This document shows, piece after piece, positions 1-64,000 of a stretch of DNA of 64,000 nt. This DNA is from Ruegeria pomeroyi (GTDB taxonomy: Bacteria; Pseudomonadota; Alphaproteobacteria; Rhodobacterales; Rhodobacteraceae). The translations under genes and the position numbers were made by a program. How positions within the stretch are numbered: position 1 is the stretch's first letter; the number at the start of each line of letters is the position of its first letter. The notes beneath the pieces are model-generated. The model was not told where the DNA came from, searched no databases, and saw only the letters and a program-made list of their open reading frames with translations. The stretch covers positions 372,001 to 436,000 of the forward strand of contig NZ_JAGQAG010000001.1 in NCBI RefSeq assembly GCF_021405525.1, in the 5' to 3' direction.

Positions 1-57
1 CAGATCCTGCATGCCCCAGAAACATCCTCCTGCCAGAACGGCGCGTTCAAGGCTCAT
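1..57 (-). CDS. msrA: Peptide methionine-(S)-sulfoxide reductase MsrA (N-terminal part, runs off the window)
   Basis: Only the first 19 codons are inside the window. They read [19 protein letters not shown], which contains the GGCFWG active-site motif of MsrA with its catalytic Cys. The enzyme reduces the S epimer of methionine sulfoxide in proteins. The ATG overlaps the stop codon of the upstream msrB by ATGA, so the two genes are probably translationally coupled and together repair both sulfoxide epimers. The rest of the gene lies beyond base 1, so completeness cannot be judged. Confidence 0.9.
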
Positions 58-503
58 GCGATATCCTCCACCTGATCGAGATAGTCAGCGTACCCCTCTG
101 CCGCCATGTCATCACGATGGACAAAACGGAGGGAGGCCGAGTTGATGCAATAGCGCAGTCCGCCGCGATCGCGCGGACCGTCGGGAAAGACATGGCCCAG
201 ATGGCTGTCCCCATGTTTCGAGCGGACCTCGGTGCGGATCATGCCATGGGTGCGATCCTCGAATTCCAGCACATGGGCGGTTTCGATCGGCTTGGTGAAG
301 CTGGGCCAGCCGCAGCCCGATTCGTATTTGTCCGACGACGCAAAAAGCGGTTCGCCCGATACGATGTCGACATAGATGCCCGGTTCCTTGTTGTGCAGCA
401 GCTTGCCAGTACCGGGACGTTCCGTGCCGCTTTGCTGGGTGACATGGTATTCTTCGGGGCTTAGCGCGGCGATGGCCTCGGGAGATTTCGTGTAACGGGT
501 CAT
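54..503 (-). CDS. msrB: Peptide methionine-(R)-sulfoxide reductase MsrB
   Basis: 149 aa, normal length for MsrB. The catalytic Cys119 lies in the [11 protein letters not shown] motif, and Cys64 in SGCGWPSF is a plausible resolving cysteine. The two CxxC pairs that bind structural zinc in many MsrB proteins are absent ([10 protein letters not shown] replaces the first), so this is the zinc-free form. There is no signal peptide, so it should act in the cytoplasm. It forms an ATGA-overlapping operon with msrA downstream. The start ATG at 501-503 is preceded by a purine-rich GGAGGC. Confidence 0.93.
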
Positions 504-644
504 GGAGCCTCCGTTCAGGGGTATTCATGCGCAGTATTTGAGATCGGATTGCCGAAAGCAAAGGGTTGTTTCGCAGCCCTCGCGAAGACGTGCATTGATC
601 CGTATCACCTTGCCGTACGTAACCTGAGGGAAAGGAGAGCCAAG

Positions 645-1166
645 ATGTACCGCATCGTTTTTCTGATCTTTCTACTGCTTGTCGGCCGCTCGGTGCAGGC
701 AGGACCTGTATCCGGCGTGTTCCCTTCGATCGACGGCGGTTCGTTGTCGATGGAGGATTGGCGCGGACGACCGGTGCTGGTCGTCAACACCGCATCGCAA
801 TGCGGGTTCACTGGCCAATATGCCGGTTTGCAGAAGCTTTGGGAAACCTATCAGGACGCCGGGCTGGTTGTTCTCGCCATCCCGTCGGATGACTTTAATC
901 AGGAATTGACAACCGCGGCCGAGGTCAAGGAGTTCTGCGCTCTAAACTATGATCTGACGCTGCCGATGACCGACATACTGCATGTGAAGGGGACACAGGC
1001 GCATCCGTTCTACAAAGCGGTCAAGGCCGAAACCGGGTTCGAACCGGCCTGGAACTTCAACAAGGTCCTGGTGGCGCCGGACGGATCTGTTGCGGCGACC
1101 TTCGGGTCGGCTGTCAAACCGCACTCCGCGCGGATGCAGCGTGAGATCGAGGCATTGCTGAACTAG
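645..1166 (+). CDS. Glutathione peroxidase-family thiol peroxidase, exported
   Basis: 173 aa. Residues 1-19 form a hydrophobic signal peptide ending SVQA, so the protein is probably periplasmic. The GPx fold follows, with peroxidatic Cys53 in NTASQCGFT, the WNFNK motif near residue 136 and a Q in the FNQ segment. The catalytic residue is Cys, not selenocysteine. The chosen ATG has AAAGGAGAG eight bases upstream; an upstream in-frame start would add 32 unsupported residues. It likely reduces peroxides with thioredoxin or another thiol donor. Its stop overlaps the stop of the convergent DMT transporter gene through a shared CTAG. Confidence 0.85.
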   Translation: MYRIVFLIFLLLVGRSVQAGPVSGVFPSIDGGSLSMEDWRGRPVLVVNTASQCGFTGQYAGLQKLWETYQDAGLVVLAIPSDDFNQELTTAAEVKEFCALNYDLTLPMTDILHVKGTQAHPFYKAVKAETGFEPAWNFNKVLVAPDGSVAATFGSAVKPHSARMQREIEALLN

Positions 1167-2041
1167 GGTTTGCGCGCGCTTGCCTGACGCGACAGCTGGA
1201 CTGCAAGGATACCAGCGGTAGTGATCGCCACGCCGATGGCGTCGAGCGCACCCAGTCGCTCGCCCAATAGGGCGGCGGCGATGGCCACACCAAAGACCGG
1301 GTTGAGAAAGTGGAAGGTGGCCGCCCGGATCGCACCGATCCGGTTGAGCAGCAAGACCCAGACAAAGGTGGCGGTAAGGCCGGGCACCAGCGTGGTATAG
1401 GCAAAGGCCAGGGCCAGCGGCAGCGTCGGCGTGACATGCACGGTCTCAAAGATCGGGGTGGCGAGAAACAGGACAGCGGAGCCAACCAGCATCTGCAAGC
1501 CCACCACCATCATGAAATTCCCGCCCGAGGTCGCCCCGCGCAGGGCGAGCGTGGCGGTGGCCAGCGCCAGCGCGCCCAGACCGCAGAGCAGCACCCCGAA
1601 CAGATCGACACCCGCGCCGATGCGCGCGCCCATGATCAAAGCCACACCGAGAAAACCAGCCATCAGTCCGACAATCCCCAGCGCCGGAAGCCGCTCGCCG
1701 AACAGCAGCCAGCTGGCCAGCGCCACGAGGAGAGGCATGGTAGAAGCGATGATCGCGGCGACCGAGGCCTCGACCGTCTGCATCGCATAGAAGTTGAGGC
1801 CTAGGTAGAGCGCGTTCTGGCAGATGCCAAAGACGATGGTCGCCTTCCATTGGTTGCGGGTCAGGTTCCAGCTTTGCCCCATGGCGCGAGCGATGATGAC
1901 GCCGAGAAGGCCCGAGATCAGGAAGCGGCAGGCGAGAGAGAATAGCGGCGAGGCATCCGCCACGATGATCCGGGCCGAGGTGAAGGCCGAGGACCACATG
2001 AAGGCAAAGGCCAGCCCCATGACGATGGCGCGGATATCCAC
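1163..2041 (-). CDS. DMT-superfamily (EamA) permease
   Basis: 292 aa of mostly hydrophobic sequence consistent with ten transmembrane helices in two EamA repeats; the second repeat contains the typical AIRAATFHFLNPVFGV segment near the C-terminus. It is likely an inner-membrane metabolite or amino-acid exporter; the substrate is unknown. I chose the GTG at 2039-2041 because GGGAGAGA lies about ten bases upstream and the protein then begins VDIRAIVMGLAF. A longer frame runs back to 2185 but adds an Arg-rich, non-homologous-looking leader that overlaps an intergenic repeat. Its end overlaps the convergent GPx gene. Confidence 0.8.
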   Translation of the reverse strand: MDIRAIVMGLAFAFMWSSAFTSARIIVADASPLFSLACRFLISGLLGVIIARAMGQSWNLTRNQWKATIVFGICQNALYLGLNFYAMQTVEASVAAIIASTMPLLVALASWLLFGERLPALGIVGLMAGFLGVALIMGARIGAGVDLFGVLLCGLGALALATATLALRGATSGGNFMMVVGLQMLVGSAVLFLATPIFETVHVTPTLPLALAFAYTTLVPGLTATFVWVLLLNRIGAIRAATFHFLNPVFGVAIAAALLGERLGALDAIGVAITTAGILAVQLSRQASARKP

Positions 2042-2102
2042 GGTGTGTTCTCTCCCGTCGGTCAACGCGGCGACAGTTTCGGAAATCGCGGGCCGGTGCA
2101 AG

Positions 2103-2163
2103 GGGGCTCTGCCCCGTCGCCGCAGGCGGCGACTCCCCCGGGATATTTCGGGCAAAAGGAAAG
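2103..2163 (+). repeat. Roseobacter-type intergenic repeat, copy A
   Basis: Two small inverted repeats (GGGGC/GCCCC at 2103-2115; GTCGCCGC/GCGGCGAC at 2116-2133) are followed by the tail CCCCCGGGATATTTCGGGC. The same layout, one or two variable hairpins then a conserved tail, recurs at 32227, 38866 and 55564. This copy sits upstream of the DMT gene. Confidence 0.6.
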
Positions 2164-2205
2164 AGGGTTGTGAGGTCAGTTGCAAGCAAGGGACAAAAAT
2201 GCAAG

Positions 2206-2227
2206 GGCCGCCCTGAAAGGCGGCCCA
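2206..2227 (-). terminator. Rho-independent terminator of the HU gene
   Basis: GGGCCGCC (2206-2213) pairs with GGCGGCCC (2220-2227) around a 6-nt loop. On the minus strand the stem is followed by TTGCATTTTT. It lies 24 bases beyond the HU stop codon. Confidence 0.8.
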
Positions 2228-2250
2228 GGAAAAACGCTATCCCGTTGGGA

Positions 2251-2538
2251 TCAGCCGTTCACGCTGTCTTTCAGTGCCTTGGCGATGGTCATCTTGACCA
2301 CCTTGTCGGCTGCCTTGGTGAAGGTCTCGCCGGTGGCGGGGTTGCGCACCTGGCGCTCGGGACGCTCGCGGCAGTAGATCTTACCGACACCCGGCAGGGT
2401 CACGGCACCACCGCCCGACACTTCGCGGGTAATCAGCGCGCAGACCGCATCCAAAGCGGCACTGGCAGTTTTCTTGTCACTGCCCATCTCCTCGGCCAGT
2501 GCGGCAACGAGCTGAGTCTTGGTCATAGGCTTTGCCAT
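2251..2538 (-). CDS. hup: HU-family nucleoid-associated DNA-binding protein
   Basis: 95 aa, the standard HU/IHF subunit length. It has an N-terminal dimerisation helix pair (MTKTQLVAALAEEM) and the beta-arm segment around GKIYCRERPERQVRNPATGE, which carries the conserved RNPxTGE motif that contacts DNA in the minor groove. It binds and bends DNA with little sequence preference. The ATG at 2538 is preceded by AAAGGAG; an upstream in-frame start adds 25 residues without family support. Single gene with its own terminator. Confidence 0.93.
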   Translation of the reverse strand: MAKPMTKTQLVAALAEEMGSDKKTASAALDAVCALITREVSGGGAVTLPGVGKIYCRERPERQVRNPATGETFTKAADKVVKMTIAKALKDSVNG

Positions 2539-2670
2539 TTCTTGGTCTCCTTTTTCGTGCCCGATCCATAGGGCCTCATTGCGGCAATCTAACTTTATCT
2601 TGTGAACGAACACAACGAATAGTAGCGCAAAAAAACCCAGAAATAGGGGTTTTTCGGCGTTTTTTCGCAG

Positions 2671-4134
2671 TCAGAGGAAGGCTGTTTCGTCAAATGACCG
2701 CAATTTGCGGCTGTGCAGCCGTTCCAGAGGCATGCCGCGCAAGGTTTCCATGGCTCGGATTCCGATGCGTAGATGACGGCTGACCTGGGTTGTATAGAAG
2801 GATGACGCCATGCCGGGAAGCTTCAATTCGCCATGCAAGGGTTTGTCGCTGACACAAAGAAGCGTGCCATAGGGCACCCGGAACCGATAGCCATTGGCAG
2901 CGATGGTGGCGCTTTCCATATCGAGCGCGACCGCGCGCGACTGGCTGAGGCGTTGTACCGGGCCGGATTGGTCGCGCAGTTCCCAGTTGCGGTTGTCGAT
3001 GGTGGCGACGGTGCCGGTGCGCATGATCCTTTTCAGGTCATAACCGCTGAGTTCGGTCACTTCGGCCACGGCCTGTTCCAGCGCGATCTGGATCTCGGCC
3101 AGCGCCGGGATCGGAACCCAGACCGGCAGATCGTCATCCAGCACGTGATCCTCGCGCAGATAGGCATGGGCCAGCACGAAATCACCAAGCGCCTGGGTGT
3201 TCCTGAGGCCGGCGCAATGGCCCACCATCAGCCAGGCATGCGGACGCAGAACCGCGATATGGTCGGTCGCGGTCTTGGCGTTTGAAGGGCCCACGCCGAT
3301 ATTGACCAGGGTGATGCCCGAGCCGTCGGCGCGTTTCAGGTGATACGACGGCATCTGCGGCAGCTTGGCGGGCGTATCCAGCGTGGCGTCGGCCGTGGTG
3401 ATCTCGACATTGCCGGTGCTGACAAAGCTGGTGTAGCCGCTGTCGGGATCGGCCAGCTGGGCGCGGGCATAGGCCTCGAACTCGGAGACATAGAACTGGT
3501 AGTTGGTGAACAGGACGTGGTTCTGGAAATGCGCCGGGTCGGTGGCGGTGTAATGCGCCAGCCGGGCCAGCGAGTAATCCACCCGCTGCGCGGTGAACAG
3601 AGACAGCGGGCCCGAGCCGTCCTCGGACACATGGGTGCCGTTGACGATATCGTCATTTGTGGTGGCCAGATCCGGCACGTCGAACACGTCGCGCAGGGTA
3701 AATCCGGCGGCGCCTTCGTGTGGGACAACCAGATCGGGGGCGTTGGCCACCGCGAAATGCAGCGGGATCGGCGTGGTCGACGCGCCGATCTGCACCGGCT
3801 GGCCATGGTTGCGGATCAACAGGCCGATCTGCTGGGTCAGGTAGGACCGGAACAGGTCTGGTCGGGTGATGGTGGTCGCATGGGTGCCGGGATGCGAAAC
3901 ATGGCCAAAGCTGAGCCGGCTGTCCACCTGCGCATAAGACGAGGTTGAAAAGCGGATCTCGGGGTAATAGGCGCGAAATCGGGTGCCCGGGTCCAAACCC
4001 TGCATTGCGCCGGTGAACCTGTCACAGAGGAAACCGGTCGACTGGCTGTAGAGCGCTTCGAGCCGCGCGACAGCCTGGGCCGCGTCGGTGAAAAAGGCTG
4101 GTTCGGGGGTTTCGGGAGTGATCAGCTGCGTCAT
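2671..4134 (-). CDS. amn: AMP nucleosidase
   Basis: 487 aa, matching full-length AMP nucleosidase. The N-terminal AMP nucleosidase domain covers about residues 10-170, and the C-terminal nucleoside-phosphorylase-like domain covers about 260-480, with the GVGPSNAKTATDHIAVLRPH segment. It hydrolyses AMP to adenine and ribose 5-phosphate in the cytoplasm. The ATG overlaps the stop of adenine deaminase (ATGA), so the two enzymes are co-translated: adenine released here is the substrate of the upstream gene product. No allosteric feature is readable from sequence. Confidence 0.93.
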   Translation of the reverse strand: MTQLITPETPEPAFFTDAAQAVARLEALYSQSTGFLCDRFTGAMQGLDPGTRFRAYYPEIRFSTSSYAQVDSRLSFGHVSHPGTHATTITRPDLFRSYLTQQIGLLIRNHGQPVQIGASTTPIPLHFAVANAPDLVVPHEGAAGFTLRDVFDVPDLATTNDDIVNGTHVSEDGSGPLSLFTAQRVDYSLARLAHYTATDPAHFQNHVLFTNYQFYVSEFEAYARAQLADPDSGYTSFVSTGNVEITTADATLDTPAKLPQMPSYHLKRADGSGITLVNIGVGPSNAKTATDHIAVLRPHAWLMVGHCAGLRNTQALGDFVLAHAYLREDHVLDDDLPVWVPIPALAEIQIALEQAVAEVTELSGYDLKRIMRTGTVATIDNRNWELRDQSGPVQRLSQSRAVALDMESATIAANGYRFRVPYGTLLCVSDKPLHGELKLPGMASSFYTTQVSRHLRIGIRAMETLRGMPLERLHSRKLRSFDETAFL

Positions 4135-5933
4135 GCAAGCGGCTCCAGAAGGTCGATCCGCTGAAAGCTGCGCACATCGATAAGGCCAAGATCGGAAATA
4201 CGCAGTTCGGGGATCACCACCAGCGCCAGCAGCGAATGCTGCATATAGGCGTTGTTGAGAGTGCAGCCGCAGGCGGCCATCGTCTCGACCATCTTCTGCG
4301 CCTTGGCGGCGACCTCGGCGGCGGGGCTGTCGGACATCAGGCCCGCGATGGGCAGTTCCACCAGCGCCAGTTCCTGGCCCTCGCGCCAGATGGTGATGCC
4401 GCCGCCGACCTCGGCCAGCCGGTTCGCGGCCAGCGCCATCTGCTCGCGATCGGTGCCGACCACTATCATGTGGTGGCTGTCATGCGCCACGGTCGAGGCC
4501 ATGGCCATGCGGCCCTGATAGCCGAAACCCGAGACAAAGGCATTGGTGACACCACCGGTGGCGCGGTGGCGTTCGACCAGCGCGATCTGGCAGACATCGC
4601 CCTCGCCTTCGACCAGCCCGCCGATGATCGGCAGTTCCGCTTTCAGCGCCTTGGTCGGCGCCTGGTTTTCCACCACCCCGATAACATTGGCGCGGACCCG
4701 GTTGGCGCCGGTGGGGGCCTTGATCTCGAAATCGGACGCGCTGAGCGTATGGCCCAGATGCACGGTGTTGCGGGCCGTATCGGGCCAGTCGTAATGCGGG
4801 CAATCGACGGTGATCTTTCCGTTCTCGGCCACCACCTGCCCGCGTGCGATCACCAGTTCGATGGGCAGGTCGCGCAGGTCCGAGGTTAGGATCACATCGG
4901 CCCGGCGACCGGGTGCGGTCGAGCCCAGCTCGCGCTCCAGCCCGAAATGGGTGGCGGTGTTGATCGTCGCCATTTGCAGCGCGATCAGCGGGTCGCAGCC
5001 ACAGGCGATGGCATGGCGCACCACCCGGTTCATATGCCCTTCATGCACCAGCGTGCCCGAGTGGCAATCGTCGGTACACAGGATGAAGTTGCGCGGATCG
5101 AGCCCCTTTTCGGTCACCGCGGTGATCTGGGATTCGACGTCATACCAGGCGCTGCCCAGCCGCATCATGCTGCGCATGCCCTGCCGGACGCGCGCGATGG
5201 CATCGGCCTCGCAGGTGCCCTCGTGATCGTCGGCCGGGCCACCCGCCACATAGGCGGCAAAGGCGGGACCCAGATCGGGCGAGGCATAGTGCCCGCCCAC
5301 CGTCTTGCCCGCGCGCTGGGTGGCGGCGATCTCGGCCAGCATCTTGGGGTCGGCATTGGTGACACCGGGAAAGTTCATCATCTCGCCCAGACCGATGATG
5401 CCGGGCCATGTCATCGCCTCGGTCACATCCTCGGGCGTGATCTCGTACCCGGTGGTTTCCAATCCCGGCGCCGAGGGCGCGCAGGAGGGCATCTGGGTAA
5501 AGATGTTGACAGGCTGCATCAGCGCCTCGTCATGCATCATCCGCACACCGGCGAGGCCAAGGACATTGGCGATCTCGTGCGGGTCGGTGAACATGGTGGT
5601 GGTGCCATGCGGGATGACGGCGGCGGCAAATTCCGCCGGGGTCAGCATGCCGCTTTCGATATGCATATGCCCGTCACAAAGACCGGGGATCATGTAGCGG
5701 CCATTCGCCTCGATGATCCGGGTGTCGGGTCCGGTGCAATGGCTGGCATCGGGGCCGACAAAAGCGATGCGCCCTTCGGCAATGGCGATGGAGTGGCCGG
5801 GCAGTGCCTCGCGCGTGTGCACGTTGATCCAGATACCATCTCGGATGATCATGTCCGCCGGTTCGCGGCCTGCAGCGACGGCGACCAGACGGGGGGCCAC
5901 ATCGGCCCAATCGGGGAAAGTCTTGTGTTCCAT
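4131..5933 (-). CDS. ade: Adenine deaminase (amidohydrolase type)
   Basis: 600 aa, typical for the Ade amidohydrolase family. The metal-binding HMHIES motif follows IPGLCDG at about residue 90. TDPHEIANVLG and the TDDCHSG segment carrying further metal ligands follow, and the family-specific C-terminal domain is present. It converts adenine to hypoxanthine and ammonia. It is the first gene of a two-gene operon with amn, so together they drain AMP toward hypoxanthine. The start ATG at 5933 is followed directly by a family-like N-terminus. Confidence 0.94.
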   Translation of the reverse strand: MEHKTFPDWADVAPRLVAVAAGREPADMIIRDGIWINVHTREALPGHSIAIAEGRIAFVGPDASHCTGPDTRIIEANGRYMIPGLCDGHMHIESGMLTPAEFAAAVIPHGTTTMFTDPHEIANVLGLAGVRMMHDEALMQPVNIFTQMPSCAPSAPGLETTGYEITPEDVTEAMTWPGIIGLGEMMNFPGVTNADPKMLAEIAATQRAGKTVGGHYASPDLGPAFAAYVAGGPADDHEGTCEADAIARVRQGMRSMMRLGSAWYDVESQITAVTEKGLDPRNFILCTDDCHSGTLVHEGHMNRVVRHAIACGCDPLIALQMATINTATHFGLERELGSTAPGRRADVILTSDLRDLPIELVIARGQVVAENGKITVDCPHYDWPDTARNTVHLGHTLSASDFEIKAPTGANRVRANVIGVVENQAPTKALKAELPIIGGLVEGEGDVCQIALVERHRATGGVTNAFVSGFGYQGRMAMASTVAHDSHHMIVVGTDREQMALAANRLAEVGGGITIWREGQELALVELPIAGLMSDSPAAEVAAKAQKMVETMAACGCTLNNAYMQHSLLALVVIPELRISDLGLIDVRSFQRIDLLEPLA

Positions 5934-6045
5934 GGCGCAGCTTTTCCGAAACCGCGACCGGGTGCAAGCCCCGCCGAAAGGGTTTCATCAAAGCTTCGTC
6001 ATTGCCCGCTTGACAGCGGCAGGCGGTCGGCGTGACCCTGCCGGA

Positions 6046-6474
6046 ATGGATTATGATACGATAGATGCAGATGGGTTCGGGCGGTCGCTCAAGGGGATCG
6101 GGCTGAACCTGTTGGTGCGGGATGTTCCCGCAGAATGTGCTTTTCTAGAGGCTGTTTTCGCGATGAGGTCGCATCAGATGACAGCGGATTTCGCCATTGT
6201 CACCTATGGTGCGCAGGTGTTCCAGCTGCACAGCGACGGCACCTATCATGCGAACCCGCTGTTGGGGCTTTTGCCAGAGAACCCGCCGCGAGGCGGGGGC
6301 CTCGAAATCAGGCTCTATGACAGCGATCCCGATGCGTCGGTGGCGCGGGCAGCGGATTTCGGCGCGACCATCCTGCAAGCGCCGACCGACAAGCCTCATG
6401 GCCTGCGCGAGGCCTATATCCTGTGCGACAACGGCTATGCCTGGGTGCCGAGCCGGCCCAAGGACAGCGCGTGA
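6046..6474 (+). CDS. Glyoxalase/VOC-like protein of unknown function
   Basis: 142 aa. The pattern LKGIGLNLLVRDVPAECAFLE, followed by a C-terminal half ending GYAWVPSRP, fits one vicinal-oxygen-chelate (glyoxalase/bleomycin-resistance) module with beta-alpha-beta repeats. I see no clear metal-ligand set and cannot name a substrate. It is divergent from ade (112-bp gap) and not obviously part of an operon. The ATG at 6046 was chosen because the frame upstream lies inside the ade coding region on the other strand. Confidence 0.65.
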   Translation: MDYDTIDADGFGRSLKGIGLNLLVRDVPAECAFLEAVFAMRSHQMTADFAIVTYGAQVFQLHSDGTYHANPLLGLLPENPPRGGGLEIRLYDSDPDASVARAADFGATILQAPTDKPHGLREAYILCDNGYAWVPSRPKDSA

Positions 6475-6477
6475 CCG

Positions 6478-6499
6478 CAGCGCGCCCTCGGGCGCGCTG
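6478..6499 (+). terminator. GC-rich hairpin after the VOC-like gene
   Basis: CAGCGCGCC (6478-6486) pairs with GGCGCGCTG (6491-6499) around CTCG. It starts four bases after the stop codon. There is no T-tract, so it may be a weak terminator or an mRNA 3'-end stabiliser. Confidence 0.5.
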
Positions 6500-6567
6500 C
6501 CCGGCCCAACGGGAGGAGGGGCCGCGCCAGCGGCATCGACGACGGGCGGGAGCGCCCCTTTCCCGGA

Positions 6568-7440
6568 TCACCCAGCCTCGCGGGCGATCTCGGTCCGGAT
6601 CCAGTTGGCAAAGGCGACCGCGCCGGGGGTCTCCTCGGCCTGTGGTGACAAAAGCAGGTAATAGGCTTCGGGCATTTGCACGCTGTGATCGAAAGGGGTG
6701 ATCAGGCGACCCTCGGCCAACAGGCGCGACACGATCACCTTGTGCCCCATGCACAACCCGCCCCCGGCCATCGCCACGGAAAGCCCGACCATATAGGTGG
6801 TGGCATAGGTGATCGGTGGATTGGGCCAGGGCAGGCCCACGTCTTCGGCCCAGCTTGCCCAATTCGACAGCAGGTTCGAGCAGTCGTAGAGCGGCTGTTC
6901 ATGCAGGTTTTCAAGCGTGACCGGATAGCCCGGAACACAGACAGGGAAATAGCGATCCGTTGTCAGCAGCTCGGTCCGCACCGTATCCGCCGGTCGTAAG
7001 GAATAGCGGATCTCGACCGCCGCGCCCTCGGCCATCTCGCGCGGCTCCCAAAGCTCGGTGAAGATGTTCAGATGCACATCCGGGTGCAGCGCGCGGAACC
7101 GGGGCAGGCGCGGGCCCAGCCAGTTGACCGCGAAGGTGATGTTGCATTGCACCTGCACCGTGTTCTGGTGATCGCCGGTCACCGCGCGCGTGCCCCGGAT
7201 CAGGGTGCGGAACGCCTCGCGCACCACCGGCAGATAGGTGATCCCGGCCTCGGTCAGTTCCAGCGCCCGGGGCCGCCGGTGAAACAGCGGCTGGCCAAGG
7301 TGCGATTCCAGCGCCTTGATCTGCTGGCTGACCGCGCTTTGCGTCATGTTCAGATCGCGCGCGGCGCCGGTAAAGGACAGGTGGCGGGCGGCGGCCTCGA
7401 AGGTGCGCAACCAGCCCAGCGGGGGGAGGGGGTTCTGCAT
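6568..7440 (-). CDS. LysR-family transcriptional regulator (GcvA-like)
   Basis: 290 aa, typical LysR length. The N-terminal winged helix (residues about 6-65) carries the recognition segment AARDLNMTQSAVSQQIKALE, followed by a co-inducer-binding domain. The start PPLGWLRTFEAAARHLSFT is the form seen in the GcvA/AmpR subgroup. It is divergent from the class II aldolase gene (121-bp intergenic region), the usual arrangement for a LysR regulator and its target, so it probably controls the aldolase/hydroxylase genes. Ligand unknown. Confidence 0.88.
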   Translation of the reverse strand: MQNPLPPLGWLRTFEAAARHLSFTGAARDLNMTQSAVSQQIKALESHLGQPLFHRRPRALELTEAGITYLPVVREAFRTLIRGTRAVTGDHQNTVQVQCNITFAVNWLGPRLPRFRALHPDVHLNIFTELWEPREMAEGAAVEIRYSLRPADTVRTELLTTDRYFPVCVPGYPVTLENLHEQPLYDCSNLLSNWASWAEDVGLPWPNPPITYATTYMVGLSVAMAGGGLCMGHKVIVSRLLAEGRLITPFDHSVQMPEAYYLLLSPQAEETPGAVAFANWIRTEIAREAG

Positions 7441-7561
7441 CCCATAACCTTGCCATAAGTGTTTCTAATGCGAAACGGGGGAATTTTTCGTTGGTCAAAC
7501 CTGATGTCAAAAGGCAGGTTTTGGACAGTCACACCGCCAGCCCGAGATCAGGAGCAAACCC

Positions 7562-8317
7562 ATGTCCGTCACCAGCCTGCGCCCCAATATCGACCACTGG
7601 CAGGAGCGTGTCGATCTGGCCGCATCCTTTCGCTGGATCGAGCGGCTGAACATGCATGAAGGGGTTGCCAATCATTTCAGCCTGGCGGTGAACCCCGAGG
7701 GGACGCAGTTCCTGATGAACCCCAACCAGATGCATTTCGCGCGTATCCGCGCCTCGGACCTACTGCTGCTGGACGCCAACGACCCCAAGACGATGGAGAT
7801 GCCCGGCGCCCCTGATCCCACCGCCTGGGGCCTGCATGGTTCGATCCATCGCCGCTGTCCGCATGCGCGTTGCGTGATGCATGTGCATTCGATCTTTGCC
7901 ACCGTTTTGGCCAGCCTTGCCGACAGTAGCCTGCCGCCGATCGACCAGAACACCGCCACCTTCTACAACCGCTATGTCATCGACGATGAATTCGGCGGGC
8001 TGGCGTTCGAAAGCGAGGGCGAGCGCTGTGCCTCGATGCTGAGCGACCCGAAGAAGCGGGTGATGATCATGGGCAACCATGGCGTGCTGGTGATCGGCAG
8101 CGACGTGGGCGATACGCTGAACCGCCTCTATTACTTCGAGCGCGCCGCCGAGACCTATATCCGCGCCTTGCAGACGGGCCGCCCGCTCAGGGTGCTGAGC
8201 GACGAGATTGCCGAGAAGACGGCGCGGGAGCTTGACGACTATCCGGGCCAGGCCGAGGCGCATCTGCGCGAGGTCAAGGCGGTGCTGGATGCCGAAGGGT
8301 CGACCTACGCCAGCTGA
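7562..8317 (+). CDS. Class II aldolase/adducin-family protein
   Basis: 251 aa covering the whole class II aldolase fold. The metal-binding HVHS (in CVMHVHSIFATV) and the later GNHGVLVIG segment give the expected histidine ligands, and NHFS near residue 40 matches the phosphate-binding side. Members include fuculose- and ribulose-phosphate aldolases as well as decarboxylase-like proteins, so the substrate is open. The ATG follows GATCAGGAGCAAACCC, a good RBS. The next gene, a membrane hydroxylase, begins 78 bp downstream on the same strand. Confidence 0.8.
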   Translation: MSVTSLRPNIDHWQERVDLAASFRWIERLNMHEGVANHFSLAVNPEGTQFLMNPNQMHFARIRASDLLLLDANDPKTMEMPGAPDPTAWGLHGSIHRRCPHARCVMHVHSIFATVLASLADSSLPPIDQNTATFYNRYVIDDEFGGLAFESEGERCASMLSDPKKRVMIMGNHGVLVIGSDVGDTLNRLYYFERAAETYIRALQTGRPLRVLSDEIAEKTARELDDYPGQAEAHLREVKAVLDAEGSTYAS

Positions 8318-8395
8318 CACTTTGAAAACCGCAACCTGCCTGCACCGGCCCGTGGGCGCCGGAGGATGGCGCTTGCCCAGAGACGAGGAAAGACG

Positions 8396-9385
8396 ATGAC
8401 CGATTTCAGTCAGGATGCCGAAGCGGCACGCTGGAATTATCGCCCCGAAAATCCCGTGGGGCTGAATCCGCTGTTCACCTGGCCGCCCCGTCCGGCGGCG
8501 GTGCTGCGCTGGTATCGCGGGGCATGGCTGCAACTGACCTCGCTGACACTCTGTTTGGCGCTGGCCGTCGCCGCCTATGCCTGGTTCCTGCCGCCGCTTG
8601 AGGCGATGCAGAGCTTTGCACCCGGCTGGATGTTCCGGGTGTGGCTCTTGAACATGGTGCCGCAGATCCTGGTCGCGGGCGGTCTGCACTGGTGGCTATA
8701 CATGCGCAAGGGCCAGGGCATGTACAAGAAGTTCGACCGCCGTGACCTGACCCGCGACAATGGCACCTTTACCTTTCGCAACCAGGTCTGGGATAATATC
8801 TGGTGGACATTGGGCAGCGCGATGACCGTCTGCACGGTCTATCAATGGGTGATCTACTGGGTCATGGCCAATGGCTGGGCGCCCACGGTCACCTGGGCAC
8901 AGGCACCGGTCTGGTTTGTGGTCTGGATGTTTTTCATCCCGATGTGGTCGGGGCTGCATTTCTACTGGGTGCACCGGCTGGAGCATCACCCGAAGCTCTA
9001 CAAGCACGTGCACGCCGTGCATCACCGCAACGTCAATATCGGCCCGTGGTCGGGCATTTCGAACCACTGGTACGAGAACATCCTCTACTTCACGACCTAT
9101 TTCATTCACCTCGTGGTGCCCTCGCACCCGCTGCACCTGCTGTTTCATATCTATTTCCAGCAGGTCAGCCCGATCCTGTCGCATTCGGGGTTCGAGAAGA
9201 TCAAGGCGGGCGAGACCGAGGCCGCCAAGACCGGGGATTTCTTTCACCAGCTGCACCACCGGTATTTCGAGTGCAATTACGGCGCCTCCGAGATCCCGTT
9301 CGACAAGTGGTTCGGCACCTTTCATGACGGCAGCGCCGAGGCCACCACACGCACCCGCGCCTATAAGAAGCAGATGTATACCTGA
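8396..9385 (+). CDS. Membrane fatty-acid hydroxylase/sterol desaturase-family protein
   Basis: 329 aa with several hydrophobic helices and the eight-histidine di-iron signature: HRLEHH, then HAVHHR, then HQLHHRYFECNYG near the C-terminus. These proteins are di-iron oxygenases of the inner membrane that hydroxylate or desaturate lipid chains. The start ATG has GAGGAAAGA just upstream. It lies behind the aldolase gene and before a strong terminator, so the two probably share a transcript under the LysR regulator. The actual lipid substrate cannot be inferred. Confidence 0.83.
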   Translation: MTDFSQDAEAARWNYRPENPVGLNPLFTWPPRPAAVLRWYRGAWLQLTSLTLCLALAVAAYAWFLPPLEAMQSFAPGWMFRVWLLNMVPQILVAGGLHWWLYMRKGQGMYKKFDRRDLTRDNGTFTFRNQVWDNIWWTLGSAMTVCTVYQWVIYWVMANGWAPTVTWAQAPVWFVVWMFFIPMWSGLHFYWVHRLEHHPKLYKHVHAVHHRNVNIGPWSGISNHWYENILYFTTYFIHLVVPSHPLHLLFHIYFQQVSPILSHSGFEKIKAGETEAAKTGDFFHQLHHRYFECNYGASEIPFDKWFGTFHDGSAEATTRTRAYKKQMYT

Positions 9386-9407
9386 ACCGGTCGACAGGCT
9401 TCACAAG

Positions 9408-9430
9408 GGCCGCCCGCTTGGGCGGCCTTT
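9408..9430 (+). terminator. Rho-independent terminator after the hydroxylase gene
   Basis: GGCCGCCC (9408-9415) pairs with GGGCGGCC (9420-9427) around GCTT, followed by TTTCACGTTTTT. It closes the aldolase/hydroxylase unit. Confidence 0.85.
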
Positions 9431-9556
9431 CACGTTTTTGCCGATGGGTGCGCCGGGTCTTTACCTTTGCCCCGCGCCTCTGTTACAGGCGCCCGGTCCG
9501 GATCATCCGGGCGCCGGTCGCAGCCTACCCGGCTTATGAAAACAAGGGACCCAAAC

Positions 9557-10249
9557 GTGAAGACACTTGTCATCTGCTCCGGCGGATTGGATTCGGTATC
9601 GCTGGCCCACAAGGTGGCCGCCGAGCACGATCTGATCGGCCTTATCTCTTTCGACTACGGTCAGCGCCACCGCAAGGAGCTGGACTTTGCCGCCCGCGCG
9701 GCTGCGCGGCTGGGCGTGCCGCATGATCTGATCGACATGCGCCAGATCGGCGCGCATCTGTCGGGCAGTGCCCTGACCGATGATGTGGACGTGCCCGACG
9801 GGCATTATGCCGAGGACACCATGAAGATCACCGTGGTGCCCAACCGCAATGCCATCATGCTGGCCATCGCATTCGGCATCGCCGCGGCCAGACAGGCCGA
9901 CGCGGTGGCGACCGCCGTGCATGGCGGCGATCACTTCATCTATCCCGATTGCCGCCCCGGTTTTACCCAGGCCTTCGAGGCGATGCAGGCGCAGGCACTG
10001 GACGGTTATGCCAATGTCCGGCTCTACACCCCCTTTGTGCACGAACCGAAATCGGCCATCGTGAACGAGGGTGCGCGCCACAACACGCCCTTTGCCGATA
10101 CCTGGTCCTGCTACAAGGGGGGCGAGGTGCATTGCGGCCGCTGCGGCACCTGTGTCGAGCGGCGCGAGGCGTTCCATCTGGCGGGCGTCACCGATCCGAC
10201 CACCTATGCCGACCCCGAGTTCTGGCGCGCGGCGGTGGAGGGGCGCTGA
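9557..10249 (+). CDS. queC: 7-cyano-7-deazaguanine (preQ0) synthase QueC
   Basis: 230 aa. The PP-loop SGGLDS lies at residues 8-13, and the four zinc cysteines are Cys185, Cys193, Cys196 and Cys199 (SCYKGG...HCGRCGTC). The enzyme converts 7-carboxy-7-deazaguanine to preQ0 with ATP and ammonia. I chose the GTG at 9557, giving MKTLVICSGG, the usual family N-terminus; an ATG at 9536 would add seven residues and has no RBS. First gene of queCDEF; the stop overlaps the queD ATG. Compare the divergent QueC-like enzyme at 42212. Confidence 0.94.
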   Translation: MKTLVICSGGLDSVSLAHKVAAEHDLIGLISFDYGQRHRKELDFAARAAARLGVPHDLIDMRQIGAHLSGSALTDDVDVPDGHYAEDTMKITVVPNRNAIMLAIAFGIAAARQADAVATAVHGGDHFIYPDCRPGFTQAFEAMQAQALDGYANVRLYTPFVHEPKSAIVNEGARHNTPFADTWSCYKGGEVHCGRCGTCVERREAFHLAGVTDPTTYADPEFWRAAVEGR

Positions 10250-10605
10250 TGTACCGGATCACCAAGGAGTTCCATTTCTCGGCCTCGCACCAACTGTGCC
10301 ATCTGCCCGAGGATCACCCCTGTGCCCGGCTGCACGGGCATAACTATATCGTCGAGGTCGAACTGGCCGCTGCCGATCTGGATGCCAACGGGTTTGTCCG
10401 CGATTACCGCGAGTTGAAGCCGCTCAAGACCTGGATCGACGACGCGCTGGACCATCGACACCTGAACGAGGTGTTCGGCCATGACATGGTCACGTCCGAG
10501 CGGCTGGCGAAAGAGGTCTATGACTTCTGCAAGGCGCGCTGGGCAGAGACCAGCGCGGTGCGGGTCAGCGAAACGCCCAAGACCTGGGCCGAGTACCGGC
10601 CATGA
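10249..10605 (+). CDS. queD: 6-carboxy-5,6,7,8-tetrahydropterin synthase QueD
   Basis: 118 aa, the length of bacterial QueD. The zinc ligands are His14 (SASHQL), His29 and His31 (LHGHNY), with the catalytic Cys25 between them (HPCARLHGH). It makes 6-carboxytetrahydropterin from dihydroneopterin triphosphate, the second committed step toward preQ0. It shares TGATG with queC and an ATGA overlap with queE, so translation is tightly coupled. Confidence 0.94.
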
Positions 10606-11321
10606 ACACTCTGCGCATCGCCGAGATCTTCGGCCCCACCATCCAGGGAGAGGGCACGGTGATCGGCGCACCGACCGTATTCGTGCGGGCGGGCGGCTGT
10701 GACTATCGCTGTTCGTGGTGCGATAGCCTGCATGCGGTGGACAGCGCCTATCGTGATACATGGGCGCCTATGACCACGGAACAGGTCTGGGCCGAGGTTG
10801 AACGCCTCTCCGGTGGGGTGCCCCTGACGGTCTCGCTCTCGGGCGGCAACCCGGCAATTCAGGACTTCGGACCGCTGATCGAGATGGGCAAGGCGCAGGG
10901 CTATCGCTTTGCGCTGGAAACCCAAGGATCGGTCGCGCGCGGCTGGTTCCGCGAACTGTCGCCCCTGATCCTCAGCCCCAAGCCGCCCTCGTCCGGTGAA
11001 ACGGTCGATTGGGACCGGTTCGCCGACTGTATCGCGCGGGCGCGCGATGCGGTCACGGTGATCAAGATCGTGGTGTTCGACGAGGTGGATTACCTTTGGG
11101 CGCGTGAAGTGGCAGCGCGTTATCCGAACCTGCCGATCTATCTGCAACCGGGCAACCACACGCCGCCGCCGCCTGATGCCGAGGATGCCGCCATCGACAT
11201 GGACGGTATCATGACACGCTATGAATGGCTGATCGGTCGGGCCCTGGCCGACCGATGGTTCACCCCCACAATCCTGCCGCAGCTGCATGTGCTGGTCTGG
11301 GGCAACAAACGCGGCGTCTGA
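10602..11321 (+). CDS. queE: 7-carboxy-7-deazaguanine synthase QueE (radical SAM)
   Basis: 239 aa. The radical-SAM cluster motif is Cys33-x3-Cys37-x2-Cys40 ([12 protein letters not shown]), followed by SLSGGNP for SAM binding. It rearranges 6-carboxytetrahydropterin to 7-carboxy-7-deazaguanine (CDG), the substrate of QueC. It sits between queD (4-bp overlap) and queF. CDG is also the predicted input for any QueC-like enzyme, which links this operon to the island gene at 42212. Confidence 0.94.
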
Positions 11322-11342
11322 GACGCCGAGAGGAGCAAGACA

Positions 11343-11810
11343 ATGGCCAATCAGGACATCTATGCAAACCTGACCCAACTGGGTGGCAAGACGGAACTGC
11401 CGAACTCGCCCGACGAGGCGGTGCTGGAAAAGGTGCCCAACCCGCAGGCGGGCACCGAATACGCGGTGCGCTTCACTGCGCCCGAGTTTACCTCGCTCTG
11501 CCCGCTGACGGCGCAGCCCGATTTCGCCCATATCGTGATCGACTATGTGCCGGGCGACTGGCTGGTGGAAAGCAAGTCGCTGAAGCTTTATCTCGGCTCG
11601 TTCCGCAATCACGGTGCGTTCCACGAGGATTGCAGCGTCTCCATCGGCAAACGGCTGGTCGAGTTGCTGGCGCCCAAATGGCTGCGGGTCGGGGCCTATT
11701 GGTATCCGCGCGGCGGCATTCCGATCGACGTGTTCTATCAGACCGGGCCGGAATTGCCGGGTGTCTGGATCCCCGATCAGGGCGTGCCGACCTATCGCGG
11801 ACGGGGCTAG
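11343..11810 (+). CDS. queF: NADPH-dependent preQ0 reductase QueF
   Basis: 155 aa, the short unimodular QueF type. The nucleophilic Cys53 lies in [10 protein letters not shown], and the NADPH/substrate signature is [15 protein letters not shown]. It reduces preQ0 to preQ1 for insertion into tRNA. Its presence shows that the operon serves queuosine, not only preQ0. RBS AGAGGAGCAAG precedes the ATG. A GTP cyclohydrolase for the first step is not in the window. Confidence 0.94.
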
Positions 11811-11820
11811 GTTCAGGTCC

Positions 11821-12453
11821 CTAGGACTTCTCGAACAGCGCGATAAACGCCATGTCGTCCTTGTGCGGACCGGCGGCCAGATCGCCATAGATCCGGACCC
11901 GGGGCAGTTTGAGGTTCTCGATCTGCCCCCGCTCCATCTCGCGCAGCGCGGTGGCAAAGCCTTTCTCGTCGAAATGCGCGGCGTTGATCGACAGCGCGAA
12001 TTGCGCGCCGGGCCGGGCGACGCGCAAAAGTGCGGGAAAAACCTCGGGGCCGAGATGGCCATGGGTGAAGGTGCCTGACGATACGATACCGGAGTAACTC
12101 TCGCGCGGGGCGGGGATGCCCTGGTTCAGGTCGGTCTCGATGGCGTCGCGATAGATGTCCTTGCGCATGGCGCGGTCCAGCATCTCGGCGCTGATATCGG
12201 CGGCGTCGATCGGGCCGACGCCAAGCCCCGCCAGAATGGCACCGCAGAGGCCGGTTCCCGCGCCCACATCCAGCACGGGGCCCTGGCCACCGGCACCCAC
12301 AAAGGCGCGGGCAGTGAGCGCGGGCAGTTGATAGTCTTCGCGCGCGGCAAAGCCGTCGTCATAATCGCCCGCCCATTCGGCATAGAGCTGCCGGTTGTCC
12401 TCGGGCGATTGCAGGCGATAGGCCGCGTCCAGATCGGGTGTTTTGATGCTCAT
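11821..12453 (-). CDS. Class I SAM-dependent methyltransferase
   Basis: 210 aa. Motif I is VLDVGAGTGLCG, and an acidic motif II follows in GPIDAADISAEML, so the protein has the Rossmann-type methyltransferase fold. The N-terminal YAEWAGDYDDGF segment is typical of small-molecule methyltransferases of the Methyltransf_11/25 groups. Substrate unknown. The start at 12453 (MSIKTPDLDAAY) is chosen over an upstream one that adds 26 residues overlapping the promoter side of the divergent gene. It converges on queF with a 10-bp gap. Confidence 0.78.
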   Translation of the reverse strand: MSIKTPDLDAAYRLQSPEDNRQLYAEWAGDYDDGFAAREDYQLPALTARAFVGAGGQGPVLDVGAGTGLCGAILAGLGVGPIDAADISAEMLDRAMRKDIYRDAIETDLNQGIPAPRESYSGIVSSGTFTHGHLGPEVFPALLRVARPGAQFALSINAAHFDEKGFATALREMERGQIENLKLPRVRIYGDLAAGPHKDDMAFIALFEKS

Positions 12454-12541
12454 CGCCAATTGAAGGCCCAAGAGCGGATTCGAATCAAGTGCGTCGATCA
12501 AGCGCTTGCACATCGCGCATGGGCGCCGCATCTAGGATCCC

Positions 12542-13393
12542 ATGACTGGAACACTGCTTTCTTTTGGACATGGCTATACCGCCCGGGTGCTGTCACGGGC
12601 GCTGGCGCCGCAAGGCTGGCGCATCATCGGCACCAGCCGCAACCCCGACCAGCTGGAGGCGATCCGCGCCTCGGGTGCCGCGCCGCTGCTGTGGCCGGGC
12701 GAGGAGCCTTTGCTTGACGGTGTCACGCATCTGCTGATCTCGACCGCGCCCGATGCCGCGGGCGATCCGGTGCTGGCGGCGCTGGGGGAGCAGATCGCGG
12801 CGCGCGCGGCGCAGTTCCGCTGGGTCGGTTACCTGTCGACCACCGCCGTCTATGGCGACCATGGAGGCGCCTGGGTTGACGAGACGACGCCGCTCAGCCC
12901 CTTGGCCGCACGTGGGCGCTGGCGGGCGATGGCGGAACAGCAATGGCGGGCGATTCCGGGTCTGCCGATTCACATCTTTCGGTTGGCCGGTATCTACGGC
13001 CCGGGGCGCGGGCCATTCTCGAAACTGGGCAAGGGCGGCATTCGCCGGATCATCAAGCCGGGACAGGTCTTCTCGCGCATCCATGTCGAGGATATCGCCC
13101 AGGTCCTGGCCGCCTCGATGGCGCGGCCCAACCCCGGATCGGTCTATAATGTCTGCGATGACGAACCGGTGCCGCCACAGGACGTAATCGCCTATGCGGC
13201 CGAGTTGCAGGGCCTGCCCCTGCCCCCCGCGGTGGATTTCGACAAGGCCGACCTGACCCCGATGGCGCGCAGTTTCTACAGCGAGAACAAGCGGGTGCGG
13301 AACGACCGGATCAAGGGTGAACTGGGTGTGCGGTTGAAGTACCCCAACTACCGGGTGGGGCTGGAGGCCTTGCAGGCCGAAAGCGGGGATTGA
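12542..13393 (+). CDS. SDR-type NAD-dependent epimerase/dehydratase-like protein (YeeZ-like)
   Basis: 283 aa. The N-terminus LSFGHGYTARVLSRAL is a degenerate glycine-rich nucleotide-binding loop, and YLSTTAVYGDHGG plus RLAGIYGPGRGP are characteristic of extended SDR epimerases of the YeeZ subgroup. The role is unknown; members are often listed as NAD(P)-binding oxidoreductases. The gene is divergent from the methyltransferase gene and convergent with the P-loop gene. Confidence 0.72.
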   Translation: MTGTLLSFGHGYTARVLSRALAPQGWRIIGTSRNPDQLEAIRASGAAPLLWPGEEPLLDGVTHLLISTAPDAAGDPVLAALGEQIAARAAQFRWVGYLSTTAVYGDHGGAWVDETTPLSPLAARGRWRAMAEQQWRAIPGLPIHIFRLAGIYGPGRGPFSKLGKGGIRRIIKPGQVFSRIHVEDIAQVLAASMARPNPGSVYNVCDDEPVPPQDVIAYAAELQGLPLPPAVDFDKADLTPMARSFYSENKRVRNDRIKGELGVRLKYPNYRVGLEALQAESGD

Positions 13394-13426
13394 CCGGTAA
13401 AGGGCTTGTTAGGGCCGCGTCCGTTG

Positions 13427-13957
13427 TCACGACCGCTCTGGCCCGTCAGCCTCTTCAGGTCCATGCAGCACGATATTGAACCCTTCGTCTGCCGTGGGTT
13501 CTGCGAAATACTTGGAAAACAGCTGAAACTGGGCTTCGGTCGCGGCAAAGGGGTGATCCCCCTTTGCATTGCGGGCATGCAGCCGTTGCAAACAGATTTC
13601 ATCCGGGGTCGCCATGACGTGCAATTGGTGTGACGCATTCGATGCGGCAAGGATGCTGCGCATCCAAGTGCGGTTTTCGGTCGTGTTGGCCGGGAAATCG
13701 AGGACGACCGAAACCCCGGCTTTCAACAGCGAAACGACATGTGGCCCCATGATCGCCCGCAGCTTGGCCGCGCAGCGCATGTAGTCCTTTGGCGACGACA
13801 TCTCTTCGGAAAACAAGGCGCTCAGCCAATCGTCTTCGGCAATCAGCACCGTTCCTTCGACGCGCCCCAAACGGGCAGCAAGGGTCGATTTCCCGGATCC
13901 GATCTTGCCGCAGAGCATGTGCAGGGTTGGGGCAGAAGGTGGCATTCGGGTATCCAT
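13427..13957 (-). CDS. P-loop ATPase/kinase-like protein
   Basis: 176 aa. The Walker A motif GKIGSGKST is at residues 17-25, and an acidic EDDW segment and VVLDFPANT follow as in AAA_33 zeta-toxin-like or gluconate-kinase-like small kinases. A lid-like RLHARN region is present. Without an obvious partner I read it as a housekeeping phosphotransferase of unknown substrate; no antitoxin gene lies next to it. Confidence 0.65.
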   Translation of the reverse strand: MDTRMPPSAPTLHMLCGKIGSGKSTLAARLGRVEGTVLIAEDDWLSALFSEEMSSPKDYMRCAAKLRAIMGPHVVSLLKAGVSVVLDFPANTTENRTWMRSILAASNASHQLHVMATPDEICLQRLHARNAKGDHPFAATEAQFQLFSKYFAEPTADEGFNIVLHGPEEADGPERS

Positions 13958-14052
13958 TCTTTCTAGCCGACGGATTGATCCTCCGGGTCTGACGGCGGGC
14001 AGCCAACGTCGCAGCGGAACTCAGAGAGAGACCGCATTTGATAACCAGGTGG

Positions 14053-15981
14053 TCAAGCCCGCTTCTCTCCGATCTTCGCCACGCCCAGCACTTCGAGCAC
14101 CTTGGCCTCGATCTGGGGCGCGTTCATGCCTGCGATGGCATACATGTCCTCGGGGCTGGATTGGTCGATGAACGTGTCGGGCAGGACCATCGAGCGGAAC
14201 TTGAGCCCGTGGTCGAAGACGCCCTCGTCCGAGAGCAGTTGCGCGACATGGCTGCCGAAACCGCCGACGGCGCCTTCTTCGATGGTGATCATCGCTTCGT
14301 GCTCGGCGGCCAGGTGCAGGATCAGGTCGCGGTCCAGCGGTTTGGCAAAGCGGGCGTCGGCGATGGTGGGGGTGATCCCCCTGGCCGCCAGCGCCTCGGC
14401 GGCCTTTTGCACCTCGGCCAGCCTGGTGCCGAAGGAGAGGAGCGCGACGCGGGCGCCTTTCTGGATCATCCGGCCCTTGCCAATCTCCAGCACCTTGCCC
14501 TGTTCGGGCATCTCGACGCCCACGCCCTCGCCGCGCGGATAGCGGAAGGCGATCGGGCCGTCATCATGCGCGGCGGCGGTGGCGACCATGTGCACCAGTT
14601 CGGCCTCGTCGGCGGCGGCCATGACCACCATGCCGGGCAGGTTGGCCAGATAGGCGATGTCGAAACTGCCCGCATGGGTGGCGCCGTCGGCGCCGACCAG
14701 ACCGGCGCGGTCGATGGCGAAGCGGACCGGCAGACGCTGGATCGCGACGTCATGCACGACCTGATCGTAACCGCGTTGCAGGAAGGTCGAGTACATCGCG
14801 CAGAAGGGTTTCATGCCGCCTGCCGCAAGCGCGGCGGAGAAGGTCACGCCATGCTGTTCGGCGATGCCCACGTCGAAACAGCGCGAGGGGTAGCGTTCGG
14901 CAAAGAGGTTCAGCCCGGTGCCGTCGGGCATTGCGGCGGTGACGGCGACGATCTTGTCGTCGCGGGCGGCCTGATCGACCAGCGCGTTGCCAAAGACCGA
15001 AGTGTAGGAGGGCGCGTTCGAGGGCGCCTTTTTCTGCTCGCCCGTCACCACGTCGAATTTCGCGGTGGCATGGCCGCGGTCGCGGGCGCGTTCGGCGGGG
15101 GCGTAGCCCTTGCCCTTTTTCGTCAGCACATGCAGCAGGATCGGGCCGGTGGCGCGGGCCTTGATGGTGCGCAGGACCGGCAAGAGCTGGTGCATGTCAT
15201 GCCCGTCGATGGGGCCGATATAGGAAAACCCCAGCTCCTCGAACAGGGTGCCGCCGACGGCCATGCCCTTGAGCATTTCCTTGGCGCGCTTGGCGCCCTC
15301 GCGGAAAGGTTCGGGCAGCAGCGACACCGCGCCCTTGGCGGCGGCTTTCAGTTCCTGGAACGGGGCCTCGGCATAGAGGCGCGAGAGGTAGTTCGACAGC
15401 GCGCCGACCGGCGGGGCGATCGACATCTCGTTGTCGTTGAGGATGACGATCAGGCGCTTTTTCAGGTGGCCCGCGTTGTTCATCGCCTCAAACGCCATGC
15501 CGGCGGACATGGAACCGTCGCCGATCACGGCAATGGCGTCGCCCAACCCCTCGGGCGTCACGCCGCCCAGGTCGCGCGCCACGGCAAACCCGAGGGCTGC
15601 ACTGATCGAGGTGGAGCTATGGGCGGCGCCGAAGGGGTCGTAGGGCGACTCGGAGCGTTTGGTGAAGCCCGAAAGCCCGTCCTTCATCCGCAGGGTGCGG
15701 ATGCGGTCGCGGCGTTCGGTCAGGATCTTGTGCGGATAGCACTGGTGGCCGACATCCCAGATCACCTTGTCGCGCGGCGTGTCGAACACCGCGTGCAGCG
15801 CCACGGTCAGTTCCACCACGCCCAGACCCGCGCCCAGGTGGCCGCCGGTGACCGAGACGGCCGAGACGGTCTCGGCCCGCAGTTCGCCCGCGAGCTGGGT
15901 GAGCTGCGCGTCGGAGAACCGTTTCAGGTCCGCCGGACGGGTCACCTGGTCGAGAAGCGGGGTAAGCGGGCGGTCAGACAT
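14053..15981 (-). CDS. dxs: 1-deoxy-D-xylulose-5-phosphate synthase
   Basis: 642 aa, full-length DXS. The thiamine-diphosphate motif region is present ([18 protein letters not shown]), as are the transketolase pyrimidine domain with [15 protein letters not shown] and the C-terminal domain ending in [12 protein letters not shown]. It condenses pyruvate with glyceraldehyde 3-phosphate and starts the MEP isoprenoid pathway. It is the last gene of a minus-strand run with ispA 15 bp upstream. A long open frame on the opposite strand is a codon-bias shadow. Confidence 0.96.
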
Positions 15982-15996
15982 GGCGTCCTTCGTGGT

Positions 15997-16863
15997 TCAG
16001 TTCTCGCGCGCAATAACGAAGCGGGCGGCTTCCTTCAAGGTTTCGGCGCGGGCGCCATAGGGTGAAAGCGCATCGCAGGCCTTGTCGACAAGGTCGCGGG
16101 CGCGGGTCCTGGCGGCGTCGAGACCCAGGAGCGAGACAAAGGTGGCCTTGCCCGCGCTGGCGTCCTTTTGCAGCCGTTTGCCCGCCTTTTCGGCATCGCC
16201 TTCTACGTCCAAGATGTCGTCGGCGATCTGGAAAGCAAGCCCCAGCGCGCGGGCATATTGGCGCAAGGGGGCCGGGTCGGCCCCGGCCAGCACGGCCCCG
16301 GCGGCGGCGGACCATTCGATCAGCGCTCCGGTCTTGCCCGCTTGCAGTTGGGTGATCTGGTCAAGTGTCAGCGGTTCGGGCGCGGTTTCGGCGGCGATGT
16401 CCAGCGCCTGGCCCAGTACCATGCCGCGCGCGCCCGCCGCCTGCGCCAGCGTGAGCGCCAGAGTGGCGCGGGTCTCGGCGCTGCCTGTCTCGGGGCGGGT
16501 GCACAGCTCAAACGCCAGCGAATGCAGCGCGTCGCCCGCCAGAACGGCGGTGCCCTCGTCCCATTTCACATGAGCGGTAGGGCGGCCCCGGCGCAGGTCA
16601 TCGTCGTCCATGCAGGGCAGGTCGTCATGCACCAGGCTGTAAGCATGCAGCGCCTCGATGGCGGTGGCGGGCCAGATCGCGCGCGCCTCGTCCACATCAT
16701 GCAACCGGGCGCTTTCCAGCACCAGAAAGCCGCGCAGGCGCTTGCCGCCCTCGGTGGTCCAGGCCATCGCGCGGGTGATGTCGAGCGGCTCCAGCGCGCC
16801 CAGCACAGTGTCGAAACTGCGCTGGATCAGCGCGGCGTCCTGCGCCAGCCTTTCGCCGAACAT
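15997..16863 (-). CDS. ispA: (2E,6E)-Farnesyl diphosphate synthase
   Basis: 288 aa polyprenyl synthase. The first Asp-rich motif is in VHDDLPCMDDDD and the second in FQIADDILDVEGD, with the family's GKTGALIEWSAA helix between. It extends IPP/DMAPP to farnesyl diphosphate. It lies in the conserved alphaproteobacterial order xseB-ispA-dxs, with 2 bp from xseB and 15 bp to dxs, so the three are probably co-transcribed. Confidence 0.94.
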   Translation of the reverse strand: MFGERLAQDAALIQRSFDTVLGALEPLDITRAMAWTTEGGKRLRGFLVLESARLHDVDEARAIWPATAIEALHAYSLVHDDLPCMDDDDLRRGRPTAHVKWDEGTAVLAGDALHSLAFELCTRPETGSAETRATLALTLAQAAGARGMVLGQALDIAAETAPEPLTLDQITQLQAGKTGALIEWSAAAGAVLAGADPAPLRQYARALGLAFQIADDILDVEGDAEKAGKRLQKDASAGKATFVSLLGLDAARTRARDLVDKACDALSPYGARAETLKEAARFVIAREN

Positions 16864-16865
16864 GC

Positions 16866-17108
16866 TCAGAGACCTTCGACCGGCTTGGTGCCCGTTGGCT
16901 GGCCATTGCTGTCGAGCGTGATGGCGGCAACCTTTTCCTCGGCGCGCTTCAACTCGTCCTCGCAGCGTTTTTTCAGCGCCGCGCCGCGTTCGTAAAGCGC
17001 GATGGACTGATCCAGCGCCACATCGCCGCGTTCAAGCTGACCGACCACGGTTTCCAGCTCTTTCATCGCCTGTTCAAAGCTCATCTGGTCGACGGGGGTC
17101 TCGGTCAT
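16866..17108 (-). CDS. xseB: Exodeoxyribonuclease VII small subunit
   Basis: 80 aa, normal XseB size. The signature MSFEQAMKELETVVGQLERG is followed by LDQSIALYERGAALKKRCE, two helices forming the coiled-coil hairpin that binds XseA. ExoVII degrades single-stranded DNA. Its start overlaps the stop of the deacetylase gene by ATGA. xseA is not in the window. Confidence 0.94.
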   Translation of the reverse strand: MTETPVDQMSFEQAMKELETVVGQLERGDVALDQSIALYERGAALKKRCEDELKRAEEKVAAITLDSNGQPTGTKPVEGL

Positions 17109-18031
17109 GTCGCGGCCTTTATCAATTCCTGTACATGCGCGCGCGTTGCAGCGGCGAGCGCGTTCAGATCATAACCGCCTTCGAGAGTCGAGACGATACG
17201 GCCCTGACACAGCTCTTGCGCCAGGGTGCACAGCTCGGCGGTGAGCCAGGCGAAATCTGCGGTGGACCAGTTCAGGTTGGCCAGCGGATCATCCTGATGG
17301 GCGTCGAACCCGGCTGAGATGATGATGAGTTCAGGCATGAAGGCGCGCAGGCGCGGGAAGGCCTGGGCCGTGTAGGCCGCGCGCATCTCGGCGCCGCCGG
17401 TGCCCGGGGCCAGCGGGATGTTGAGGATCTGGCCGTGCGCGCCATCCTCGTCCGGGCGGCCCGAACCGGGCCAGAGCGGCATCTGCTGGCTGGTGATCAG
17501 CAGCGCGCGCGCCTCGTCCCACAAAAGGTCCTGGGTGCCGTTGCCGTGATGTACGTCGAAATCCACCACCGCGACACGGCGCAATCCGTGATGATCGAGC
17601 GCATGTTTCGCGGCGAGCGCGGCATTGCCGAACAGGCAAAAGCCCATCGCGGTTTCGCGTTCGGCGTGGTGTCCCGGCGGGCGGATGGCGCAAAAGGCGT
17701 TCTGCACCTCGCCGCCCAGCACCATGTCGACGGCGCGCACCACCGCGCCCGCGGCACGGAACGCGGCATCGACCGAACCGGGCGACAGGAAGGTGTCGCC
17801 GTCGATTTGGGTGAACCCCTCGTCAGGGCGGGCATCGCGGATTTCGGCGATGTAGCCCGCAGGATGGATGCGCAGCAGGTCGTCTTCGGCGGCAAGCGGC
17901 GCGGTGACACGGCGCAGGTCGAGCGGTTCGAGGGCGTGAAGCACATGTTCCAGCCGCGCCACCCGTTCGGGGTGGCCGGTCGGCGTGACATGGGTCAGGC
18001 AGTCGGCATGGGTGATCAGGGCGGTGGTCAT
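17105..18031 (-). CDS. Histone-deacetylase-family (acetoin utilisation/acetylpolyamine) amidohydrolase
   Basis: 308 aa. Zinc/charge-relay motifs of class II-type HDACs are intact: RPPGHHAERETAMGFCLF, VDFDVHHGNGTQ and AGFDAHQDDPL. It removes acetyl groups from lysine side chains or polyamines; the bacterial substrate is not known. I use the ATG at 18031 because AAAGGA lies 6 bp upstream; a longer frame starts inside the response-regulator gene and is not family-like. It lies between petR and xseB and overlaps xseB. Confidence 0.88.
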   Translation of the reverse strand: MTTALITHADCLTHVTPTGHPERVARLEHVLHALEPLDLRRVTAPLAAEDDLLRIHPAGYIAEIRDARPDEGFTQIDGDTFLSPGSVDAAFRAAGAVVRAVDMVLGGEVQNAFCAIRPPGHHAERETAMGFCLFGNAALAAKHALDHHGLRRVAVVDFDVHHGNGTQDLLWDEARALLITSQQMPLWPGSGRPDEDGAHGQILNIPLAPGTGGAEMRAAYTAQAFPRLRAFMPELIIISAGFDAHQDDPLANLNWSTADFAWLTAELCTLAQELCQGRIVSTLEGGYDLNALAAATRAHVQELIKAAT

Positions 18032-18056
18032 CGGCATTCCTTTGGGCGGGCCGGGA

Positions 18057-18758
18057 TCAGTCCGGTGCCAGCATGTAGCCCGCGCCGCGCACCGTTTGCA
18101 GATAGCGCGGCTGTTTCGGATTGGGCTCGATCTTGCGGCGCAGGCGTGTGATCTGGACGTCGACCGCGCGTTCCTGGGCCTGGCCCCGGTCGCGGCCCAG
18201 ATCCTCGACCAGCTTGGTGCGGGTGATCGCCTCGCCCGGACGGGCGGCAAAGATCTTCATCAACTGGTTTTCGGTGGCGGTCAGGCGGACCAGCTGGTCG
18301 CCCTGCCACATTTCACCGCGTTCTATGTCATAGCGGATCGGCCCCAGTTGCAGGAACTTGGGTGCCGCGTCCTGCGCGCTGGTATCGGGCACCCGGCGCA
18401 GGATCGCGTTGATCCGGAGCAGAAGCTCTCGCGGCTCAAAGGGTTTGGCCAGATAGTCGTCGGCGCCAGCCTCCAGCCCGGCGATCCGGTGCTCTGTCTC
18501 GCCGCGGGCGGTCAGCAGCAGGATTGGCGTGCTCAAGCTCTTGCGCAGGGCGCGGGTCAGGCTGACACCATCTTCGCCCGGCATCATCACATCCATGACG
18601 ATCAGGTCGAAATCCAGCCCCGACAGGATGCGCCGGGCATGTTCGGCGTCGCGCGCTGCGGTGACAAGGAACCCGTGGCGCATCAGGAACTTCTTCAGCA
18701 GGTCACGAATGCGCTCGTCGTCATCGACGATCAGCAGATGGGCGTCAAAAGCACTCAT
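18057..18758 (-). CDS. petR: OmpR/PhoB-family response regulator, PetR-like
   Basis: 233 aa. The receiver domain has Asp56 in LIVMDVMMPGEDG, the acidic pair VDDDE and Lys in LAKPFEP. The C-terminal winged helix ends RYLQTVRGAGYMLAPD. The gene follows a MarR-family gene with a 4-bp overlap, as in the petP-petR pair of Rhodobacter capsulatus, where PetR was described upstream of the bc1 operon and needed for growth. Here petABC lies about 16 kb away. The symbol rests on family plus pairing, not on alignment. No histidine kinase is adjacent. Confidence 0.8.
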   Translation of the reverse strand: MSAFDAHLLIVDDDERIRDLLKKFLMRHGFLVTAARDAEHARRILSGLDFDLIVMDVMMPGEDGVSLTRALRKSLSTPILLLTARGETEHRIAGLEAGADDYLAKPFEPRELLLRINAILRRVPDTSAQDAAPKFLQLGPIRYDIERGEMWQGDQLVRLTATENQLMKIFAARPGEAITRTKLVEDLGRDRGQAQERAVDVQITRLRRKIEPNPKQPRYLQTVRGAGYMLAPD

Positions 18759-19267
18759 GAGCCGCTGTCCCGCAGCTTGGCATAGGCCCGGTGCATCTCG
18801 CGATCCATCATCGCCTCCAATACCTGGCGAAAGCCGGCAACCGCCTCGGGCCCGGCCTCCTTGTATGCGGCGCGCATCCGGGCGCGCTGCGCATCCGACA
18901 GTTTCGCCTCCAGCGCCGCGCCCGCCTCGGTCAGGAACAGGTGTCGCTCGCGCTTGTCCTGGGTGCCGACCCGGCTTTCGACCAGGCCGTCGGCGATGAG
19001 GGTGCGCAGAACGCGGTTCAGCGACTGTTTGGTGACCCCCAGAATGGCCAGCAGGTTGTTCACCGTGGTGCCCGGCGCGCGGTTGATGAAGTGGATCGCG
19101 CGGTGATGGGCGCGGCCATAGGCCATCTCGGCCAGGATCCGGTCGGGGTCGGCGGTAAAGCCGCGATAGGCGAAAAACATCGCCTCGATCCCCTGCCGCA
19201 GCTGCTCGTCGGTCAGAAACAGCAGGCTTTCACCGCCAAAGACCGGTGATGGTCGCGCGTCGGACAT
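18755..19267 (-). CDS. petP: MarR-family transcriptional regulator, PetP-like
   Basis: 170 aa. A winged helix spans about residues 50-115, with NLLAILGVTKQSLNRVLRTL as the helix-turn-helix and RVGTQDKRERHLFLTEAG as the wing. The ATG at 19267 has AAAGG eight bases upstream; a GTG nine bases earlier is also in frame. It is coupled to the response regulator downstream by ATGA overlap. An inverted repeat at 19299-19317 in its own upstream region is a candidate operator. Confidence 0.8.
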   Translation of the reverse strand: MSDARPSPVFGGESLLFLTDEQLRQGIEAMFFAYRGFTADPDRILAEMAYGRAHHRAIHFINRAPGTTVNNLLAILGVTKQSLNRVLRTLIADGLVESRVGTQDKRERHLFLTEAGAALEAKLSDAQRARMRAAYKEAGPEAVAGFRQVLEAMMDREMHRAYAKLRDSGS

Positions 19268-19298
19268 GTGGTGCACCTTTGTCGTTCCTCGTCACTTT

Positions 19299-19317
19299 AT
19301 GTCAGTCTTGTTGACAT
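19299..19317. promoter_or_regulatory. Inverted repeat between petP and ilvE
   Basis: ATGTCA (19299-19304) and TGACAT (19312-19317) are perfect inverted arms separated by 7 bp. The site is 32 bp upstream of the petP start, and its size suits a MarR dimer. This is an inference from position. Confidence 0.4.
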
Positions 19318-19424
19318 TCCAATACTGAACAGGTAGTGAGTCGCAGTTTTTGCGCAATATAGTGTCCGGTGTGGAACTTGCTGGCGCAATAATTGGAAAT
19401 ACGACCTGGTTTGGAGGGAACACA

Positions 19425-20291
19425 ATGGCGGGTTATGATGATCGCGATGGCGTGATCTGGATGGATGGAGAACTGGTCGATTGGCGCGATGCCAAGGTCC
19501 ATATCCTGACCCATGCCATGCACTATGCCTCGTCCGTGTTCGAGGGCGAGCGCGCCTATAACGGCAAGATCTTCAAAAGCCGCGAGCATTCCGAGCGGCT
19601 CGTCGCCAGTGCGCAGGCGCTGGACATGCCGATGCCCTATTCGGTCGATCAGATCGAGGCCGCCAAGGAAGAGACGCTGAAGGCCAGCGGTCTGACCGAT
19701 GCCTATGTGCGCGCGCTGGTCTGGCGCGGGTCGGGCGAGGATATGGGCGTGGCCTCGGCCCGCAACCCGGTGCGGATGGCGATCGCGGTCTGGCCCTGGG
19801 GCGCCTATTACGGCGACGCCAAGATGCAGGGCGCCAAACTGGACATCGCCGAGTGGAAGCGGCCCAGCCCCGAGACGATCCCGGTGCATGCCAAGGCGGC
19901 GGGTCTGTACATGATCTGCACCATCTCCAAGCACAAGGCCGAGGCCAAGGGCTGCTCGGACGCGCTGTTCATGGACTGGCGCGGCTATGTGGCCGAGGCG
20001 ACCGGCGCCAACGTGTTCTTTGTCAAGGATGGCGAGGTGCATACGCCGCTGGCCGACTGCTTCCTGAACGGGATCACCCGGCAGACGGTGATCGGGATGC
20101 TCAAGGACAAGGGCATCACCGTGCACGAGCGCCGCATCAAGCCGGAGGAGATGGAAGGGTTCGAACAGTGCTGGCTGACCGGCACCGCCGCCGAGGTGAC
20201 GCCGGTGGGCCAGATCGGGCCCTATACGTTCGAAGTGGGCCAGATGACCCGCGATATCGCGGCGGAGTACGAGGCGCTGGTTCGGGCCTAG
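19425..20291 (+). CDS. ilvE: Branched-chain amino acid aminotransferase
   Basis: 288 aa, class IV PLP aminotransferase. The PLP-linking residue is Lys157 in IPVHAKAAGLY; HYASSVFEGERAY near residue 33 and AEATGANVFFV are family signatures. It transfers amino groups between branched-chain amino acids and 2-oxoglutarate. The ATG is preceded by GGAGGGAACACA. Single gene, divergent from petP. The next gene, ohr, converges on it. Confidence 0.92.
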   Translation: MAGYDDRDGVIWMDGELVDWRDAKVHILTHAMHYASSVFEGERAYNGKIFKSREHSERLVASAQALDMPMPYSVDQIEAAKEETLKASGLTDAYVRALVWRGSGEDMGVASARNPVRMAIAVWPWGAYYGDAKMQGAKLDIAEWKRPSPETIPVHAKAAGLYMICTISKHKAEAKGCSDALFMDWRGYVAEATGANVFFVKDGEVHTPLADCFLNGITRQTVIGMLKDKGITVHERRIKPEEMEGFEQCWLTGTAAEVTPVGQIGPYTFEVGQMTRDIAAEYEALVRA

Positions 20292-20345
20292 GTTCTGACT
20301 CCTTTTTTGGAGAGAGGGCGCCGGTCACCCGGCGCCCGTTTTCGT

Positions 20346-20774
20346 TCAGACGATCTCGGTCGTGACGACGATGTTGCCACGGGTGGCGTTGGAATAGGGG
20401 CAGATGGCGTGACCTGCATCAGCGATGCGCTGCGCCTCGGCGGCATCAACGCCGGGCATCGAGACCTTGAGCGTCACGGCCAGGCCAAACCCGCCCTCGG
20501 CGCGGGGGCCGATGCCGACTTCGGCGTCGACCGAGACATCGGCGGGCACCTTGGCCAGCGTCTTGTCCTGGGTCGTGGCGAATTGCATCGCCCCGATATA
20601 GCAGGCGGCATAACCGGCGGCGAAAAGCTGTTCGGGGTTATGGCCCTTGCCGTTGCCGCCCATCGCGGGCGGGGTCGCGAGCACCAGATCGAGGCCGGAT
20701 TCGGCGACCTGCGCCTGGCCATTGCGGCCACCGGTGGCGCGGGCGTGTGCGGTATAGACGGGGGAAACGGTCAT
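20346..20774 (-). CDS. ohr: Organic hydroperoxide resistance protein Ohr
   Basis: 142 aa OsmC/Ohr fold. Both redox cysteines are present, in GYAACYIGAMQ and HAICPYSNATRGN. It reduces organic hydroperoxides using lipoylated protein thiols. I chose the ATG at 20774 because GGAG lies 7 bp upstream; an ATG 12 bp earlier lacks an RBS. The regulator ohrR is divergent, and the shared region contains three ATCGNNNNCGAT sites. Confidence 0.93.
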   Translation of the reverse strand: MTVSPVYTAHARATGGRNGQAQVAESGLDLVLATPPAMGGNGKGHNPEQLFAAGYAACYIGAMQFATTQDKTLAKVPADVSVDAEVGIGPRAEGGFGLAVTLKVSMPGVDAAEAQRIADAGHAICPYSNATRGNIVVTTEIV

Positions 20775-20789
20775 GTTGGGCTCCATTTT

Positions 20790-20872
20790 ATCGAATGCGA
20801 TTAAATCGTGTGCGATTTAAATAGGAGTGTCGTACGCGAAATGCAAGACATTGCGAAATAATCGCGCGCGAT
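20790..20872. promoter_or_regulatory. Three ATCGNNNNCGAT palindromes in the ohr/ohrR intergenic region
   Basis: Exact copies occur at 20790-20801 (ATCGAATGCGAT), 20805-20816 (ATCGTGTGCGAT, extended to TTAAATCG/CGATTTAA) and 20861-20872 (ATCGCGCGCGAT). The first two are next to ohr and the third is 14 bp before ohrR. They fit an OhrR dimer site that controls both genes. The motif differs from the TACAATT-type OhrR boxes described in other proteobacteria. Confidence 0.6.
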
Positions 20873-20885
20873 CTATATCGTGGGC

Positions 20886-21323
20886 ATGCTGGATCGTGCC
20901 CTTACTCTCGACGAGTTGCTCTGCTTTTCGCTCTATTCCGCCAATCACGCGATGGGGCGGCTCTATCGCCCGCTGCTGGCGCGGTTCGATCTGACCTATC
21001 CGCAATATCTGGTGCTGGTGGCGCTGTGGCAGCAGGACGGCCGCAAGGTGGGCGATCTGGGTACGGTATTGCAGCTTGAATCGAACACGCTGACGCCGCT
21101 TTTGAAGCGGATGGAGGCGGCGGGGCTGATCAGGCGCGCGCGCAACCCGCAGGATGAGCGCAGCGTGATCGTGACCCTGACCGACAAGGGCCGGGCGCTG
21201 GAGGGCGAGGCGGCAGAGATCTCGAACTGCATCCTGGCGGCGGCGGATGCGGATCTGGCCGAACTGGCCGAGCTGCGCGACCGGCTGCACCGGTTGACCG
21301 AACGGTTGCGCGAGGCCGGATAG
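20886..21323 (+). CDS. ohrR: OhrR, MarR-family organic-peroxide sensor
   Basis: 145 aa. The peroxide-sensing Cys13 lies in LLCFSLYSANHAM, the characteristic OhrR N-terminus. The MarR winged helix follows (NTLTPLLKRMEAAGLIRR, then DERSVIVTLTDKG). Reduced OhrR represses ohr; oxidation of the Cys releases DNA. It is divergent from ohr. A GTG two codons upstream of the chosen ATG is an alternative start. Confidence 0.92.
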   Translation: MLDRALTLDELLCFSLYSANHAMGRLYRPLLARFDLTYPQYLVLVALWQQDGRKVGDLGTVLQLESNTLTPLLKRMEAAGLIRRARNPQDERSVIVTLTDKGRALEGEAAEISNCILAAADADLAELAELRDRLHRLTERLREAG

Positions 21324-21335
21324 CGGCCCCGCGCG

Positions 21336-21665
21336 TCAGGTGGTTACGACCACCGATCCCCTCATATGCGGGTGGTAGGCACAGAAATAGGGATAGGTGC
21401 CTGGGGTATCGAAGCGGATCGTGGCCTGCCCGCCCTTTTCCAATTCTTCGGTATCCCAGTTTACCTCGTCATCGGTGGCGGTATGCGGGGCAAAATCGTG
21501 GTTGATCCAGCGCACGGTTTCCCCGGCCCGGATGGTGACCTCGGCCGGCTCAAAGGCAAAGGCGCGGATATCGACCACCACCGGGCTAGAGCCCGATGCG
21601 GGGAGCGCGGAACCCACGATCGCCCCCCCCGCACCGAAGCAGACCTGCCTGCGGGTCAGCCGCAT
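21336..21665 (-). CDS. Exported cupredoxin (plastocyanin/amicyanin-like)
   Basis: 109 aa. The leader MRLTRRQVCFGAGGAIVGS has an RR pair and a hydrophobic stretch, so Tat or Sec export is likely. Type 1 copper ligands are readable: His61 (FAPHTAT), Cys95, His98 and Met101 (FCAYHPHM). It is a small periplasmic electron carrier or copper protein. Its start overlaps the 3' end of the upstream DUF4142-type gene by 10 bp, so the two are co-transcribed. Confidence 0.82.
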   Translation of the reverse strand: MRLTRRQVCFGAGGAIVGSALPASGSSPVVVDIRAFAFEPAEVTIRAGETVRWINHDFAPHTATDDEVNWDTEELEKGGQATIRFDTPGTYPYFCAYHPHMRGSVVVTT

Positions 21666-22180
21666 TGCAGGCCGTTCACCATCTGCTCGGCATGTCCTTC
21701 GTGCACCTTGAAGGTGACGAGCGCTTCGGACAGCAGATCCTTGAGCGGTTCGACGGTCGCGGTTGGGATGAACACGCCTTCGACCGTCTGGTTGACCACC
21801 TGATGGTAACCGAGTTCGTTCTGGGCATAGGCGCAGTCAAAGGCCTTGCCGCTGAGCGACATCAGTTCGGCGCGCTTGTCGGCAGCACCCTTGACCAGCG
21901 TGCGGCTCAGGTCGTTGTCCTGGGGCGTGACGTTCAGCTTGGTGATCAGATCGCCGGCAGCCACGTTTACCGCAGTGTGGTCACGGATCATGGTTTCGGC
22001 AAAGGCGCGGACCTCGGTATTCTCGGACACGGCCAGCGCCAGATGCGCATAGCGGATGTCGATCTGACCGGCGGTATAGGCGGTATGGGCGATTTCCAGG
22101 TCGTTCATCTTGTCAGCTGCCTGGACGGTTTGGGCGGCAAATCCGAGGGCAAGGGCGGCGGCGAGGGTAATGGTCTTCAT
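21656..22180 (-). CDS. DUF4142-type exported protein (ferritin-like four-helix)
   Basis: 174 aa with a signal peptide (residues 1-21, ending VQAAD). The mature part is helical with the DUF4142 pattern: DLEIAHTAYTAGQIDIRYAH, then an HTAVN segment and a conserved C-terminal HEGHAEQM. The function of this family is unknown. It is followed by the cupredoxin gene with overlap, which suggests a shared periplasmic redox or copper role. RBS AAGGAGACAAGAC precedes the ATG. Confidence 0.72.
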   Translation of the reverse strand: MKTITLAAALALGFAAQTVQAADKMNDLEIAHTAYTAGQIDIRYAHLALAVSENTEVRAFAETMIRDHTAVNVAAGDLITKLNVTPQDNDLSRTLVKGAADKRAELMSLSGKAFDCAYAQNELGYHQVVNQTVEGVFIPTATVEPLKDLLSEALVTFKVHEGHAEQMVNGLQCG

Positions 22181-22316
22181 GTCTTGTCTCCTTAAAAGGC
22201 TTCGGTAATCCCTCAGATAATTGGTTTCCCGGTATGTTGAATGCGCGTGAAGACAAAGAACATTGCAGATCGTTCAGCTATCTGGACGGAATGAAAAAAA
22301 TGGATATGTTGGCGGT

Positions 22317-23297
22317 ATGTTGGACCTGCTCAGCGATATCCTCACCCGTCTGTCCCTGAAGGGGACGCTGTATTTCCGCACCTCGTTCACGCCGCCCTTC
22401 GGCGTGCACGTGCCCTCGTATCAGAACGTGGCCCGGTTTCACTTCGCCTATCGCGGCGAATGCATGGTGCATGTGCCGGCGGCAAACGAGACGCTGCGAC
22501 TGACCCAAGGTGATCTGGTGCTGATCCCGCACGGTGCCGAACACATGCTGTTGTGCCAGCATTCGCGCCCCGATTCCGCGCTGCCGCTGGATACGGTGCT
22601 GAGCAGGTCGGGCTATCGCGGTGAGGGGGTGCTGGTCTATGGCGGCGACGAGGACGATCAGGACACGCAGCTGATCTGCGGGCATCTGACCTACGGCATG
22701 CATGGCCGGTCCTGCCCGGGTCATACCCTGTTGGAGCGGCTACCGCCCTATATCCTTATCCGGGATTATGGCGAGGAGCGCGGCGCGTGGCTGGAGGCAA
22801 CTTTGCGCGTGATCGCGGCCGAGGCCGGGCGCGACAGGATGGGCAGCGACCTGATCGCGCTCAAGATGACCGAGGCGCTGTTTGCCCAGGCGATCCGGGC
22901 GCATCTGGAAACCGTGAGCCCGGACGATTCCGCGCTGGCGGGGTTTGCTGATCCCAACCTGTCGCGCGCGCTCAGCGCCTTTCACCGGGATCCGGCCAAG
23001 GACTGGACTGTCGAAATGCTGGCTCGGATTGCGGGGCAGTCACGCACCGGTTTCGCGCAGCATTTCGCTGCCAAGATGGAGATGACCCCGATGCAATACC
23101 TGACCTCGTGGCGGATGCAGATCGCCTGTCAGGGTCTGGTTGACAGCCGGTTGAGCGTGGCCGATGCCGCTGAATTGGCCGGCTACGCCTCGGAAGCGGC
23201 GTTCAGCCGGGTGTTCCGCAAGCAGCTCGGGGTGTCCCCAGCGGCCTATCGGCAACAGTTCGATAGCGCGAAGAGACAGGCATTGGCTGCATCCTGA
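22317..23297 (+). CDS. AraC-family regulator with N-terminal cupin
   Basis: 326 aa. The N-terminal cupin (residues about 1-150) contains GDLVLIPHGAEHML, and the C-terminal double helix-turn-helix has SRTGFAQHFAAKMEMTPMQY and ends in the AraC signature region AAFSRVFRKQLGVSPAAYR. It probably regulates the small membrane-protein gene downstream or the DUF4142/cupredoxin pair, from which it is divergent. Start uncertain: in-frame starts exist 54 bp upstream. Confidence 0.82.
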   Translation: MLDLLSDILTRLSLKGTLYFRTSFTPPFGVHVPSYQNVARFHFAYRGECMVHVPAANETLRLTQGDLVLIPHGAEHMLLCQHSRPDSALPLDTVLSRSGYRGEGVLVYGGDEDDQDTQLICGHLTYGMHGRSCPGHTLLERLPPYILIRDYGEERGAWLEATLRVIAAEAGRDRMGSDLIALKMTEALFAQAIRAHLETVSPDDSALAGFADPNLSRALSAFHRDPAKDWTVEMLARIAGQSRTGFAQHFAAKMEMTPMQYLTSWRMQIACQGLVDSRLSVADAAELAGYASEAAFSRVFRKQLGVSPAAYRQQFDSAKRQALAAS

Positions 23298-23409
23298 ACG
23301 ATCTGACTTGATTCTCGAACTTTGGATCATTCAGCGTTCGATCTTCTGGCTCCATATCAGGGGTATGCCGCCGTAGGGCGGTTCAACCAACCTGATAAGG
23401 ACCCCAATC

Positions 23410-23775
23410 ATGTCTATTCGTTTTGTTACCCGCACCGTGCATGCCTATCTCGACTATCCCGTGGCGCTGGCCCTGATGGGCCTGCCCGTGATCCTGGGCC
23501 TGGGCGCCGACAACCCGATGGCGCTGTGGCTGTCGGTGATCACCGGTTTCGCGGCCTTTGTCCTGACCCTGCTGACCGATCACCATCTGGGGGTCTGGCG
23601 CGTCCTGCCCTACAAGTTCCATCTGGCCGTTGACCTGACCGTGGGCATCGTGTTCCTGCTGGCGCCCAGCCTGTTCGGGTTCACGGGGCTGGATGCGCTG
23701 TTCTACTGGGTCAACGGCGCGGCGGTTGTCACCGTGATCTCTTTGAGCACGCCCGAGGCGAAACCGGCGATGTAA
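23410..23775 (+). CDS. Small integral membrane protein, SPW-repeat-like
   Basis: 121 aa with about four hydrophobic helices (DYPVALALMGLPVILGL; ALWLSVITGFAAFVLTLL; FHLAVDLTVGIVFLLAP; LFYWVNGAAVVTVISL). The pattern resembles SPW-repeat or DUF-type inner-membrane proteins of unknown function. RBS AAGGACCCCAATC precedes the ATG. It follows the AraC-type gene by 112 bp, which makes it a possible target. Confidence 0.62.
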   Translation: MSIRFVTRTVHAYLDYPVALALMGLPVILGLGADNPMALWLSVITGFAAFVLTLLTDHHLGVWRVLPYKFHLAVDLTVGIVFLLAPSLFGFTGLDALFYWVNGAAVVTVISLSTPEAKPAM

Positions 23776-23828
23776 GCCGGTGACGGCAGCGATCCGTCAC
23801 AATAACATCGTGAGAAGTTCAAGAATCC

Positions 23829-23857
23829 GAGCCGCGGGTTTTACAAACCCGCGGCTC
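23829..23857 (+). terminator. Strong hairpin upstream of phoD
   Basis: GAGCCGCGGGTTT (23829-23841) pairs perfectly with AAACCCGCGGCTC (23845-23857) around TAC. It separates the small membrane-protein gene from phoD. There is no long T-tract. Confidence 0.7.
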
Positions 23858-23917
23858 TCATGCGCTTACCAATCGCGCGGACCGGAGACTCCGGCCGCCA
23901 GACAGGAGAGCATTCGC

Positions 23918-25486
23918 ATGACACGACTTCTTCGCCCCTCGCGCCGGGCCTTTCTGGCAGGCGGTACCGCCTTTACCGCGACGCTGGCCATGCCATCGAT
24001 CAGCCGCGCCGCCTCGCGCCCGGTCTTTACCCATGGGGTGCAATCCGGTGACGTCGATACCGCATCGGGTATGATCTGGACCCGCACCGACCGTCCGGCA
24101 AAAGTGATGATGGAAGTGTCGAGCACCGAGAGCTTTGCCGAGGCGCGCCGCCTGTCGCCGATGTTCGCCACACCCGAGAGCGATCTTGCCGTCAAGCGGC
24201 TGGTCGAGGGCCTGCCCGCCGATCAGGAGGTGTTCTATCGCTTTGTCGCCGCTGACTTGGACGATATCCGCGCCGTGTCCGAGCCCATCGTCGGCCGCTT
24301 CCGCACCGCCCCCACCGCGCGGCGCGATATCCGGTTCGCGTGGTCGGGCGATACCGCCGGCCAGGGCTGGGGTATCGACGACGAGGGCATGCGCACCTAT
24401 GCCACCATGGCTCAACATCGGCCCGAATTCTTCATCCATTCCGGCGATACGATCTATGCCGATGGCCCGATGAAGGACGAGGTCGAAAAGGACGGCGCGG
24501 TGATCTGGAAGAACACCACCTTGATCGAGGAAAAGCGCAAGGTGGCCGAAACGCTGGCCGAGTTCCGGGGTCAGTGGAAATACAATCTGATGGACGAACA
24601 TGTGCAGGCGATGAACGCGCTTTGCCCGACATTCTTCCAATGGGACGACCACGAGGTAGTCAACAACTGGTCGGATGCCAAGGACCTGAGCGCCGACGAC
24701 CGCTATACCGAGAAGTCGGTGCATGTGCTGCAAAGCCGCGCCGCGCGGGCGTTTCACGAGATGACGCCGCTCAGGATCACGCCCGCCGAGCCGGGCCGGG
24801 TCTATCGCAAGATCTCCTACGGGCCGATGCTGGATGTGTTTTTCCTCGACCTGCGCAGCTATCGCGGCCCGAACGGCGCCTCGATGGAAGAGGAGATCAC
24901 CGACCAGAGCCGTATCCTGGGCGCCGAGCAACTGGCCTGGATCAAGCGGGAACTGGCGGCCTCGACCGCGACATGGAAGGTGATCGCCTCGGACATGCCG
25001 CTGGGTCTGATCGTGTGGGACAACTGGAAGGAAAAGGCAGGCGCCGAGGCGATCTCGAACGGTGATCACGGCCCCGCCAAGGGGCGCGAGTTGGAGATTG
25101 CCGATCTCCTGCGCTTTATCAAGAGCGCGGGCGTGCGCAACACGGTCTGGTTCACGGCGGATGTGCATTACACTGCCGCGCATCACTACAGCCCGGACCG
25201 GGCGCAATTCCAGGATTTCGATCCGTTCTGGGAATTTGTCTCGGGCCCGCTGCATGCCGGAACCTTCGGCCCCAACGATCTGGACCGTACCTTTGGCCCC
25301 GAGGTGAAGTTCGTCAAGGCGCCGACACCGGAGCAGGGCGCGAACCTGCCGCCCAGCATGGGGCTCCAGTTCTTCGGCCTCGTGGACATCGACGCCGCCA
25401 GTCAGCAGATGAAGGTCCGCCTGATGGATCGCGGCAATACCGAGTTGTGGTCGGTCACGCTCGACCCGGTTCTGTCGGCGCTCTGA
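23918..25486 (+). CDS. phoD: PhoD-family alkaline phosphatase/phosphodiesterase, Tat-exported
   Basis: 522 aa. The Tat signal is RPSRRAFLAGG in the first 20 residues, with cleavage likely after SRAAS. The PhoD N-terminal domain follows (FTHGVQSGDVDTASGMIWTR), then the metallophosphatase core with SGDTIYADGP, WDDHEVVNNW and the C-terminal TADVHYTAAHHY. These Fe/Ca phosphatases release phosphate from phosphoesters in the periplasm. The ATG at 23918 has CAGGAGAG upstream; the in-frame upstream start lacks the Tat context. No Pho box was identified. Confidence 0.88.
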   Translation: MTRLLRPSRRAFLAGGTAFTATLAMPSISRAASRPVFTHGVQSGDVDTASGMIWTRTDRPAKVMMEVSSTESFAEARRLSPMFATPESDLAVKRLVEGLPADQEVFYRFVAADLDDIRAVSEPIVGRFRTAPTARRDIRFAWSGDTAGQGWGIDDEGMRTYATMAQHRPEFFIHSGDTIYADGPMKDEVEKDGAVIWKNTTLIEEKRKVAETLAEFRGQWKYNLMDEHVQAMNALCPTFFQWDDHEVVNNWSDAKDLSADDRYTEKSVHVLQSRAARAFHEMTPLRITPAEPGRVYRKISYGPMLDVFFLDLRSYRGPNGASMEEEITDQSRILGAEQLAWIKRELAASTATWKVIASDMPLGLIVWDNWKEKAGAEAISNGDHGPAKGRELEIADLLRFIKSAGVRNTVWFTADVHYTAAHHYSPDRAQFQDFDPFWEFVSGPLHAGTFGPNDLDRTFGPEVKFVKAPTPEQGANLPPSMGLQFFGLVDIDAASQQMKVRLMDRGNTELWSVTLDPVLSAL

Positions 25487-25499
25487 CGTTTGCCACGGG

Positions 25500-25568
25500 C
25501 CAGAAAATTGAAAATTTTCTGGTGACAGAATTTCTGTGAAATTCTGCGGCTGGCCCCGATGGGGCCAG
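25500..25568. terminator. Three tandem hairpins between convergent genes
   Basis: Hairpin 1: CCAGAAAATT/AATTTTCTGG (25500-25522). Hairpin 2: CAGAATTT/AAATTCTG (25526-25546). Hairpin 3: CTGGCCCC/GGGGCCAG (25550-25568), which ends against the stop of the EamA gene at 25569. They probably act as a bidirectional terminator between phoD and the EamA transporter. Confidence 0.65.
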
Positions 25569-26435
25569 TCAGCGTCGGGCGCGGCCTTCGCGCAGGATGG
25601 TGTAGATGCCGCCCGCGACGATGATGGCGCTACCCACCCAGGTGGCGGCGTCTGGCGTTTCGCCAAACACAACAATCCCGAGGATCATGGCAAAGACCAG
25701 CCGCGCATAGCGGAACGGGGCGATGACCGAGATCTCGCCGCGCCGCATTGCGCGGGTCAGGCATTCGTATGCCAGTACACCGAACAGGATCGCGGCACCC
25801 AGGTGCCGCGCCGTGCCCCAATCCGGCAGGGTGGCGCCGCCGGTCCAGCCAAGCGCCAGCACGCCCGAGACCATCAGCGCGCCAAAGCCGTAGACGCCCA
25901 GTTGCGCGTTGCTCAGCCGGGGCCGCGCGGCGCGGGTGGCCAGGTCGCGCCCGGCAAAGCCGATCATGCCGAGGACGGCAAAGATCGAGGCGGGGACAAA
26001 ACCCTGCATCCCGGGGCGCAGGATCAGCAGCACGCCCGCCAGCCCGATCAGGATCGCGACCCAGCGCCGCCAGCCCACCGTTTCGCCCAGAAACAGCGCC
26101 GCCCCCATCGCCACCACCAGCGGTGTCGCCTGAAGGATGGCGGATGTGCTGGTGAGTGGGGTCAGCGCCAGCGCCAGCGTATAGCAGATGCGCCCCATCA
26201 CCTCAAAGCCCGAGCGGATCGCGAGCGTCCGGTCGGGCCGAACAAAGGCGGCCTCGCCCCGCGAGCGGGCCAGCAGGGCAAAGATGCCCATGCCGCCCAG
26301 CCCAAAGAGGATCAGCACCTGCCCAACAGGCAGGACCGCGGTGGCGGATTTGACGAACATATCCTCGAGCGCAAAGGCGCCCATGGCGGCCACCATATAG
26401 AGGCTGCCGCTGAGGTTCTCGGCCTGCCGGCCCAT
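25569..26435 (-). CDS. DMT-superfamily (EamA) permease
   Basis: 288 aa with two EamA repeats, about ten hydrophobic segments and the C-terminal repeat ending AATWVGSAIIVAGGIYTI. It is an inner-membrane drug/metabolite transporter of unknown substrate. It follows cobO on the same strand with 5 bp between, so it is probably in the same transcript; a corrinoid-related substrate is possible but not shown by the sequence. Confidence 0.8.
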   Translation of the reverse strand: MGRQAENLSGSLYMVAAMGAFALEDMFVKSATAVLPVGQVLILFGLGGMGIFALLARSRGEAAFVRPDRTLAIRSGFEVMGRICYTLALALTPLTSTSAILQATPLVVAMGAALFLGETVGWRRWVAILIGLAGVLLILRPGMQGFVPASIFAVLGMIGFAGRDLATRAARPRLSNAQLGVYGFGALMVSGVLALGWTGGATLPDWGTARHLGAAILFGVLAYECLTRAMRRGEISVIAPFRYARLVFAMILGIVVFGETPDAATWVGSAIIVAGGIYTILREGRARR

Positions 26436-26440
26436 GGGTG

Positions 26441-27040
26441 TCAGAAATCCACGCCGCGCTGCGCCTTGATCCCTGCTTCGAACGGGTGTTTCTCGACCGT
26501 CATCTCGGTCACCAGATCGGCATAGTCGCGCAGCGCCTGTGGCGCGTCGCGCCCCGTCAGGAACACGCTGGTGCGGTCCGAGCGGGCCTTGAGCCCGTCC
26601 AGCACCGCATCGACCGACAGGTATTCATAGCGCAGCGCGATGTTGATCTCGTCCAGCACCACGAGGTCGTAGTCGCCGCTTTCCATCAGTTCGCGCGCCT
26701 TGCCAAAGGCGGCGGTGGCGGCGGCAATGTCGCGTTCGCGATCCTGGGTGTCCCAGGTGAAGCCCTCGCCCATCGTGTGCCAGGTCACCAGGTTGTGTTC
26801 CTCGAAGAAACGCCGCTCGCCGGTCTTCCACTTGCCCTTGATGAACTGGACCACGGCGACCTTTTGCCCCCAACCCAGCGCCCGGATCACCACGCCAAAG
26901 GCGGCCGAGGATTTGCCCTTGCCCTTGCCGGTGTTGATCAGCACCAGCCCGCGCCCGGGGTCGACCGCCTCGGAGACTTTCTTGCGGTGCACGGCCTGCA
27001 CGGCCTTCATCTTTTCCTTGTGGTCCTGCGCGTCGGTCAT
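26441..27040 (-). CDS. cobO: Cob(I)yrinic acid a,c-diamide adenosyltransferase
   Basis: 199 aa, the CobA/CobO/BtuR family. The P-loop is in NTGKGKGKSSAAFG; LVVLDEINIALRY and the C-terminal LTGRDAPQALRDYADLVTEM are family signatures. It transfers the adenosyl group to cobalt during cobalamin synthesis or salvage. It lies between two EamA transporter genes on the minus strand. No cobalamin riboswitch was found upstream, where the previous gene ends 57 bp away. Confidence 0.93.
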   Translation of the reverse strand: MTDAQDHKEKMKAVQAVHRKKVSEAVDPGRGLVLINTGKGKGKSSAAFGVVIRALGWGQKVAVVQFIKGKWKTGERRFFEEHNLVTWHTMGEGFTWDTQDRERDIAAATAAFGKARELMESGDYDLVVLDEINIALRYEYLSVDAVLDGLKARSDRTSVFLTGRDAPQALRDYADLVTEMTVEKHPFEAGIKAQRGVDF

Positions 27041-27096
27041 CTGTGTTCCTTTCCCGGTTGCGCGCTACCCTAGGGCGTGGCGCGGAAAGGTAAAGG

Positions 27097-28032
27097 TCAC
27101 GCCTTGGGATTGAGCGGGCGGGTCTTCACATTGTCGAGGCCCAGCTGCCGCTCGCGCCAGATCACCACCACGTTGCCCGCGATCACCAGCAGGGCACCGG
27201 CCAGCATGACGAGCGTCGGCAGTTCGTCGAACCAGACATAGCCGATGATGATGGCGAACAGCATCGAGGCATAGTCATAGGGCGCCAGCATCGAGGCCTG
27301 GCCAAAGCGGTAGGAGGAGGTGACGAGGATCTGCGCCACCCCACCGATCAACCCGGTCAGGATCAGGATCGCGGCCTGTTCCGGGGTCGGCATGGTCCAG
27401 CCGAAAAACGCCGTCAGCGCCGACAGGAGCGTCGCGGTGAGCGAGAAGTAGAAGACGATGGCGGCGGCGTGATCGACCTGCACCAGTTGCCGGATATGGA
27501 TCTGCACAAAGGCGCGCGCAACGGTCGCGCCCAGCACGCAGAGCGCGCCGATGGTGGCCGCCTGGTCCAGCGAGGCACCGGTGCCCAGACGCGGCCAGAG
27601 CATGACGATCACGCCCAAAAGGCCCAAAGCGACCGCGCCGATGCGCACCAGCCGGATGGTCTCTCCCAGCATCATTGCCGCCAGGATCAGGGTAAAGATC
27701 GGGGTGGCATAGCCGATGGCCGTCACCTCGGGCAGGGGAAGCAGGCCAAGGCCGGTAAAGGTCAGCCCCATGGCGCTGGTGCCCAGCACCCCGCGCCAGA
27801 AATGGCCCATGGGTTTCTTGACAATCAGACCCTGCCGCAACTGGCCGCGCGCGATCAGGTAGACAAGGATGACGGGGATGGCAAAGAGCGAGCGGAAGAA
27901 CACCATCTCGCCCGGCGGGAAATCGGCCGACAGCGCCTTGATCATCGCCGACATCACGGTGAACAAGACCAGCGCGCTGAGTTTCAGCGTGATGGCCAGG
28001 ACCGGTCGATGCGATGTTAAGGGGTTTGCCAT
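27097..28032 (-). CDS. DMT-superfamily (EamA) permease
   Basis: 311 aa, with ten hydrophobic segments in two EamA repeats (ALVLFTVMSAMIKALSADFP at the start; ASMLAPYDYASMLFAIIIGY late), similar in plan to the transporter downstream of cobO but distinct in sequence. Substrate unknown. I use the ATG at 28032; the longer frame to 28227 has a basic, low-complexity leader overlapping the divergent promoter. It is first in the minus-strand run leading to cobO. Confidence 0.8.
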   Translation of the reverse strand: MANPLTSHRPVLAITLKLSALVLFTVMSAMIKALSADFPPGEMVFFRSLFAIPVILVYLIARGQLRQGLIVKKPMGHFWRGVLGTSAMGLTFTGLGLLPLPEVTAIGYATPIFTLILAAMMLGETIRLVRIGAVALGLLGVIVMLWPRLGTGASLDQAATIGALCVLGATVARAFVQIHIRQLVQVDHAAAIVFYFSLTATLLSALTAFFGWTMPTPEQAAILILTGLIGGVAQILVTSSYRFGQASMLAPYDYASMLFAIIIGYVWFDELPTLVMLAGALLVIAGNVVVIWRERQLGLDNVKTRPLNPKA

Positions 28033-28133
28033 GGCCCGACCCTGCGCCTTTGGTTGGGAAAGATCAATCGCTTGATTTCTGCTATCGGTAACAGTCATTG
28101 TGCAGGTGCAGAAAGTAAGTGGGAGCACAGGGT

Positions 28134-29465
28134 ATGGATCAGCTATCCGCCGCATTCGGGCCGCAAGCGTTTGATGTTCAGGGCGTGGGCGCGTGGCCGT
28201 CCCGGTTCGCGGTGACCGAACTGGCAACCCGCAGCTTTGGCGCCGTGGGTTCGGCGCTGGGCGAGGTGATGGAGGCCACGGGTCTTGGGCCGCGTCCGGC
28301 GGTGACGGTGGACCGGCGGCTGGCCTCGCTGTGGTATTCCTGGTCGATCCATCCGCAAGGGTGGCAGACGCCCGGAGCCTGGGATCCGATTGCCGGGGAC
28401 TATGCGGCGGCGGATGGCTGGATCAGGTTGCATACCAACGCGCCACATCACCGGGATGCGGCGCTGTCGGTACTGGGCTGCGCGGCAGAGCGCGCGGAGG
28501 TGGCCGAGGCGCTGCGCGGCTGGGAGATCGACGCGTTGGAAGCGGCGGTCGTGGGCGCGGGCGGGGCAGCGGCGGCGATGCGCGACCGCGCGGCCTGGCT
28601 GGCGCATCCGCAGGGGGCGGCGGTGGCGGCGGAGCCGCTGGTGCATTGGGCGCGGCGCGCGGGTGCCTTGCGCGATTTTGGCGGCACCCGGGCGCGACCG
28701 CTGGCGGGGCTGAGGGTGCTTGACTTGACACGGGTGCTGGCGGGGCCGATGGCGACGCGAACGCTGGCCGGGTTCGGGGCCGAGGTGCTGCGCATCGACC
28801 CGCCAAGCTGGTCGGAACCGGGGGTGGTGCCGGATGTGACGCTGGGCAAGACCTGTGCCCATCTGGACCTGAAACAGGCCGCCGACCGGGAGAGCTTCGA
28901 GGCGCTGCTGGCGGGGGCGGATGTGCTGGTGCATGGTTATCGTCCCGGCGCGCTGGATGCGATGGTCTCGCCCGCGCGGCGTTTGGAACTGGCGCCGAAC
29001 CTGATCGAGGTGAGCCTGTGCGCCTACGGCTGGACCGGGCCATGGGCCGGGCGGCGCGGGTTCGATTCGCTGGTGCAGATGAGTTGCGGCATTGCCGAGG
29101 CGGGCATGGGCTGGGCCGGGGCGGATAAACCGCATCCGCTGCCGGTGCAGGCGCTGGACCATGCGACGGGGTATCTTATGGCGGCTTCGGTCCTGTCGGC
29201 GCTGGCACGGGCGGCGCGGGGAGAGGGCGTCTCTTCGGCCCGGTTGTCCTTGGCGCGGACGGCGGAGCTGCTGTGTTCCATGGAAAAGGCAGAGGATGGC
29301 CCGGCGATTACCGGCTCCACTCCCGATGACCTGTCGGATTGGGAAGAGCGGACCCCTTGGGGACCGGCGCGGCGGCTGAAACCGGCGCTGAGTGTCGAGG
29401 GGGCGCCGATGCGCTGGGACAGCGGGGCTTGTGAGCTGGGATCGTCGCCCGCGGCGTGGCGCTGA
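28134..29465 (+). CDS. CaiB/BaiF-family CoA transferase-like protein with rearranged domain order
   Basis: 443 aa. The CaiB/BaiF Rossmann-type core starts only around residue 190 (LRVLDLTRVLAGPMATRTL, then AEVLRIDPP and VSLCAYGWTGPWAGRRGFD). The first 190 residues instead resemble the normally C-terminal part of this family (YAAADGWIRLHTNAPHHRDA, then a helical region). The order therefore looks permuted. It may move CoA between carboxylic acids, but the substrate is unknown, and intactness of the catalytic Asp needs alignment. GGGAG lies 9 bp before the chosen ATG. Confidence 0.7.
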   Translation: MDQLSAAFGPQAFDVQGVGAWPSRFAVTELATRSFGAVGSALGEVMEATGLGPRPAVTVDRRLASLWYSWSIHPQGWQTPGAWDPIAGDYAAADGWIRLHTNAPHHRDAALSVLGCAAERAEVAEALRGWEIDALEAAVVGAGGAAAAMRDRAAWLAHPQGAAVAAEPLVHWARRAGALRDFGGTRARPLAGLRVLDLTRVLAGPMATRTLAGFGAEVLRIDPPSWSEPGVVPDVTLGKTCAHLDLKQAADRESFEALLAGADVLVHGYRPGALDAMVSPARRLELAPNLIEVSLCAYGWTGPWAGRRGFDSLVQMSCGIAEAGMGWAGADKPHPLPVQALDHATGYLMAASVLSALARAARGEGVSSARLSLARTAELLCSMEKAEDGPAITGSTPDDLSDWEERTPWGPARRLKPALSVEGAPMRWDSGACELGSSPAAWR

Positions 29466-30407
29466 TCAGGTCAGCCACCAGAGGAGGCCCGAGAGCGTGA
29501 AGAAGGCCAGCGTCGTTGCCGTGAGCAGCGCGATCGAGGCCATGCCCTCGTGTCCCAGTTCCTGCGCCAGAACGGCGTAGATGCCGAACATCGGCATCGC
29601 CGCCGACAGGATCAGCGCGGTGCGCATGTCGGCGTCCATCGGCAGACCGATAGCGGCGACCAGCATCACCGCCAGCAGGGCCAGCGCCGGGTGCAGCAGA
29701 AGTTTCAGCGCCGAGATCTGGACCGCATGCCAGCGGCTGCCGCGCCAGCTGAGGCCCGCAAGCGAGCCGCCGATCACCACCAGCGCCAGCGCCGAGGCGG
29801 AGGCGGCCAGCATCTGCATCAGCCTTGTCACGGTTTGCGGCACCGGCACGCCGGCGAGGCTGACCGCGAGGCCCAGCAGCAGGCCGATCACCATCGGGCG
29901 CTTCAGCACGCCCCAAAGGATGCCCGCGACCCGCTGGCCGATGCCGCCCTGACCGCGCCCGCGTGCCATATCCATCAGGATCAGGCAGGCGGGGATGATC
30001 AGCACGTTCTCGACCAACATGTTGAGCGCCAGGATCACGCCCGCCAGATCGGGAAAGGTGAGCAGCATCACCGGATAGCCGACAAAGCCGGAATTGGGAC
30101 AGGAACTGCCCATCACTGCCACCGCACGGCGGTTGGCCTCGGTGCCCGACAGGGTGAACCACAGATAGCTGAGCGCGATGGTGCCTAGCCCGGCGGCGGC
30201 AAAGGCCAGCATGTAGCCGGGGTGAAACACCTCGGCCACGTCGCGGCTGGCCACCGCGTTGAAGAGGAGCGCGGGCAGCGCGATGTCCATCACGTAGCGG
30301 CCCAGCACCCGCATGTCTGCGGTGCTGAACCAGCCCTGCCGGACCACCAGAAACCCGATGGCAAGTGCTGCGTAGATCGGAAAGGTGATGGTCAGGATCT
30401 GGCTCAT
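29466..30407 (-). CDS. AEC-family (auxin efflux carrier-like) transporter
   Basis: 313 aa with about ten transmembrane helices. SCPNSGFVGYPVMLLTF and the C-terminal SAAMPMFGIYAVLAQELG are typical of bacterial AEC permeases that export organic acids or small anions. I chose the ATG at 30407, which overlaps the stop of the HD-domain gene as ATGA; an ATG 12 bp upstream is possible. It ends one base after the convergent CoA-transferase stop. Confidence 0.82.
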   Translation of the reverse strand: MSQILTITFPIYAALAIGFLVVRQGWFSTADMRVLGRYVMDIALPALLFNAVASRDVAEVFHPGYMLAFAAAGLGTIALSYLWFTLSGTEANRRAVAVMGSSCPNSGFVGYPVMLLTFPDLAGVILALNMLVENVLIIPACLILMDMARGRGQGGIGQRVAGILWGVLKRPMVIGLLLGLAVSLAGVPVPQTVTRLMQMLAASASALALVVIGGSLAGLSWRGSRWHAVQISALKLLLHPALALLAVMLVAAIGLPMDADMRTALILSAAMPMFGIYAVLAQELGHEGMASIALLTATTLAFFTLSGLLWWLT

Positions 30408-31066
30408 CCGTGTGTCCATTCGGCAGGCAGCGGCGTGCCGATCTCGGCCGCGAAATCGTCGAGGAAGCGCAGCATCAGCGCGATGCGGGCCTGGGCCAGG
30501 GCTCGACCCTTGATGGTCAGCATGCCTTGCGGCAGGGACAGCAGCTTTACCCGCCAGTGGTCGAGCGAATAGAGCGCATCGTCGGGCGCGCGGTGTTCGC
30601 AGAAGGGATCGGCGGGGTCATAAAGCGCCCGGCCCAGCGAGCCGGAGACCGAGAAGTTGCGCGCGATACCGATGGCACCCAGCGCATCGAGCCGGTCGGC
30701 ATCGCGCAGGATGCGCGCCTCTTCGGTCTCGGGCGGGATTCCAGCGGAGAAGCTGTGCGCGGCGATGGCGTGGCCAGTGGCTGCGATCTGTGCCTCGTCA
30801 AAGCCCAGGTCGCGCAGGATCGGCGCGGCCTCCTCGGCCGAGCGGCGCGAGGCGGTGTGCCGGTCGGGCGCGTTCTTGGGCAGGTTCACCAGATCGTGCA
30901 GGTAGCTGGCCGCCAGCAGCACGTCCCGGTCTGCGCCGGGTCCGGCGATGGCCTGCACATTGACCCAGACCCGGTCCAGATGGGCGAGATCATGCGCCGG
31001 ATCGGTGGCCATGCGCTGGGCGACGATGCCGCGTAGCGCCTGATGCAGTTCAGCCGATATGGCCAC
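30404..31066 (-). CDS. HD-domain phosphohydrolase
   Basis: 220 aa. The HD signature is complete: HDLAHLDRV (first His), then [13 protein letters not shown] (HD), HAIAAHSF and [15 protein letters not shown] (Asp). It is a metal-dependent phosphohydrolase of the YpgQ/YedJ type, possibly acting on nucleotides. Its start overlaps the 3' end of aroC by 17 bp and its stop overlaps the AEC transporter start, so all three form one transcript. Confidence 0.84.
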
Positions 31067-32150
31067 GATTGGTCCCGATCTGGCCCCGGTGCAGCAGCAG
31101 GTGATCGAGGATCACGCAGGCCATCATCGCCTCGCCCACCGGCACGGCGCGGATGCCGACGCAGGGGTCATGGCGGCCCTTGGTGATGATTTCGGTCTCT
31201 TCGCCGGACTTGGTGATGGTCTTGCGGGTGGTCAGGATCGACGATGTGGGTTTCACCGCAAAACGCACCACGATGTCCTGCCCGGTCGAGATGCCGCCCA
31301 GAATGCCGCCCGCGTGGTTCGAGCTGTATTGCGGGCCGTTCTGGCCCATGAAGATCTCGTCGGCATTGGCCTCGCCGGTCAGTTCGGCGGCGGCCATGCC
31401 CTCGCCGATCTCGACGCCCTTGACGGCGTTGATCGACATCATCGCGGCGGCCAGATCGGTGTCGAGCTTGCCATAGACCGGCGCGCCGAGGCCCGCGGGC
31501 ACGCCGCGCGCCACGACCTCGATCACCGCACCGACCGAACTGCCGGACTTGCGCAGCCCGTCGAGATAATCGGCCCAGTCAGCGGCGGCCTGCGCATCGG
31601 GCACCCAGAACGGGTTCTGTTCGATCTGCGCCCAGTCGAAGCGTGCGCGGTCGATGCGGTTGGGGCCCATCTGCACCATGTAACCGGTGATCTGGACATT
31701 GGGGGCCAGGGCGCGGATCGCCTCGCGGGCGAGGCCACCGGCGGCCACCCGGGCGGCGGTTTCACGGGCCGAGCTGCGGCCGCCGCCGCGATAGTCGCGG
31801 ATGCCGTATTTCTGGAAATAGGTGATGTCGGCATGGCCGGGGCGGAACTTGTCCTTGATATCCCCGTAATCCTTCGACCGCTGGTCGGTATTCTCGATCA
31901 TCAGCTGCACCGGGGTCCCGGTGGTCTGGCCCTCGAACACGCCCGAGAGGATCTTGACCTCGTCGGCTTCGCGGCGCTGGGTGGTGTATTTGTTCTGGCC
32001 GGGTTTGCGGCGGTCGAGCCAGTGTTGAATCATCGCCTCGTCGATCGGCACGCCGGGCGGGCAGCCATCGACGGTGGCGCCAAGCGCGGCACCGTGGCTT
32101 TCACCCCAGGTGGTGACGCGGAAGAGATGGCCAAAACTGTTCATCGACAT
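31050..32150 (-). CDS. aroC: Chorismate synthase
   Basis: 366 aa, standard length. FMN-binding and active-site motifs are present: [18 protein letters not shown] at the N-terminus, [31 protein letters not shown] and [18 protein letters not shown]. It eliminates phosphate from EPSP to give chorismate and needs reduced FMN. The ATG at 32150 has an upstream GGAG; a longer frame reads through an intergenic repeat. An FMN-dependent enzyme lies next to ribH and its FMN riboswitch. Confidence 0.95.
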
Positions 32151-32226
32151 AGGCGGGCTCCTTTGCGGGATGTGCTTAGCGGCGCGCGCTCCGGGCCTCA
32201 AGGGGTTTGCGAGGTCGAGAGGGGGA

Positions 32227-32299
32227 GGGGGCGCCGCCCCCACCTACAAAATTCGACGAATTTTGTAGGCTCCCCCGGAGTATTTGAGGCGAAATGAAG
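32227..32299 (+). repeat. Roseobacter-type intergenic repeat, copy B
   Basis: Inverted repeats GGGGGC/GCCCCC (32227-32241) and CTACAAAATTC/GAATTTTGTAG (32244-32268) are followed by the tail CTCCCCCGGAGTATTTGAGG ending AAATGAAG. It lies between the ribH stop and the aroC start. Confidence 0.6.
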
Positions 32300-32301
32300 G
32301 A

Positions 32302-32742
32302 TCAGGCCGCTTGCGCCAGTTTCGAGCGGGTCGCGGTGATCTGGAGCGCGGCGCGGGCGGCCTCGCGTCCCTTGTCCACGAAATGGGCGCGGTAAATGGC
32401 GTTGTGGTGATCGGTTTCCTGGTATTGATGCGGGGTCAGCGAGACCGACAGGACCGGAACGCCACTGTCAAGCCCCGCGCGCATCAGCCCGTCGACCACC
32501 GCCTGGGCCACGAAATCGTGCCGGTAGATGCCGCCATCGACGACAAAGGCGGCACAGGCCACGGCGGCGTAGCGCCCGGTCTGTGCAAGGTCGCGAGCGA
32601 GGAGCGGCATCTCGAACGCGCCGGGCACGTCGTAGATGTCGACCTGTTCCGCCGGGATGAGGTCGAGGAAACCGTCGAGCGCGCGGTCGACGATATCGGC
32701 ATGCCAGTTGGCCTTGATGAAGGCATAGCGGGTGTGTGTCAT
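32302..32742 (-). CDS. ribH: 6,7-dimethyl-8-ribityllumazine synthase
   Basis: 146 aa. The substrate-binding segments FIKANWHADIVDRAL, VPGAFEMPLLA and the C-terminal region ETDHHNAIYRAHF match lumazine synthase; FEMPLLA places it near the RibH2 (type II) branch. It makes the immediate riboflavin precursor. It is controlled by the FMN riboswitch at 32822-33014, the first gene downstream. Two adjacent ATGs exist; the one at 32742 has GGAG at better spacing. Confidence 0.9.
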   Translation of the reverse strand: MTHTRYAFIKANWHADIVDRALDGFLDLIPAEQVDIYDVPGAFEMPLLARDLAQTGRYAAVACAAFVVDGGIYRHDFVAQAVVDGLMRAGLDSGVPVLSVSLTPHQYQETDHHNAIYRAHFVDKGREAARAALQITATRSKLAQAA

Positions 32743-32821
32743 CATGATCTCCATTGGTTAGACACGTCACCCAAGGCGATCACGAACGGTCGGGCGCACG
32801 CGGTTGCGTGGCCTGGCCGTG

Positions 32822-33014
32822 CGTTCTCTTTCATCCGGACTGTGACCGTCGGCTCTGGCCTCTCACCAGATCTGCTGACACTCTTCTGCTGGCTCCACGA
32901 TTTGTCCGAAAACCGGTTCCCACTTTTCGGATCGTGGACGCGGGAAAAGCCGCTCGCGGGCTCGCGGGTCTGGCCCACATACCGCCGGTGGGGAATTCCG
33001 CCCCGCCCTGAGAA
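32822..33014 (-). promoter_or_regulatory. FMN riboswitch (RFN element) controlling ribH
   Basis: Read on the minus strand, this has the conserved RFN parts in order: TCTCAGGGCGGGG, ATTCCCCACCGGCGGTAT, AGCCCGCGAGC, a variable arm, CAGCAGATCTGGTGAGA, GCCAGAGCCGACGGTCAC and CCGGATGAAAGAGAACG. The outer stem is closed by CGTTCTC at 33008-33014 and GAGAACG at 32822-32828. It ends 80 bp before ribH, so it probably represses ribH when FMN is high. The variable arm carries an unusual palindromic insert. This accounts for the 338-bp gap between ribH and the PaiB-like gene. Confidence 0.95.
32895..32937. repeat. REP-like palindromic element in the variable arm of the FMN riboswitch
   Basis: Nested inverted repeats: CCACGAT/ATCGTGG outside, and TCCGAAAA/TTTTCGGA inside, around CCGGTTCCCAC. 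The core CCGAAAACCGGTTCCCAC plus TTTTCGG is, from memory, a repeat common in Rhizobiales intergenic DNA. Here it forms the optional arm of the RFN element. Confidence 0.6.
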
Positions 33015-33080
33015 CGAGGGAGAACTTGCCAAGACGCGGTGGGCGCTGCAAGACGGAATCGACAAGAGAGGAGAACCGCA

Positions 33081-33695
33081 ATGCATCCCAACCCGGCGTT
33101 TCGTGGCGAAAGCACCGCGCGCAATCTGGAGTTTGCCCGGGCGCGCGGGTTTGGCGTGTTGGCGGTGGCCGCCGAGGGGGCGCCGCTGATCAGTCATGTG
33201 CCGTTTTTGCTGAACCCCGACGGGGACGTGGCCGAGCTGCATCTGGTGCGGTCGAACCCGATCGTGCGGCTCTTGTCCGAGCCGGTGGCGGTGCGGTTGG
33301 CGGTCAGCGGGCCGGACAGCTATGTTTCGCCCGACTGGTATGGTGTCGCGGATCAGGTGCCGACCTGGAACTATGTTGCCGTGCATCTGACCGGAGAGCT
33401 GGAGTTGTGTCCGCAGGAAGAGTTGCCGGGCTTGCTGGACCGTCTTTCGGCCTATTTCGAAGCTCGGCGTTTGCCCAAGCCTGCCTGGACCAGCGCCAAG
33501 ATGACACCCGGTGCGCTTGAGCGGATGTTGCGGATGATCGTGCCCTGCCGGATGCGCGTGTCAGATGTGCAGGGTACGTGGAAGCTTGGTCAGAACAAGC
33601 CCGAGCTGGCACGGTATGGCGCGGCCGAAGGCATCGCGACCGCAGGTATCGGTGCGGAGCTGGACGCATTGGCGGCTCTGATGCGGGGGGCTTGA
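33081..33695 (+). CDS. PaiB-family FMN-binding protein
   Basis: 204 aa with the PaiB split-barrel pattern: SHVPFLLNPDGDVAELHLVR, SPDWYGVADQVPTWNYVAV and a C-terminal helix-rich part (GTWKLGQNKPELAR). PaiB proteins bind FMN and have been called transcriptional regulators or protease-synthesis repressors. RBS GAGAGGAG precedes the ATG. It lies just past the FMN riboswitch but on the other strand, so it is not under that switch. Confidence 0.85.
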   Translation: MHPNPAFRGESTARNLEFARARGFGVLAVAAEGAPLISHVPFLLNPDGDVAELHLVRSNPIVRLLSEPVAVRLAVSGPDSYVSPDWYGVADQVPTWNYVAVHLTGELELCPQEELPGLLDRLSAYFEARRLPKPAWTSAKMTPGALERMLRMIVPCRMRVSDVQGTWKLGQNKPELARYGAAEGIATAGIGAELDALAALMRGA

Positions 33696-33773
33696 TCCCG
33701 GTGCTGCGCGGCATACGACTAGAGATTGACGCGGATTGGTCCGCGCTGACAGGCAAAAAGGGAGACCATCGTG

Positions 33774-34385
33774 ATGAAGCTCTATTACAGCCCGACCTCG
33801 CCCTATGTGCGCAAGGTCATGGTGCTGCTGCATGAAACCGGCAAGCTGGGCGATGTCGAGCTGGTGACCGCCAGCGGCACGCCGCTGGTTCCGGCCGAGG
33901 CGCTCTTGGCCAAGAACCCGCTGACCAAGGTGCCGGCGCTGGAACGGCCCGAGGGGCCGACCCTGTTCGACAGCCGGGTGATCACCGCCTATCTGGATGC
34001 GCGCTACAAGGGTGGGCTGTATCCCGAGGGCGACGGGCGCTGGAACACGATGACGCTGGAGGCACTGGGCGACGGTATCACCGACGCGGCGCTGTTGATG
34101 ACCTATGAGGGGCGGCTGCGGCCCGAGGACAAGCGCTGGGACGCGTGGGTCGAAGGACAGTGGAACAAGATCGCCCGCGCCTGCGCCGCGCTGGAGAGCC
34201 GCTGGATGGCGCATCTGGCCGGGCCGGTGGACATGGGCCAGATCGCGGTGGCCTGTGCGCTGGCCTATGTCGATTTCCGGCATGACGTGCGCGGTTGGCG
34301 CAACGGCAACCCGGCGTTGGCCGCGTGGTTCGCAGATTTCGAATCGCGCGCCTCGATGGTCGAGACGCGCCCGCCTGCGGCCTGA
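33774..34385 (+). CDS. Glutathione S-transferase-family protein
   Basis: 203 aa. The N-terminal thioredoxin-like domain starts MKLYYSPTSPYVRKVMVLLHE with Ser/Tyr candidates for glutathione activation, followed by LTKVPALERPEG (cis-Pro) and TLFDSRVITAYLD. The C-terminal domain is helical. Substrate unknown. AAGGGAG lies nine bases before the ATG; a GTG one codon earlier is an alternative. Confidence 0.85.
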   Translation: MKLYYSPTSPYVRKVMVLLHETGKLGDVELVTASGTPLVPAEALLAKNPLTKVPALERPEGPTLFDSRVITAYLDARYKGGLYPEGDGRWNTMTLEALGDGITDAALLMTYEGRLRPEDKRWDAWVEGQWNKIARACAALESRWMAHLAGPVDMGQIAVACALAYVDFRHDVRGWRNGNPALAAWFADFESRASMVETRPPAA

Positions 34386-34585
34386 GGGAGGTAAAATATC
34401 CGGGTCGAGCTTGAAATTGTGTGGCTCTGCCGCGACATGAAAGGCAAACTGCGGCGTCCTGCGCGCCTATGACCGCTGGACGAACCGATTTCTCCCGGAT
34501 AGATACCCGCGTTGAGTCACCGCATTTTATTGCGGTGCGCATGCATGTTTGCCCGGACCCGGGCGCTGGAATCGGAGAAAACCTC

Positions 34586-35146
34586 GTGTCCCACGCAGAA
34601 GATCACGAAGGCACCCGCAGAGATTTCCTCTACTACGCCACGGCTGGCGCAGGTGTCGTAACCACCGGGGCCGCTGTCTGGCCGCTGGTCAACCAGATGA
34701 ACCCGTCGGCGGATGTTCAGGCGCTGTCGTCGATTCGCGTTGACATCAGCGGTGTCGAGGTCGGCACCCAGATCAGCGTCAAGTTCCTGGGCAAGCCGGT
34801 GTTCATCCGCCGCCGCACCGAGGAAGAAATCAGCGAGGCGCGTGCCGTCGAACTGGGCGATCTGATCGACCAGAGCGCCGAGAACCCCAACAAGCCGGGT
34901 GCCGATGCCAAGGACGAAAACCGTTCGCTGGACGAAAACGGCGAATGGCTGGTGATGATGGGTGTCTGCACCCACCTGGGCTGTGTGCCGCTGGGCGACG
35001 GTGCCGGCGATTTCCACGGCTGGTTCTGCCCCTGCCACGGCTCGCACTACGATACCTCCGGCCGGATCCGCAAAGGCCCCGCGCCCGAGAACCTGCACAT
35101 TCCGGTTGCAGAGTTCGTCGACGAAAACACCATCAAGCTGGGATAA
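34586..35146 (+). CDS. petA: Ubiquinol-cytochrome c reductase Rieske iron-sulfur subunit
   Basis: 186 aa. A short N-terminal tail with TRRDF precedes the single membrane anchor ([20 protein letters not shown]), then the soluble Rieske domain with CTHLGC and CPCHGSHYD giving two Cys and two His ligands for the 2Fe-2S cluster. It passes electrons from ubiquinol to cytochrome c1. The start is the GTG at 34586, with GGAGAAAA upstream. First gene of petABC; 12 bp to petB. The 200-bp gap before it holds a CACCGCA/TGCGGTG hairpin at 34518-34537. Confidence 0.96.
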
Positions 35147-35158
35147 GGAAGCGCGCTC

Positions 35159-36487
35159 ATGGCCGGTATTCCGCACGACCATTACGAACCGAAGACGGGC
35201 GCCGAGAAGTGGCTGAACAGCCGCTTGCCCATCGTCGGCCTGATCTATGACACCATCATGATCCCTACCCCCAAGAACCTGAACTGGTGGTGGATCTGGG
35301 GCATCGTCCTGGCCTTCTGCCTGGCGCTGCAAATCGTCACCGGCATCGTGCTGGTGATGCATTACACCCCGCATGTCGACATGGCATTTGCCAGCGTCGA
35401 GCACATCATGCGCAACGTGAACGGCGGCTATATGCTGCGGTATCTGCATGCAAACGGCGCCTCGCTGTTCTTTGTCGCCGTCTATATCCACATCTTCCGC
35501 GGCCTGTTCTACGGCTCGTACAAGGCCCCGCGCGAGATCACCTGGATCGTCGGCATGCTGATCTATCTCTGCATGATGGGCACCGCCTTCATGGGCTATG
35601 TGCTGCCGTGGGGACAGATGTCGTTCTGGGGCGCAACCGTGATCACCGGCCTGTTCGGCGCCATCCCCTTTGTGGGCGAGGCGATCCAGACCTGGCTCTT
35701 GGGCGGGCCCGCCGTGGACAATGCCACGCTGAACCGCTTCTTCTCGCTGCACTATCTGCTGCCCTTCGTCATCGCGGCGCTGGTCATCGTGCATATCTGG
35801 GCCTTCCACACCACCGGCAACAACAACCCCACGGGTGTTGAAGTTCGCCGCGGGTCGAAAGCCGAGGCCGAGAAGGACACGCTGCCGTTCTGGCCCTATT
35901 TCGTGATCAAGGACCTGGTGGGCCTGGCCATCGTGCTGGTGATCTTCTGGGCGATTGTCGGCTTCATGCCGAACTATCTGGGTCACCCCGACAACTATAT
36001 CGAGGCCAACGCGCTGGTGACGCCCGCGCATATCGTGCCCGAATGGTACTTCCTGCCGTTCTACGCCATCCTGCGCGCCTTCACTTCGGAAGTTTGGGTG
36101 GTGCAGATCGCCAGCTTTGTGACCGGCGGCATCATCGACGCCAAGTTCTTTGGCGTGCTGGCAATGTTCGGCGCGATCCTGGCCATGGCGCTGGCGCCCT
36201 GGCTCGACACCTCGTCGGTCCGTTCGGGCAAGTATCGTCCGATGTTCAAATGGTGGTTCTACCTGCTGATCATCGACTTCTTCGCCCTGATGTGGCTGGG
36301 CGCGATGCCGGCGGAAGAGCCCTATGCATCCTTCTCGCTGATCGCTTCGGCCTATTGGTTCGGCTACTTCTTCGTGATCCTGCCCATCCTGGGTGTGATC
36401 GAGAAGCCGCTGCCGCAGCCGGCCACGATCGAGGAAGACTTCAACGCGCACTACGGCACGGCGTCCGACGCCACTCCGGCCGAGTAA
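35159..36487 (+). CDS. petB: Cytochrome b of the bc1 complex
   Basis: 442 aa with eight transmembrane helices. The quinol-site [15 protein letters not shown] (PEWY), [17 protein letters not shown] and heme-ligand histidines in [19 protein letters not shown] and HIWAFHTTG are intact. It carries hemes bL and bH and both quinone sites. It lies between petA and petC, 12 and 18 bp away, in the single bc1 operon. Confidence 0.97.
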
Positions 36488-36505
36488 GAAGAGGGACCGG
36501 AACTC

Positions 36506-37297
36506 ATGTTCAAGAAACTTGCAATCGGTGCCGCTTTTGCCCTGGCGCTTGCTCCTGTCGGATCCCATGCGGCAGGGGGCGGTGAGCAGCATATCGAGGA
36601 TTTCCAGTTCTCGTTCGAAGGCCCCTTTGGCACCTATGACCAGAACCAGCTGCAACGCGGCCTTCAGGTCTATACCGAGGTCTGCGCCGCCTGCCACGGC
36701 CTGAAATACGTGCCGCTGCGCACGCTGGGCGACGAGGGTGGTATCGGCTGGACGGGCGATCAGGTCCGCGCCTATGCGTCCGAAACCTTCACGGTCTATG
36801 ACCCGGAACTGGAAGACGATCGCCCGGCGATCCCGACCGATCATTTCCCGGCCAACACCGCCGCTGGCGCCCCGGACCTCAGCATGATGGCCAAGGCGCG
36901 CGCGGGCTTCCACGGCCCTTACGGTCTGGGCATCAACCAGCTGTTCAAGGGGATCGGCGGAGCGGAATATATCGCCTCGCTGCTGACCGGTTACACCGGC
37001 CACGAGAAGGAAGAAGCGGGTTCGATCCTGTATGAGAACACCGCCTTTCCGGGTGGCTGGATCTCGATGGCGCCGCCGCTGAGCGACGAGCAGGTGGAAT
37101 TTGCCGATGGTCATGCCAACGACCTGCACCACATGGCGGCTGATGTGTCGGCCTTCCTGATGTGGGCCGCCGAACCCAAGATGATGGCCCGCAAGCAGGC
37201 CGGTCTGGTGGGCGTGATCTTTCTGACCATCCTGGCCAGCATGCTGTACCTGACCAACAAGCGCCTGTGGGCGCCGCATAAGGGCAAGAAGCACTAA
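36506..37297 (+). CDS. petC: Cytochrome c1
   Basis: 263 aa. A signal peptide (residues 1-22) is followed by the heme-binding CAACH in [19 protein letters not shown], an axial Met region [11 protein letters not shown], and a C-terminal membrane anchor ([18 protein letters not shown]) ending in Lys. It completes the periplasmic branch of the bc1 complex. Last gene of petABC, followed by a strong terminator. Confidence 0.96.
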
Positions 37298-37324
37298 GAC
37301 GCTTTTGCAATTTGGTTTCGAGAG

Positions 37325-37355
37325 CCCCCGCGCCCCGGTGCGGGGGTTTTCTTTT
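37325..37355 (+). terminator. Terminator of petABC
   Basis: CCCCCGCGCC pairs with GGTGCGGGGG (37325-37346), followed by TTTTCTTTT. It starts 27 bases after the petC stop. Confidence 0.9.
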
Positions 37356-37518
37356 GGCTTTTTGGGAGGTGATTGCCATCACGGCGAGCGTTCAAACGTA
37401 TCAGCAGGCGCTTATTCCAGCAAAATAAGCCCTTGTTCGATGGCGATTGTACAGGAGCATGGCCAGTTTCGGGACAGACGGCGGATGGTCCGCCTGTCGC
37501 AATCTCAGGAGATGTTCC

Positions 37519-37773
37519 ATGAAATCCTTTGCCCTGATCGCCGCGCTCGCCCTGGCCGCCAGTCCGGTGTTGGCTCTTGACCTGACCACCGACACACAAC
37601 TGGGCACCTCGTCGGACGAGATCCGTACCAGCCTGAAAGATCTGGGCTATGACGTCCGCAAGATCGAGGATGAGGACGGCAAGATCGAGGCCTATGTGGT
37701 CAAGGACGGCAAGATGGCCGAGGTCTATGTCGATCCCACGACCGGCAAGATCAGCAAGATCGAGATGGAGTAA
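37519..37773 (+). CDS. PepSY-domain exported small protein
   Basis: 84 aa: a signal peptide of about 18 residues (ending VLALDL), then one PepSY unit with the pattern SSDEIRTSLKDLGYDVRKIE and YVDPTTGKISKIE. Such proteins are periplasmic and often accompany cytochromes b561. RBS CAGGAGATGTTCC is present. It precedes the cytochrome b561 gene by 6 bp, so the two form one transcript. An inverted repeat GCTTATT/AATAAGC (37410-37430) lies in its promoter region. Confidence 0.8.
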   Translation: MKSFALIAALALAASPVLALDLTTDTQLGTSSDEIRTSLKDLGYDVRKIEDEDGKIEAYVVKDGKMAEVYVDPTTGKISKIEME

Positions 37774-37779
37774 GGCTGG

Positions 37780-38346
37780 ATGGCCGGGACAACGGGCGGG
37801 CGCGAAGGCGCCCGCGAGATCCGCGTCTGGGACCCGCTGGTGCGGCTGACGCATTGGGGGGTGGCGCTGGGGGTGCTGATCAACAGCGCGTTGACCGATC
37901 CCGATGGCGCGTTGCACGAGCAGGTCGGCTATGCCGTACTGGCGCTGGTTGTACTGCGGCTCTTGTGGTGTATCGTTGGGCCGAAACCGGCGCGCTTCAC
38001 CGCCTTTCCGCCCAACCCGGCTGCCGCTCTGGGGCACCTATGGGCGATGCTGCGGAGAGAGCGCACGGTTCACCTGTCGCATAATCCCCTGGGGGCGCTG
38101 ATGGTCTATAACCTGTGGCTGACATTGCTGGCGCTGAGCGCCACCGGCATCATGATGGGCACTGTCACGTTCTTTGGCGTCGACTGGGTCGAGGAATTGC
38201 ACGAGGCGGCCTTTGGCTGGCTGATGCTCTCGGTCGTCCTGCATGTGGGCGGTGTGCTGTTCGATCAATGGCGCACCGGGGTACCGCTGGCGCGCGCCAT
38301 GGTGACAGGACGCAAGCGCATACCCGTGATCCGCTCGGATAGATGA
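37780..38346 (+). CDS. Cytochrome b561-type diheme membrane protein
   Basis: 188 aa with four hydrophobic helices. Histidines suited to heme ligation are in VRLTHWGVALGV, DGALHEQVGYAVL, HNPLGALMVYNLWL and MLSVVLHVGGVLFDQW. It is a Ni-hydrogenase/PepSY-linked b-type cytochrome that moves electrons across the inner membrane. The downstream gene starts within its stop (ATGA). The electron donor is unknown. Confidence 0.83.
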   Translation: MAGTTGGREGAREIRVWDPLVRLTHWGVALGVLINSALTDPDGALHEQVGYAVLALVVLRLLWCIVGPKPARFTAFPPNPAAALGHLWAMLRRERTVHLSHNPLGALMVYNLWLTLLALSATGIMMGTVTFFGVDWVEELHEAAFGWLMLSVVLHVGGVLFDQWRTGVPLARAMVTGRKRIPVIRSDR

Positions 38347-38864
38347 CCACTTGGCTGCGCCCCCTGATGCGGCCCGGCGACGCGGATGAGCGCCGGGCTG
38401 CAATCCTCGCCTGGATGATCGTATTGCAGGCTCTCTGTGCCCTGTTCTTCATTGGCGACGTTCTTGCCGACCTGAGGGCGGGGGACAACGACGGCCCCGC
38501 GCATCTGTGGCTGGAAGGCGGTGTGGCGCTGGTTCTGTGCACCGGGCTGGGTGTGCTGATATACGAGCTGCGCCAATTGCTCTTGCGGATGGAGCGGGTC
38601 ACCACGGGCCTGCGTGCGGCACGCGGTGAGATGGCCGAGGTGATCGAGGGTTTCTTTGCCGATTGGGGGCTGACACCCGCCGAGCGCGATGTGGCACTCA
38701 TGATCCTCAAGGGGCTGGATAATGACAGCATCGCTACGGTTCGGGGCCGAGCGGCGGGCACGGTCCGCGCGCAATCGGCTGCGATCTATGCCAAAGCGGG
38801 AGTCGATGGGCGAACCCAGTTCCTGAGCCTCTTCATGGAAGAGCTGCTGGTTGATCCGGAATAA
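38343..38864 (+). CDS. Membrane-anchored protein with LuxR-type helix-turn-helix
   Basis: 173 aa. Two N-terminal transmembrane segments (AILAWMIVLQALCALFFIGD and ALVLCTGLGVLIYELRQLLL) are followed by a short coiled linker and a C-terminal HTH of the LuxR type: LTPAERDVALMILKGLDND, then AAGTVRAQSAAIYAKAGV. It could be a one-component regulator held in the membrane and co-expressed with cytochrome b561 by ATGA overlap. No sensor domain is recognised between the helices. Confidence 0.72.
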   Translation: MTTWLRPLMRPGDADERRAAILAWMIVLQALCALFFIGDVLADLRAGDNDGPAHLWLEGGVALVLCTGLGVLIYELRQLLLRMERVTTGLRAARGEMAEVIEGFFADWGLTPAERDVALMILKGLDNDSIATVRGRAAGTVRAQSAAIYAKAGVDGRTQFLSLFMEELLVDPE

Positions 38865-38865
38865 G

Positions 38866-38930
38866 AGAGGGGCGCTGCCCCTCTTGCCCTTCGGGCAATT
38901 CACCCCGGAGTATTGCCGACCAGAAAGAAG
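38866..38930 (+). repeat. Roseobacter-type intergenic repeat, copy C
   Basis: AGAGGGGC/GCCCCTCT (38866-38884) and TTGCCC/GGGCAA (38884-38898) precede the tail CACCCCGGAGTATTGCCGAC and AGAAAGAAG. It lies between the convergent LuxR-type gene and mtaB, where it could also terminate transcription. Confidence 0.65.
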
Positions 38931-38943
38931 CCCGAGGGCGCCG

Positions 38944-40200
38944 TCAGGCGGTCAGCACGCTGCCAGAAGTGCCGGTTATCGTGGTTGTGACGATCTGGCC
39001 TTCGGGCTGGGGCGTGTCGAAATGCACTTCGGTGAATTGCTCGGTGCGGCCCATCTGCGGGCTTTCCATCAGGATGCGGTGGCTGCGCCCGACCTGTTGG
39101 GCAAGGTGCCGCGCCACGCGCCTGTCGCCTGCGGCGCGCAAGCGGGCGGCGCGGTCCTTGATGGTCTTGCCGTTCACCTGGCTGGGGATTTTGGCGGCGG
39201 GCGTGCCCTCGCGCCGGGAATAGGGGAAGACATGCAACCAGGTCAGGTGGCAGTCATCGACCAATTTCAGCGAGTTTTCGAAATGCGCCTCGGTCTCGGT
39301 CGGGAATCCGGCGATGATATCGGCGCCAAAGGTCATCTCGGGGCGCAGGCGGCGGGCCTCTTCGGCAAAGCGGATGGCGTCGTCGCGCAGATGGCGGCGT
39401 TTCATCCGTTTCAGGATCAGGTCGTCGCCATGTTGCAGGCTGAGATGCAGATGTGGCATCAGGCGCGGTTCGGTGGCGATGGCATGCATCAGGTTCTCGT
39501 CCACCTCGATCGAGTCGATGGAGCTGATCCTGAGGCGTGGCAGGTCGGGCACCAGCCGCAGGATACGCATCACCAGGTCGCCCAGTTTGGGCTCTGCGGG
39601 CAGGTCGGCGCCCCAGGAGGTGAGGTCGACCCCGGTCAGCACCACCTCGTTATAGCCACGATCTACCAGACGCTTGATCTGGTCCACCACCACGCCCGCC
39701 GGAACGCTGCGCGAGTTGCCGCGGCCATAGGGGATGATGCAGAAGGTGCAGCGGTGATCGCAGCCGTTCTGCACCTGGACATAGGCGCGGCTCCGGGTGC
39801 CGAACCCGTCGATCAGGTGACCGGCGGTTTCGGTCACGCTCATGATGTCGTCGACCTGCACCGACTCGGTCTCGCCGATGAAATCGGCGGCCATGCTCTT
39901 CCAGGTCTCGGGCCGCATCTTTTCAGTATTGCCGATCACCGCGTCGACCTCGGCCATGGCGGTGAAGGTCTCGGGTTCGGTCTGGGCGGCGCAGCCGGTG
40001 ACGATCAGCCGCGCGGTGGGGTTCTCGCGGCGCAGGCGGCGGATCTCCTGACGCGCCTTGCGCACGGCCTCGGCCGTGACGGCGCAGGTGTTGACGATGA
40101 CGGCATTGTCGAGCCCCGCCTGGGCCGACAGTTCCTTCATCGCTTCCGTCTCATAGGCGTTGAGACGGCAGCCGAGCGTGGTGAACTTGGGCGCGCTCAT
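38944..40200 (-). CDS. mtaB: tRNA t6A37 C2-methylthiotransferase MtaB
   Basis: 418 aa. The N-terminal UPF0004 domain has Cys in [17 protein letters not shown] and GCAAQ; the radical-SAM motif is [16 protein letters not shown]; a TRAM-like C-terminus follows. It methylthiolates t6A37 of tRNAs to ms2t6A. The ATG at 40200 overlaps the dapF stop (ATGA). An apparent in-frame extension upstream lies inside dapF and is not part of the protein. Confidence 0.93.
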
Positions 40201-41027
40201 CCCAGGCTGGCCAGGAATTCGGGCGTCAGCGTGGCGCTGAACACATGCATGGTGGGACCGGTCATCCAGACACCATCGTCGCGCCAGTCGATCCAGAGCG
40301 TGCCGCCGTCGAGGTCGATCTGCACCTTGCGGCCCGTGAGGCCCCGGCGCGCGGCGGCCACGGCGGTGGCGCAGGAGGAGGAACCGGAGGCCAGGGTGAT
40401 GCCGACGCCGCGTTCCCAGACCCGCATGCGGATATGGTCGGGGCCGATTACCTGTGCGACCTGCACATTGGTGCGCTGCGGGTAGAGCGGGTGAAGCTCG
40501 TAGCGCGCGCCGAACTCGGCCAAGGGGATCGCTTCGGCATCGGCGACGAAGAACGTACAGTGCGGATTGCCCATGCCGGTAGCGGTCGGGCCGCCCTCGA
40601 TGGGCAGTTCCAGCGTATCCATCTCTTCGGCCAGCGGGATCTCGTGCCACAAAAGTTGCGGCGCCCCCATATTGACCGAGGTCAGCCCGTTGCCCGCGTC
40701 GCGCGCATAAAGGTCGCCGCGATCGGTGGTCAGATGCAGCTCGGTCTTGCCGGTCTCGTCCATCAGATGCCGTGCGATACAGCGGGTGGCATTGCCGCAG
40801 GCGGCCGAGGTTGAACCGTCGGCGTTCAGAAATACGAGATGCGCGTCGCCCTTGCCCTGTTCGATCAGCGCCAACTGGTCGAATCCCACGCCGAAATGGC
40901 GATGCGCGATACCCCGAGCCAATGCAGCTGTCACGTCGACCGGATGCGCCCGCGCATCGACAACGACGAAATCGTTGCCCAGCCCGTGCATCTTCATGAA
41001 GGTCATACCGGTGGTCTGCTGTGCCAT
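40197..41027 (-). CDS. dapF: Diaminopimelate epimerase
   Basis: 276 aa. Both catalytic cysteines are present: one in [11 protein letters not shown], the other in [12 protein letters not shown]. The N-terminal [14 protein letters not shown] signature is intact. It converts LL-DAP to meso-DAP for lysine and peptidoglycan. The start is uncertain among ATGs at 41036, 41027 and a later one; none has a clear RBS. It is followed by mtaB with a 4-bp overlap, and the tRNA-Lys gene lies 220 bp upstream. Confidence 0.93.
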
Positions 41028-41246
41028 GGCGGGCATATAACGCTGCCAGGGAACTTATTCCAGCCTGCTGCGCGGATTAGGCAAAAAAGGGGGTTGACCC
41101 CCCTCTGCCACCTGCCTAATTAGGCCGCCTATCGGGTCGCCGGACACGCCGGAAACGAAAGCGACACGAGGCGCAAATAAGCTCTTGAACCTGATCGGGG
41201 ATTTGGCTTAGAGAGCGCCACGGGTCGAAAGACCGTACAAGAGAGT

Positions 41247-41322
41247 GGGCCGTTAGCTCAGTTGGTAGAGCAACTGACTTTTAATCAGTGGGTCGCAGGT
41301 TCGAATCCTGCACGGCTCACCA
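41247..41322 (+). tRNA. tRNA-Lys (anticodon TTT)
   Basis: 76 nt. The acceptor stem GGGCCGT pairs with ACGGCTC, discriminator A, CCA encoded. The anticodon loop reads CTTTTAA, so the anticodon is TTT; the T-arm is CAGGTTCGAATCCTG. Its 3' end faces the island, the common place for integration, but I found no second copy of the 3' end at the far boundary. Confidence 0.97.
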
Positions 41323-41369
41323 CTGAAATCAAGAACTTACCAGATATGGCGCGGCTTCTCCGATTGATC

Positions 41370-41387
41370 GGGTAAGCGCAGGGTAAG
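41370..41387. repeat. GGGTAAG direct repeat beside tRNA-Lys
   Basis: GGGTAAG occurs twice, 4 bp apart, about 50 bp beyond the tRNA end, and its complement CTTACC lies at 41336-41341. GAAATCAA at 41325-41332 is inverted by TTGATTTC at 41398-41405. These might be recombinase arm sites; there is no direct evidence. Confidence 0.3.
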
Positions 41388-41457
41388 CTTTTGATCTTTG
41401 ATTTCCTTTGCTTTCTCTCAATGGTTGCGTCAGCCTGATCGCGTTAGGGAGACGTTC

Positions 41458-42237
41458 ATGGGCCACATTCGGCTCGGCACGTTGCCACAGTCGAAAAAGT
41501 GGCGCGATGTCGTTGGGTTGATTGATTCTGGTGCGTCTGTTGACGTGATCGCCGAGGCGGCTGCAAAAGCCTCTGAGAGGGACCTTTCCCTTGCGAGCAA
41601 AGACGCGCGTTTTCAACTTGTGGCGGCGCTTCTGGTGCGATTGCCACTGCTGGCGCGTGCGCCGGGGTTTGAAGACGCTTTGGCCGACCTGGGTTGTGGC
41701 GATAGTCCCCTGCAATCGGTGGCAAGTTTGTTGGCCGGATTGGATGCAGCCATCGAACGGCAGAGCTTTGCTACCGGTCATGCATCTGACGTGGGTTTGT
41801 TGGCCAAGTCTGCCTTGCTTGAAACGCTGTCCGTGCATTTGCGGGACCGCCTTCCGACTCTGTTTGAACCGACGCCTCAAGACATCCGGCTCGCGCTCGG
41901 CGAATTTGCGTCCGGCGACCGGTTCGCCACTTTGGCGCGGGACTTCTTTGCAAGGCTGACCTACCGATCTCTGGACTATTACCTGAGCCGAGAGCTGGCC
42001 AACCACATCGGACAAGACCGGCGTTTTGCCTCTGATGCCCAGCGCGTCGCATTTCAACAGGCGCTTGCGCAACACAGCTTTGAAGCCTCGCGCATCGTGC
42101 AGGAATTCGCGGGCGGGTGGTTCGGCAAAACCGTCTGGCAGCGTCACGCGCTTGATCAGGACGCGATCAACCGGTTCACCAACTATGCGTTCAAAAAAAT
42201 GAGGTCCGAGCTTGGGCGGCGGCGCGATACCGTCTGA
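41458..42237 (+). CDS. Uncharacterised protein paired with a QueC-like enzyme (N-terminus Met-Gly-His)
   Basis: 259 aa, mainly helical. I recognise no named domain. Features are the N-terminus MGHIRLGTLPQSKKWRDVV, a central LARDFFARLTYRSLDYYLSR and a C-terminal EFAGGWFGKT plus basic tail. The ATG at 41458 has AGGGAGA 5 bp upstream; an in-frame TTG farther up is unlikely. It overlaps the QueC-like gene by 26 bp, so the products are made together. I recall similar proteins with the same first residues next to QueC-like genes in other bacteria. Residue 2 is Gly, which would be exposed after Met removal. No signal peptide or membrane segment. Confidence 0.75.
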   Translation: MGHIRLGTLPQSKKWRDVVGLIDSGASVDVIAEAAAKASERDLSLASKDARFQLVAALLVRLPLLARAPGFEDALADLGCGDSPLQSVASLLAGLDAAIERQSFATGHASDVGLLAKSALLETLSVHLRDRLPTLFEPTPQDIRLALGEFASGDRFATLARDFFARLTYRSLDYYLSRELANHIGQDRRFASDAQRVAFQQALAQHSFEASRIVQEFAGGWFGKTVWQRHALDQDAINRFTNYAFKKMRSELGRRRDTV

Positions 42238-44062
42238 GCATCGAGTCCGATGCCTGCCACCGCTGACCAAGAGCGGTGGCGACGCGCAATTGCGCCTTGA
42301 GATTGATGGGAAACCTGTTGGCGTCAAAGTCTGCATTAGCCACCTGAACGCCCAGCTTGTAGCAGAGATACCAGATCGTGCTTTGGACCTGCTGGAAGTC
42401 GCGGCCGTAGTTTATGGGGCCGACGCGGCAATCAGTCGCGGTGGCACGGCGGATCAACAGATGGGCAAGCAATGGCACCGACATTTCGAAGTTGAGGTTC
42501 CCGTTCGGGACTTCGTTTTCTGGGGAAGCGAAGAAGTCGTATCGGCGCTGGAAGAAATGTTGATGTTCCTGTCCGGAGATCGGTTTGTATTCCGGTTCGT
42601 TGCCAAAGAAGACGGAGAAGCCGAGAGATCATTGTTTTTCAAGTTTGACGAGGGTAGCGCATGGCAGGCGACGCGTGTCCTCATGTTCTCTGGTGGTCTC
42701 GATTCCTTTGCCGGTGCGCTTGAAGAAATTGCCGAGCAAGGCGAACGGGTTGCTCTGGTCAGCCACTTCTCAGCATCAAAAATCGCGCCGGTGCAGCGTA
42801 ACCTTCACAAGGCACTGGCAGCGAAGTTTGGCGAGAACAGCTGCCGCCATATTCCCGTGCAGGTCCAGATGGTCGGTAGAAGCCTCAAAGAAGGGACACA
42901 TCGGGCGCGGTCGTTCCTCTTTGCTGCGCTGGGCGCTGTCACGGCCAAAGCATTTGGGTTGCACCGGGTTTCATTCTACGAGAACGGAGTTGTCAGTCTG
43001 AACCTGTCGCCAGTCGGCAATGTCGTCGGCACGCGGGCGACCAGGACGACCCATCCGCAGACCCTTTCCCGGTTTTCGGATTTTCTCAGCCGCGTGTTTG
43101 CGTCCGAAACTCGGATAGACAACCCTTTTTTCTGGCGGACGAAGAAGGAAGTGGTGGAAACGGTCGCACGGCTGGATATGTCCGAGCAGATCGCGCAGAC
43201 GCGCAGTTGCGCCGACGTTCACAACCAGACCAAGCAACACATCCATTGCGGGCGATGTTCGCAATGTATTGACCGGCGCTTTGCCGTGCTGGCTGCCGGT
43301 CTGGAAAGGTTCGACCCGGAAGAGGCTTATCGGGTGGCTCTGATGGACGACGCCAGAATGGATGTTCGAGACCGTGAGATCGCACTGTCCTATCTGCGAA
43401 GCGCACAGGCCTATGAGCACATCACGCCTTCGGAGCTGGAACGCGCTTTGCCTGCCGTAATCAGCGCTGTTGCCCACTTGGCGCAGCCGATGCAAACGGC
43501 GCTTGAAATGATCACGCGTTTGTTGAAGCGGCACGGAACCGGGGTGTCCGACGTGATGCGTGCGACTCTAAAGGCAAAGTATGTGGGGGACTTCCCGGAT
43601 GGGAGTCTGCCAAGGCTTTACGGCGAGGCGCAAAGATCGGATGTCCTGCCGAGAGTCCCGGTTCTACCCCGTCACGTTTCTGAACCTCCAAAACTCATGA
43701 TCATGGAGGTGAATGAACAAAGGCGTCATGTCTTGATCGACGACCGGATTATCTTTGAACGCAATGCCACGGCAGAACTCTTGATTGTATTGGCCGACAA
43801 GTGGCTAGAAGGCGCTGGGCAGGGGATGATGCCCCTTGACTACCCGTTTCTTACCGCGACGCTTCTGGCAAAGGCATTGAGTTTGGAGGGCGATGAAGCT
43901 GTGCGACGACGGATCAATCGCGCGAAACTGGAGCTGAAAAATAAAATGGCTTCCAGTGGCAGGGATGCACAGGAAGCCGATGCGATAATCGAGAACGTGC
44001 CGTGGCAAGGCTATAGGCTGACCCCAGACCGAATAACAGTCCGGAAGGTCAGGGCGGATTGA
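42212..44062 (+). CDS. QueC-like PP-loop enzyme with N-terminal extension and C-terminal winged-helix-like domain
   Basis: 616 aa, far longer than QueC (about 230). Residues 1-150 are an unknown domain. The PP-loop SGGLDS lies at 160-165, and all four zinc cysteines are kept: Cys333, Cys346, Cys349 and Cys352 (HCGRCSQC). Residues about 500-613 look like an OmpR-type winged helix ending VPWQGYRLTPD. The start is the TTG at 42212, with GAGG 7 bp upstream and an in-frame stop at 42200. It probably uses ATP to activate a 7-carboxy-7-deazaguanine-like substrate. Related Cap9 of type IV CBASS conjugates deazaguanine to a protein. GC is visibly lower than the flanking core. Confidence 0.8.
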   Translation: MGGGAIPSEHRVRCLPPLTKSGGDAQLRLEIDGKPVGVKVCISHLNAQLVAEIPDRALDLLEVAAVVYGADAAISRGGTADQQMGKQWHRHFEVEVPVRDFVFWGSEEVVSALEEMLMFLSGDRFVFRFVAKEDGEAERSLFFKFDEGSAWQATRVLMFSGGLDSFAGALEEIAEQGERVALVSHFSASKIAPVQRNLHKALAAKFGENSCRHIPVQVQMVGRSLKEGTHRARSFLFAALGAVTAKAFGLHRVSFYENGVVSLNLSPVGNVVGTRATRTTHPQTLSRFSDFLSRVFASETRIDNPFFWRTKKEVVETVARLDMSEQIAQTRSCADVHNQTKQHIHCGRCSQCIDRRFAVLAAGLERFDPEEAYRVALMDDARMDVRDREIALSYLRSAQAYEHITPSELERALPAVISAVAHLAQPMQTALEMITRLLKRHGTGVSDVMRATLKAKYVGDFPDGSLPRLYGEAQRSDVLPRVPVLPRHVSEPPKLMIMEVNEQRRHVLIDDRIIFERNATAELLIVLADKWLEGAGQGMMPLDYPFLTATLLAKALSLEGDEAVRRRINRAKLELKNKMASSGRDAQEADAIIENVPWQGYRLTPDRITVRKVRAD

Positions 44063-44068
44063 CGGAGA

Positions 44069-45127
44069 TCACTCAAAGACATCGTCATCGCCAACATGTG
44101 TTTCACGCTTTCGGAACCTGTTCATCAATTCCATCTGCCGCCCCGGTGGAACCGTTCCATAGGAACTGAATGTCGTCAGAACGTCGTCGTGGCCCATGTT
44201 CTGGGACCATGCCTTGAAGTCTTCCGGCGAGCGGCAATGTTCGTTTGCCAGATCAAACATCGTATCCCGCACGCGATGCGGCGAGAAAGGCGGCAGACCT
44301 GCGTCGGTGAATGTCTGTTTGAAAATCTTCGCAGCGCTGGATGCGCTTTTCCACGGCTCCCGTGAAATTCCCACTGCCTCAAACTTGCGGGACATGCCAA
44401 CCGCGACTTTGGTCTTCGGGAACAGCGGATCAGCCGCGCTGAACAGGTGAACCTGCGTCAACTCCGTGGCCCAATCCCGAAGAATATCCTCCGCGAACTC
44501 GCCTAAAGGATAGAAGCTAGTGGAGAAAGATTTGCCAAATTTCGTGTCAACGTATCGACCATCGAATTGCACACACCCGTTCCTGAGGTCGAGGTTGCGC
44601 AAGGGTAATGAAATCGCGGCTCCCTCGCGCGAACCTGTCAGGAACAGGAATGCCAACAGTGCACGGTTTCGACGTTCGATCACTGTGCTTGACGGCATCG
44701 TCTTGATGACATGGCGTGCTTGGGCAGGCGAAGGATGTGGTTTCCACATTGTCCCCCGTCGGGCGTTTTCCGATTTGCGATCCGGCGAAAGATAGTCGGC
44801 ATCCGAGCGGCTGATTTTGGACTTGTAACCGGGCTGATCGGCCATCCAGTAGAAGAACGCCTTCAGTTCGCGCAGGGTGCCATTGGTTGTCGCAGCGGAC
44901 AACGGCGCGCCGGTCCGTTCATTCCGGAGGCCCGCCAAATGACGCTTGAACGACCGTGCGCGTTCGGCATGGAATGCGCGGAAGTCCTTGCTGCTAAGCC
45001 AGTCATCGTAGAGCGTGATTGCTGCAGCGGTCTTGTCGAGGGAAGCCTCGGAAATGCCTTGCGCTTCCTTGCGCCAGAGAAGGTATTTGCGCTTGATGCG
45101 CAGGTTATCCTTGCTGCGTTTTGCCAT
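44069..45127 (-). CDS. Tyrosine recombinase (integrase)
   Basis: 352 aa. The N-terminal SAM-like core-binding domain (SLDKTAAAITLYDDWLSS) is followed by a catalytic domain with Arg167 (TGSREGA), His284-x2-Arg287 (SPHRVRD), His313 (MGHDDV) and Tyr323 (SSYGTV). All active-site residues are present, so it may be functional. The ATG at 45127 overlaps the upstream HTH gene by 23 bp. It ends 6 bp from the convergent QueC-like gene. It likely mobilised part of the island. Confidence 0.87.
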   Translation of the reverse strand: MAKRSKDNLRIKRKYLLWRKEAQGISEASLDKTAAAITLYDDWLSSKDFRAFHAERARSFKRHLAGLRNERTGAPLSAATTNGTLRELKAFFYWMADQPGYKSKISRSDADYLSPDRKSENARRGTMWKPHPSPAQARHVIKTMPSSTVIERRNRALLAFLFLTGSREGAAISLPLRNLDLRNGCVQFDGRYVDTKFGKSFSTSFYPLGEFAEDILRDWATELTQVHLFSAADPLFPKTKVAVGMSRKFEAVGISREPWKSASSAAKIFKQTFTDAGLPPFSPHRVRDTMFDLANEHCRSPEDFKAWSQNMGHDDVLTTFSSYGTVPPGRQMELMNRFRKRETHVGDDDVFE

Positions 45128-45611
45128 GGGTTTGGCCCTTATGCGAAATAGTGACATTTGAACGGGGATCGGCACGGGACACTAATCTTGGGGACGCCTT
45201 CTGAATCGTCACCTCGATTTTTGCCCGTATTGCCTCAAGGTCGACCCGTTTGACGACCTTGTTCATCAGCGCGCCACACTCGGGGCACAGGCCGGTCAAA
45301 CGTCCCGTTTCTGGCGTTTGCTGTGTAAAATCGGCGATCTTGCCGTCAGGTTCGCGCGGGGCCTTGCACCCGAGGCAAAAGCAATGATGCAGGACTAATT
45401 TGGCGGTGATCGTGGTGTGACGAGCACCGAGAAAAGCCTTGAGGTCCTTTCCCTCGATCAGCCACGGTTTCTTGGTCGTTTCCGCGCGAAGACTTCCGGC
45501 CTTGATCCAGCGGATGACGGTCTGCCGGTGGCAGCCCAACGCACACGCGATCTCCCAAACGTCATAGACACGATGCGTTTTGATCCTGTTTGCGGGAAAT
45601 TTCTTGGCCAT
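45105..45611 (-). CDS. HTH protein with zinc-ribbon cysteines, excisionase-like
   Basis: 168 aa. The N-terminal HTH_17/MerR-like fold is VYDVWEIACALGCHRQTVIRWIKAG followed by PWLIEGKDLKAFLG. A CxxC pair (CFCLGC) and a second one (CPECGAL) could form a zinc ribbon. This plan fits an excisionase or a recombination directionality factor. It lies between a smaller HTH gene and the integrase, overlapping both. GGAG lies 8 bp before the ATG. Confidence 0.75.
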   Translation of the reverse strand: MAKKFPANRIKTHRVYDVWEIACALGCHRQTVIRWIKAGSLRAETTKKPWLIEGKDLKAFLGARHTTITAKLVLHHCFCLGCKAPREPDGKIADFTQQTPETGRLTGLCPECGALMNKVVKRVDLEAIRAKIEVTIQKASPRLVSRADPRSNVTISHKGQTHGKTQQG

Positions 45612-45814
45612 TACCGTCGCTCCGACGAAAGCGGGCCATGCGTGTTTTGGCAAAGATGATCAGCTTCAAAGGCCTCGACATCGGCCTCATCATATATGAC
45701 ACGCGCGCCGATCTTGAGAAATTTCGGCCCTTTCCCAAGCCATCTCCACTGCTCCAGTGTGCGAGGTGAAATGTGCCAGCGATCTGCGAGTTGGACCTGA
45801 GTAATCTTTGCCAT
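45611..45814 (-). CDS. Small AlpA/excisionase-like HTH protein
   Basis: 67 aa. The whole protein is a single winged HTH of the AlpA/Xis type: VQLADRWHISPRTLEQWRWL followed by KFLKIGARVIYDEADVEAFE. The ATG has AAAGGAAACGTC upstream, and the stop overlaps the next start by TAATG. First gene of the minus-strand HTH-HTH-integrase operon. It probably controls excision direction or the integrase promoter. Confidence 0.8.
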   Translation of the reverse strand: MAKITQVQLADRWHISPRTLEQWRWLGKGPKFLKIGARVIYDEADVEAFEADHLCQNTHGPLSSERR

Positions 45815-46105
45815 GACGTTTCCTTTCGTCTCGCTGCGAACCACCGATCTGCGGGACGCTTCTGTGACAAAAGATGCAGTTCTGCGCGCCGTATATCTGT
45901 GGACAACACGGGAAAAGTCGTGACTCCTTGGTCGTCAACCACTTGTTTTTAATTGCACTTGCCGAACAAGATGTGACGTGTTGCCGAAAGGTGTGACCGA
46001 TGGCTGCGACCCATCGCTCTGGATACATTCGCTAGTGCAACTCTTGCGTGAAACGCCTAGCGTGAGTTGGATAGAGCGGTAGTGATCTTAATTGGAACAG
46101 TGCAG

Positions 46106-49100
46106 ATGTCTTCAGACCTCTCCGATCTCATCCTTTCCCTGACCCCCGAAGATGGCTCGTCCATCGGCAACGGCGCGATGCTTGCGCGCCTGCGGGACCA
46201 TATCCCGACGCTGACTGACGAGGCCTATGAGGCCGCGCGGGATGCGCTGATCGACGATGGCACGTTGGGTCGCGGCAAGGGGCGTGGTGGTTCGGTGTAT
46301 CGGGCGGATGTGGCCGATCTGGAACTGACGGCTCCGGTGGCGAAGGAACCCAAGGCCACCACCGGCACCCGAAAAAAGGTCAGCCGCAAGTCGGATGAGC
46401 CGACCGAGGTGCTGTCGTATCGACATGGCGAAACGCGGGTGAACAACCCCGAGGTGGGGATGGTCCATGCGGACACCGACCCGGATGGTGAGAAATCCAC
46501 CTGGGCCTATGACCCGCATCTGGACCCGGTGCTGAACTTTGACAGCGCGCGGGGGGCGATTGAGACGTTGATCGACGAGGCGCTGGCCAGTGACGATCCG
46601 GTGCGGATGAAGGACGCGCTGACGGAACTCAAACGTTTGCAAGCCCCTTACCTGAACTGGACGGGCAAGGCAGAGAAGACGAGCTTTGAGGTCGATACCG
46701 TCTCGCTCCATGTCCATGAACGGGTGGACCCGGCGACGATCCTGGCGAATGCGGCCAAGCGGCTGAAGGGGCAGGATGCGGCGACGCAGTGGCGGCAGCC
46801 GGACCTGTTCGCCGCCCCGTTCGAGAACCTGCCGCTGCGCCAGGCGCTGGATTTCTACCACCACGAAAAGGGCTGGTCGAACCGGCTGGTGGCGGGGGAC
46901 AGCCTGCTGGTGATGAACTCGCTTCTGACCAAGGAGAGCATGGGCGGCAAGGTGCAGATGATCTATATCGACCCGCCCTATGGCATCAAATACGGGTCGA
47001 ACTTTCAGCCCTTCACCAACAAACGCGACGTGAAGGACCGGTCAGACGCCGACCTGACGCAAGAGCCAGAGATGATCAAGGCGTTCCGGGATACCTGGGA
47101 GTTGGGCATTCATTCCTACCTCACCTACCTGCGCGACCGGCTGATGCTGGCGCGGGAATTGCTGAACGAGAGCGGGTCGGTGTTTGTGCAGATTTCGGAT
47201 GAGAATGTACATCATGTAAGAGAATTGATGGACGAAGTATTCGGACCTGAAAATCAGCTTGGCTTCATAAGCTACCATACGACAAGCAGCCAAACGTCGG
47301 CTTACCTTGCTTCAGTTGGGGATTATCTTCTTTGGTATGGCCGCGATCGGTCAAAAGCAAAATTCAATCGCCTTTACATGGAAAAGGCGGATGAAAGCGG
47401 TCAGTATCGTTACGAAGACGAAAATGGCCGATTTTTCCGCTACTCAGATTTCACATCTCAGTCTGGCGGGTCTTCGACAATATTTGAGCACTCCCACAAA
47501 GGCATGACTTTCGAGCCCAAGAAGGGCGGTTACAAGACAAACACGATGGGTGCGTCTCGCCTGGAAAAATCGAATAGGTTGATGGGAGGCGGGAACACCC
47601 TTTCTTATATCCGTTATCTGGATGATTTTCCTGCAACGCCGATAGATGCCACTTGGACTGACACCCGGATAAGTGGTTTCTCCGACCCAAAGCGTTACGT
47701 AGTTCAAACGGGTCTCAAGGTAGTCGAACGCTGCCTCCTGATGACAACCGATCCAGGCGATCTGGTGCTCGATCCGACTTGCGGCTCGGGCACCACCGCT
47801 TTCGTCGCCGAGAAATGGGGGCGACGCTGGATCACCTGCGACACCTCCCGCGTGGCGATTACACTTGCCAAGCAGCGGCTGATGACCGCCAGTTTCGATT
47901 ATTACGCCCTGCGCTATCCCCATGAAGGGCTGAAGGGCGGGTTCGATTATGAAACCGTCCCGCATATCACGCTGAAATCCATCGCCAACAACCCCGACAT
48001 CGACACGATCTATGACGAGGATCACCCAAAGATCACGGCGGCGCTGGACGATCTGAACGCCGCGCTCACATCCGCGCCCCCGCTGCCGATCAAGCCCACC
48101 CAAGGCTATCGCAAAGGCAAGCAGGTTTCCTTCCGCGATGGCGACGTGCTGGAAGAATGGGAGGTGCCCTTTGACCTGCCCGCCGATTGGCCCGAGGCGG
48201 CCAAGGCCCCGTTCGAGGTCTTCCACAAAGCCCGTCAGGCCATGCAGCGCCGCATGGATCAGTCCATCGCCGATCACGCCGATCAGGAAACGCTCTACGA
48301 CAAGCCCCGCCCCGACAAAAACAAGCTGCGCATCACTGGCCCGTTCAGTGTCGAGGCTGTGCCCGCGCCAACCGTGCTCTCACTCGACGAAAGCCTGCCT
48401 GCGGAAGAGGCCGACAGCACAGTCGCCCGCTCTGGCGAAACCTCGCGCCAATCGCTCTGGCGCGATGAGCTGTTGAAAACCGGCGTGCGCGGCAAGGGCG
48501 GCAACATGATGCGCTTTGCCGAGTTCGAGGTGATCCCCGGCACCAAGTTCCTTCATGCCAGTGGATCGGTCGCCGACACAGGCGAGCGCGTGGTGGTCAG
48601 TTTCGGCCCCGAACACGCCGCACTTGAGCAGCGCCAGGTCGAAGAGGCAATGAACGAAGCCTACACGCTGATGCCCAAGCCCAAGTTCCTGCTGTTCTGT
48701 GCCTTCACCTTCGACCCGGAGGCCGCCAAGGACATCGACGAGATGAACGTGCCCGGTATGACCTTCCTCAAGGTGCAGATGAACACGGACCTGCTGACCG
48801 AGGACCTGAAAAAGGCGCGATCCTCAAACCAGTCCTTCTGGCTGATGGGCCAGCCCGAGATCGAGGTGCGCAAGCGCAAGGACGGGATGTGGGAGGTCGA
48901 GGTGCATGGCTTTGACTACTTCAACCCCAAGACCGGCGAGATCGAGGGCGGCGGCACCAAGCAGATCGCCATGTGGTCGCTGGATACGGATTACGATCAA
49001 CGCTCGCTCATGCCACACCAGGTGTTCTTTCCCATGGCCGACGCCAAGGGGGGGTGGAACCGGTTGAAAAAGACGATCCGGGCGGAGTTGGACGAGGACC

Positions 49101-49225
49101 TGCTGGAGCAGTTCCACGGTACGGTGTCGCTGCCCTTCGAGGCCGGGGACAACAAGCGGATCGCGGTGAAGATCGTGGATGATCGGGGGATCGAGTCCCT
49201 CAAGATAGTCGCGCTGGAGGGATAA
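46106..49225 (+). CDS. mod: Type III restriction-modification DNA methyltransferase (Mod)
   Basis: 1039 aa. An N-terminal winged helix (IGNGAMLARLRDHIPTLTDE) is followed by motif IV DPPYG at residues 289-293 and motif I DPTCGSG at 556-562. This order places it in the beta group of amino-methyltransferases, as in type III Mod. The region between them (about 370-540) is where target recognition sits and is AT-richer than its surroundings. The long C-terminal part is unusual for Mod. It methylates one strand of a short asymmetric site. The res gene starts 3 bp downstream. Confidence 0.88.
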   Translation: MSSDLSDLILSLTPEDGSSIGNGAMLARLRDHIPTLTDEAYEAARDALIDDGTLGRGKGRGGSVYRADVADLELTAPVAKEPKATTGTRKKVSRKSDEPTEVLSYRHGETRVNNPEVGMVHADTDPDGEKSTWAYDPHLDPVLNFDSARGAIETLIDEALASDDPVRMKDALTELKRLQAPYLNWTGKAEKTSFEVDTVSLHVHERVDPATILANAAKRLKGQDAATQWRQPDLFAAPFENLPLRQALDFYHHEKGWSNRLVAGDSLLVMNSLLTKESMGGKVQMIYIDPPYGIKYGSNFQPFTNKRDVKDRSDADLTQEPEMIKAFRDTWELGIHSYLTYLRDRLMLARELLNESGSVFVQISDENVHHVRELMDEVFGPENQLGFISYHTTSSQTSAYLASVGDYLLWYGRDRSKAKFNRLYMEKADESGQYRYEDENGRFFRYSDFTSQSGGSSTIFEHSHKGMTFEPKKGGYKTNTMGASRLEKSNRLMGGGNTLSYIRYLDDFPATPIDATWTDTRISGFSDPKRYVVQTGLKVVERCLLMTTDPGDLVLDPTCGSGTTAFVAEKWGRRWITCDTSRVAITLAKQRLMTASFDYYALRYPHEGLKGGFDYETVPHITLKSIANNPDIDTIYDEDHPKITAALDDLNAALTSAPPLPIKPTQGYRKGKQVSFRDGDVLEEWEVPFDLPADWPEAAKAPFEVFHKARQAMQRRMDQSIADHADQETLYDKPRPDKNKLRITGPFSVEAVPAPTVLSLDESLPAEEADSTVARSGETSRQSLWRDELLKTGVRGKGGNMMRFAEFEVIPGTKFLHASGSVADTGERVVVSFGPEHAALEQRQVEEAMNEAYTLMPKPKFLLFCAFTFDPEAAKDIDEMNVPGMTFLKVQMNTDLLTEDLKKARSSNQSFWLMGQPEIEVRKRKDGMWEVEVHGFDYFNPKTGEIEGGGTKQIAMWSLDTDYDQRSLMPHQVFFPMADAKGGWNRLKKTIRAELDEDLLEQFHGTVSLPFEAGDNKRIAVKIVDDRGIESLKIVALEG

Positions 49226-49228
49226 GCC

Positions 49229-52009
49229 ATGTCCCTGATCATCAACCGCCCGTGGGAGCGGCCTGAGCAACACTGGGTCGAGGGCAAAGGCGGCAAGCTG
49301 GAGATCAAGCCGGAGCGGCGGCCAGCGAGTTACGAGGTCTTTGATGCGCGCAACAACACCAAGCGGACAGAAGTGCTGGCCATGGTCAACACGATCCGCG
49401 ACCGCGTGGATCAGTGGCGTGAGGATGGCTATCCCGGCATCACCATCGTGACGCGCAAGCTGTTGGAGCATTGGCACGACGAGGACGCGCGCCAGCATCC
49501 GTTCTATTTCTGCCAGTTGGAAGCGATTGAGACGCTGATCTGGTGGGTCGAAGGCGCGGAAGCCTACAAGCAGGGCATTCATATCCCCGGCGATGGCGGT
49601 GCGTGGGAACGGCTGTGCAACAAGATGGCCACCGGCGCGGGCAAGACCACGGTGATGGCGATGATCATCACTTGGCAGGTGCTGAACGCGCTGACCTATC
49701 CGAAACGGAACAAGGATTTCAGCCGCGCGGTGTTCATCGTCGCACCGGGGCTGACCGTGAAGGGCCGGTTGCAGGTGCTGATGCCTTCTGAGGGCAGCTA
49801 TTACGACGAATTCAACCTTTGCCCGTCCGAGTCTATGCGCCAGAAGCTAAACCAGGCGGAGGTGCTGATCGAAAACTGGCACACCCTGATGCCGCTGAAG
49901 GAACAGGACCGGTCCGTCGTCAAGAAGGGCAAGGAATCCGACGAGGCCTTCACGCGCCGCGTTCTGGGCAAACTGGCCGCACACAAGGATATTATCGTCA
50001 TCAACGACGAGGCGCATCACGCCTATCGTAAGCCGCCGGAAGTCAAGATATCGAAGAAGCAGGCCGAGGAACAGGGCATCGACCTCGACGAGGCTACGCG
50101 GTGGATCGAAGGTCTGGACCGCATCCACAGGACGCGGCGCATCCAACGTTGCTTCGACCTCTCCGCTACGCCCTTCGCGCCCACCGGCAAGGCCAGCACT
50201 GACACTGCGTTGTTTGACTGGATCATTTCGGACTTCGGGTTGAATGACGCGATTGAGGCCGGGCTGGTGAAAACGCCCCGTGTCGTGGTGCGAGATGATG
50301 CGCTGCCAGATTCAAAGACGTTGCAGTCGAAGCTCTACCATATCTACCGCGACAAGTCGGTCTCTGAGGACCTGAACCGAGCCAAGGCCGAACCGCATGA
50401 GGCGTTGCCAAAACTCGTGCAGGATGCCTACACGCTTCTTGGGGCAGATTGGCGTGAGACGGCAAAGGATTGGGCGGAAGCCGGGCATCATTCCCCGCCG
50501 GTCATGCTAACGGTCTGCAATCGGACAGAAACTGCCGCCCGGATTGAGCACTACTTTAACCAGGGCGATGCCCATTGGCCCGAATTGCAGGCCCCGAATA
50601 GGACCTTACGCGTGGACTCGAAGGTTCTGGACAAGGCGGAAATCGGTGAGGCGGCGACCTCCGACAAAGCCTACGATCAGCGGCTTCAGGACATCGTGGA
50701 AGCATCTGACATACCGGAAACCCGGAAACGGCAGTTGAGCGGCCTAAAGAAGGAAGAGCTGCTCCGCGAGATCATCGACAATGTCGGCAAGCGCGGTCAG
50801 GCCGGGCAAGACCTCCAGAACGTGATTTCCGTAGCGATGCTATCTGAAGGATGGGATGCGAAGAACGTCACACATATCATGGGCTTGCGCGCATTCACGT
50901 CGCAATTGTTGTGCGAACAGGTCGTTGGACGAGGCCTTCGGCGGGTTTCCTATGACACCGACGAGAGTGGTCTTTTTTTACCGGAGTACGTGAATGTCTT
51001 TGGCGTTCCCCTTTCGATCTCCGAAGCTGGGGAACCCGGTGAAGCGCCACCTCCGCCTAAGCCAACAACACAGATTGAAGTCATTCCTGAACGCGCCAAT
51101 TTGGAGATCAAGTGGCCGAACGTGGTTCGTGTCGAGTCGGTTGTCCGCCGCGAATTGTCCGTCGAATGGTCAGACGTTGAGACGCTTACGCTTGATCCTG
51201 CCTCCACGCCCATCAGTGCGGACCTAGCCCCTGCTCTGGGCGGTGCAACCGACATGGGCAAAGTTTCCTCGATTGACTTGGAAAAGCTTCCGGACGGCTT
51301 CAGGCTTCAACGCCTCGTGTTTCAAGCAGCCCGAAAGGGGTTCGCAGGCCTGAAGCATAGCTTCAAAGGGTCGGAAGACCTGCTTGCAGCTCAGCTTGTC
51401 CGAATCGTTGAGGAATTCATCGAATCCGGAGCGCTGCAAGTTCCGTCGCTCTTCCACTCCGATCCTTTAAGGCGTCGCATACTGATTGCTCTCAACATCG
51501 ATCTGGTTGTTCAGCACCTCATGCAAAGCGTTTTTGAGCAGAACAGGACAAAGTTGACGCCGATCTTCGACGAAGAAAACCCAATCGGCTCCACGGGACA
51601 GATGCGCACTTGGTACACGACCAAGCCCAATTTTCCTGCCGTTAAGTCACATATCAGCCATTTGGTGGGGGACTCTTCTTGGGAGGGACATGCCGCCAAT
51701 ACTTTTGAAGAATCAGGTGACGTACTGGCCTACGCGAAGAACGACCACCTCGGGTTTCAAATTCAGTATTTGTGGTCCGGTTCTCGGCGGCGATACATTC
51801 CTGATTTTCTAGTGAAACTCACGTGTGGCAAGATGTTGGCGCTGGAAATCAAAGGTACTGACAGCCCACAGAACAAGGCAAAAAGAGACGCTTTGGCGGA
51901 GTGGGTGGAGGCGGTCAATTCCTTGGGAGGATTTGGTGTCTGGTCGTGGGATGTGGCGTTTCAACCAAGTTCATTGAACGACATTATTCAGCGTCATTCC
52001 GAAGTCTGA
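49229..52009 (+). CDS. res: Type III restriction endonuclease, helicase-nuclease subunit (Res)
   Basis: 926 aa. The SF2 helicase core has Walker A ATGAGKT (134-140) and DEAH (260-263, VINDEAHHAY); motif VI is in CEQVVGRGLRRVSYD. The C-terminal PD-(D/E)xK nuclease is readable as YIPDFLVKL followed by LALEIKGTDS. It acts with Mod on unmethylated sites by ATP-driven sliding. Codon use becomes more AT-rich from about 50.6 kb, like the middle of mod. No frameshift was seen. Confidence 0.88.
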   Translation: MSLIINRPWERPEQHWVEGKGGKLEIKPERRPASYEVFDARNNTKRTEVLAMVNTIRDRVDQWREDGYPGITIVTRKLLEHWHDEDARQHPFYFCQLEAIETLIWWVEGAEAYKQGIHIPGDGGAWERLCNKMATGAGKTTVMAMIITWQVLNALTYPKRNKDFSRAVFIVAPGLTVKGRLQVLMPSEGSYYDEFNLCPSESMRQKLNQAEVLIENWHTLMPLKEQDRSVVKKGKESDEAFTRRVLGKLAAHKDIIVINDEAHHAYRKPPEVKISKKQAEEQGIDLDEATRWIEGLDRIHRTRRIQRCFDLSATPFAPTGKASTDTALFDWIISDFGLNDAIEAGLVKTPRVVVRDDALPDSKTLQSKLYHIYRDKSVSEDLNRAKAEPHEALPKLVQDAYTLLGADWRETAKDWAEAGHHSPPVMLTVCNRTETAARIEHYFNQGDAHWPELQAPNRTLRVDSKVLDKAEIGEAATSDKAYDQRLQDIVEASDIPETRKRQLSGLKKEELLREIIDNVGKRGQAGQDLQNVISVAMLSEGWDAKNVTHIMGLRAFTSQLLCEQVVGRGLRRVSYDTDESGLFLPEYVNVFGVPLSISEAGEPGEAPPPPKPTTQIEVIPERANLEIKWPNVVRVESVVRRELSVEWSDVETLTLDPASTPISADLAPALGGATDMGKVSSIDLEKLPDGFRLQRLVFQAARKGFAGLKHSFKGSEDLLAAQLVRIVEEFIESGALQVPSLFHSDPLRRRILIALNIDLVVQHLMQSVFEQNRTKLTPIFDEENPIGSTGQMRTWYTTKPNFPAVKSHISHLVGDSSWEGHAANTFEESGDVLAYAKNDHLGFQIQYLWSGSRRRYIPDFLVKLTCGKMLALEIKGTDSPQNKAKRDALAEWVEAVNSLGGFGVWSWDVAFQPSSLNDIIQRHSEV

Positions 52010-52038
52010 TCTGGTGATGCTGGGATCAATACTATGAG

Positions 52039-52740
52039 CTAAGACATTTTCTTTGCCATGACTTCAGCGGCATCGCGCAATGGATCATCAGCCAGATGCG
52101 CGTAGCGCTGCGTTGTAAGCGGGTTCGTGTGCCCTAAGAGCCGACCGACCACTGGCAAGCTTAGGCCGCTTGAAACCAAGTGTGATGCGTGGGTATGCCG
52201 ATTGTCGTGGATGCGATAATCTGAAAGCTCGGCGTTGGTCGTGATGCTGTGCCAAAAGCGCTTTAGTTCTTTAAGTGGCTGATTGGGTGTCTTGCCGGGG
52301 AAAACAAACGGTTGCTCAATGTTTGCGGTCTCTTTTATTGACTGGAGCAGCGTGATCGCCGCGCCAGAAAGCGGCAGGTGTTCGGTGCGTTTCTGCTTCG
52401 TGTGATGTGAAGGTTTGATCCAGACGCCCCGGAAAAGATCGAAATCGTCCCATCTGGCGGTCAGGACTTCGCCAATTCGCGCGCCGGTCAGAAGTTGCAA
52501 GCGGATGGCATTGGCAGCGTTCTGATTCGGGTGTTCATTTAGAGCTCCGATAAGTCGGGTCAGTTCAACATCAGAGAGCCAGCGATAGCGTTTTTGTTCG
52601 GGGAAACGCTCGACGCCCTTGGCGGGGTTGTCGTGCCTCCATCCCCAACGGACAGACAAGGCAAACATCTTAGAAAGTAGGGCCAGCGTTCGGTTTGCCG
52701 CCGATGCGCCCGACCGCCAGCACCAGCGCCGGATCGACAC
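52039..52740 (-). pseudogene. Truncated tyrosine integrase (catalytic domain only)
   Basis: The 233-aa frame keeps Arg88 (TGARIGE), His178-x2-Arg181 (IHDNRHTH), His204 (LLGHTNP) and Tyr213 (QRYAHL), but the DNA-binding half is missing: integrase-like sequence begins at ANRTLALLSKMF. Normal members are about 400 aa. The first 15 codons come from the fused mobC remnant. It is likely inactive on its own and is a scar of a second integration event at tRNA-Arg. Confidence 0.8.
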
Positions 52741-52959
52741 GCGGCACTGGCTTCCGGCGGCGCGCCTCGGTCAGGCCAAGCGCCTCGCGCAGGAGCGTTG
52801 CGGCGGGCAGGCCAGCGGCCTCGGCCTTGGCGCGCAGTTCGGCCTTCTCGGTGGCCGTGCAACGGAAGACGAAAGTCTCCGTCAGCGGCTCCTTTGCGCG
52901 GGTCTTGCCCGCGCCGGTGGGGTTCGAAGGGGCGGCTTCCGGCGCGGTCGTCTTGTCAT
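52670..52959 (-). pseudogene. Broken mobC-like relaxosome gene fused to the integrase remnant
   Basis: Reading back from 52959, one frame gives DKTTAPEAAPSNPTGAGKTR, then FVFRCTATEKAELRAKAEAA and PALVLAVGRIGG, which resembles MobC/ribbon-helix-helix mobilisation proteins. The expected GGNLNQIAR that should follow is lost: the frame runs into the integrase fragment and stops. The ATG at 52957-52959 (RBS GAGGAGAAG) is one base out of frame with the rest, so a one-base deletion is also likely. Truncated and frameshifted. Confidence 0.7.
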
Positions 52960-53108
52960 GGTCTTCTCCTCGCTCGCAGCATCATGCTGCTGTTGCGCGG
53001 AAAATCCACTTATCCCGGCTGTTCAGTTTTCCGGAACCGTCTCTCGCGGGGCTTTCCGCATGCTTCTGCACAACGTTTTGTAAATATGCCATATTTTTCA
53101 GGTAGTTT

Positions 53109-53185
53109 TGGTGACCCCGGCAGGATTCGAACCTGCAACCTGCCCCTTAGGAGGGGGCTGCTCTATCCAATTGAGCCACGGGGCC
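53109..53185 (-). tRNA. tRNA-Arg (anticodon CCT)
   Basis: 77 nt. The acceptor GGCCCCG pairs with CGGGGTC with one wobble, then discriminator A and CCA. The anticodon loop CTCCTAA gives anticodon CCT; the T-arm is CAGGTTCGAATCCTG. Its 3' end (53109) faces the island with the truncated integrase about 370 bp away, which makes it a plausible integration site. Confidence 0.96.
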
Positions 53186-53302
53186 GCCGCCCCCCTCTCT
53201 ACCGAGGTTTGACAGGCTTGTCATCGGTCTATCGGTAGCAGTTGAACCTTGCCTGCCGTTCGCGCTAGCATCATCGCAAAACCCATTGAAGCAGGTGCCC
53301 CC

Positions 53303-54328
53303 TTGACAGCAGATACCAAACGCCCGCTCACCCTTCGCGATGTCTCCGAGGCGTCGGGGGTATCGGAGATGACCGTCAGCCGGGTGTTGCGCAACCGGGG
53401 CGACGTGTCAGATGCCACCCGCGAACGCGTCCTCGCCGCGGCCAAGGAGCTGGGATACGTCCCCAACAAGATCGCTGGTGCTTTGGCTTCGAACCGCGTC
53501 AACCTGGTGGCGGTGATCATCCCGTCCTTGTCGAACATGGTATTCCCAGAGGTTCTGACCGGCATCAACCAGGTGCTCGAGGATACCGAATTGCAGCCGG
53601 TGGTCGGCGTCACCGATTACCTGCCCGAAAAAGAGGAAAAGGTGCTGTACGAGATGCTCTCGTGGCGCCCCTCGGGCGTGATCATCGCGGGGCTGGAGCA
53701 TTCCGAGGCGGCGCGTGCCATGCTGGATGCCGCCGGGATCCCGGTGGTCGAGATTATGGACAGCGATGGCAAGCCGGTCGATGCGATGGTGGGCATTTCG
53801 CACCGCCGCGCAGGACGCGAGATGGCGCAGGCAATCCTGAAGGCGGGCTATCGCCGGATCGGCTTCATGGGCACCAAGATGCCGCTCGACTATCGCGCCC
53901 GCAAGCGGTTTGAAGGGTTTACCGAGGTGCTGGGCAAGAACGGGGTCGAGATCGAGGATCGTGAGTTCTACTCCGGCGGCTCGGCTCTGGCCAAGGGGCG
54001 CGAGATGACCCAGGCCATGCTGGAACGCTCGCCGGACCTCGATTTCCTCTATTACTCCAATGACATGATCGCGGCGGGCGGTTTGCTCTACCTGCTCGAA
54101 CAGGGGATCGACATTCCCGGTCAGATCGGGCTGGCGGGGTTCAACAATGTGGAACTGCTCCAGGGCCTGCCGCGCAAACTGGCCACGATGGATGCCTGTC
54201 GGCTGGAGATCGGGCGCAAGGCGGCCGAGATCATTGCCAAGCGGCTGGAGGATCCTGAGGCCGAGATCGAAACCCGGATCACGCTGGAGCCCAAGATCAG
54301 CTATGGCGACACGCTGAAACGGCGCTGA
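53303..54328 (+). CDS. LacI-family transcriptional regulator
   Basis: 341 aa. The N-terminal HTH is LRDVSEASGVSEMTVSRVLR with the following GYVPNKIAGALAS hinge, then a periplasmic-binding-type sensor domain (NLVAVIIPSLSNMVFPEVL; GLAGFNNVELLQ). It probably represses a sugar-acid or gluconate-type gene set not in the window. No ATG fits; the TTG at 53303 follows GCAGG. A TTG 54 bp upstream is less likely. The YcaQ-like gene starts 4 bp after its stop. Confidence 0.88.
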   Translation: MTADTKRPLTLRDVSEASGVSEMTVSRVLRNRGDVSDATRERVLAAAKELGYVPNKIAGALASNRVNLVAVIIPSLSNMVFPEVLTGINQVLEDTELQPVVGVTDYLPEKEEKVLYEMLSWRPSGVIIAGLEHSEAARAMLDAAGIPVVEIMDSDGKPVDAMVGISHRRAGREMAQAILKAGYRRIGFMGTKMPLDYRARKRFEGFTEVLGKNGVEIEDREFYSGGSALAKGREMTQAMLERSPDLDFLYYSNDMIAAGGLLYLLEQGIDIPGQIGLAGFNNVELLQGLPRKLATMDACRLEIGRKAAEIIAKRLEDPEAEIETRITLEPKISYGDTLKRR

Positions 54329-54331
54329 GGC

Positions 54332-55546
54332 GTGGCGCTGCAACGGCTCGACAACCGCGCGGCGCGGGCGCTGTTCCTGGATCGGCACGGGCTGGCGGAA
54401 CAGCCCAGCGGCCCGGCGCGCGGGGCAGATCTGCTCGACCTGATCACCCGGCTCGGCTTTGTGCAACTCGACAGCATCAACACCGTGGCGCGGGCGCATG
54501 ACCTGATCCTGTTCTCGCGCCGCCCCGCCTATCGCCCACCCGATCTGAAACGGCTTTACGAACGTGACCGTGCCCTGTTCGAGCATTGGACCCATGATGC
54601 CGCTGTCATCCCGATGGCCTTCTACCCGCATTGGCATATGCGGTTTGAGCGCGATGCAGAGATGCTGCGCGCAAGGTGGAAGAACTGGCGCCGCGACGGG
54701 TTCGAGGGCAAATTCGCCGCCGTGCTTGATCATATCCGCGATCATGGGCCGGTCAGTTCGTCAGATGTCGGCAAGGACGAAGAAAAGAAATCGGGCGGCT
54801 GGTGGGACTGGCACCCCTCCAAGACCGCGCTGGAATATCTGTGGCGCTCGGGCGCGCTGACGGTGATCGGGCGCGAGGGGTTTCAGAAACGCTATGACCT
54901 GACCGAGCGGGTGATCGAAGACCATTTGCGCCCCGGTGCGCTGGATCATGATCCCAAGACAACGGTGGATTGGCTGTGCAACGCCGCCCTTGATCGGCTG
55001 GGCTTTGCCACCACCGGCGAACTGGCAGCCTTCTGGGACAGCGCCAGCCCGGCCGAAGCCCGCGACTGGGCGGCAGGGGCCGAGGCGCGGGGCGAGGTCG
55101 AAGCCATCGAGATCACCTGTGCCGATGGCAGTCTGCGCAAGGTGCTCGCCCGGCCCGATGCGTTGGGCCAGGCCACCGCCGTACCACCTGCGCCGGGCCG
55201 CATTCGGGTGCTCAGCCCGTTCGACCCGGCATTGCGCGACCGCAAACGTGCCGAGCGGCTCTTTGGCTTTCATTACCGGATCGAGGTCTTTGTACCCGAA
55301 CCCAAACGGGTCTATGGATACTACGTCTTTCCCCTGCTCGAAGGCGATCGGCTGATCGGGCGGATCGACATGAAGGCGCATCGCGAGTGTGGCGAGCTTC
55401 GGGTGCGCGCGCTCTGGCCCGAACGCGGGCTGCGCTGGTCGCCCGCCCGCACCCGGCGGCTGGAGGCCGAACTGGATCGTGTCCGTCGCCTGGCCGGGGT
55501 AGATCAGGTCATCTTTGCCAAGGACTGGCTGCGTGATCCTCTCTGA
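54332..55546 (+). CDS. YcaQ-family DNA glycosylase-like protein (winged HTH)
   Basis: 404 aa. The family's QxD-containing motif is present in GFVQLDSINTVARAHDL, followed by EHWTHDAAVIPMAFYP; the middle and C-terminal parts are winged-helix-rich (PFDPALRDRKRAERLFGFHY). YcaQ/AlkX enzymes unhook DNA crosslinks and excise bulky bases. The start is a GTG at 54332. It is co-transcribed with the LacI gene by proximity, though their roles are unrelated. Confidence 0.83.
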   Translation: MALQRLDNRAARALFLDRHGLAEQPSGPARGADLLDLITRLGFVQLDSINTVARAHDLILFSRRPAYRPPDLKRLYERDRALFEHWTHDAAVIPMAFYPHWHMRFERDAEMLRARWKNWRRDGFEGKFAAVLDHIRDHGPVSSSDVGKDEEKKSGGWWDWHPSKTALEYLWRSGALTVIGREGFQKRYDLTERVIEDHLRPGALDHDPKTTVDWLCNAALDRLGFATTGELAAFWDSASPAEARDWAAGAEARGEVEAIEITCADGSLRKVLARPDALGQATAVPPAPGRIRVLSPFDPALRDRKRAERLFGFHYRIEVFVPEPKRVYGYYVFPLLEGDRLIGRIDMKAHRECGELRVRALWPERGLRWSPARTRRLEAELDRVRRLAGVDQVIFAKDWLRDPL

Positions 55547-55563
55547 TCAATGCATCGCCGCTG

Positions 55564-55604
55564 CTTCTTTCTGGTCCGAAATACTCCCGCCGGAGGCATC
55601 CGGC
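55564..55604 (-). repeat. Roseobacter-type intergenic repeat, copy D
   Basis: On the minus strand, GCCGGA/TCCGGC (55589-55604) is followed by GGGAGTATTTCGGACCAGAA and AGAAG. It lies between the convergent YcaQ-like and hpaI genes. Confidence 0.65.
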
Positions 55605-55635
55605 AGGTCGGTACGCGCAAACGTCAGAGGAGAAC

Positions 55636-56406
55636 TCAGGCGGATTTCCAGCGCGCCGACAGCGCCCGTGCTGTCTGTGTCAGCAGCATGACATCCAGAC
55701 CCACTGCCAGGAACTGGGCGCCCATCTCCAGATAGGCCTGGGTCGCCTCCTCATTGGTGCCCAGGATCCCTGGCGCCTTGCCTGCGGCGCGGATGCGGGT
55801 CATCGCATCGGCGATAACGGCACGCACCTCGGGGGCGGCGCTGTTGCCTTGGAACCCCATGTCGGTGCTCAGATCGGCGGGGCCGATGAACACGCCATCC
55901 ACGCCCTCGACCGTCAGGATATCGTCCAGCGCCGCCATGCCGGCGCGGTTCTCGACCTGTACCAGCAGGCAGATCTCCTGATCGGCGGTCTGGATGTACT
56001 CGCTGACGCCTCCGAACCGGGTGGCCCGGGCGGCGGTAGCACCCACACCGCGCACACCGGTCGGCGGATAGCGGCAGGCACGCACCAGCTGGCGGGCCTG
56101 ATCGGCGCTTTCCACGATCGGAACCAGCACGGTTTGCGCGCCCGCATCCAGCACCTGCTTGATGATCCAGTCCTCGCCCACCGGCACCCGCACCACCGGA
56201 TGCGAAGGGCTGGCCGCCAAAGCGGTCAGCTGATCCCGGATCGAGCGGATGTCGTTGGGCGCATGCTCACCATCCACCACCAGCCAGTCAAACCCGCATG
56301 TCCCCATGATTTCGGCCACGCTGGGTTCGGCAAAGCTCATCCAGCAACCGATCTGGCGCTTGCCCTCGGCAAGGGCCTGTTTGAACGGGTTCTTTGGCGC
56401 GGGCAT
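55636..56406 (-). CDS. hpaI: HpcH/HpaI-family 2-oxo-acid aldolase
   Basis: 256 aa. The metal/active-site motifs of class II HpaI are present: DWLVVDGEHAPND with catalytic His, LVQVENRAGM (Glu) and GVFIGPADLSTDMGF (Asp). HpaI cleaves 4-hydroxy-2-oxoheptanedioate to pyruvate and succinic semialdehyde, the last step of homoprotocatechuate degradation. It is the third gene of a minus-strand cluster behind the decarboxylase and hpaD. Other HpaI-fold aldolases exist, so the substrate is inferred from the neighbours. Confidence 0.83.
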   Translation of the reverse strand: MPAPKNPFKQALAEGKRQIGCWMSFAEPSVAEIMGTCGFDWLVVDGEHAPNDIRSIRDQLTALAASPSHPVVRVPVGEDWIIKQVLDAGAQTVLVPIVESADQARQLVRACRYPPTGVRGVGATAARATRFGGVSEYIQTADQEICLLVQVENRAGMAALDDILTVEGVDGVFIGPADLSTDMGFQGNSAAPEVRAVIADAMTRIRAAGKAPGILGTNEEATQAYLEMGAQFLAVGLDVMLLTQTARALSARWKSA

Positions 56407-56473
56407 GGCGGGTCTCTCCTCGGGTCGGGTTTCAGGGGCGAGCCTGCGTCAGCGCGCAGGCCCTGTCCAGCGC

Positions 56474-57883
56474 TCAGGGCAAGGAACGGGCGATTTCCTT
56501 GATCACGTCAAAGGCCATCATCACATCGGCCTCGGTGGTTTCGAACTGGCCGGCCTGGAACCGGATCACCAGTGCGCCATCGACCCGGGTCTGGGTCAGA
56601 TAGATGCGCCCGTCATCGTTGATCGCGTTGACCAGCCGCTGGTTCAATTCGTCCGGATCGACCCCGTCCCGCAGATAGCGAAAGGTCCAGAGCGACCACA
56701 TCGGCGGCGTCACGATCTCGAAATCCGGTTCGGCGGCAAGCCGGTCATGCAATGCGCCCGACCAGGCGATATGGTTGCGCAGCCTCTGGCGCAGCCCTTC
56801 CATCCCATAGCTGCGCATCAGGAACCAGAGTTTCAGCGCCCGGAACCGGCGGCCCAGCGGCACCGACCATTCCGAATAGTTGATGATCCCATCGCGCCCG
56901 TGGGTCTTGAGATACTCGGGCTGGATCGCCAGCGTGCGCACCAGATCGTCGGGGTTCTTCAGGAAATGCGCCGAACAATCAAACTGAACACCCAGCCATT
57001 TATGCGGGTTGAACACGATACTGTCCGCGCGCGCGATGCCGGGCCAGTAGTGGCGGAACTCGGGGCAGATCATCGCCGACCCAGCCCAGGCCGCGTCCAC
57101 ATGGGTATAGAGACCGTATCTCTTGGCCACATCCAGACAGCGATCCACCGGATCGGTGGCGCCCGTGCCGGTGCCGCCCACGCACAGGATCAGTCCAGCG
57201 GGGTGCAGCCCCGCCGCCAAGTCGGCCTTGATCGCGGCCTCGAGCGCGTCGGGGTCCATGCCGCGCCAGTCGCCCTTGATCGGTACCCGCACAAGATTGT
57301 CCTGTCCGATCCCGGCCACCCAGATGGCGCGGTCGACCGAGGTGTGAACCTCGGACGAACAATAGACCCGCAGCGGTTTCTGGCCGAACAGGCCCTGGTG
57401 GTTCCCCTGCCAGTCCAGCGCCTTTTCCCTGAGCGTCAGCACCGCCGCCAGCGTCGCCGACGAGGCGCTGTCCTGGATCACCCCGGCAAAGCCTTCGGGC
57501 AGGTCCAGCGCTTGGCGCAGCCAGTCCATCATACGCGTTTCCATCTCGGTCGCGGCGGGCGAGGTCTGCCACAACATGCATTGCGGCGCGATGGCCGAGG
57601 CCAGGAATTCGGCCAGCACCGAGGGCGCCGAGGCGTTCGAGTTGAAATAGGCGAAAAAGCGTGGATGCTGCCAATGGGTGATGCCGGGCATCACGATATC
57701 CTCGAAATCGCGAAAGATATCCTCCATCGCTTCGGGCGTCTCGGGTGGTGTGGCGGGCAGGGCGCTCAGCACCGCGCCCGGTTCGGTCCGGGCGCGCACG
57801 GGGCGGTCGCCCACGGTCAGGTGATAATCCTGCGTCCAGTCGGCAACCCGGCGGCCCCAATCGGCGAATTCTTCCCATTTCAT
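56474..57883 (-). CDS. PLP-dependent aromatic-L-amino-acid decarboxylase-like protein
   Basis: 469 aa, group II decarboxylase fold. The PLP-binding Lys is in NPHKWLGVQFDCS, and DAAWAGSAMICPEFRHYW and PRFFAYFNSNASAPSVLAEF match the aromatic amino acid/DOPA decarboxylase subgroup. It would release CO2 from tyrosine, DOPA or tryptophan. It lies between hpaD and hpaI, 21 and 67 bp away, so it may feed an amine into aromatic ring degradation. The amine oxidase needed next is not in the window. Confidence 0.82.
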   Translation of the reverse strand: MKWEEFADWGRRVADWTQDYHLTVGDRPVRARTEPGAVLSALPATPPETPEAMEDIFRDFEDIVMPGITHWQHPRFFAYFNSNASAPSVLAEFLASAIAPQCMLWQTSPAATEMETRMMDWLRQALDLPEGFAGVIQDSASSATLAAVLTLREKALDWQGNHQGLFGQKPLRVYCSSEVHTSVDRAIWVAGIGQDNLVRVPIKGDWRGMDPDALEAAIKADLAAGLHPAGLILCVGGTGTGATDPVDRCLDVAKRYGLYTHVDAAWAGSAMICPEFRHYWPGIARADSIVFNPHKWLGVQFDCSAHFLKNPDDLVRTLAIQPEYLKTHGRDGIINYSEWSVPLGRRFRALKLWFLMRSYGMEGLRQRLRNHIAWSGALHDRLAAEPDFEIVTPPMWSLWTFRYLRDGVDPDELNQRLVNAINDDGRIYLTQTRVDGALVIRFQAGQFETTEADVMMAFDVIKEIARSLP

Positions 57884-57904
57884 CTGTCGTATCCTCGTCT
57901 GCCG

Positions 57905-58885
57905 TCAGGGGGCGATGATCGGTTGCGCCTTGAGGGCGCTCGGTACTGGCTCGGCGCCTTCGAAGGCCGAGCCTTCCTCGAACCAGCTTTTCGGGGCGGG
58001 TGCCCCCCACAGCGTTTGGCGCTGCGGGTCGGTCAGCGACCAGCGGATCGGTTCCAGATCCGGATCGACGGTCTGATAGTCCGAGCAATAGATCTCGATC
58101 CGGTGCCCGTCGGGGTCGCGGACATACAGAAAGAAGGCGTTCGAGATCCCGTGCCGCCCCGGCCCGCGCTCGATATTGGCGACATATCCGGTGGTGCTCA
58201 TCAGATCGAGCAGATCGATGATGTTGAGAGGGGTCGGCACCCAGAAGGCGGTGTGATGCAGGCGGGGACCCAGTCCGTTGGTAAAGGCCACGTCATGCAC
58301 GCCGCCCTTGCGATGCATCCAAGCGGCCCAGAGACGGCCGCTTTCGTCATCTTCTGTGTACTCGGTGACGCGAAACCCCATCTCGCCATAAAAGGCGACG
58401 CTGGCATCCACATCGGCCGAGAACATGTTGAAATGGTCGATCCTGAGCGGCTTCACCCCGTTATAGAGCCGGTAGTTCTGATGGATCGGCGGCAGCCGGT
58501 CCATCCGCACATAGAATTCCAGCGGAATACCCCAGGGGTCGCGGGTGCGCAAAGTGCGGCCCATATGGGGCCGCTCGACCCAGGCGGTGGGCAAAGATTT
58601 TTCGGCGAAAAATCTTTCGGCCCGCTCCAGATCGGGTTCGTCATAAAGCTTGAAGCCCAGCACGCCTACATCTGCCGCATCGGCCTGAACCAGAACGATG
58701 CAGTGATGCCCGCGTTCTTCCATCGCGCGCAGATAGAGCCGCCCTTCTTCCTCATGGGTGATTTGAAGTCCCAGCATGTCCACGTAAAAGGCCCGGCTAG
58801 CCGCCAGGTCCCTGACCCGGTACTCCACATGGCTGAGCCGCACAATGTTGAAGGGCGGGTAGAGATTGGGCGCGGGGACGGGCAT
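57905..58885 (-). CDS. hpaD: Homoprotocatechuate 2,3-dioxygenase (extradiol, type I)
   Basis: 326 aa of two tandem VOC modules. Fe/Mn ligands are His151 (IDHFNMF), His211 (RLHHTAFW) and Glu264 (HRIEIYCSD), and acid-base His197 lies in GGVHDVAF; this matches the 3,4-dihydroxyphenylacetate dioxygenase of actinobacteria in length and spacing. It cleaves the ring beside the hydroxyls. First gene of the minus-strand cluster, divergent from the MarR gene hpaR. Other enzymes of the route are outside the window. Confidence 0.87.
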   Translation of the reverse strand: MPVPAPNLYPPFNIVRLSHVEYRVRDLAASRAFYVDMLGLQITHEEEGRLYLRAMEERGHHCIVLVQADAADVGVLGFKLYDEPDLERAERFFAEKSLPTAWVERPHMGRTLRTRDPWGIPLEFYVRMDRLPPIHQNYRLYNGVKPLRIDHFNMFSADVDASVAFYGEMGFRVTEYTEDDESGRLWAAWMHRKGGVHDVAFTNGLGPRLHHTAFWVPTPLNIIDLLDLMSTTGYVANIERGPGRHGISNAFFLYVRDPDGHRIEIYCSDYQTVDPDLEPIRWSLTDPQRQTLWGAPAPKSWFEEGSAFEGAEPVPSALKAQPIIAP

Positions 58886-58945
58886 CTGGTTCTCCTGACT
58901 GTCGAGCGAGGCCGGTTTCTCAATTTATTATTAACATGTGAAATT

Positions 58946-58955
58946 AATTCGAATT
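58946..58955. promoter_or_regulatory. AATTCGAATT palindrome between hpaD and hpaR
   Basis: A perfect 10-bp palindrome extended to AAATT...AATTT, in an AT-rich stretch between the divergent genes. It is a plausible HpaR operator, by position only. Confidence 0.4.
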
Positions 58956-59031
58956 TGTCAAACCCGAACGCCAAAACAGGATGCGGACATTCCGCCGTTG
59001 CGGGAAGGAGCGATTTCAGCGAAATTGCCCT

Positions 59032-59469
59032 ATGAGTTCAGATTTGCCCAACACGTCCAGATCCTTGCCCATCGCCCTGCTGCGCGCGCGTGAACGGGTT
59101 ATGCGCCCTGTGCGGGCTATTCTGATGGATGTAGGCATCACCGAACAGCAATGGAGGGTTCTACGCGTTCTCGAAGAAGAGGGTCCGCAAGACCCGACCA
59201 GAATCGCCGACGGTGCCTGCCTGCTATTGCCCAGCCTGACCCGGATTTTGCAAAAGCTGGAAGAGAAGCAACTGATCTCGCGGCAACCCGATCCGGATGA
59301 CGGGCGAAAGCAGATCGTCAACATCACCGCAAACGGCACCCGGATCATTCGCGATAACTTGGGCGCCAGCCAGGCTGTGTTCGAGGGTATTCAGGCGAAG
59401 ATGGGAGCGGAGCGTTACGAGTTGTTGCTCGACCTGTTGAATGAACTCTATCGCGATACGTCGAACTGA
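59032..59469 (+). CDS. hpaR: MarR-family regulator, HpaR-like
   Basis: 145 aa. Winged helix: ITEQQWRVLRVLEEEG, then LLLPSLTRILQKLEEKQLIS and DPDDGRKQIVNITANG. The N-terminal SLPIALLRARERVM pattern is that of HpaR, the repressor of homoprotocatechuate operons. It is divergent from hpaD. The ATG at 59032 lacks a clear RBS; an ATG 51 bp upstream is in frame. A 14-bp-stem terminator follows the stop. Confidence 0.85.
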   Translation: MSSDLPNTSRSLPIALLRARERVMRPVRAILMDVGITEQQWRVLRVLEEEGPQDPTRIADGACLLLPSLTRILQKLEEKQLISRQPDPDDGRKQIVNITANGTRIIRDNLGASQAVFEGIQAKMGAERYELLLDLLNELYRDTSN

Positions 59470-59510
59470 TTTCAAGGTCGCATTGGAGAGCTTGGTATCT
59501 TGTCAAAGGG

Positions 59511-59547
59511 ACCCTGCCGGAGAGGAGGGGGTTCTCTCCGGCAGGGT
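59511..59547 (+). terminator. Terminator-like hairpin after hpaR
   Basis: ACCCTGCCGGAGAG (59511-59524) pairs perfectly with CTCTCCGGCAGGGT (59534-59547). The loop is G-rich. There is no T-tract. Confidence 0.7.
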
Positions 59548-59952
59548 GGCCAGGCTAGGTGTAGCTGCGCCGCCTGACCCTTCCAGCAGCATGAGACGTG
59601 ATTGGTTACCGTCCACAGTGCTGGTCAGCGGAACACGTGCGAGTTGGTAGGGGCAACTCATTGCTAAACTGTACGGAACATGGGGGTTCAGTCCGACAGC
59701 AACGCATTCCGAAGACTTGAAGACTCTCGTTAAATTTATCTTCTTCCCCAGAAGGTCCCGATATTGTCGATAGCGCAACCTGAATTGTAGTGTCTTGAGC
59801 GTCAATCGCAAGGATTGCGCGAAATTATGCCGATGCAATCCTCAGTTGCGGGCGATATGCCGCGCATCCGAGCTTGACGGTCTCGGTCGATGTCAGAGTT
59901 GCCAGAACAGATGCAGTGCCTAAGATGGCCCCGAGCGAGAAAGGGGATGCTC
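59548..59952. other. Intergenic stretch with no gene recognised
   Basis: About 405 bp. I see short frames only, none with a family pattern, and no tRNA or known RNA motif. It is AT-richer in parts (TTAAATTTATCTTCTTCC near 59730). It may hold the promoter of the gentisate genes or a decayed insertion. Confidence 0.5.
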
Positions 59953-60987
59953 ATGGGCGAACAGCTGGGAACGCTGTCGGAATTGCCACAGGACTATCGC
60001 GATCAAATGACCGCTGCTGGTGTTGCGCCGCTTTGGCCGATGATGCGAAATGTGCTGCCGCATGACGCACCGCGGCCTGTGACGCGGGCTGGGCACTGGT
60101 CCTTCGCCGCATTGCGCCCGCTCCTGCTGCGTGCAGGCGAACTGACGCCTGTGGAAAAGGCGGAACGCCGGGTGCTGGTTCTGTCCGATCCGGGGCGCGG
60201 CACAGGGGCGATGCAGGCGACCGCGACGATCTACCTGGGTCTGCAGCTTCTGCTACCCGGAGAGTTGGCGCCCGCGCATCGCCACACCCCGTCTGCCGCG
60301 CGGATCGTGGTCGAAGGGCGGGGCGGCTATACGGTGGTTGATGGTGAGCGCCTGCCGATGGAGCCGGGCGATCTGGTGCTGACACCGGGCGGGGAATGGC
60401 ACGACCACGGCCATGACGGGGACGAGCCGGTGATCTGGCTCGACGCGCTCGATTTGCCGCTGTTTGTGCAGCTTGAAGGGTCTTATGCGATCGAAGGTGA
60501 GTTGCAGGCGCAGCGCAACCGCCCCGATGCCAGCCAGGTCGAATACAGCGCTGCCGGGCTGGCGCCATCCCGGCGACCTGGACGCGGCACTCGGCGCTAC
60601 CCGATGATGCGCTATCCCTGGGCCGCGACCGAGGCGGCGCTGCGCCAGATGGCGGCCTTTGGCGAGGGGATTGCCGAGCTGGACTATATCAACCCCGAAA
60701 CGGGCGAGGATGTGCTGCCCGCGCTTGGCTTCACCGCGATGATGCTGAAGGCGGACCAGGTCGAAGCGCCGCCGCTGCGCTCTTGCTCTTCGGCCTTTCA
60801 TGTGATCGCTGGTTCCGGGCGCAGCGAGATTGACGGGCAAGTCATCGAATGGGGTCCAAAGGACACCTTCACCGCCCCGGTCTTTGCCGGCATTCGGCAC
60901 GAGGCAGAGAGCGAGGCATTTCTGGTCCGCATCCACGACCGGCCGCTGCAAGAGAAACTTGGTTACTACGAGGAACGCGCCAGATGA
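59953..60987 (+). CDS. Gentisate 1,2-dioxygenase
   Basis: 344 aa, the usual length. Two cupin domains are present; the first has PAHRHTPSAARIVVEGRGG with iron-binding histidines, the second AFHVIAGSGRSEIDG and GIRHEAES. It opens the ring of gentisate to maleylpyruvate. The ATG at 59953 has AAGGGG 6 bp upstream; an ATG two codons earlier is possible. The downstream gene starts in its stop codon (ATGA), which marks a gentisate-degradation operon. Confidence 0.88.
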   Translation: MGEQLGTLSELPQDYRDQMTAAGVAPLWPMMRNVLPHDAPRPVTRAGHWSFAALRPLLLRAGELTPVEKAERRVLVLSDPGRGTGAMQATATIYLGLQLLLPGELAPAHRHTPSAARIVVEGRGGYTVVDGERLPMEPGDLVLTPGGEWHDHGHDGDEPVIWLDALDLPLFVQLEGSYAIEGELQAQRNRPDASQVEYSAAGLAPSRRPGRGTRRYPMMRYPWAATEAALRQMAAFGEGIAELDYINPETGEDVLPALGFTAMMLKADQVEAPPLRSCSSAFHVIAGSGRSEIDGQVIEWGPKDTFTAPVFAGIRHEAESEAFLVRIHDRPLQEKLGYYEERAR

Positions 60988-61682
60988 GCGACAGCCTGTT
61001 CACCCTTACCCCGATCCCCGGCATTCCGGTCCGTGGCGAAAGCGGCACATATCCGATCGGGCGCATTTTCTGCGTTGGCCGCAACTATGCCGCCCATGCC
61101 GCCGAGATGGGCAACGAGGTGGACCGCGAGGCGCCGTTCTATTTCACCAAATCGCCGGCCAATGCGATCCTGACCGGGGCCACCGTTCCCTATCCGCCGG
61201 GCACAGAGAATTTTCATTACGAGATGGAACTGGCCTTTGCCATCGGCAAGCCGGTGTTCCGCGCCAGCCGGGCCGAGGCCTGGGACGCGGTCTATGCCTA
61301 TGGTTGCGCGCTCGACATGACCCGGCGCGACCAGCAGATTCGCGAGCGGGACAAGAAACGCCCCTGGGACCTGGGCAAGGATGTCGAGAACGCGGCGGTC
61401 TTTGCGCCCCTGACCCGGGTGGCCGACTGGTCGCCGCAGGACAACACGCGCATTCATCTTGAGGTGAATGGTGTGGTCAAACAGGATGCCACCCTGTCCG
61501 AGTTGATCTGGAAGATCGACGAGATCGTCAGTCATCTGTCGGGCTATTACCATCTGCGCCCGGGTGATCTGGTGATGACGGGCACACCTGCCGGGGTCGG
61601 CCCGGTCGTCGCCAGGGATGTGATCACCGGCGGTATCGACGGGCTGGACCCCATCGCGCTGACGCTTGGCCCGGCGGAATAA
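60984..61682 (+). CDS. Fumarylpyruvate hydrolase (FAH family)
   Basis: 232 aa. Metal ligands of FAH enzymes are present: NFHYEMELAFAIGK (two Glu) and the following DMTRRDQQ (Asp), with FCVGRNYAAHAAEMG at the start. It hydrolyses fumarylpyruvate to fumarate and pyruvate, the last gentisate step. It is coupled to the dioxygenase by overlap. A maleylpyruvate isomerase, needed between the two, is not adjacent; the glutathione transferase family gene at 33.8 kb is too far away to claim. Confidence 0.85.
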   Translation: MSDSLFTLTPIPGIPVRGESGTYPIGRIFCVGRNYAAHAAEMGNEVDREAPFYFTKSPANAILTGATVPYPPGTENFHYEMELAFAIGKPVFRASRAEAWDAVYAYGCALDMTRRDQQIRERDKKRPWDLGKDVENAAVFAPLTRVADWSPQDNTRIHLEVNGVVKQDATLSELIWKIDEIVSHLSGYYHLRPGDLVMTGTPAGVGPVVARDVITGGIDGLDPIALTLGPAE

Positions 61683-61685
61683 CCC

Positions 61686-61937
61686 ATGACTGCCGAAACC
61701 ATTCTGATTAACGGCTTGGGCAGCGGCGGGCTGGCTGCGGAACCTGGCCTCTCTTCGGCGGAGCGGGCGGAGGCACTTCGGTCTTTATGAGATGATGATT
61801 GCCACCACCCGATTGGCGCCAATGCCGAGCTGTACAATAGAATGATGAGCGCCATGGCGGCGGAAGAGTGCTACGATTCGATGAAGTGGCGTTACGGCGG
61901 TACCGGTCTGTCCGGTTCCGTCCGAGGGGAGGTGTAA
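61686..61937 (+). pseudogene. Short decayed ORF with an in-frame TGA
   Basis: An ATG 3 bp after the fumarylpyruvate hydrolase stop opens a frame MTAETILINGLGSGG... that stops at TGA 61788-61790; the same frame continues to TAA 61935-61937 with PIGANAELYNRMMSAMAAEE. Alternatively a one-base shift near the TGA reads LYEMMIATTR. I do not recognise the protein. It is probably the remnant of a third operon gene. No selenocysteine machinery is in view. Confidence 0.45.
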
Positions 61938-61978
61938 GCAATATATTGCAAATCAGCATGCTTTGCGCATTATATTGC
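61938..61978. promoter_or_regulatory. Paired GCAATATATTGC-like operators before the TRAP operon
   Basis: GCAATATATTGC (61938-61949) is a perfect palindrome, and GCATTATATTGC (61967-61978) matches it with one change, starting 29 bp later. The second lies 27 bp before the dctP-like ATG. The spacing suits two dimers of a GntR- or IclR-type regulator, which is not in the window. Confidence 0.5.
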
Positions 61979-62004
61979 TTAGAGAGGGTCAAAGGGAGGA
62001 TATC

Positions 62005-63063
62005 ATGACCTATCGCAGAAAGATTCTGGGCCTGATCGGCGGCGCTGCAGTTGCGGCTCTGGCCACCGGGTTCAGCGCCGGCACAGCACTGGCGCAAGAG
62101 GTTACGCTGAAACTGCACCAGTTCCTGCCGGCGCAGGCCAATGTGCCGAAACTGGTCCTGGACGTCTGGGCCGACGGCGTTGAAAAGGACTCGGGCGGCC
62201 GTATCAAGGTCGAGCGCTATCCCTCGATGCAGCTGGGCGGCAAGCCGCCGGAACTGATGGATCAGGCGATCGACGGCGTTGCCGATGTGGTCTGGACCGT
62301 GGTCGGCTATACGCCGGGCCGCTTCCCCTCGACCGAGGTGTTCGAACTGCCCTTCATGATGACCAACGCGCGTGCGGTCAGCCACGCGTATTGGGAAATG
62401 TTCGAAAAGCACATGAAGGACGACGAGTTCAAGGACGTGCATATCCTGGGCACCTGGGTGCACGGGCCGGGCATGATCCATACCGCCGATCCGGTGGAAA
62501 CCCCGGCCGATTTGCAAGGCATGAAAATCCGCGGCGGCTCGCGCTCGGTCAACTCGCTGCTGACCAAGTTGGGCGCCACCCCGGTCGGTATGCCGGTGCC
62601 CGCGGTGCCCGAGGGGCTGAGCAAGGGTGTAATCGACGGCACCACCATCCCGTGGGAGGTGACGACGGCCCTCAAGGTGCCGGAACTGGTCGAGAACCAT
62701 ACCGAGTTCGAGGGCCGCGCGCTGTACACGCTGACCTTCGTGCTGGCGATGAACAAGGCCAAGTATGACAGCCTGCCCGACGATCTGAAGGCGGCGGTCG
62801 ATAAGAATTCGGGCCTCGAATTCTCGGTCTTTGCCGGTGGGACACAGGCCGATTCCGATGGTCCGGCGCGTCAGGTGGCCGAGGATCTGGGCAACAACAT
62901 CATCACCATCGATGCCGCAGGGGTCGAGGAATGGCGTGCCCTGGCCCAGCCCATTTATGACGAATGGCTGGCTGACATGGAATCCAAGGGCAAGGACGGT
63001 AAGGCGCTTCTCGAAGAGGCGCAGATGCTGATCGAGAAGTATACGCCGCAATATTCCAACTGA
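62005..63063 (+). CDS. TRAP transporter substrate-binding protein (DctP family)
   Basis: 352 aa. A signal peptide (residues about 1-31, ending ALAQE) precedes a DctP fold: LKLHQFLPAQANVPKLVLDV, GMIHTADPVETPADLQGMKI with the conserved Arg in IRGG, and VPEGLSKGVIDGTTIPWEV. It binds a carboxylate solute in the periplasm. RBS AAAGGGAGG. It heads a TRAP operon that continues with the small and large permeases. The ligand may be an aromatic acid, judging by the gentisate genes, but this is inference. Confidence 0.9.
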   Translation: MTYRRKILGLIGGAAVAALATGFSAGTALAQEVTLKLHQFLPAQANVPKLVLDVWADGVEKDSGGRIKVERYPSMQLGGKPPELMDQAIDGVADVVWTVVGYTPGRFPSTEVFELPFMMTNARAVSHAYWEMFEKHMKDDEFKDVHILGTWVHGPGMIHTADPVETPADLQGMKIRGGSRSVNSLLTKLGATPVGMPVPAVPEGLSKGVIDGTTIPWEVTTALKVPELVENHTEFEGRALYTLTFVLAMNKAKYDSLPDDLKAAVDKNSGLEFSVFAGGTQADSDGPARQVAEDLGNNIITIDAAGVEEWRALAQPIYDEWLADMESKGKDGKALLEEAQMLIEKYTPQYSN

Positions 63064-63136
63064 TCCGGCAACTGCCAGCGGATACGGCGCGCCCTGCGCC
63101 GTATCCGCCACGCGGCCTGAAACCGACCGAGGACCG

Positions 63137-63721
63137 ATGCATAAACTGATGACGGGGTTGGCCAGAACGTTGGCCATCATCGGCGGGATCGTTCTGAGCC
63201 TTCTGATCCTGCTGACCTGCGCCTCTATCCTGGGCCGTTTGCTGAACGGCTTCTTCCACGGTGACTTCATGCAATCTGTTGCCCCCGGTCTGGCCGATTG
63301 GGCCATCGGAATAGGTATCGGCCCGGTGAACGGCGATTTCGAACTGGTCGAGGCCGGAGTGGCCTTTGCCATCTTCTGCTTTCTGCCGCTCTGCCAGATC
63401 ACTGCCGGGCATGCGTCGGTCGATATTCTGGCCAACTCGTTCAGCCGCCGGGTGAACCGCATCCTGCGGATGCTGACCGAATTGACCTTTGCCGCTGTCC
63501 TCGTCCTGATCGCGTGGAAACTGTTCGACGGCATGATGAGCAAACGCGCCTATGCCGAGACCACCTTTCTGCTGCAATTTCCCATCTGGTGGGCCTATGC
63601 GCTCAGCTTTGTCGCGGCCTTCGCGGCGGCGTTGGTGGGAACTTATATGGGCGCGGTGCGCACCTATGAATGCTTTACCGGCCGTATCCTGGTCTGGGAC
63701 GGGGTGGAGGCAACACAGTGA
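63137..63721 (+). CDS. TRAP transporter small permease (DctQ family)
   Basis: 194 aa with four hydrophobic helices (LAIIGGIVLSLLILLTCASI; EAGVAFAIFCFLPLCQI; LTFAAVLVLIAWKLFDGM; WWAYALSFVAAFAAALVGTY). DctQ is membrane-bound and pairs with DctM. It follows the binding protein by 73 bp; its stop overlaps the GTG of the large permease. Confidence 0.88.
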   Translation: MHKLMTGLARTLAIIGGIVLSLLILLTCASILGRLLNGFFHGDFMQSVAPGLADWAIGIGIGPVNGDFELVEAGVAFAIFCFLPLCQITAGHASVDILANSFSRRVNRILRMLTELTFAAVLVLIAWKLFDGMMSKRAYAETTFLLQFPIWWAYALSFVAAFAAALVGTYMGAVRTYECFTGRILVWDGVEATQ

Positions 63722-64000
63722 GCGCGCTTGAAATCGGTATTGCCTCGTTTCCTGCCCTGATGGTGCTGATCTTTCTCAGGGTGCCCATCGGTCTGGCCAT
63801 GTTCCTGGTCGGGCTTTTGGGGCTGGTGCTGGTCACCGACGGCACCCAGGTCGCCTTTGCCCGGCTCAAGAACGAAACCTATACGACCTTTTCCAGCTAT
63901 TCGCTGACCATCGTGCCAATGTTCCTGCTGATGGGCCATTTCGCGACACTGGGCGGCATGTCGACCGCTTTGTTCAAGGCCGCAGAGGGCTGGCTGGGCC
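63718..64000 (+). CDS. TRAP transporter large permease (DctM family), 5' part only
   Basis: The GTG at 63718 overlaps the DctQ stop (GTGA). The readable protein starts SALEIGIASFPALMVLIFLR, then VPIGLAMFLVGLLGLVLV and YSLTIVPMFLLMGHFATLGG, the DctM pattern. The gene continues beyond the window. It is the ion-coupled channel subunit of the TRAP system. Confidence 0.88.
   Translation, partial: MSALEIGIASFPALMVLIFLRVPIGLAMFLVGLLGLVLVTDGTQVAFARLKNETYTTFSSYSLTIVPMFLLMGHFATLGGMSTALFKAAEGWLG

What the first reader, a model, noticed from the sequence alone, without database searches (positions are those of the whole stretch)
41458..44062. Two-gene QueC-like unit in a tRNA-Lys island: candidate deazaguanine-dependent defence or conjugation system
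A 616-aa protein keeps the QueC PP-loop (SGGLDS 160-165) and all four zinc cysteines (333, 346, 349, 352), but adds about 150 residues before and 200 after the core. It is coupled by a 26-bp overlap to a 259-aa protein with no recognisable domain. The pair sits in a mobile island beside a type III R-M system. A complete queC at 9557 makes a role in tRNA queuosine unlikely. Known family facts: QueC-like QatC (Qat) and Cap9 (type IV CBASS) belong to anti-phage operons, and Cap9 attaches a deazaguanine to a protein. I see no CD-NTase, TGT, QatA ATPase or TatD nuclease here, so this would be a smaller, different system.
Basis: partly seen in the sequence, partly recalled or inferred. Interest (0 to 1): 0.9.

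Follow-up and report, generated by a model that had tools for sequence, protein, structure and literature searches.

The report
Two-gene QatBC-like defence module
The two genes are a stand-alone, two-gene relative of the QatB-QatC anti-phage pair, with an extra exchangeable domain (DNA-binding here, nuclease or protease-like in relatives) fused to the enzyme; mobile elements carry it in many phyla, and it looks like an undescribed variant of a known defence chemistry.

Summary
In detail: a 259-aa gene (A, 41458-42237) overlaps a 616-aa QueC-like gene (C, 42212-44062) by 26 bp beside tRNA-Lys. C is a QatC homologue (Z 34.0 to solved QatC, 396 residues) followed by an OmpR-type winged helix (residues 496-613). 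A matches no family library used, but its predicted structure has the QatB fold (Z 12.4, 209 of 215 residues; next row 5.8). A begins Met-Gly in 105 of 106 full-length relatives, like the N-termini that CBASS modifies and Qat requires. Searching with A alone, C follows A in 113 of 117 loci from many phyla; qatA and qatD models hit none. C's tail is exchanged between winged helix, DpnII/MboI-type nuclease and trypsin-like protease. The pair rides tRNA-targeting tyrosine-recombinase islands or serine-recombinase elements. Thirteen of 42 host genomes show no QueC, QueD or QueE although all 13 have TGT, so host-made CDG looks unnecessary. Best reading: a minimal QatBC-like system in which C caps A's N-terminal glycine and the fused tail acts on, or senses, DNA. 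Defence and chemistry are inferred, not shown. New variant of a known kind.

The parts
41247..41322 (+). tRNA-Lys (ttt), integration target of the element
   Evidence: ARAGORN; Rfam RF00005; blastn similarity to same-genus genomes stops at 41324 in three of four
41323..41390 (+). left attachment region: TTCAA..ACTTA-like stretch and direct repeat GGTAAGC-N4-GGTAAGC (41371-41388), read as recombinase arm sites
   Evidence: first half-site 47-48 nt after the tRNA in 20 of 20 loci with Lys, Arg or Thr tRNAs (whole repeat at up to 1 mismatch in 18), but 76-101 nt before gene A; once in the own genome at up to 1 mismatch
41458..42237 (+). gene A: QatB-like 259-aa all-helical protein, N-terminus MGHIRLGTLPQSKKW, residues 1-6 disordered in the model
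   Evidence: Z 12.4 to QatB 9y01_A, rmsd 3.9, 209 aligned; hhalign to QatB prob 79.9
42212..44062 (+). gene C: QatC-like 616-aa enzyme with C-terminal fusion
   Evidence: NCBIfam QatC 3.6e-65 (220 bits, cut-off 280), PADLOC QatC 4.7e-60, PDB QatC 1e-36
42212..43627 (+). C residues 1-472: QatC part (PP-loop 160-165, TRTTHP 277-282, zinc site 333-356)
   Evidence: VIA-align Z 34.0 to QatC 9y02_B, rmsd 2.9, 396 aligned, model 8-472
43697..44050 (+). C residues 496-613: OmpR-type winged-helix domain after a disordered linker (478-489)
   Evidence: model; BaeR 4b09_B Z 10.4 (93 aligned, rmsd 2.6), CadC DNA-binding domain 5ju7 Z 9.1 (96, 2.7), ArlR DNA-binding domain 9dlu Z 9.1 (88, 2.1)
44069..45175 (-). 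tyrosine recombinase, convergent with C
   Evidence: Pfam Phage_integrase 1.5e-8; homologue in the same place in 19 of 117 loci
45105..45653 (-). excisionase-like HTH protein
   Evidence: Pfam HTH_17 7.9e-8, TIGR01764 6.1e-6 just under its cut-off; same place in 17 of 117 loci
46067..49225 (+). type III DNA methyltransferase (neighbouring cargo, not part of the pair)
   Evidence: PADLOC MTase_III 4.8e-170
49229..52009 (+). type III restriction subunit (neighbouring cargo)
   Evidence: Pfam ResIII 2.6e-8

Best explanation
A and C form a stand-alone QatB-QatC-like complex carried by mobile elements as an anti-phage or anti-element module. Methionine removal exposes Gly2 of A; A's short N-terminal strand enters the ATP-pyrophosphatase site of C, and C uses ATP to activate a small carboxylate and join it to the Gly2 amine, an N-terminal cap analogous to the deazaguanine cap of type IV CBASS. 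The fused tail of C takes over what other subunits do elsewhere: in the window an OmpR-type winged helix that can hold the complex on DNA, in relatives a DpnII/MboI-type nuclease or a trypsin-like protease. Shown here by computation: homology of C to QatC, the QatB fold of A, pairing, the Gly2 pattern, tail exchange, mobility. Inferred: complex formation, capping, the nature of the small molecule, the infection trigger and the defence outcome.
For: C to QatC: Z 34.0, rmsd 2.9, 396 aligned; hhalign E 1e-38 over A3 columns 57-456. A to QatB: Z 12.4, rmsd 3.9, 209 of 215 residues, next unrelated row 5.8; hhalign prob 79.9, E 1.4e-5 over 93 columns. C follows A on the same strand in 113 of 117 loci retrieved with A only. 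Of 59 full-length A proteins that lack the N-terminal search pattern and were caught by the C-terminal one, 59 begin start-Gly-His. Active site kept: SGGxDS 96 of 97, QatC-type [TS]R[TS]xHP 96 of 97, zinc motif 96 of 97, QueC-type Y[P/R/A/K/S/G]DC 0 of 97. Loop N264-H281 has the length of the QatB-binding loop N265-H282 of QatC. Tail domains by Pfam: DpnII-MboI in 8 of 59, Trans_reg_C in 2, Trypsin_2 in 1. Literature: QatBC without QatA and QatD protects E. coli against lambda vir, and QatB Gly2 and QatC catalytic residues are required (PMC13279940, text parts 1-3 of 6 read).
Against: No assay. The A-QatB sequence link is weak: hhalign prob 79.9; an HMM of eight QatB sequences did not hit any of the A proteins; NCBIfam and PADLOC gave A no QatB match. 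Foldseek had no hit at E <= 0.001 and no QatB in the 50 rows shown, and the tool warns that Z under about 13 can be common for helical bundles. The N-terminal tail is about 12 residues against 30-90 in QatB and reads MGH, not MGTS. The pair sits in mobile elements, often at a fixed place (19 loci beside the integrase, 18 loci 301-439 bp before a D5 primase), so an element-housekeeping role is not excluded. The complex was not predicted. Thirteen host genomes without QueC, QueD and QueE speak against deazaguanine as the cap.
Confidence: 0.66

Rival explanations
1. A-C is a core module of the mobile elements themselves (regulator of excision or replication, or control of sister elements), with C's winged helix as a transcription factor, not a phage-defence system.
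For: 69 of 117 loci have a neighbour in the serine-recombinase, tyrosine-recombinase, D5-primase, ParB-methyltransferase or DUF2924 clusters; A-C lies beside the integrase in 19 loci and 301-439 bp before a D5 primase in 18 loci.
Against: Two unlike element types carry it; some tails are nuclease or protease; the one conserved repeat before A keeps its distance to the tRNA (47-48 nt, 20 of 20) and not to A (76-101 nt), so it reads as an attachment-site feature and not an operator of A; both proteins resemble a pair known to defend.
Confidence: 0.2
2. It is an ordinary Qat system whose QatA and QatD lie elsewhere.
For: C matches PADLOC QatC; A has the QatB fold.
Against: HMMs of QatA and QatD hit 0 of 117 loci (their positive controls were members of the models, and flanks were at most 8 kb); a QatA query matched 5 of 42 host genomes at E <= 1e-6, full length in one, and not the window's; C branches apart from nine QatC rows (SH-aLRT 97, quick tree) and misses NCBIfam's QatC cut-off.
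Confidence: 0.05
3. C makes a 7-deazaguanine for tRNA or DNA (a QueC isoenzyme).
For: Pfam QueC 9.4e-9.
Against: Window genome has queC, queD and queE; nucleobase-binding Tyr/Asp replaced; constant partner A; the genome's only TGT match lies far from the window (C1:1611564); hosts without QueD and QueE.
Confidence: 0.03

Closest known systems
qatABCD anti-phage system (QatB-QatC complex, PDB 9y01/9y02, 9vlk, 9zee)
   Same: QatC fold and active-site set including the Thr motif and the QatB-binding loop length; helical partner upstream in the operon with a conserved N-terminal glycine, then Pro and Trp; QatBC alone is reported sufficient for some defence (PMC13279940)
   Different: No QatA or QatD nearby; A's tail is about 12 residues and starts MGH; C carries an extra exchangeable domain of about 100-260 residues; C forms a separate branch from nine QatC rows
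Type IV CBASS Cap9 with its CD-NTase
   Same: QueC-like enzyme paired with a protein whose Met-Gly N-terminus is the acceptor
   Different: No CD-NTase among the neighbouring window proteins scanned; C lacks Cap9's Tyr/Asp pair for the deazaguanine
Canonical QueC (TIGR00364, PF06508)
   Same: PP-loop SGGxDS and four-cysteine zinc site
   Different: Extended at both ends; catalytic signature differs; partner protein; some hosts lack the rest of the pathway
OmpR/PhoB-type DNA-binding domains (BaeR, CadC, ArlR)
   Same: C residues 496-613 have this fold (Z 9.1-10.4)
   Different: Fused to a QatC-like enzyme, no receiver domain

Membership tests
QatC (NF041925) | score above NCBIfam cut-off 280 bits | tested here: not met
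   220.4 bits, E 3.6e-65
QatC | QatC fold with N-terminal extension, QueC core and C-terminal helices | tested here: met
   Z 34.0, rmsd 2.9, 396 aligned to 9y02_B, model 8-472
QatC | SGGxDS, D(x4)R..WxR, RxRxxxF, ExG, TRTTHP-type Thr motif, P(x4)TK, C..CGxCxxCxxRR | tested here: met
   alignments A2, A6 and motif search, with different spacings in the W and first-Cys parts; signature as given in PMC13329287
QatB | all-helical QatB fold | tested here: met
   Z 12.4, rmsd 3.9, 209 aligned to 9y01_A; helical bundles can reach about 13 by chance; sequence support weak
QatB | N-terminal Gly2 after the start residue | tested here: met
   105 of 106 full-length A (103 as matched; L097 and L113 read GTG- or TTG-Gly-His just upstream of the match start); the exception L118 has Asp2 and no C
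QatB | MGTS motif and 30-90-residue disordered tail | tested here: not met
   MGH and first helix at residue 13
qatABCD system | QatA ATPase and QatD TatD nuclease in the operon | tested here: not met
   0 of 117 loci; window neighbours
qatABCD system | anti-phage activity | not testable with these tools
   needs plaque assays
Type IV CBASS | CD-NTase beside the QueC-like gene | tested here: not met
   no such match among A and the genes from C to 52740 scanned with Pfam; genes left of the tRNA were not scanned
Type IV CBASS / QueC | Tyr and Asp that bind the 7-deazaguanine | tested here: not met
   Y[P/R/A/K/S/G]DC in 0 of 97 C proteins; [TS]R[TS]xHP in 96 of 97
OmpR-type winged helix (C tail) | winged-helix fold | tested here: met
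   Z 9.1-10.4; Pfam Trans_reg_C hits only 2 of 59 relatives and not the window protein

The most novel reading that the evidence does not exclude
A widespread, undescribed two-gene immune family in which a QatC-type ligase fused to an interchangeable effector or sensor (winged helix, restriction nuclease, protease) caps the N-terminal glycine of a QatB-like partner with a carboxylate that is not a 7-deazaguanine, since hosts without the pathway keep the pair intact.
Probability: 0.4. Interest if true: 0.88.

Novelty: new variant of a known kind. Interest (0 to 1): 0.72.

Why it matters
What QatC attaches to QatB, and how that stops phage, is stated as open in PMC13279940. This family offers a natural minimal version of the pair and two handles on the question. 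First, its tails (nuclease, protease, winged helix) point to outputs that can be assayed directly. Second, its presence in genomes without detectable QueC, QueD and QueE makes the substrate question testable by genetics and mass spectrometry. It also adds up to 140 places (104 in genomes, 36 in viral contigs, with a few duplicates) with a glycine-bearing partner that no NCBIfam or PADLOC model recognised in the one member scanned.

Tried and rejected
Operator for the winged helix: the 11-bp-period direct repeat before A looked like an OmpR/PhoB-type box (recalled), but its distance to the tRNA is fixed (47-48 nt, 20 of 20) and its distance to A is not (76-101), so it was re-read as an attachment-site arm. 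A second copy of the tRNA end (attR) was not found in the window, apart from tRNA-Arg itself at 3 mismatches, nor downstream of A in 20 relatives within the DNA held, so the right boundary is unknown. Plain Foldseek of A against the PDB gave no hit at E <= 0.001 and QatB was not in the 50 rows shown; the second look with VIA-align showed it. Sequence searches of A against Pfam, NCBIfam, PADLOC, PHROGs and PDB gave nothing usable; phage records: no match to A, two Listeria phage records matching the QatC part of C (not opened); plasmids: one match to A, Leptospira noguchii. A defence-gene enrichment test of the flanks against control stretches was prepared and not run: one control (L156) overlapped locus L021, and the library output would not count proteins cleanly. 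A careful tree did not finish; the quick tree was used, with four long QatC branches. Tail classes were seeded by my eye and are partly circular; Pfam counts are the independent part. TIGR03365 is an insensitive QueE probe: it rang in 6 of 14 controls and missed 7 of the 23 genomes with QueC over cut-off, so the pathway-absence claim leans on QueD and QueC. Completeness of the genomes reached through loci is not told by the tool.
Full report
The sequence. Gene A (41458-42237) and gene C (42212-44062) lie on the + strand with a 26-bp overlap, 135 bp after tRNA-Lys. Both behave as real genes: against the nearest relative (L011, Maritimibacter alkaliphilus) A is 93% and C 86% identical, dN/dS 0.045 and 0.10; C's tail evolves faster (0.21).

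What C is. C hits NCBIfam QatC at 3.6e-65 (220 bits, below the 280-bit cut-off), PADLOC QatC at 4.7e-60 and solved QatC chains at 1e-36. Its AlphaFold2 model (mean pLDDT 89.3, 55 sequences) matches QatC 9y02_B over residues 8-472 (Z 34.0, rmsd 2.9, 396 aligned), against Z 14.4 for QueC and 14.2 for Cap9. After a disordered linker (478-489) residues 496-613 match OmpR-type DNA-binding domains: BaeR Z 10.4 (93 aligned, rmsd 2.6), CadC 9.1 (96, 2.7), ArlR 9.1 (88, 2.1). The nucleobase-binding Tyr/Asp of QueC and Cap9 is replaced by the Thr motif that PMC13279940 describes for QatC (T278/T280; here T277/T279 in ATRTTHP), and the loop N264-H281 has the length of the QatB-binding loop N265-H282 of QatC.

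What A is. A matches no family library. Its model (mean pLDDT 89.1, 92 sequences) is all helical with residues 1-6 disordered. VIA-align gives QatB 9y01_A at Z 12.4, rmsd 3.9, 209 of 215 residues; the next unrelated chain scores 5.8. The tool warns that helical bundles can reach about 13 by chance, plain Foldseek did not list QatB among the 50 rows shown, and an HMM of eight QatB sequences did not recognise A proteins. For it: profile comparison with those eight QatB sequences gives probability 79.9, E 1.4e-5 over 93 columns, and the neighbouring gene is QatC-like. Together these make A very probably, not certainly, a QatB relative.

The N-terminus. In 55 aligned A proteins only M1, G2, L135 and W221 are invariant, with H3, P10 and W15 at 90% or more; in the 92-row alignment, which includes L118, only M1 and W221 are invariant and G2 is at 90% or more. 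The genome search used one N-terminal and one C-terminal pattern; of the 59 full-length proteins that lack the N-terminal pattern and hold the C-terminal one, 59 begin start-Gly-His. Of all 106 full-length A, 103 have Gly2 as matched; L097 and L113 read GTG- or TTG-Gly-His just upstream of the match start, which makes 105. The one exception, L118, has Asp2 and also lacks C; one locus is an anecdote, not a test. Gly-His is found in 104 of the 106, L117 reading MGN. In Qat, QatB G2D abolishes defence, and so does deletion of QatB residues 16-22 with conserved Pro16 and Trp18 (PMC13279940); A shows a shortened Gly-Pro-Trp version with about 12 residues before the first helix instead of 30-90.

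Distribution. One genome scan found 104 relatives of A (80 kept and examined) and one viral-contig scan 36; with the Leptospira plasmid locus that is 117 loci, 113 with distinct A proteins (L041/L094, L057/L106 and L073/L074/L122 are copies). C follows on the same strand in 113 of the 117. The four without it: L031, L034 and L082, whose A is truncated, and L118. Five of the 113 have C split over two frames (L018, L032, L048, L119, L124), and some end at contig edges. HMMs for QatA, QatB and QatD hit none of the 117 loci (flanks at most 8 kb, often less) and did hit two control loci, which were members of the models. A QatA query matched 5 of 42 host genomes, full length only in G411, and not the window's. 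In a 385-genome sample of the class, A was found in 6 including the own genome; one match is broken and one marginal at 8.8e-4. The rows of the tree name eleven phyla, and the Leptospira plasmid adds a twelfth.

Exchangeable tail. Pfam on 59 C proteins at E <= 0.01: QueC 58, DpnII-MboI nuclease 8, Trans_reg_C 2, Trypsin_2 1. My own class models over 94 tails give 53 window-type winged helix, 22 of a second unassigned class, 8 nuclease, 4 of a third unassigned class, 2 Trans_reg_C, 1 trypsin-like, 4 unclassified (seeded by eye). On a quick tree of 77 rows the 68 A-partnered C proteins are separated from nine QatC rows (SH-aLRT 97; four of the QatC rows are long branches), and the trypsin-tailed L090 lies within a seven-row clade (100) of otherwise nuclease-tailed rows, which is a tail exchange.

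Mobility. In 20 of 104 loci scanned for tRNAs, A starts 124-149 bp after a same-strand tRNA: Lys 10, Arg 5, Thr 5. The first half of a direct repeat GGTAAGC-N4-GGTAAGC lies 47-48 nt after the tRNA in 20 of 20, the whole repeat at up to one mismatch in 18, while the distance to A varies 76-101; it occurs once in the window's genome at up to one mismatch. I read it as recombinase arm sites. A homologue of the window's integrase follows C, convergent, in 19 of 117 loci and the excisionase-like gene in 17. Same-genus genome G385 has a diverged A, and a C frame that ends early, at the same tRNA-Lys; the other three show no blastn similarity to the window beyond the tRNA. Elsewhere the neighbours include serine recombinases (42 loci), D5 primases (25), ParB-methyltransferases (21) and DUF2924 (16); 69 of 117 have at least one of these or the tyrosine recombinase (single-linkage clusters, annotated through one or a few members). 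So the pair is mobile-element cargo or an element module; 48 of 117 loci showed none of these five neighbours in the DNA held.

Does it need 7-deazaguanine? Of 42 host genomes, QueD (PF01242) was found in 28, QueC over its cut-off in 23, QueE (TIGR03365, E <= 1e-12) in 18. Thirteen show none of the three: G389, G393-G398, G407, G413, G414, G419, G425, G427; nine of these are RefSeq records whose titles do not say MAG (L011, L015, L016, L020, L021, L027, L029, L059, L060), four are MAG or uncultured records. All 13 have TGT, so they are not simply empty of data and presumably use salvaged base. The C proteins of those nine keep SGGLDS, ATRTTHP and the zinc site (L016's tail is short). The window's own genome has all three genes, and 23 hosts have QueC. 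I conclude that CDG made by the host is unlikely to be required; salvage of an unknown kind, or inactive copies, are not excluded, and the QueE probe is insensitive (it misses 7 of the 23 QueC-positive genomes).

Mechanism. By analogy with Cap9 (N-terminal deazaguanine on glycine, as described in PMC13279940; PMC11996544 was seen only as a search listing with the start of its abstract) and with QatBC, C should activate a carboxylate with ATP and transfer it to Gly2 of A. The tail then gives the output or places the complex: DNA binding in the window, cutting DNA or protein in relatives. Pairing, folds, motifs and tails rest on computed results; the reaction, the cap, the trigger and protection are inferred.

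Literature. Searches for QatC/QueC-like, deazaguanylation, QatB, qatABCD with winged helix and QueC, and QatBC/Qat system returned two papers on the subject that I opened: PMC13279940 (parts 1-3 of 6 and passages) and PMC13329287 (parts 1-2 of 5 and passages). The second reports that about a third of its QatC cluster neighbours qatA or qatD (34.3% and 33.6%) and says qatB is found at a similar frequency, data not shown; that leaves room for units whose partner is not recognised as qatB. In what I read neither describes a natural two-gene unit without qatA and qatD, nor the fused tails; subscription papers, preprints outside the library and supplements were not searched.

Verdict. Observation confirmed; interpretation partly supported; new variant of a known kind.

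Noticed in passing
window 52937-53049: About 112 bp beside tRNA-Arg recurs at 99% identity elsewhere in the same genome (G000:C1:1511524-1511636) and at 94-98% in two same-genus genomes, while the DNA right of 53049 is conserved backbone; perhaps an attachment side of another element.
   Followed up: no
window 52039-52740 and 53109-53185: A second, short tyrosine-recombinase ORF (233 aa) lies beside tRNA-Arg; the tRNA-Lys and tRNA-Arg 3' ends point at each other across the 11.8-kb island, so two integrations may be involved.
   Followed up: partly
L041, L043, L047, L049, L055, L059, L060 downstream of C: A D5-type primase starts 301-439 bp after C in 18 loci, a fixed arrangement that could mean a satellite-like element.
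   Followed up: partly
L132 (Labrenzia plasmid pTHAF191a_c) 2448-6151: Another QatC-like variant: 187-aa hypothetical protein, QueC-like protein, XRE regulator and a further gene in one apparent operon, with no qatA or qatD annotated in the stretch.
   Followed up: no
L118: Viral contig with an A homologue that has Asp instead of Gly at position 2 and no C match, as one might expect of a decaying pair.
   Followed up: partly
G385 (L142) 333-1866: A same-genus genome carries a diverged A at the same tRNA-Lys; its C frame ends early, near the contig end.
   Followed up: partly
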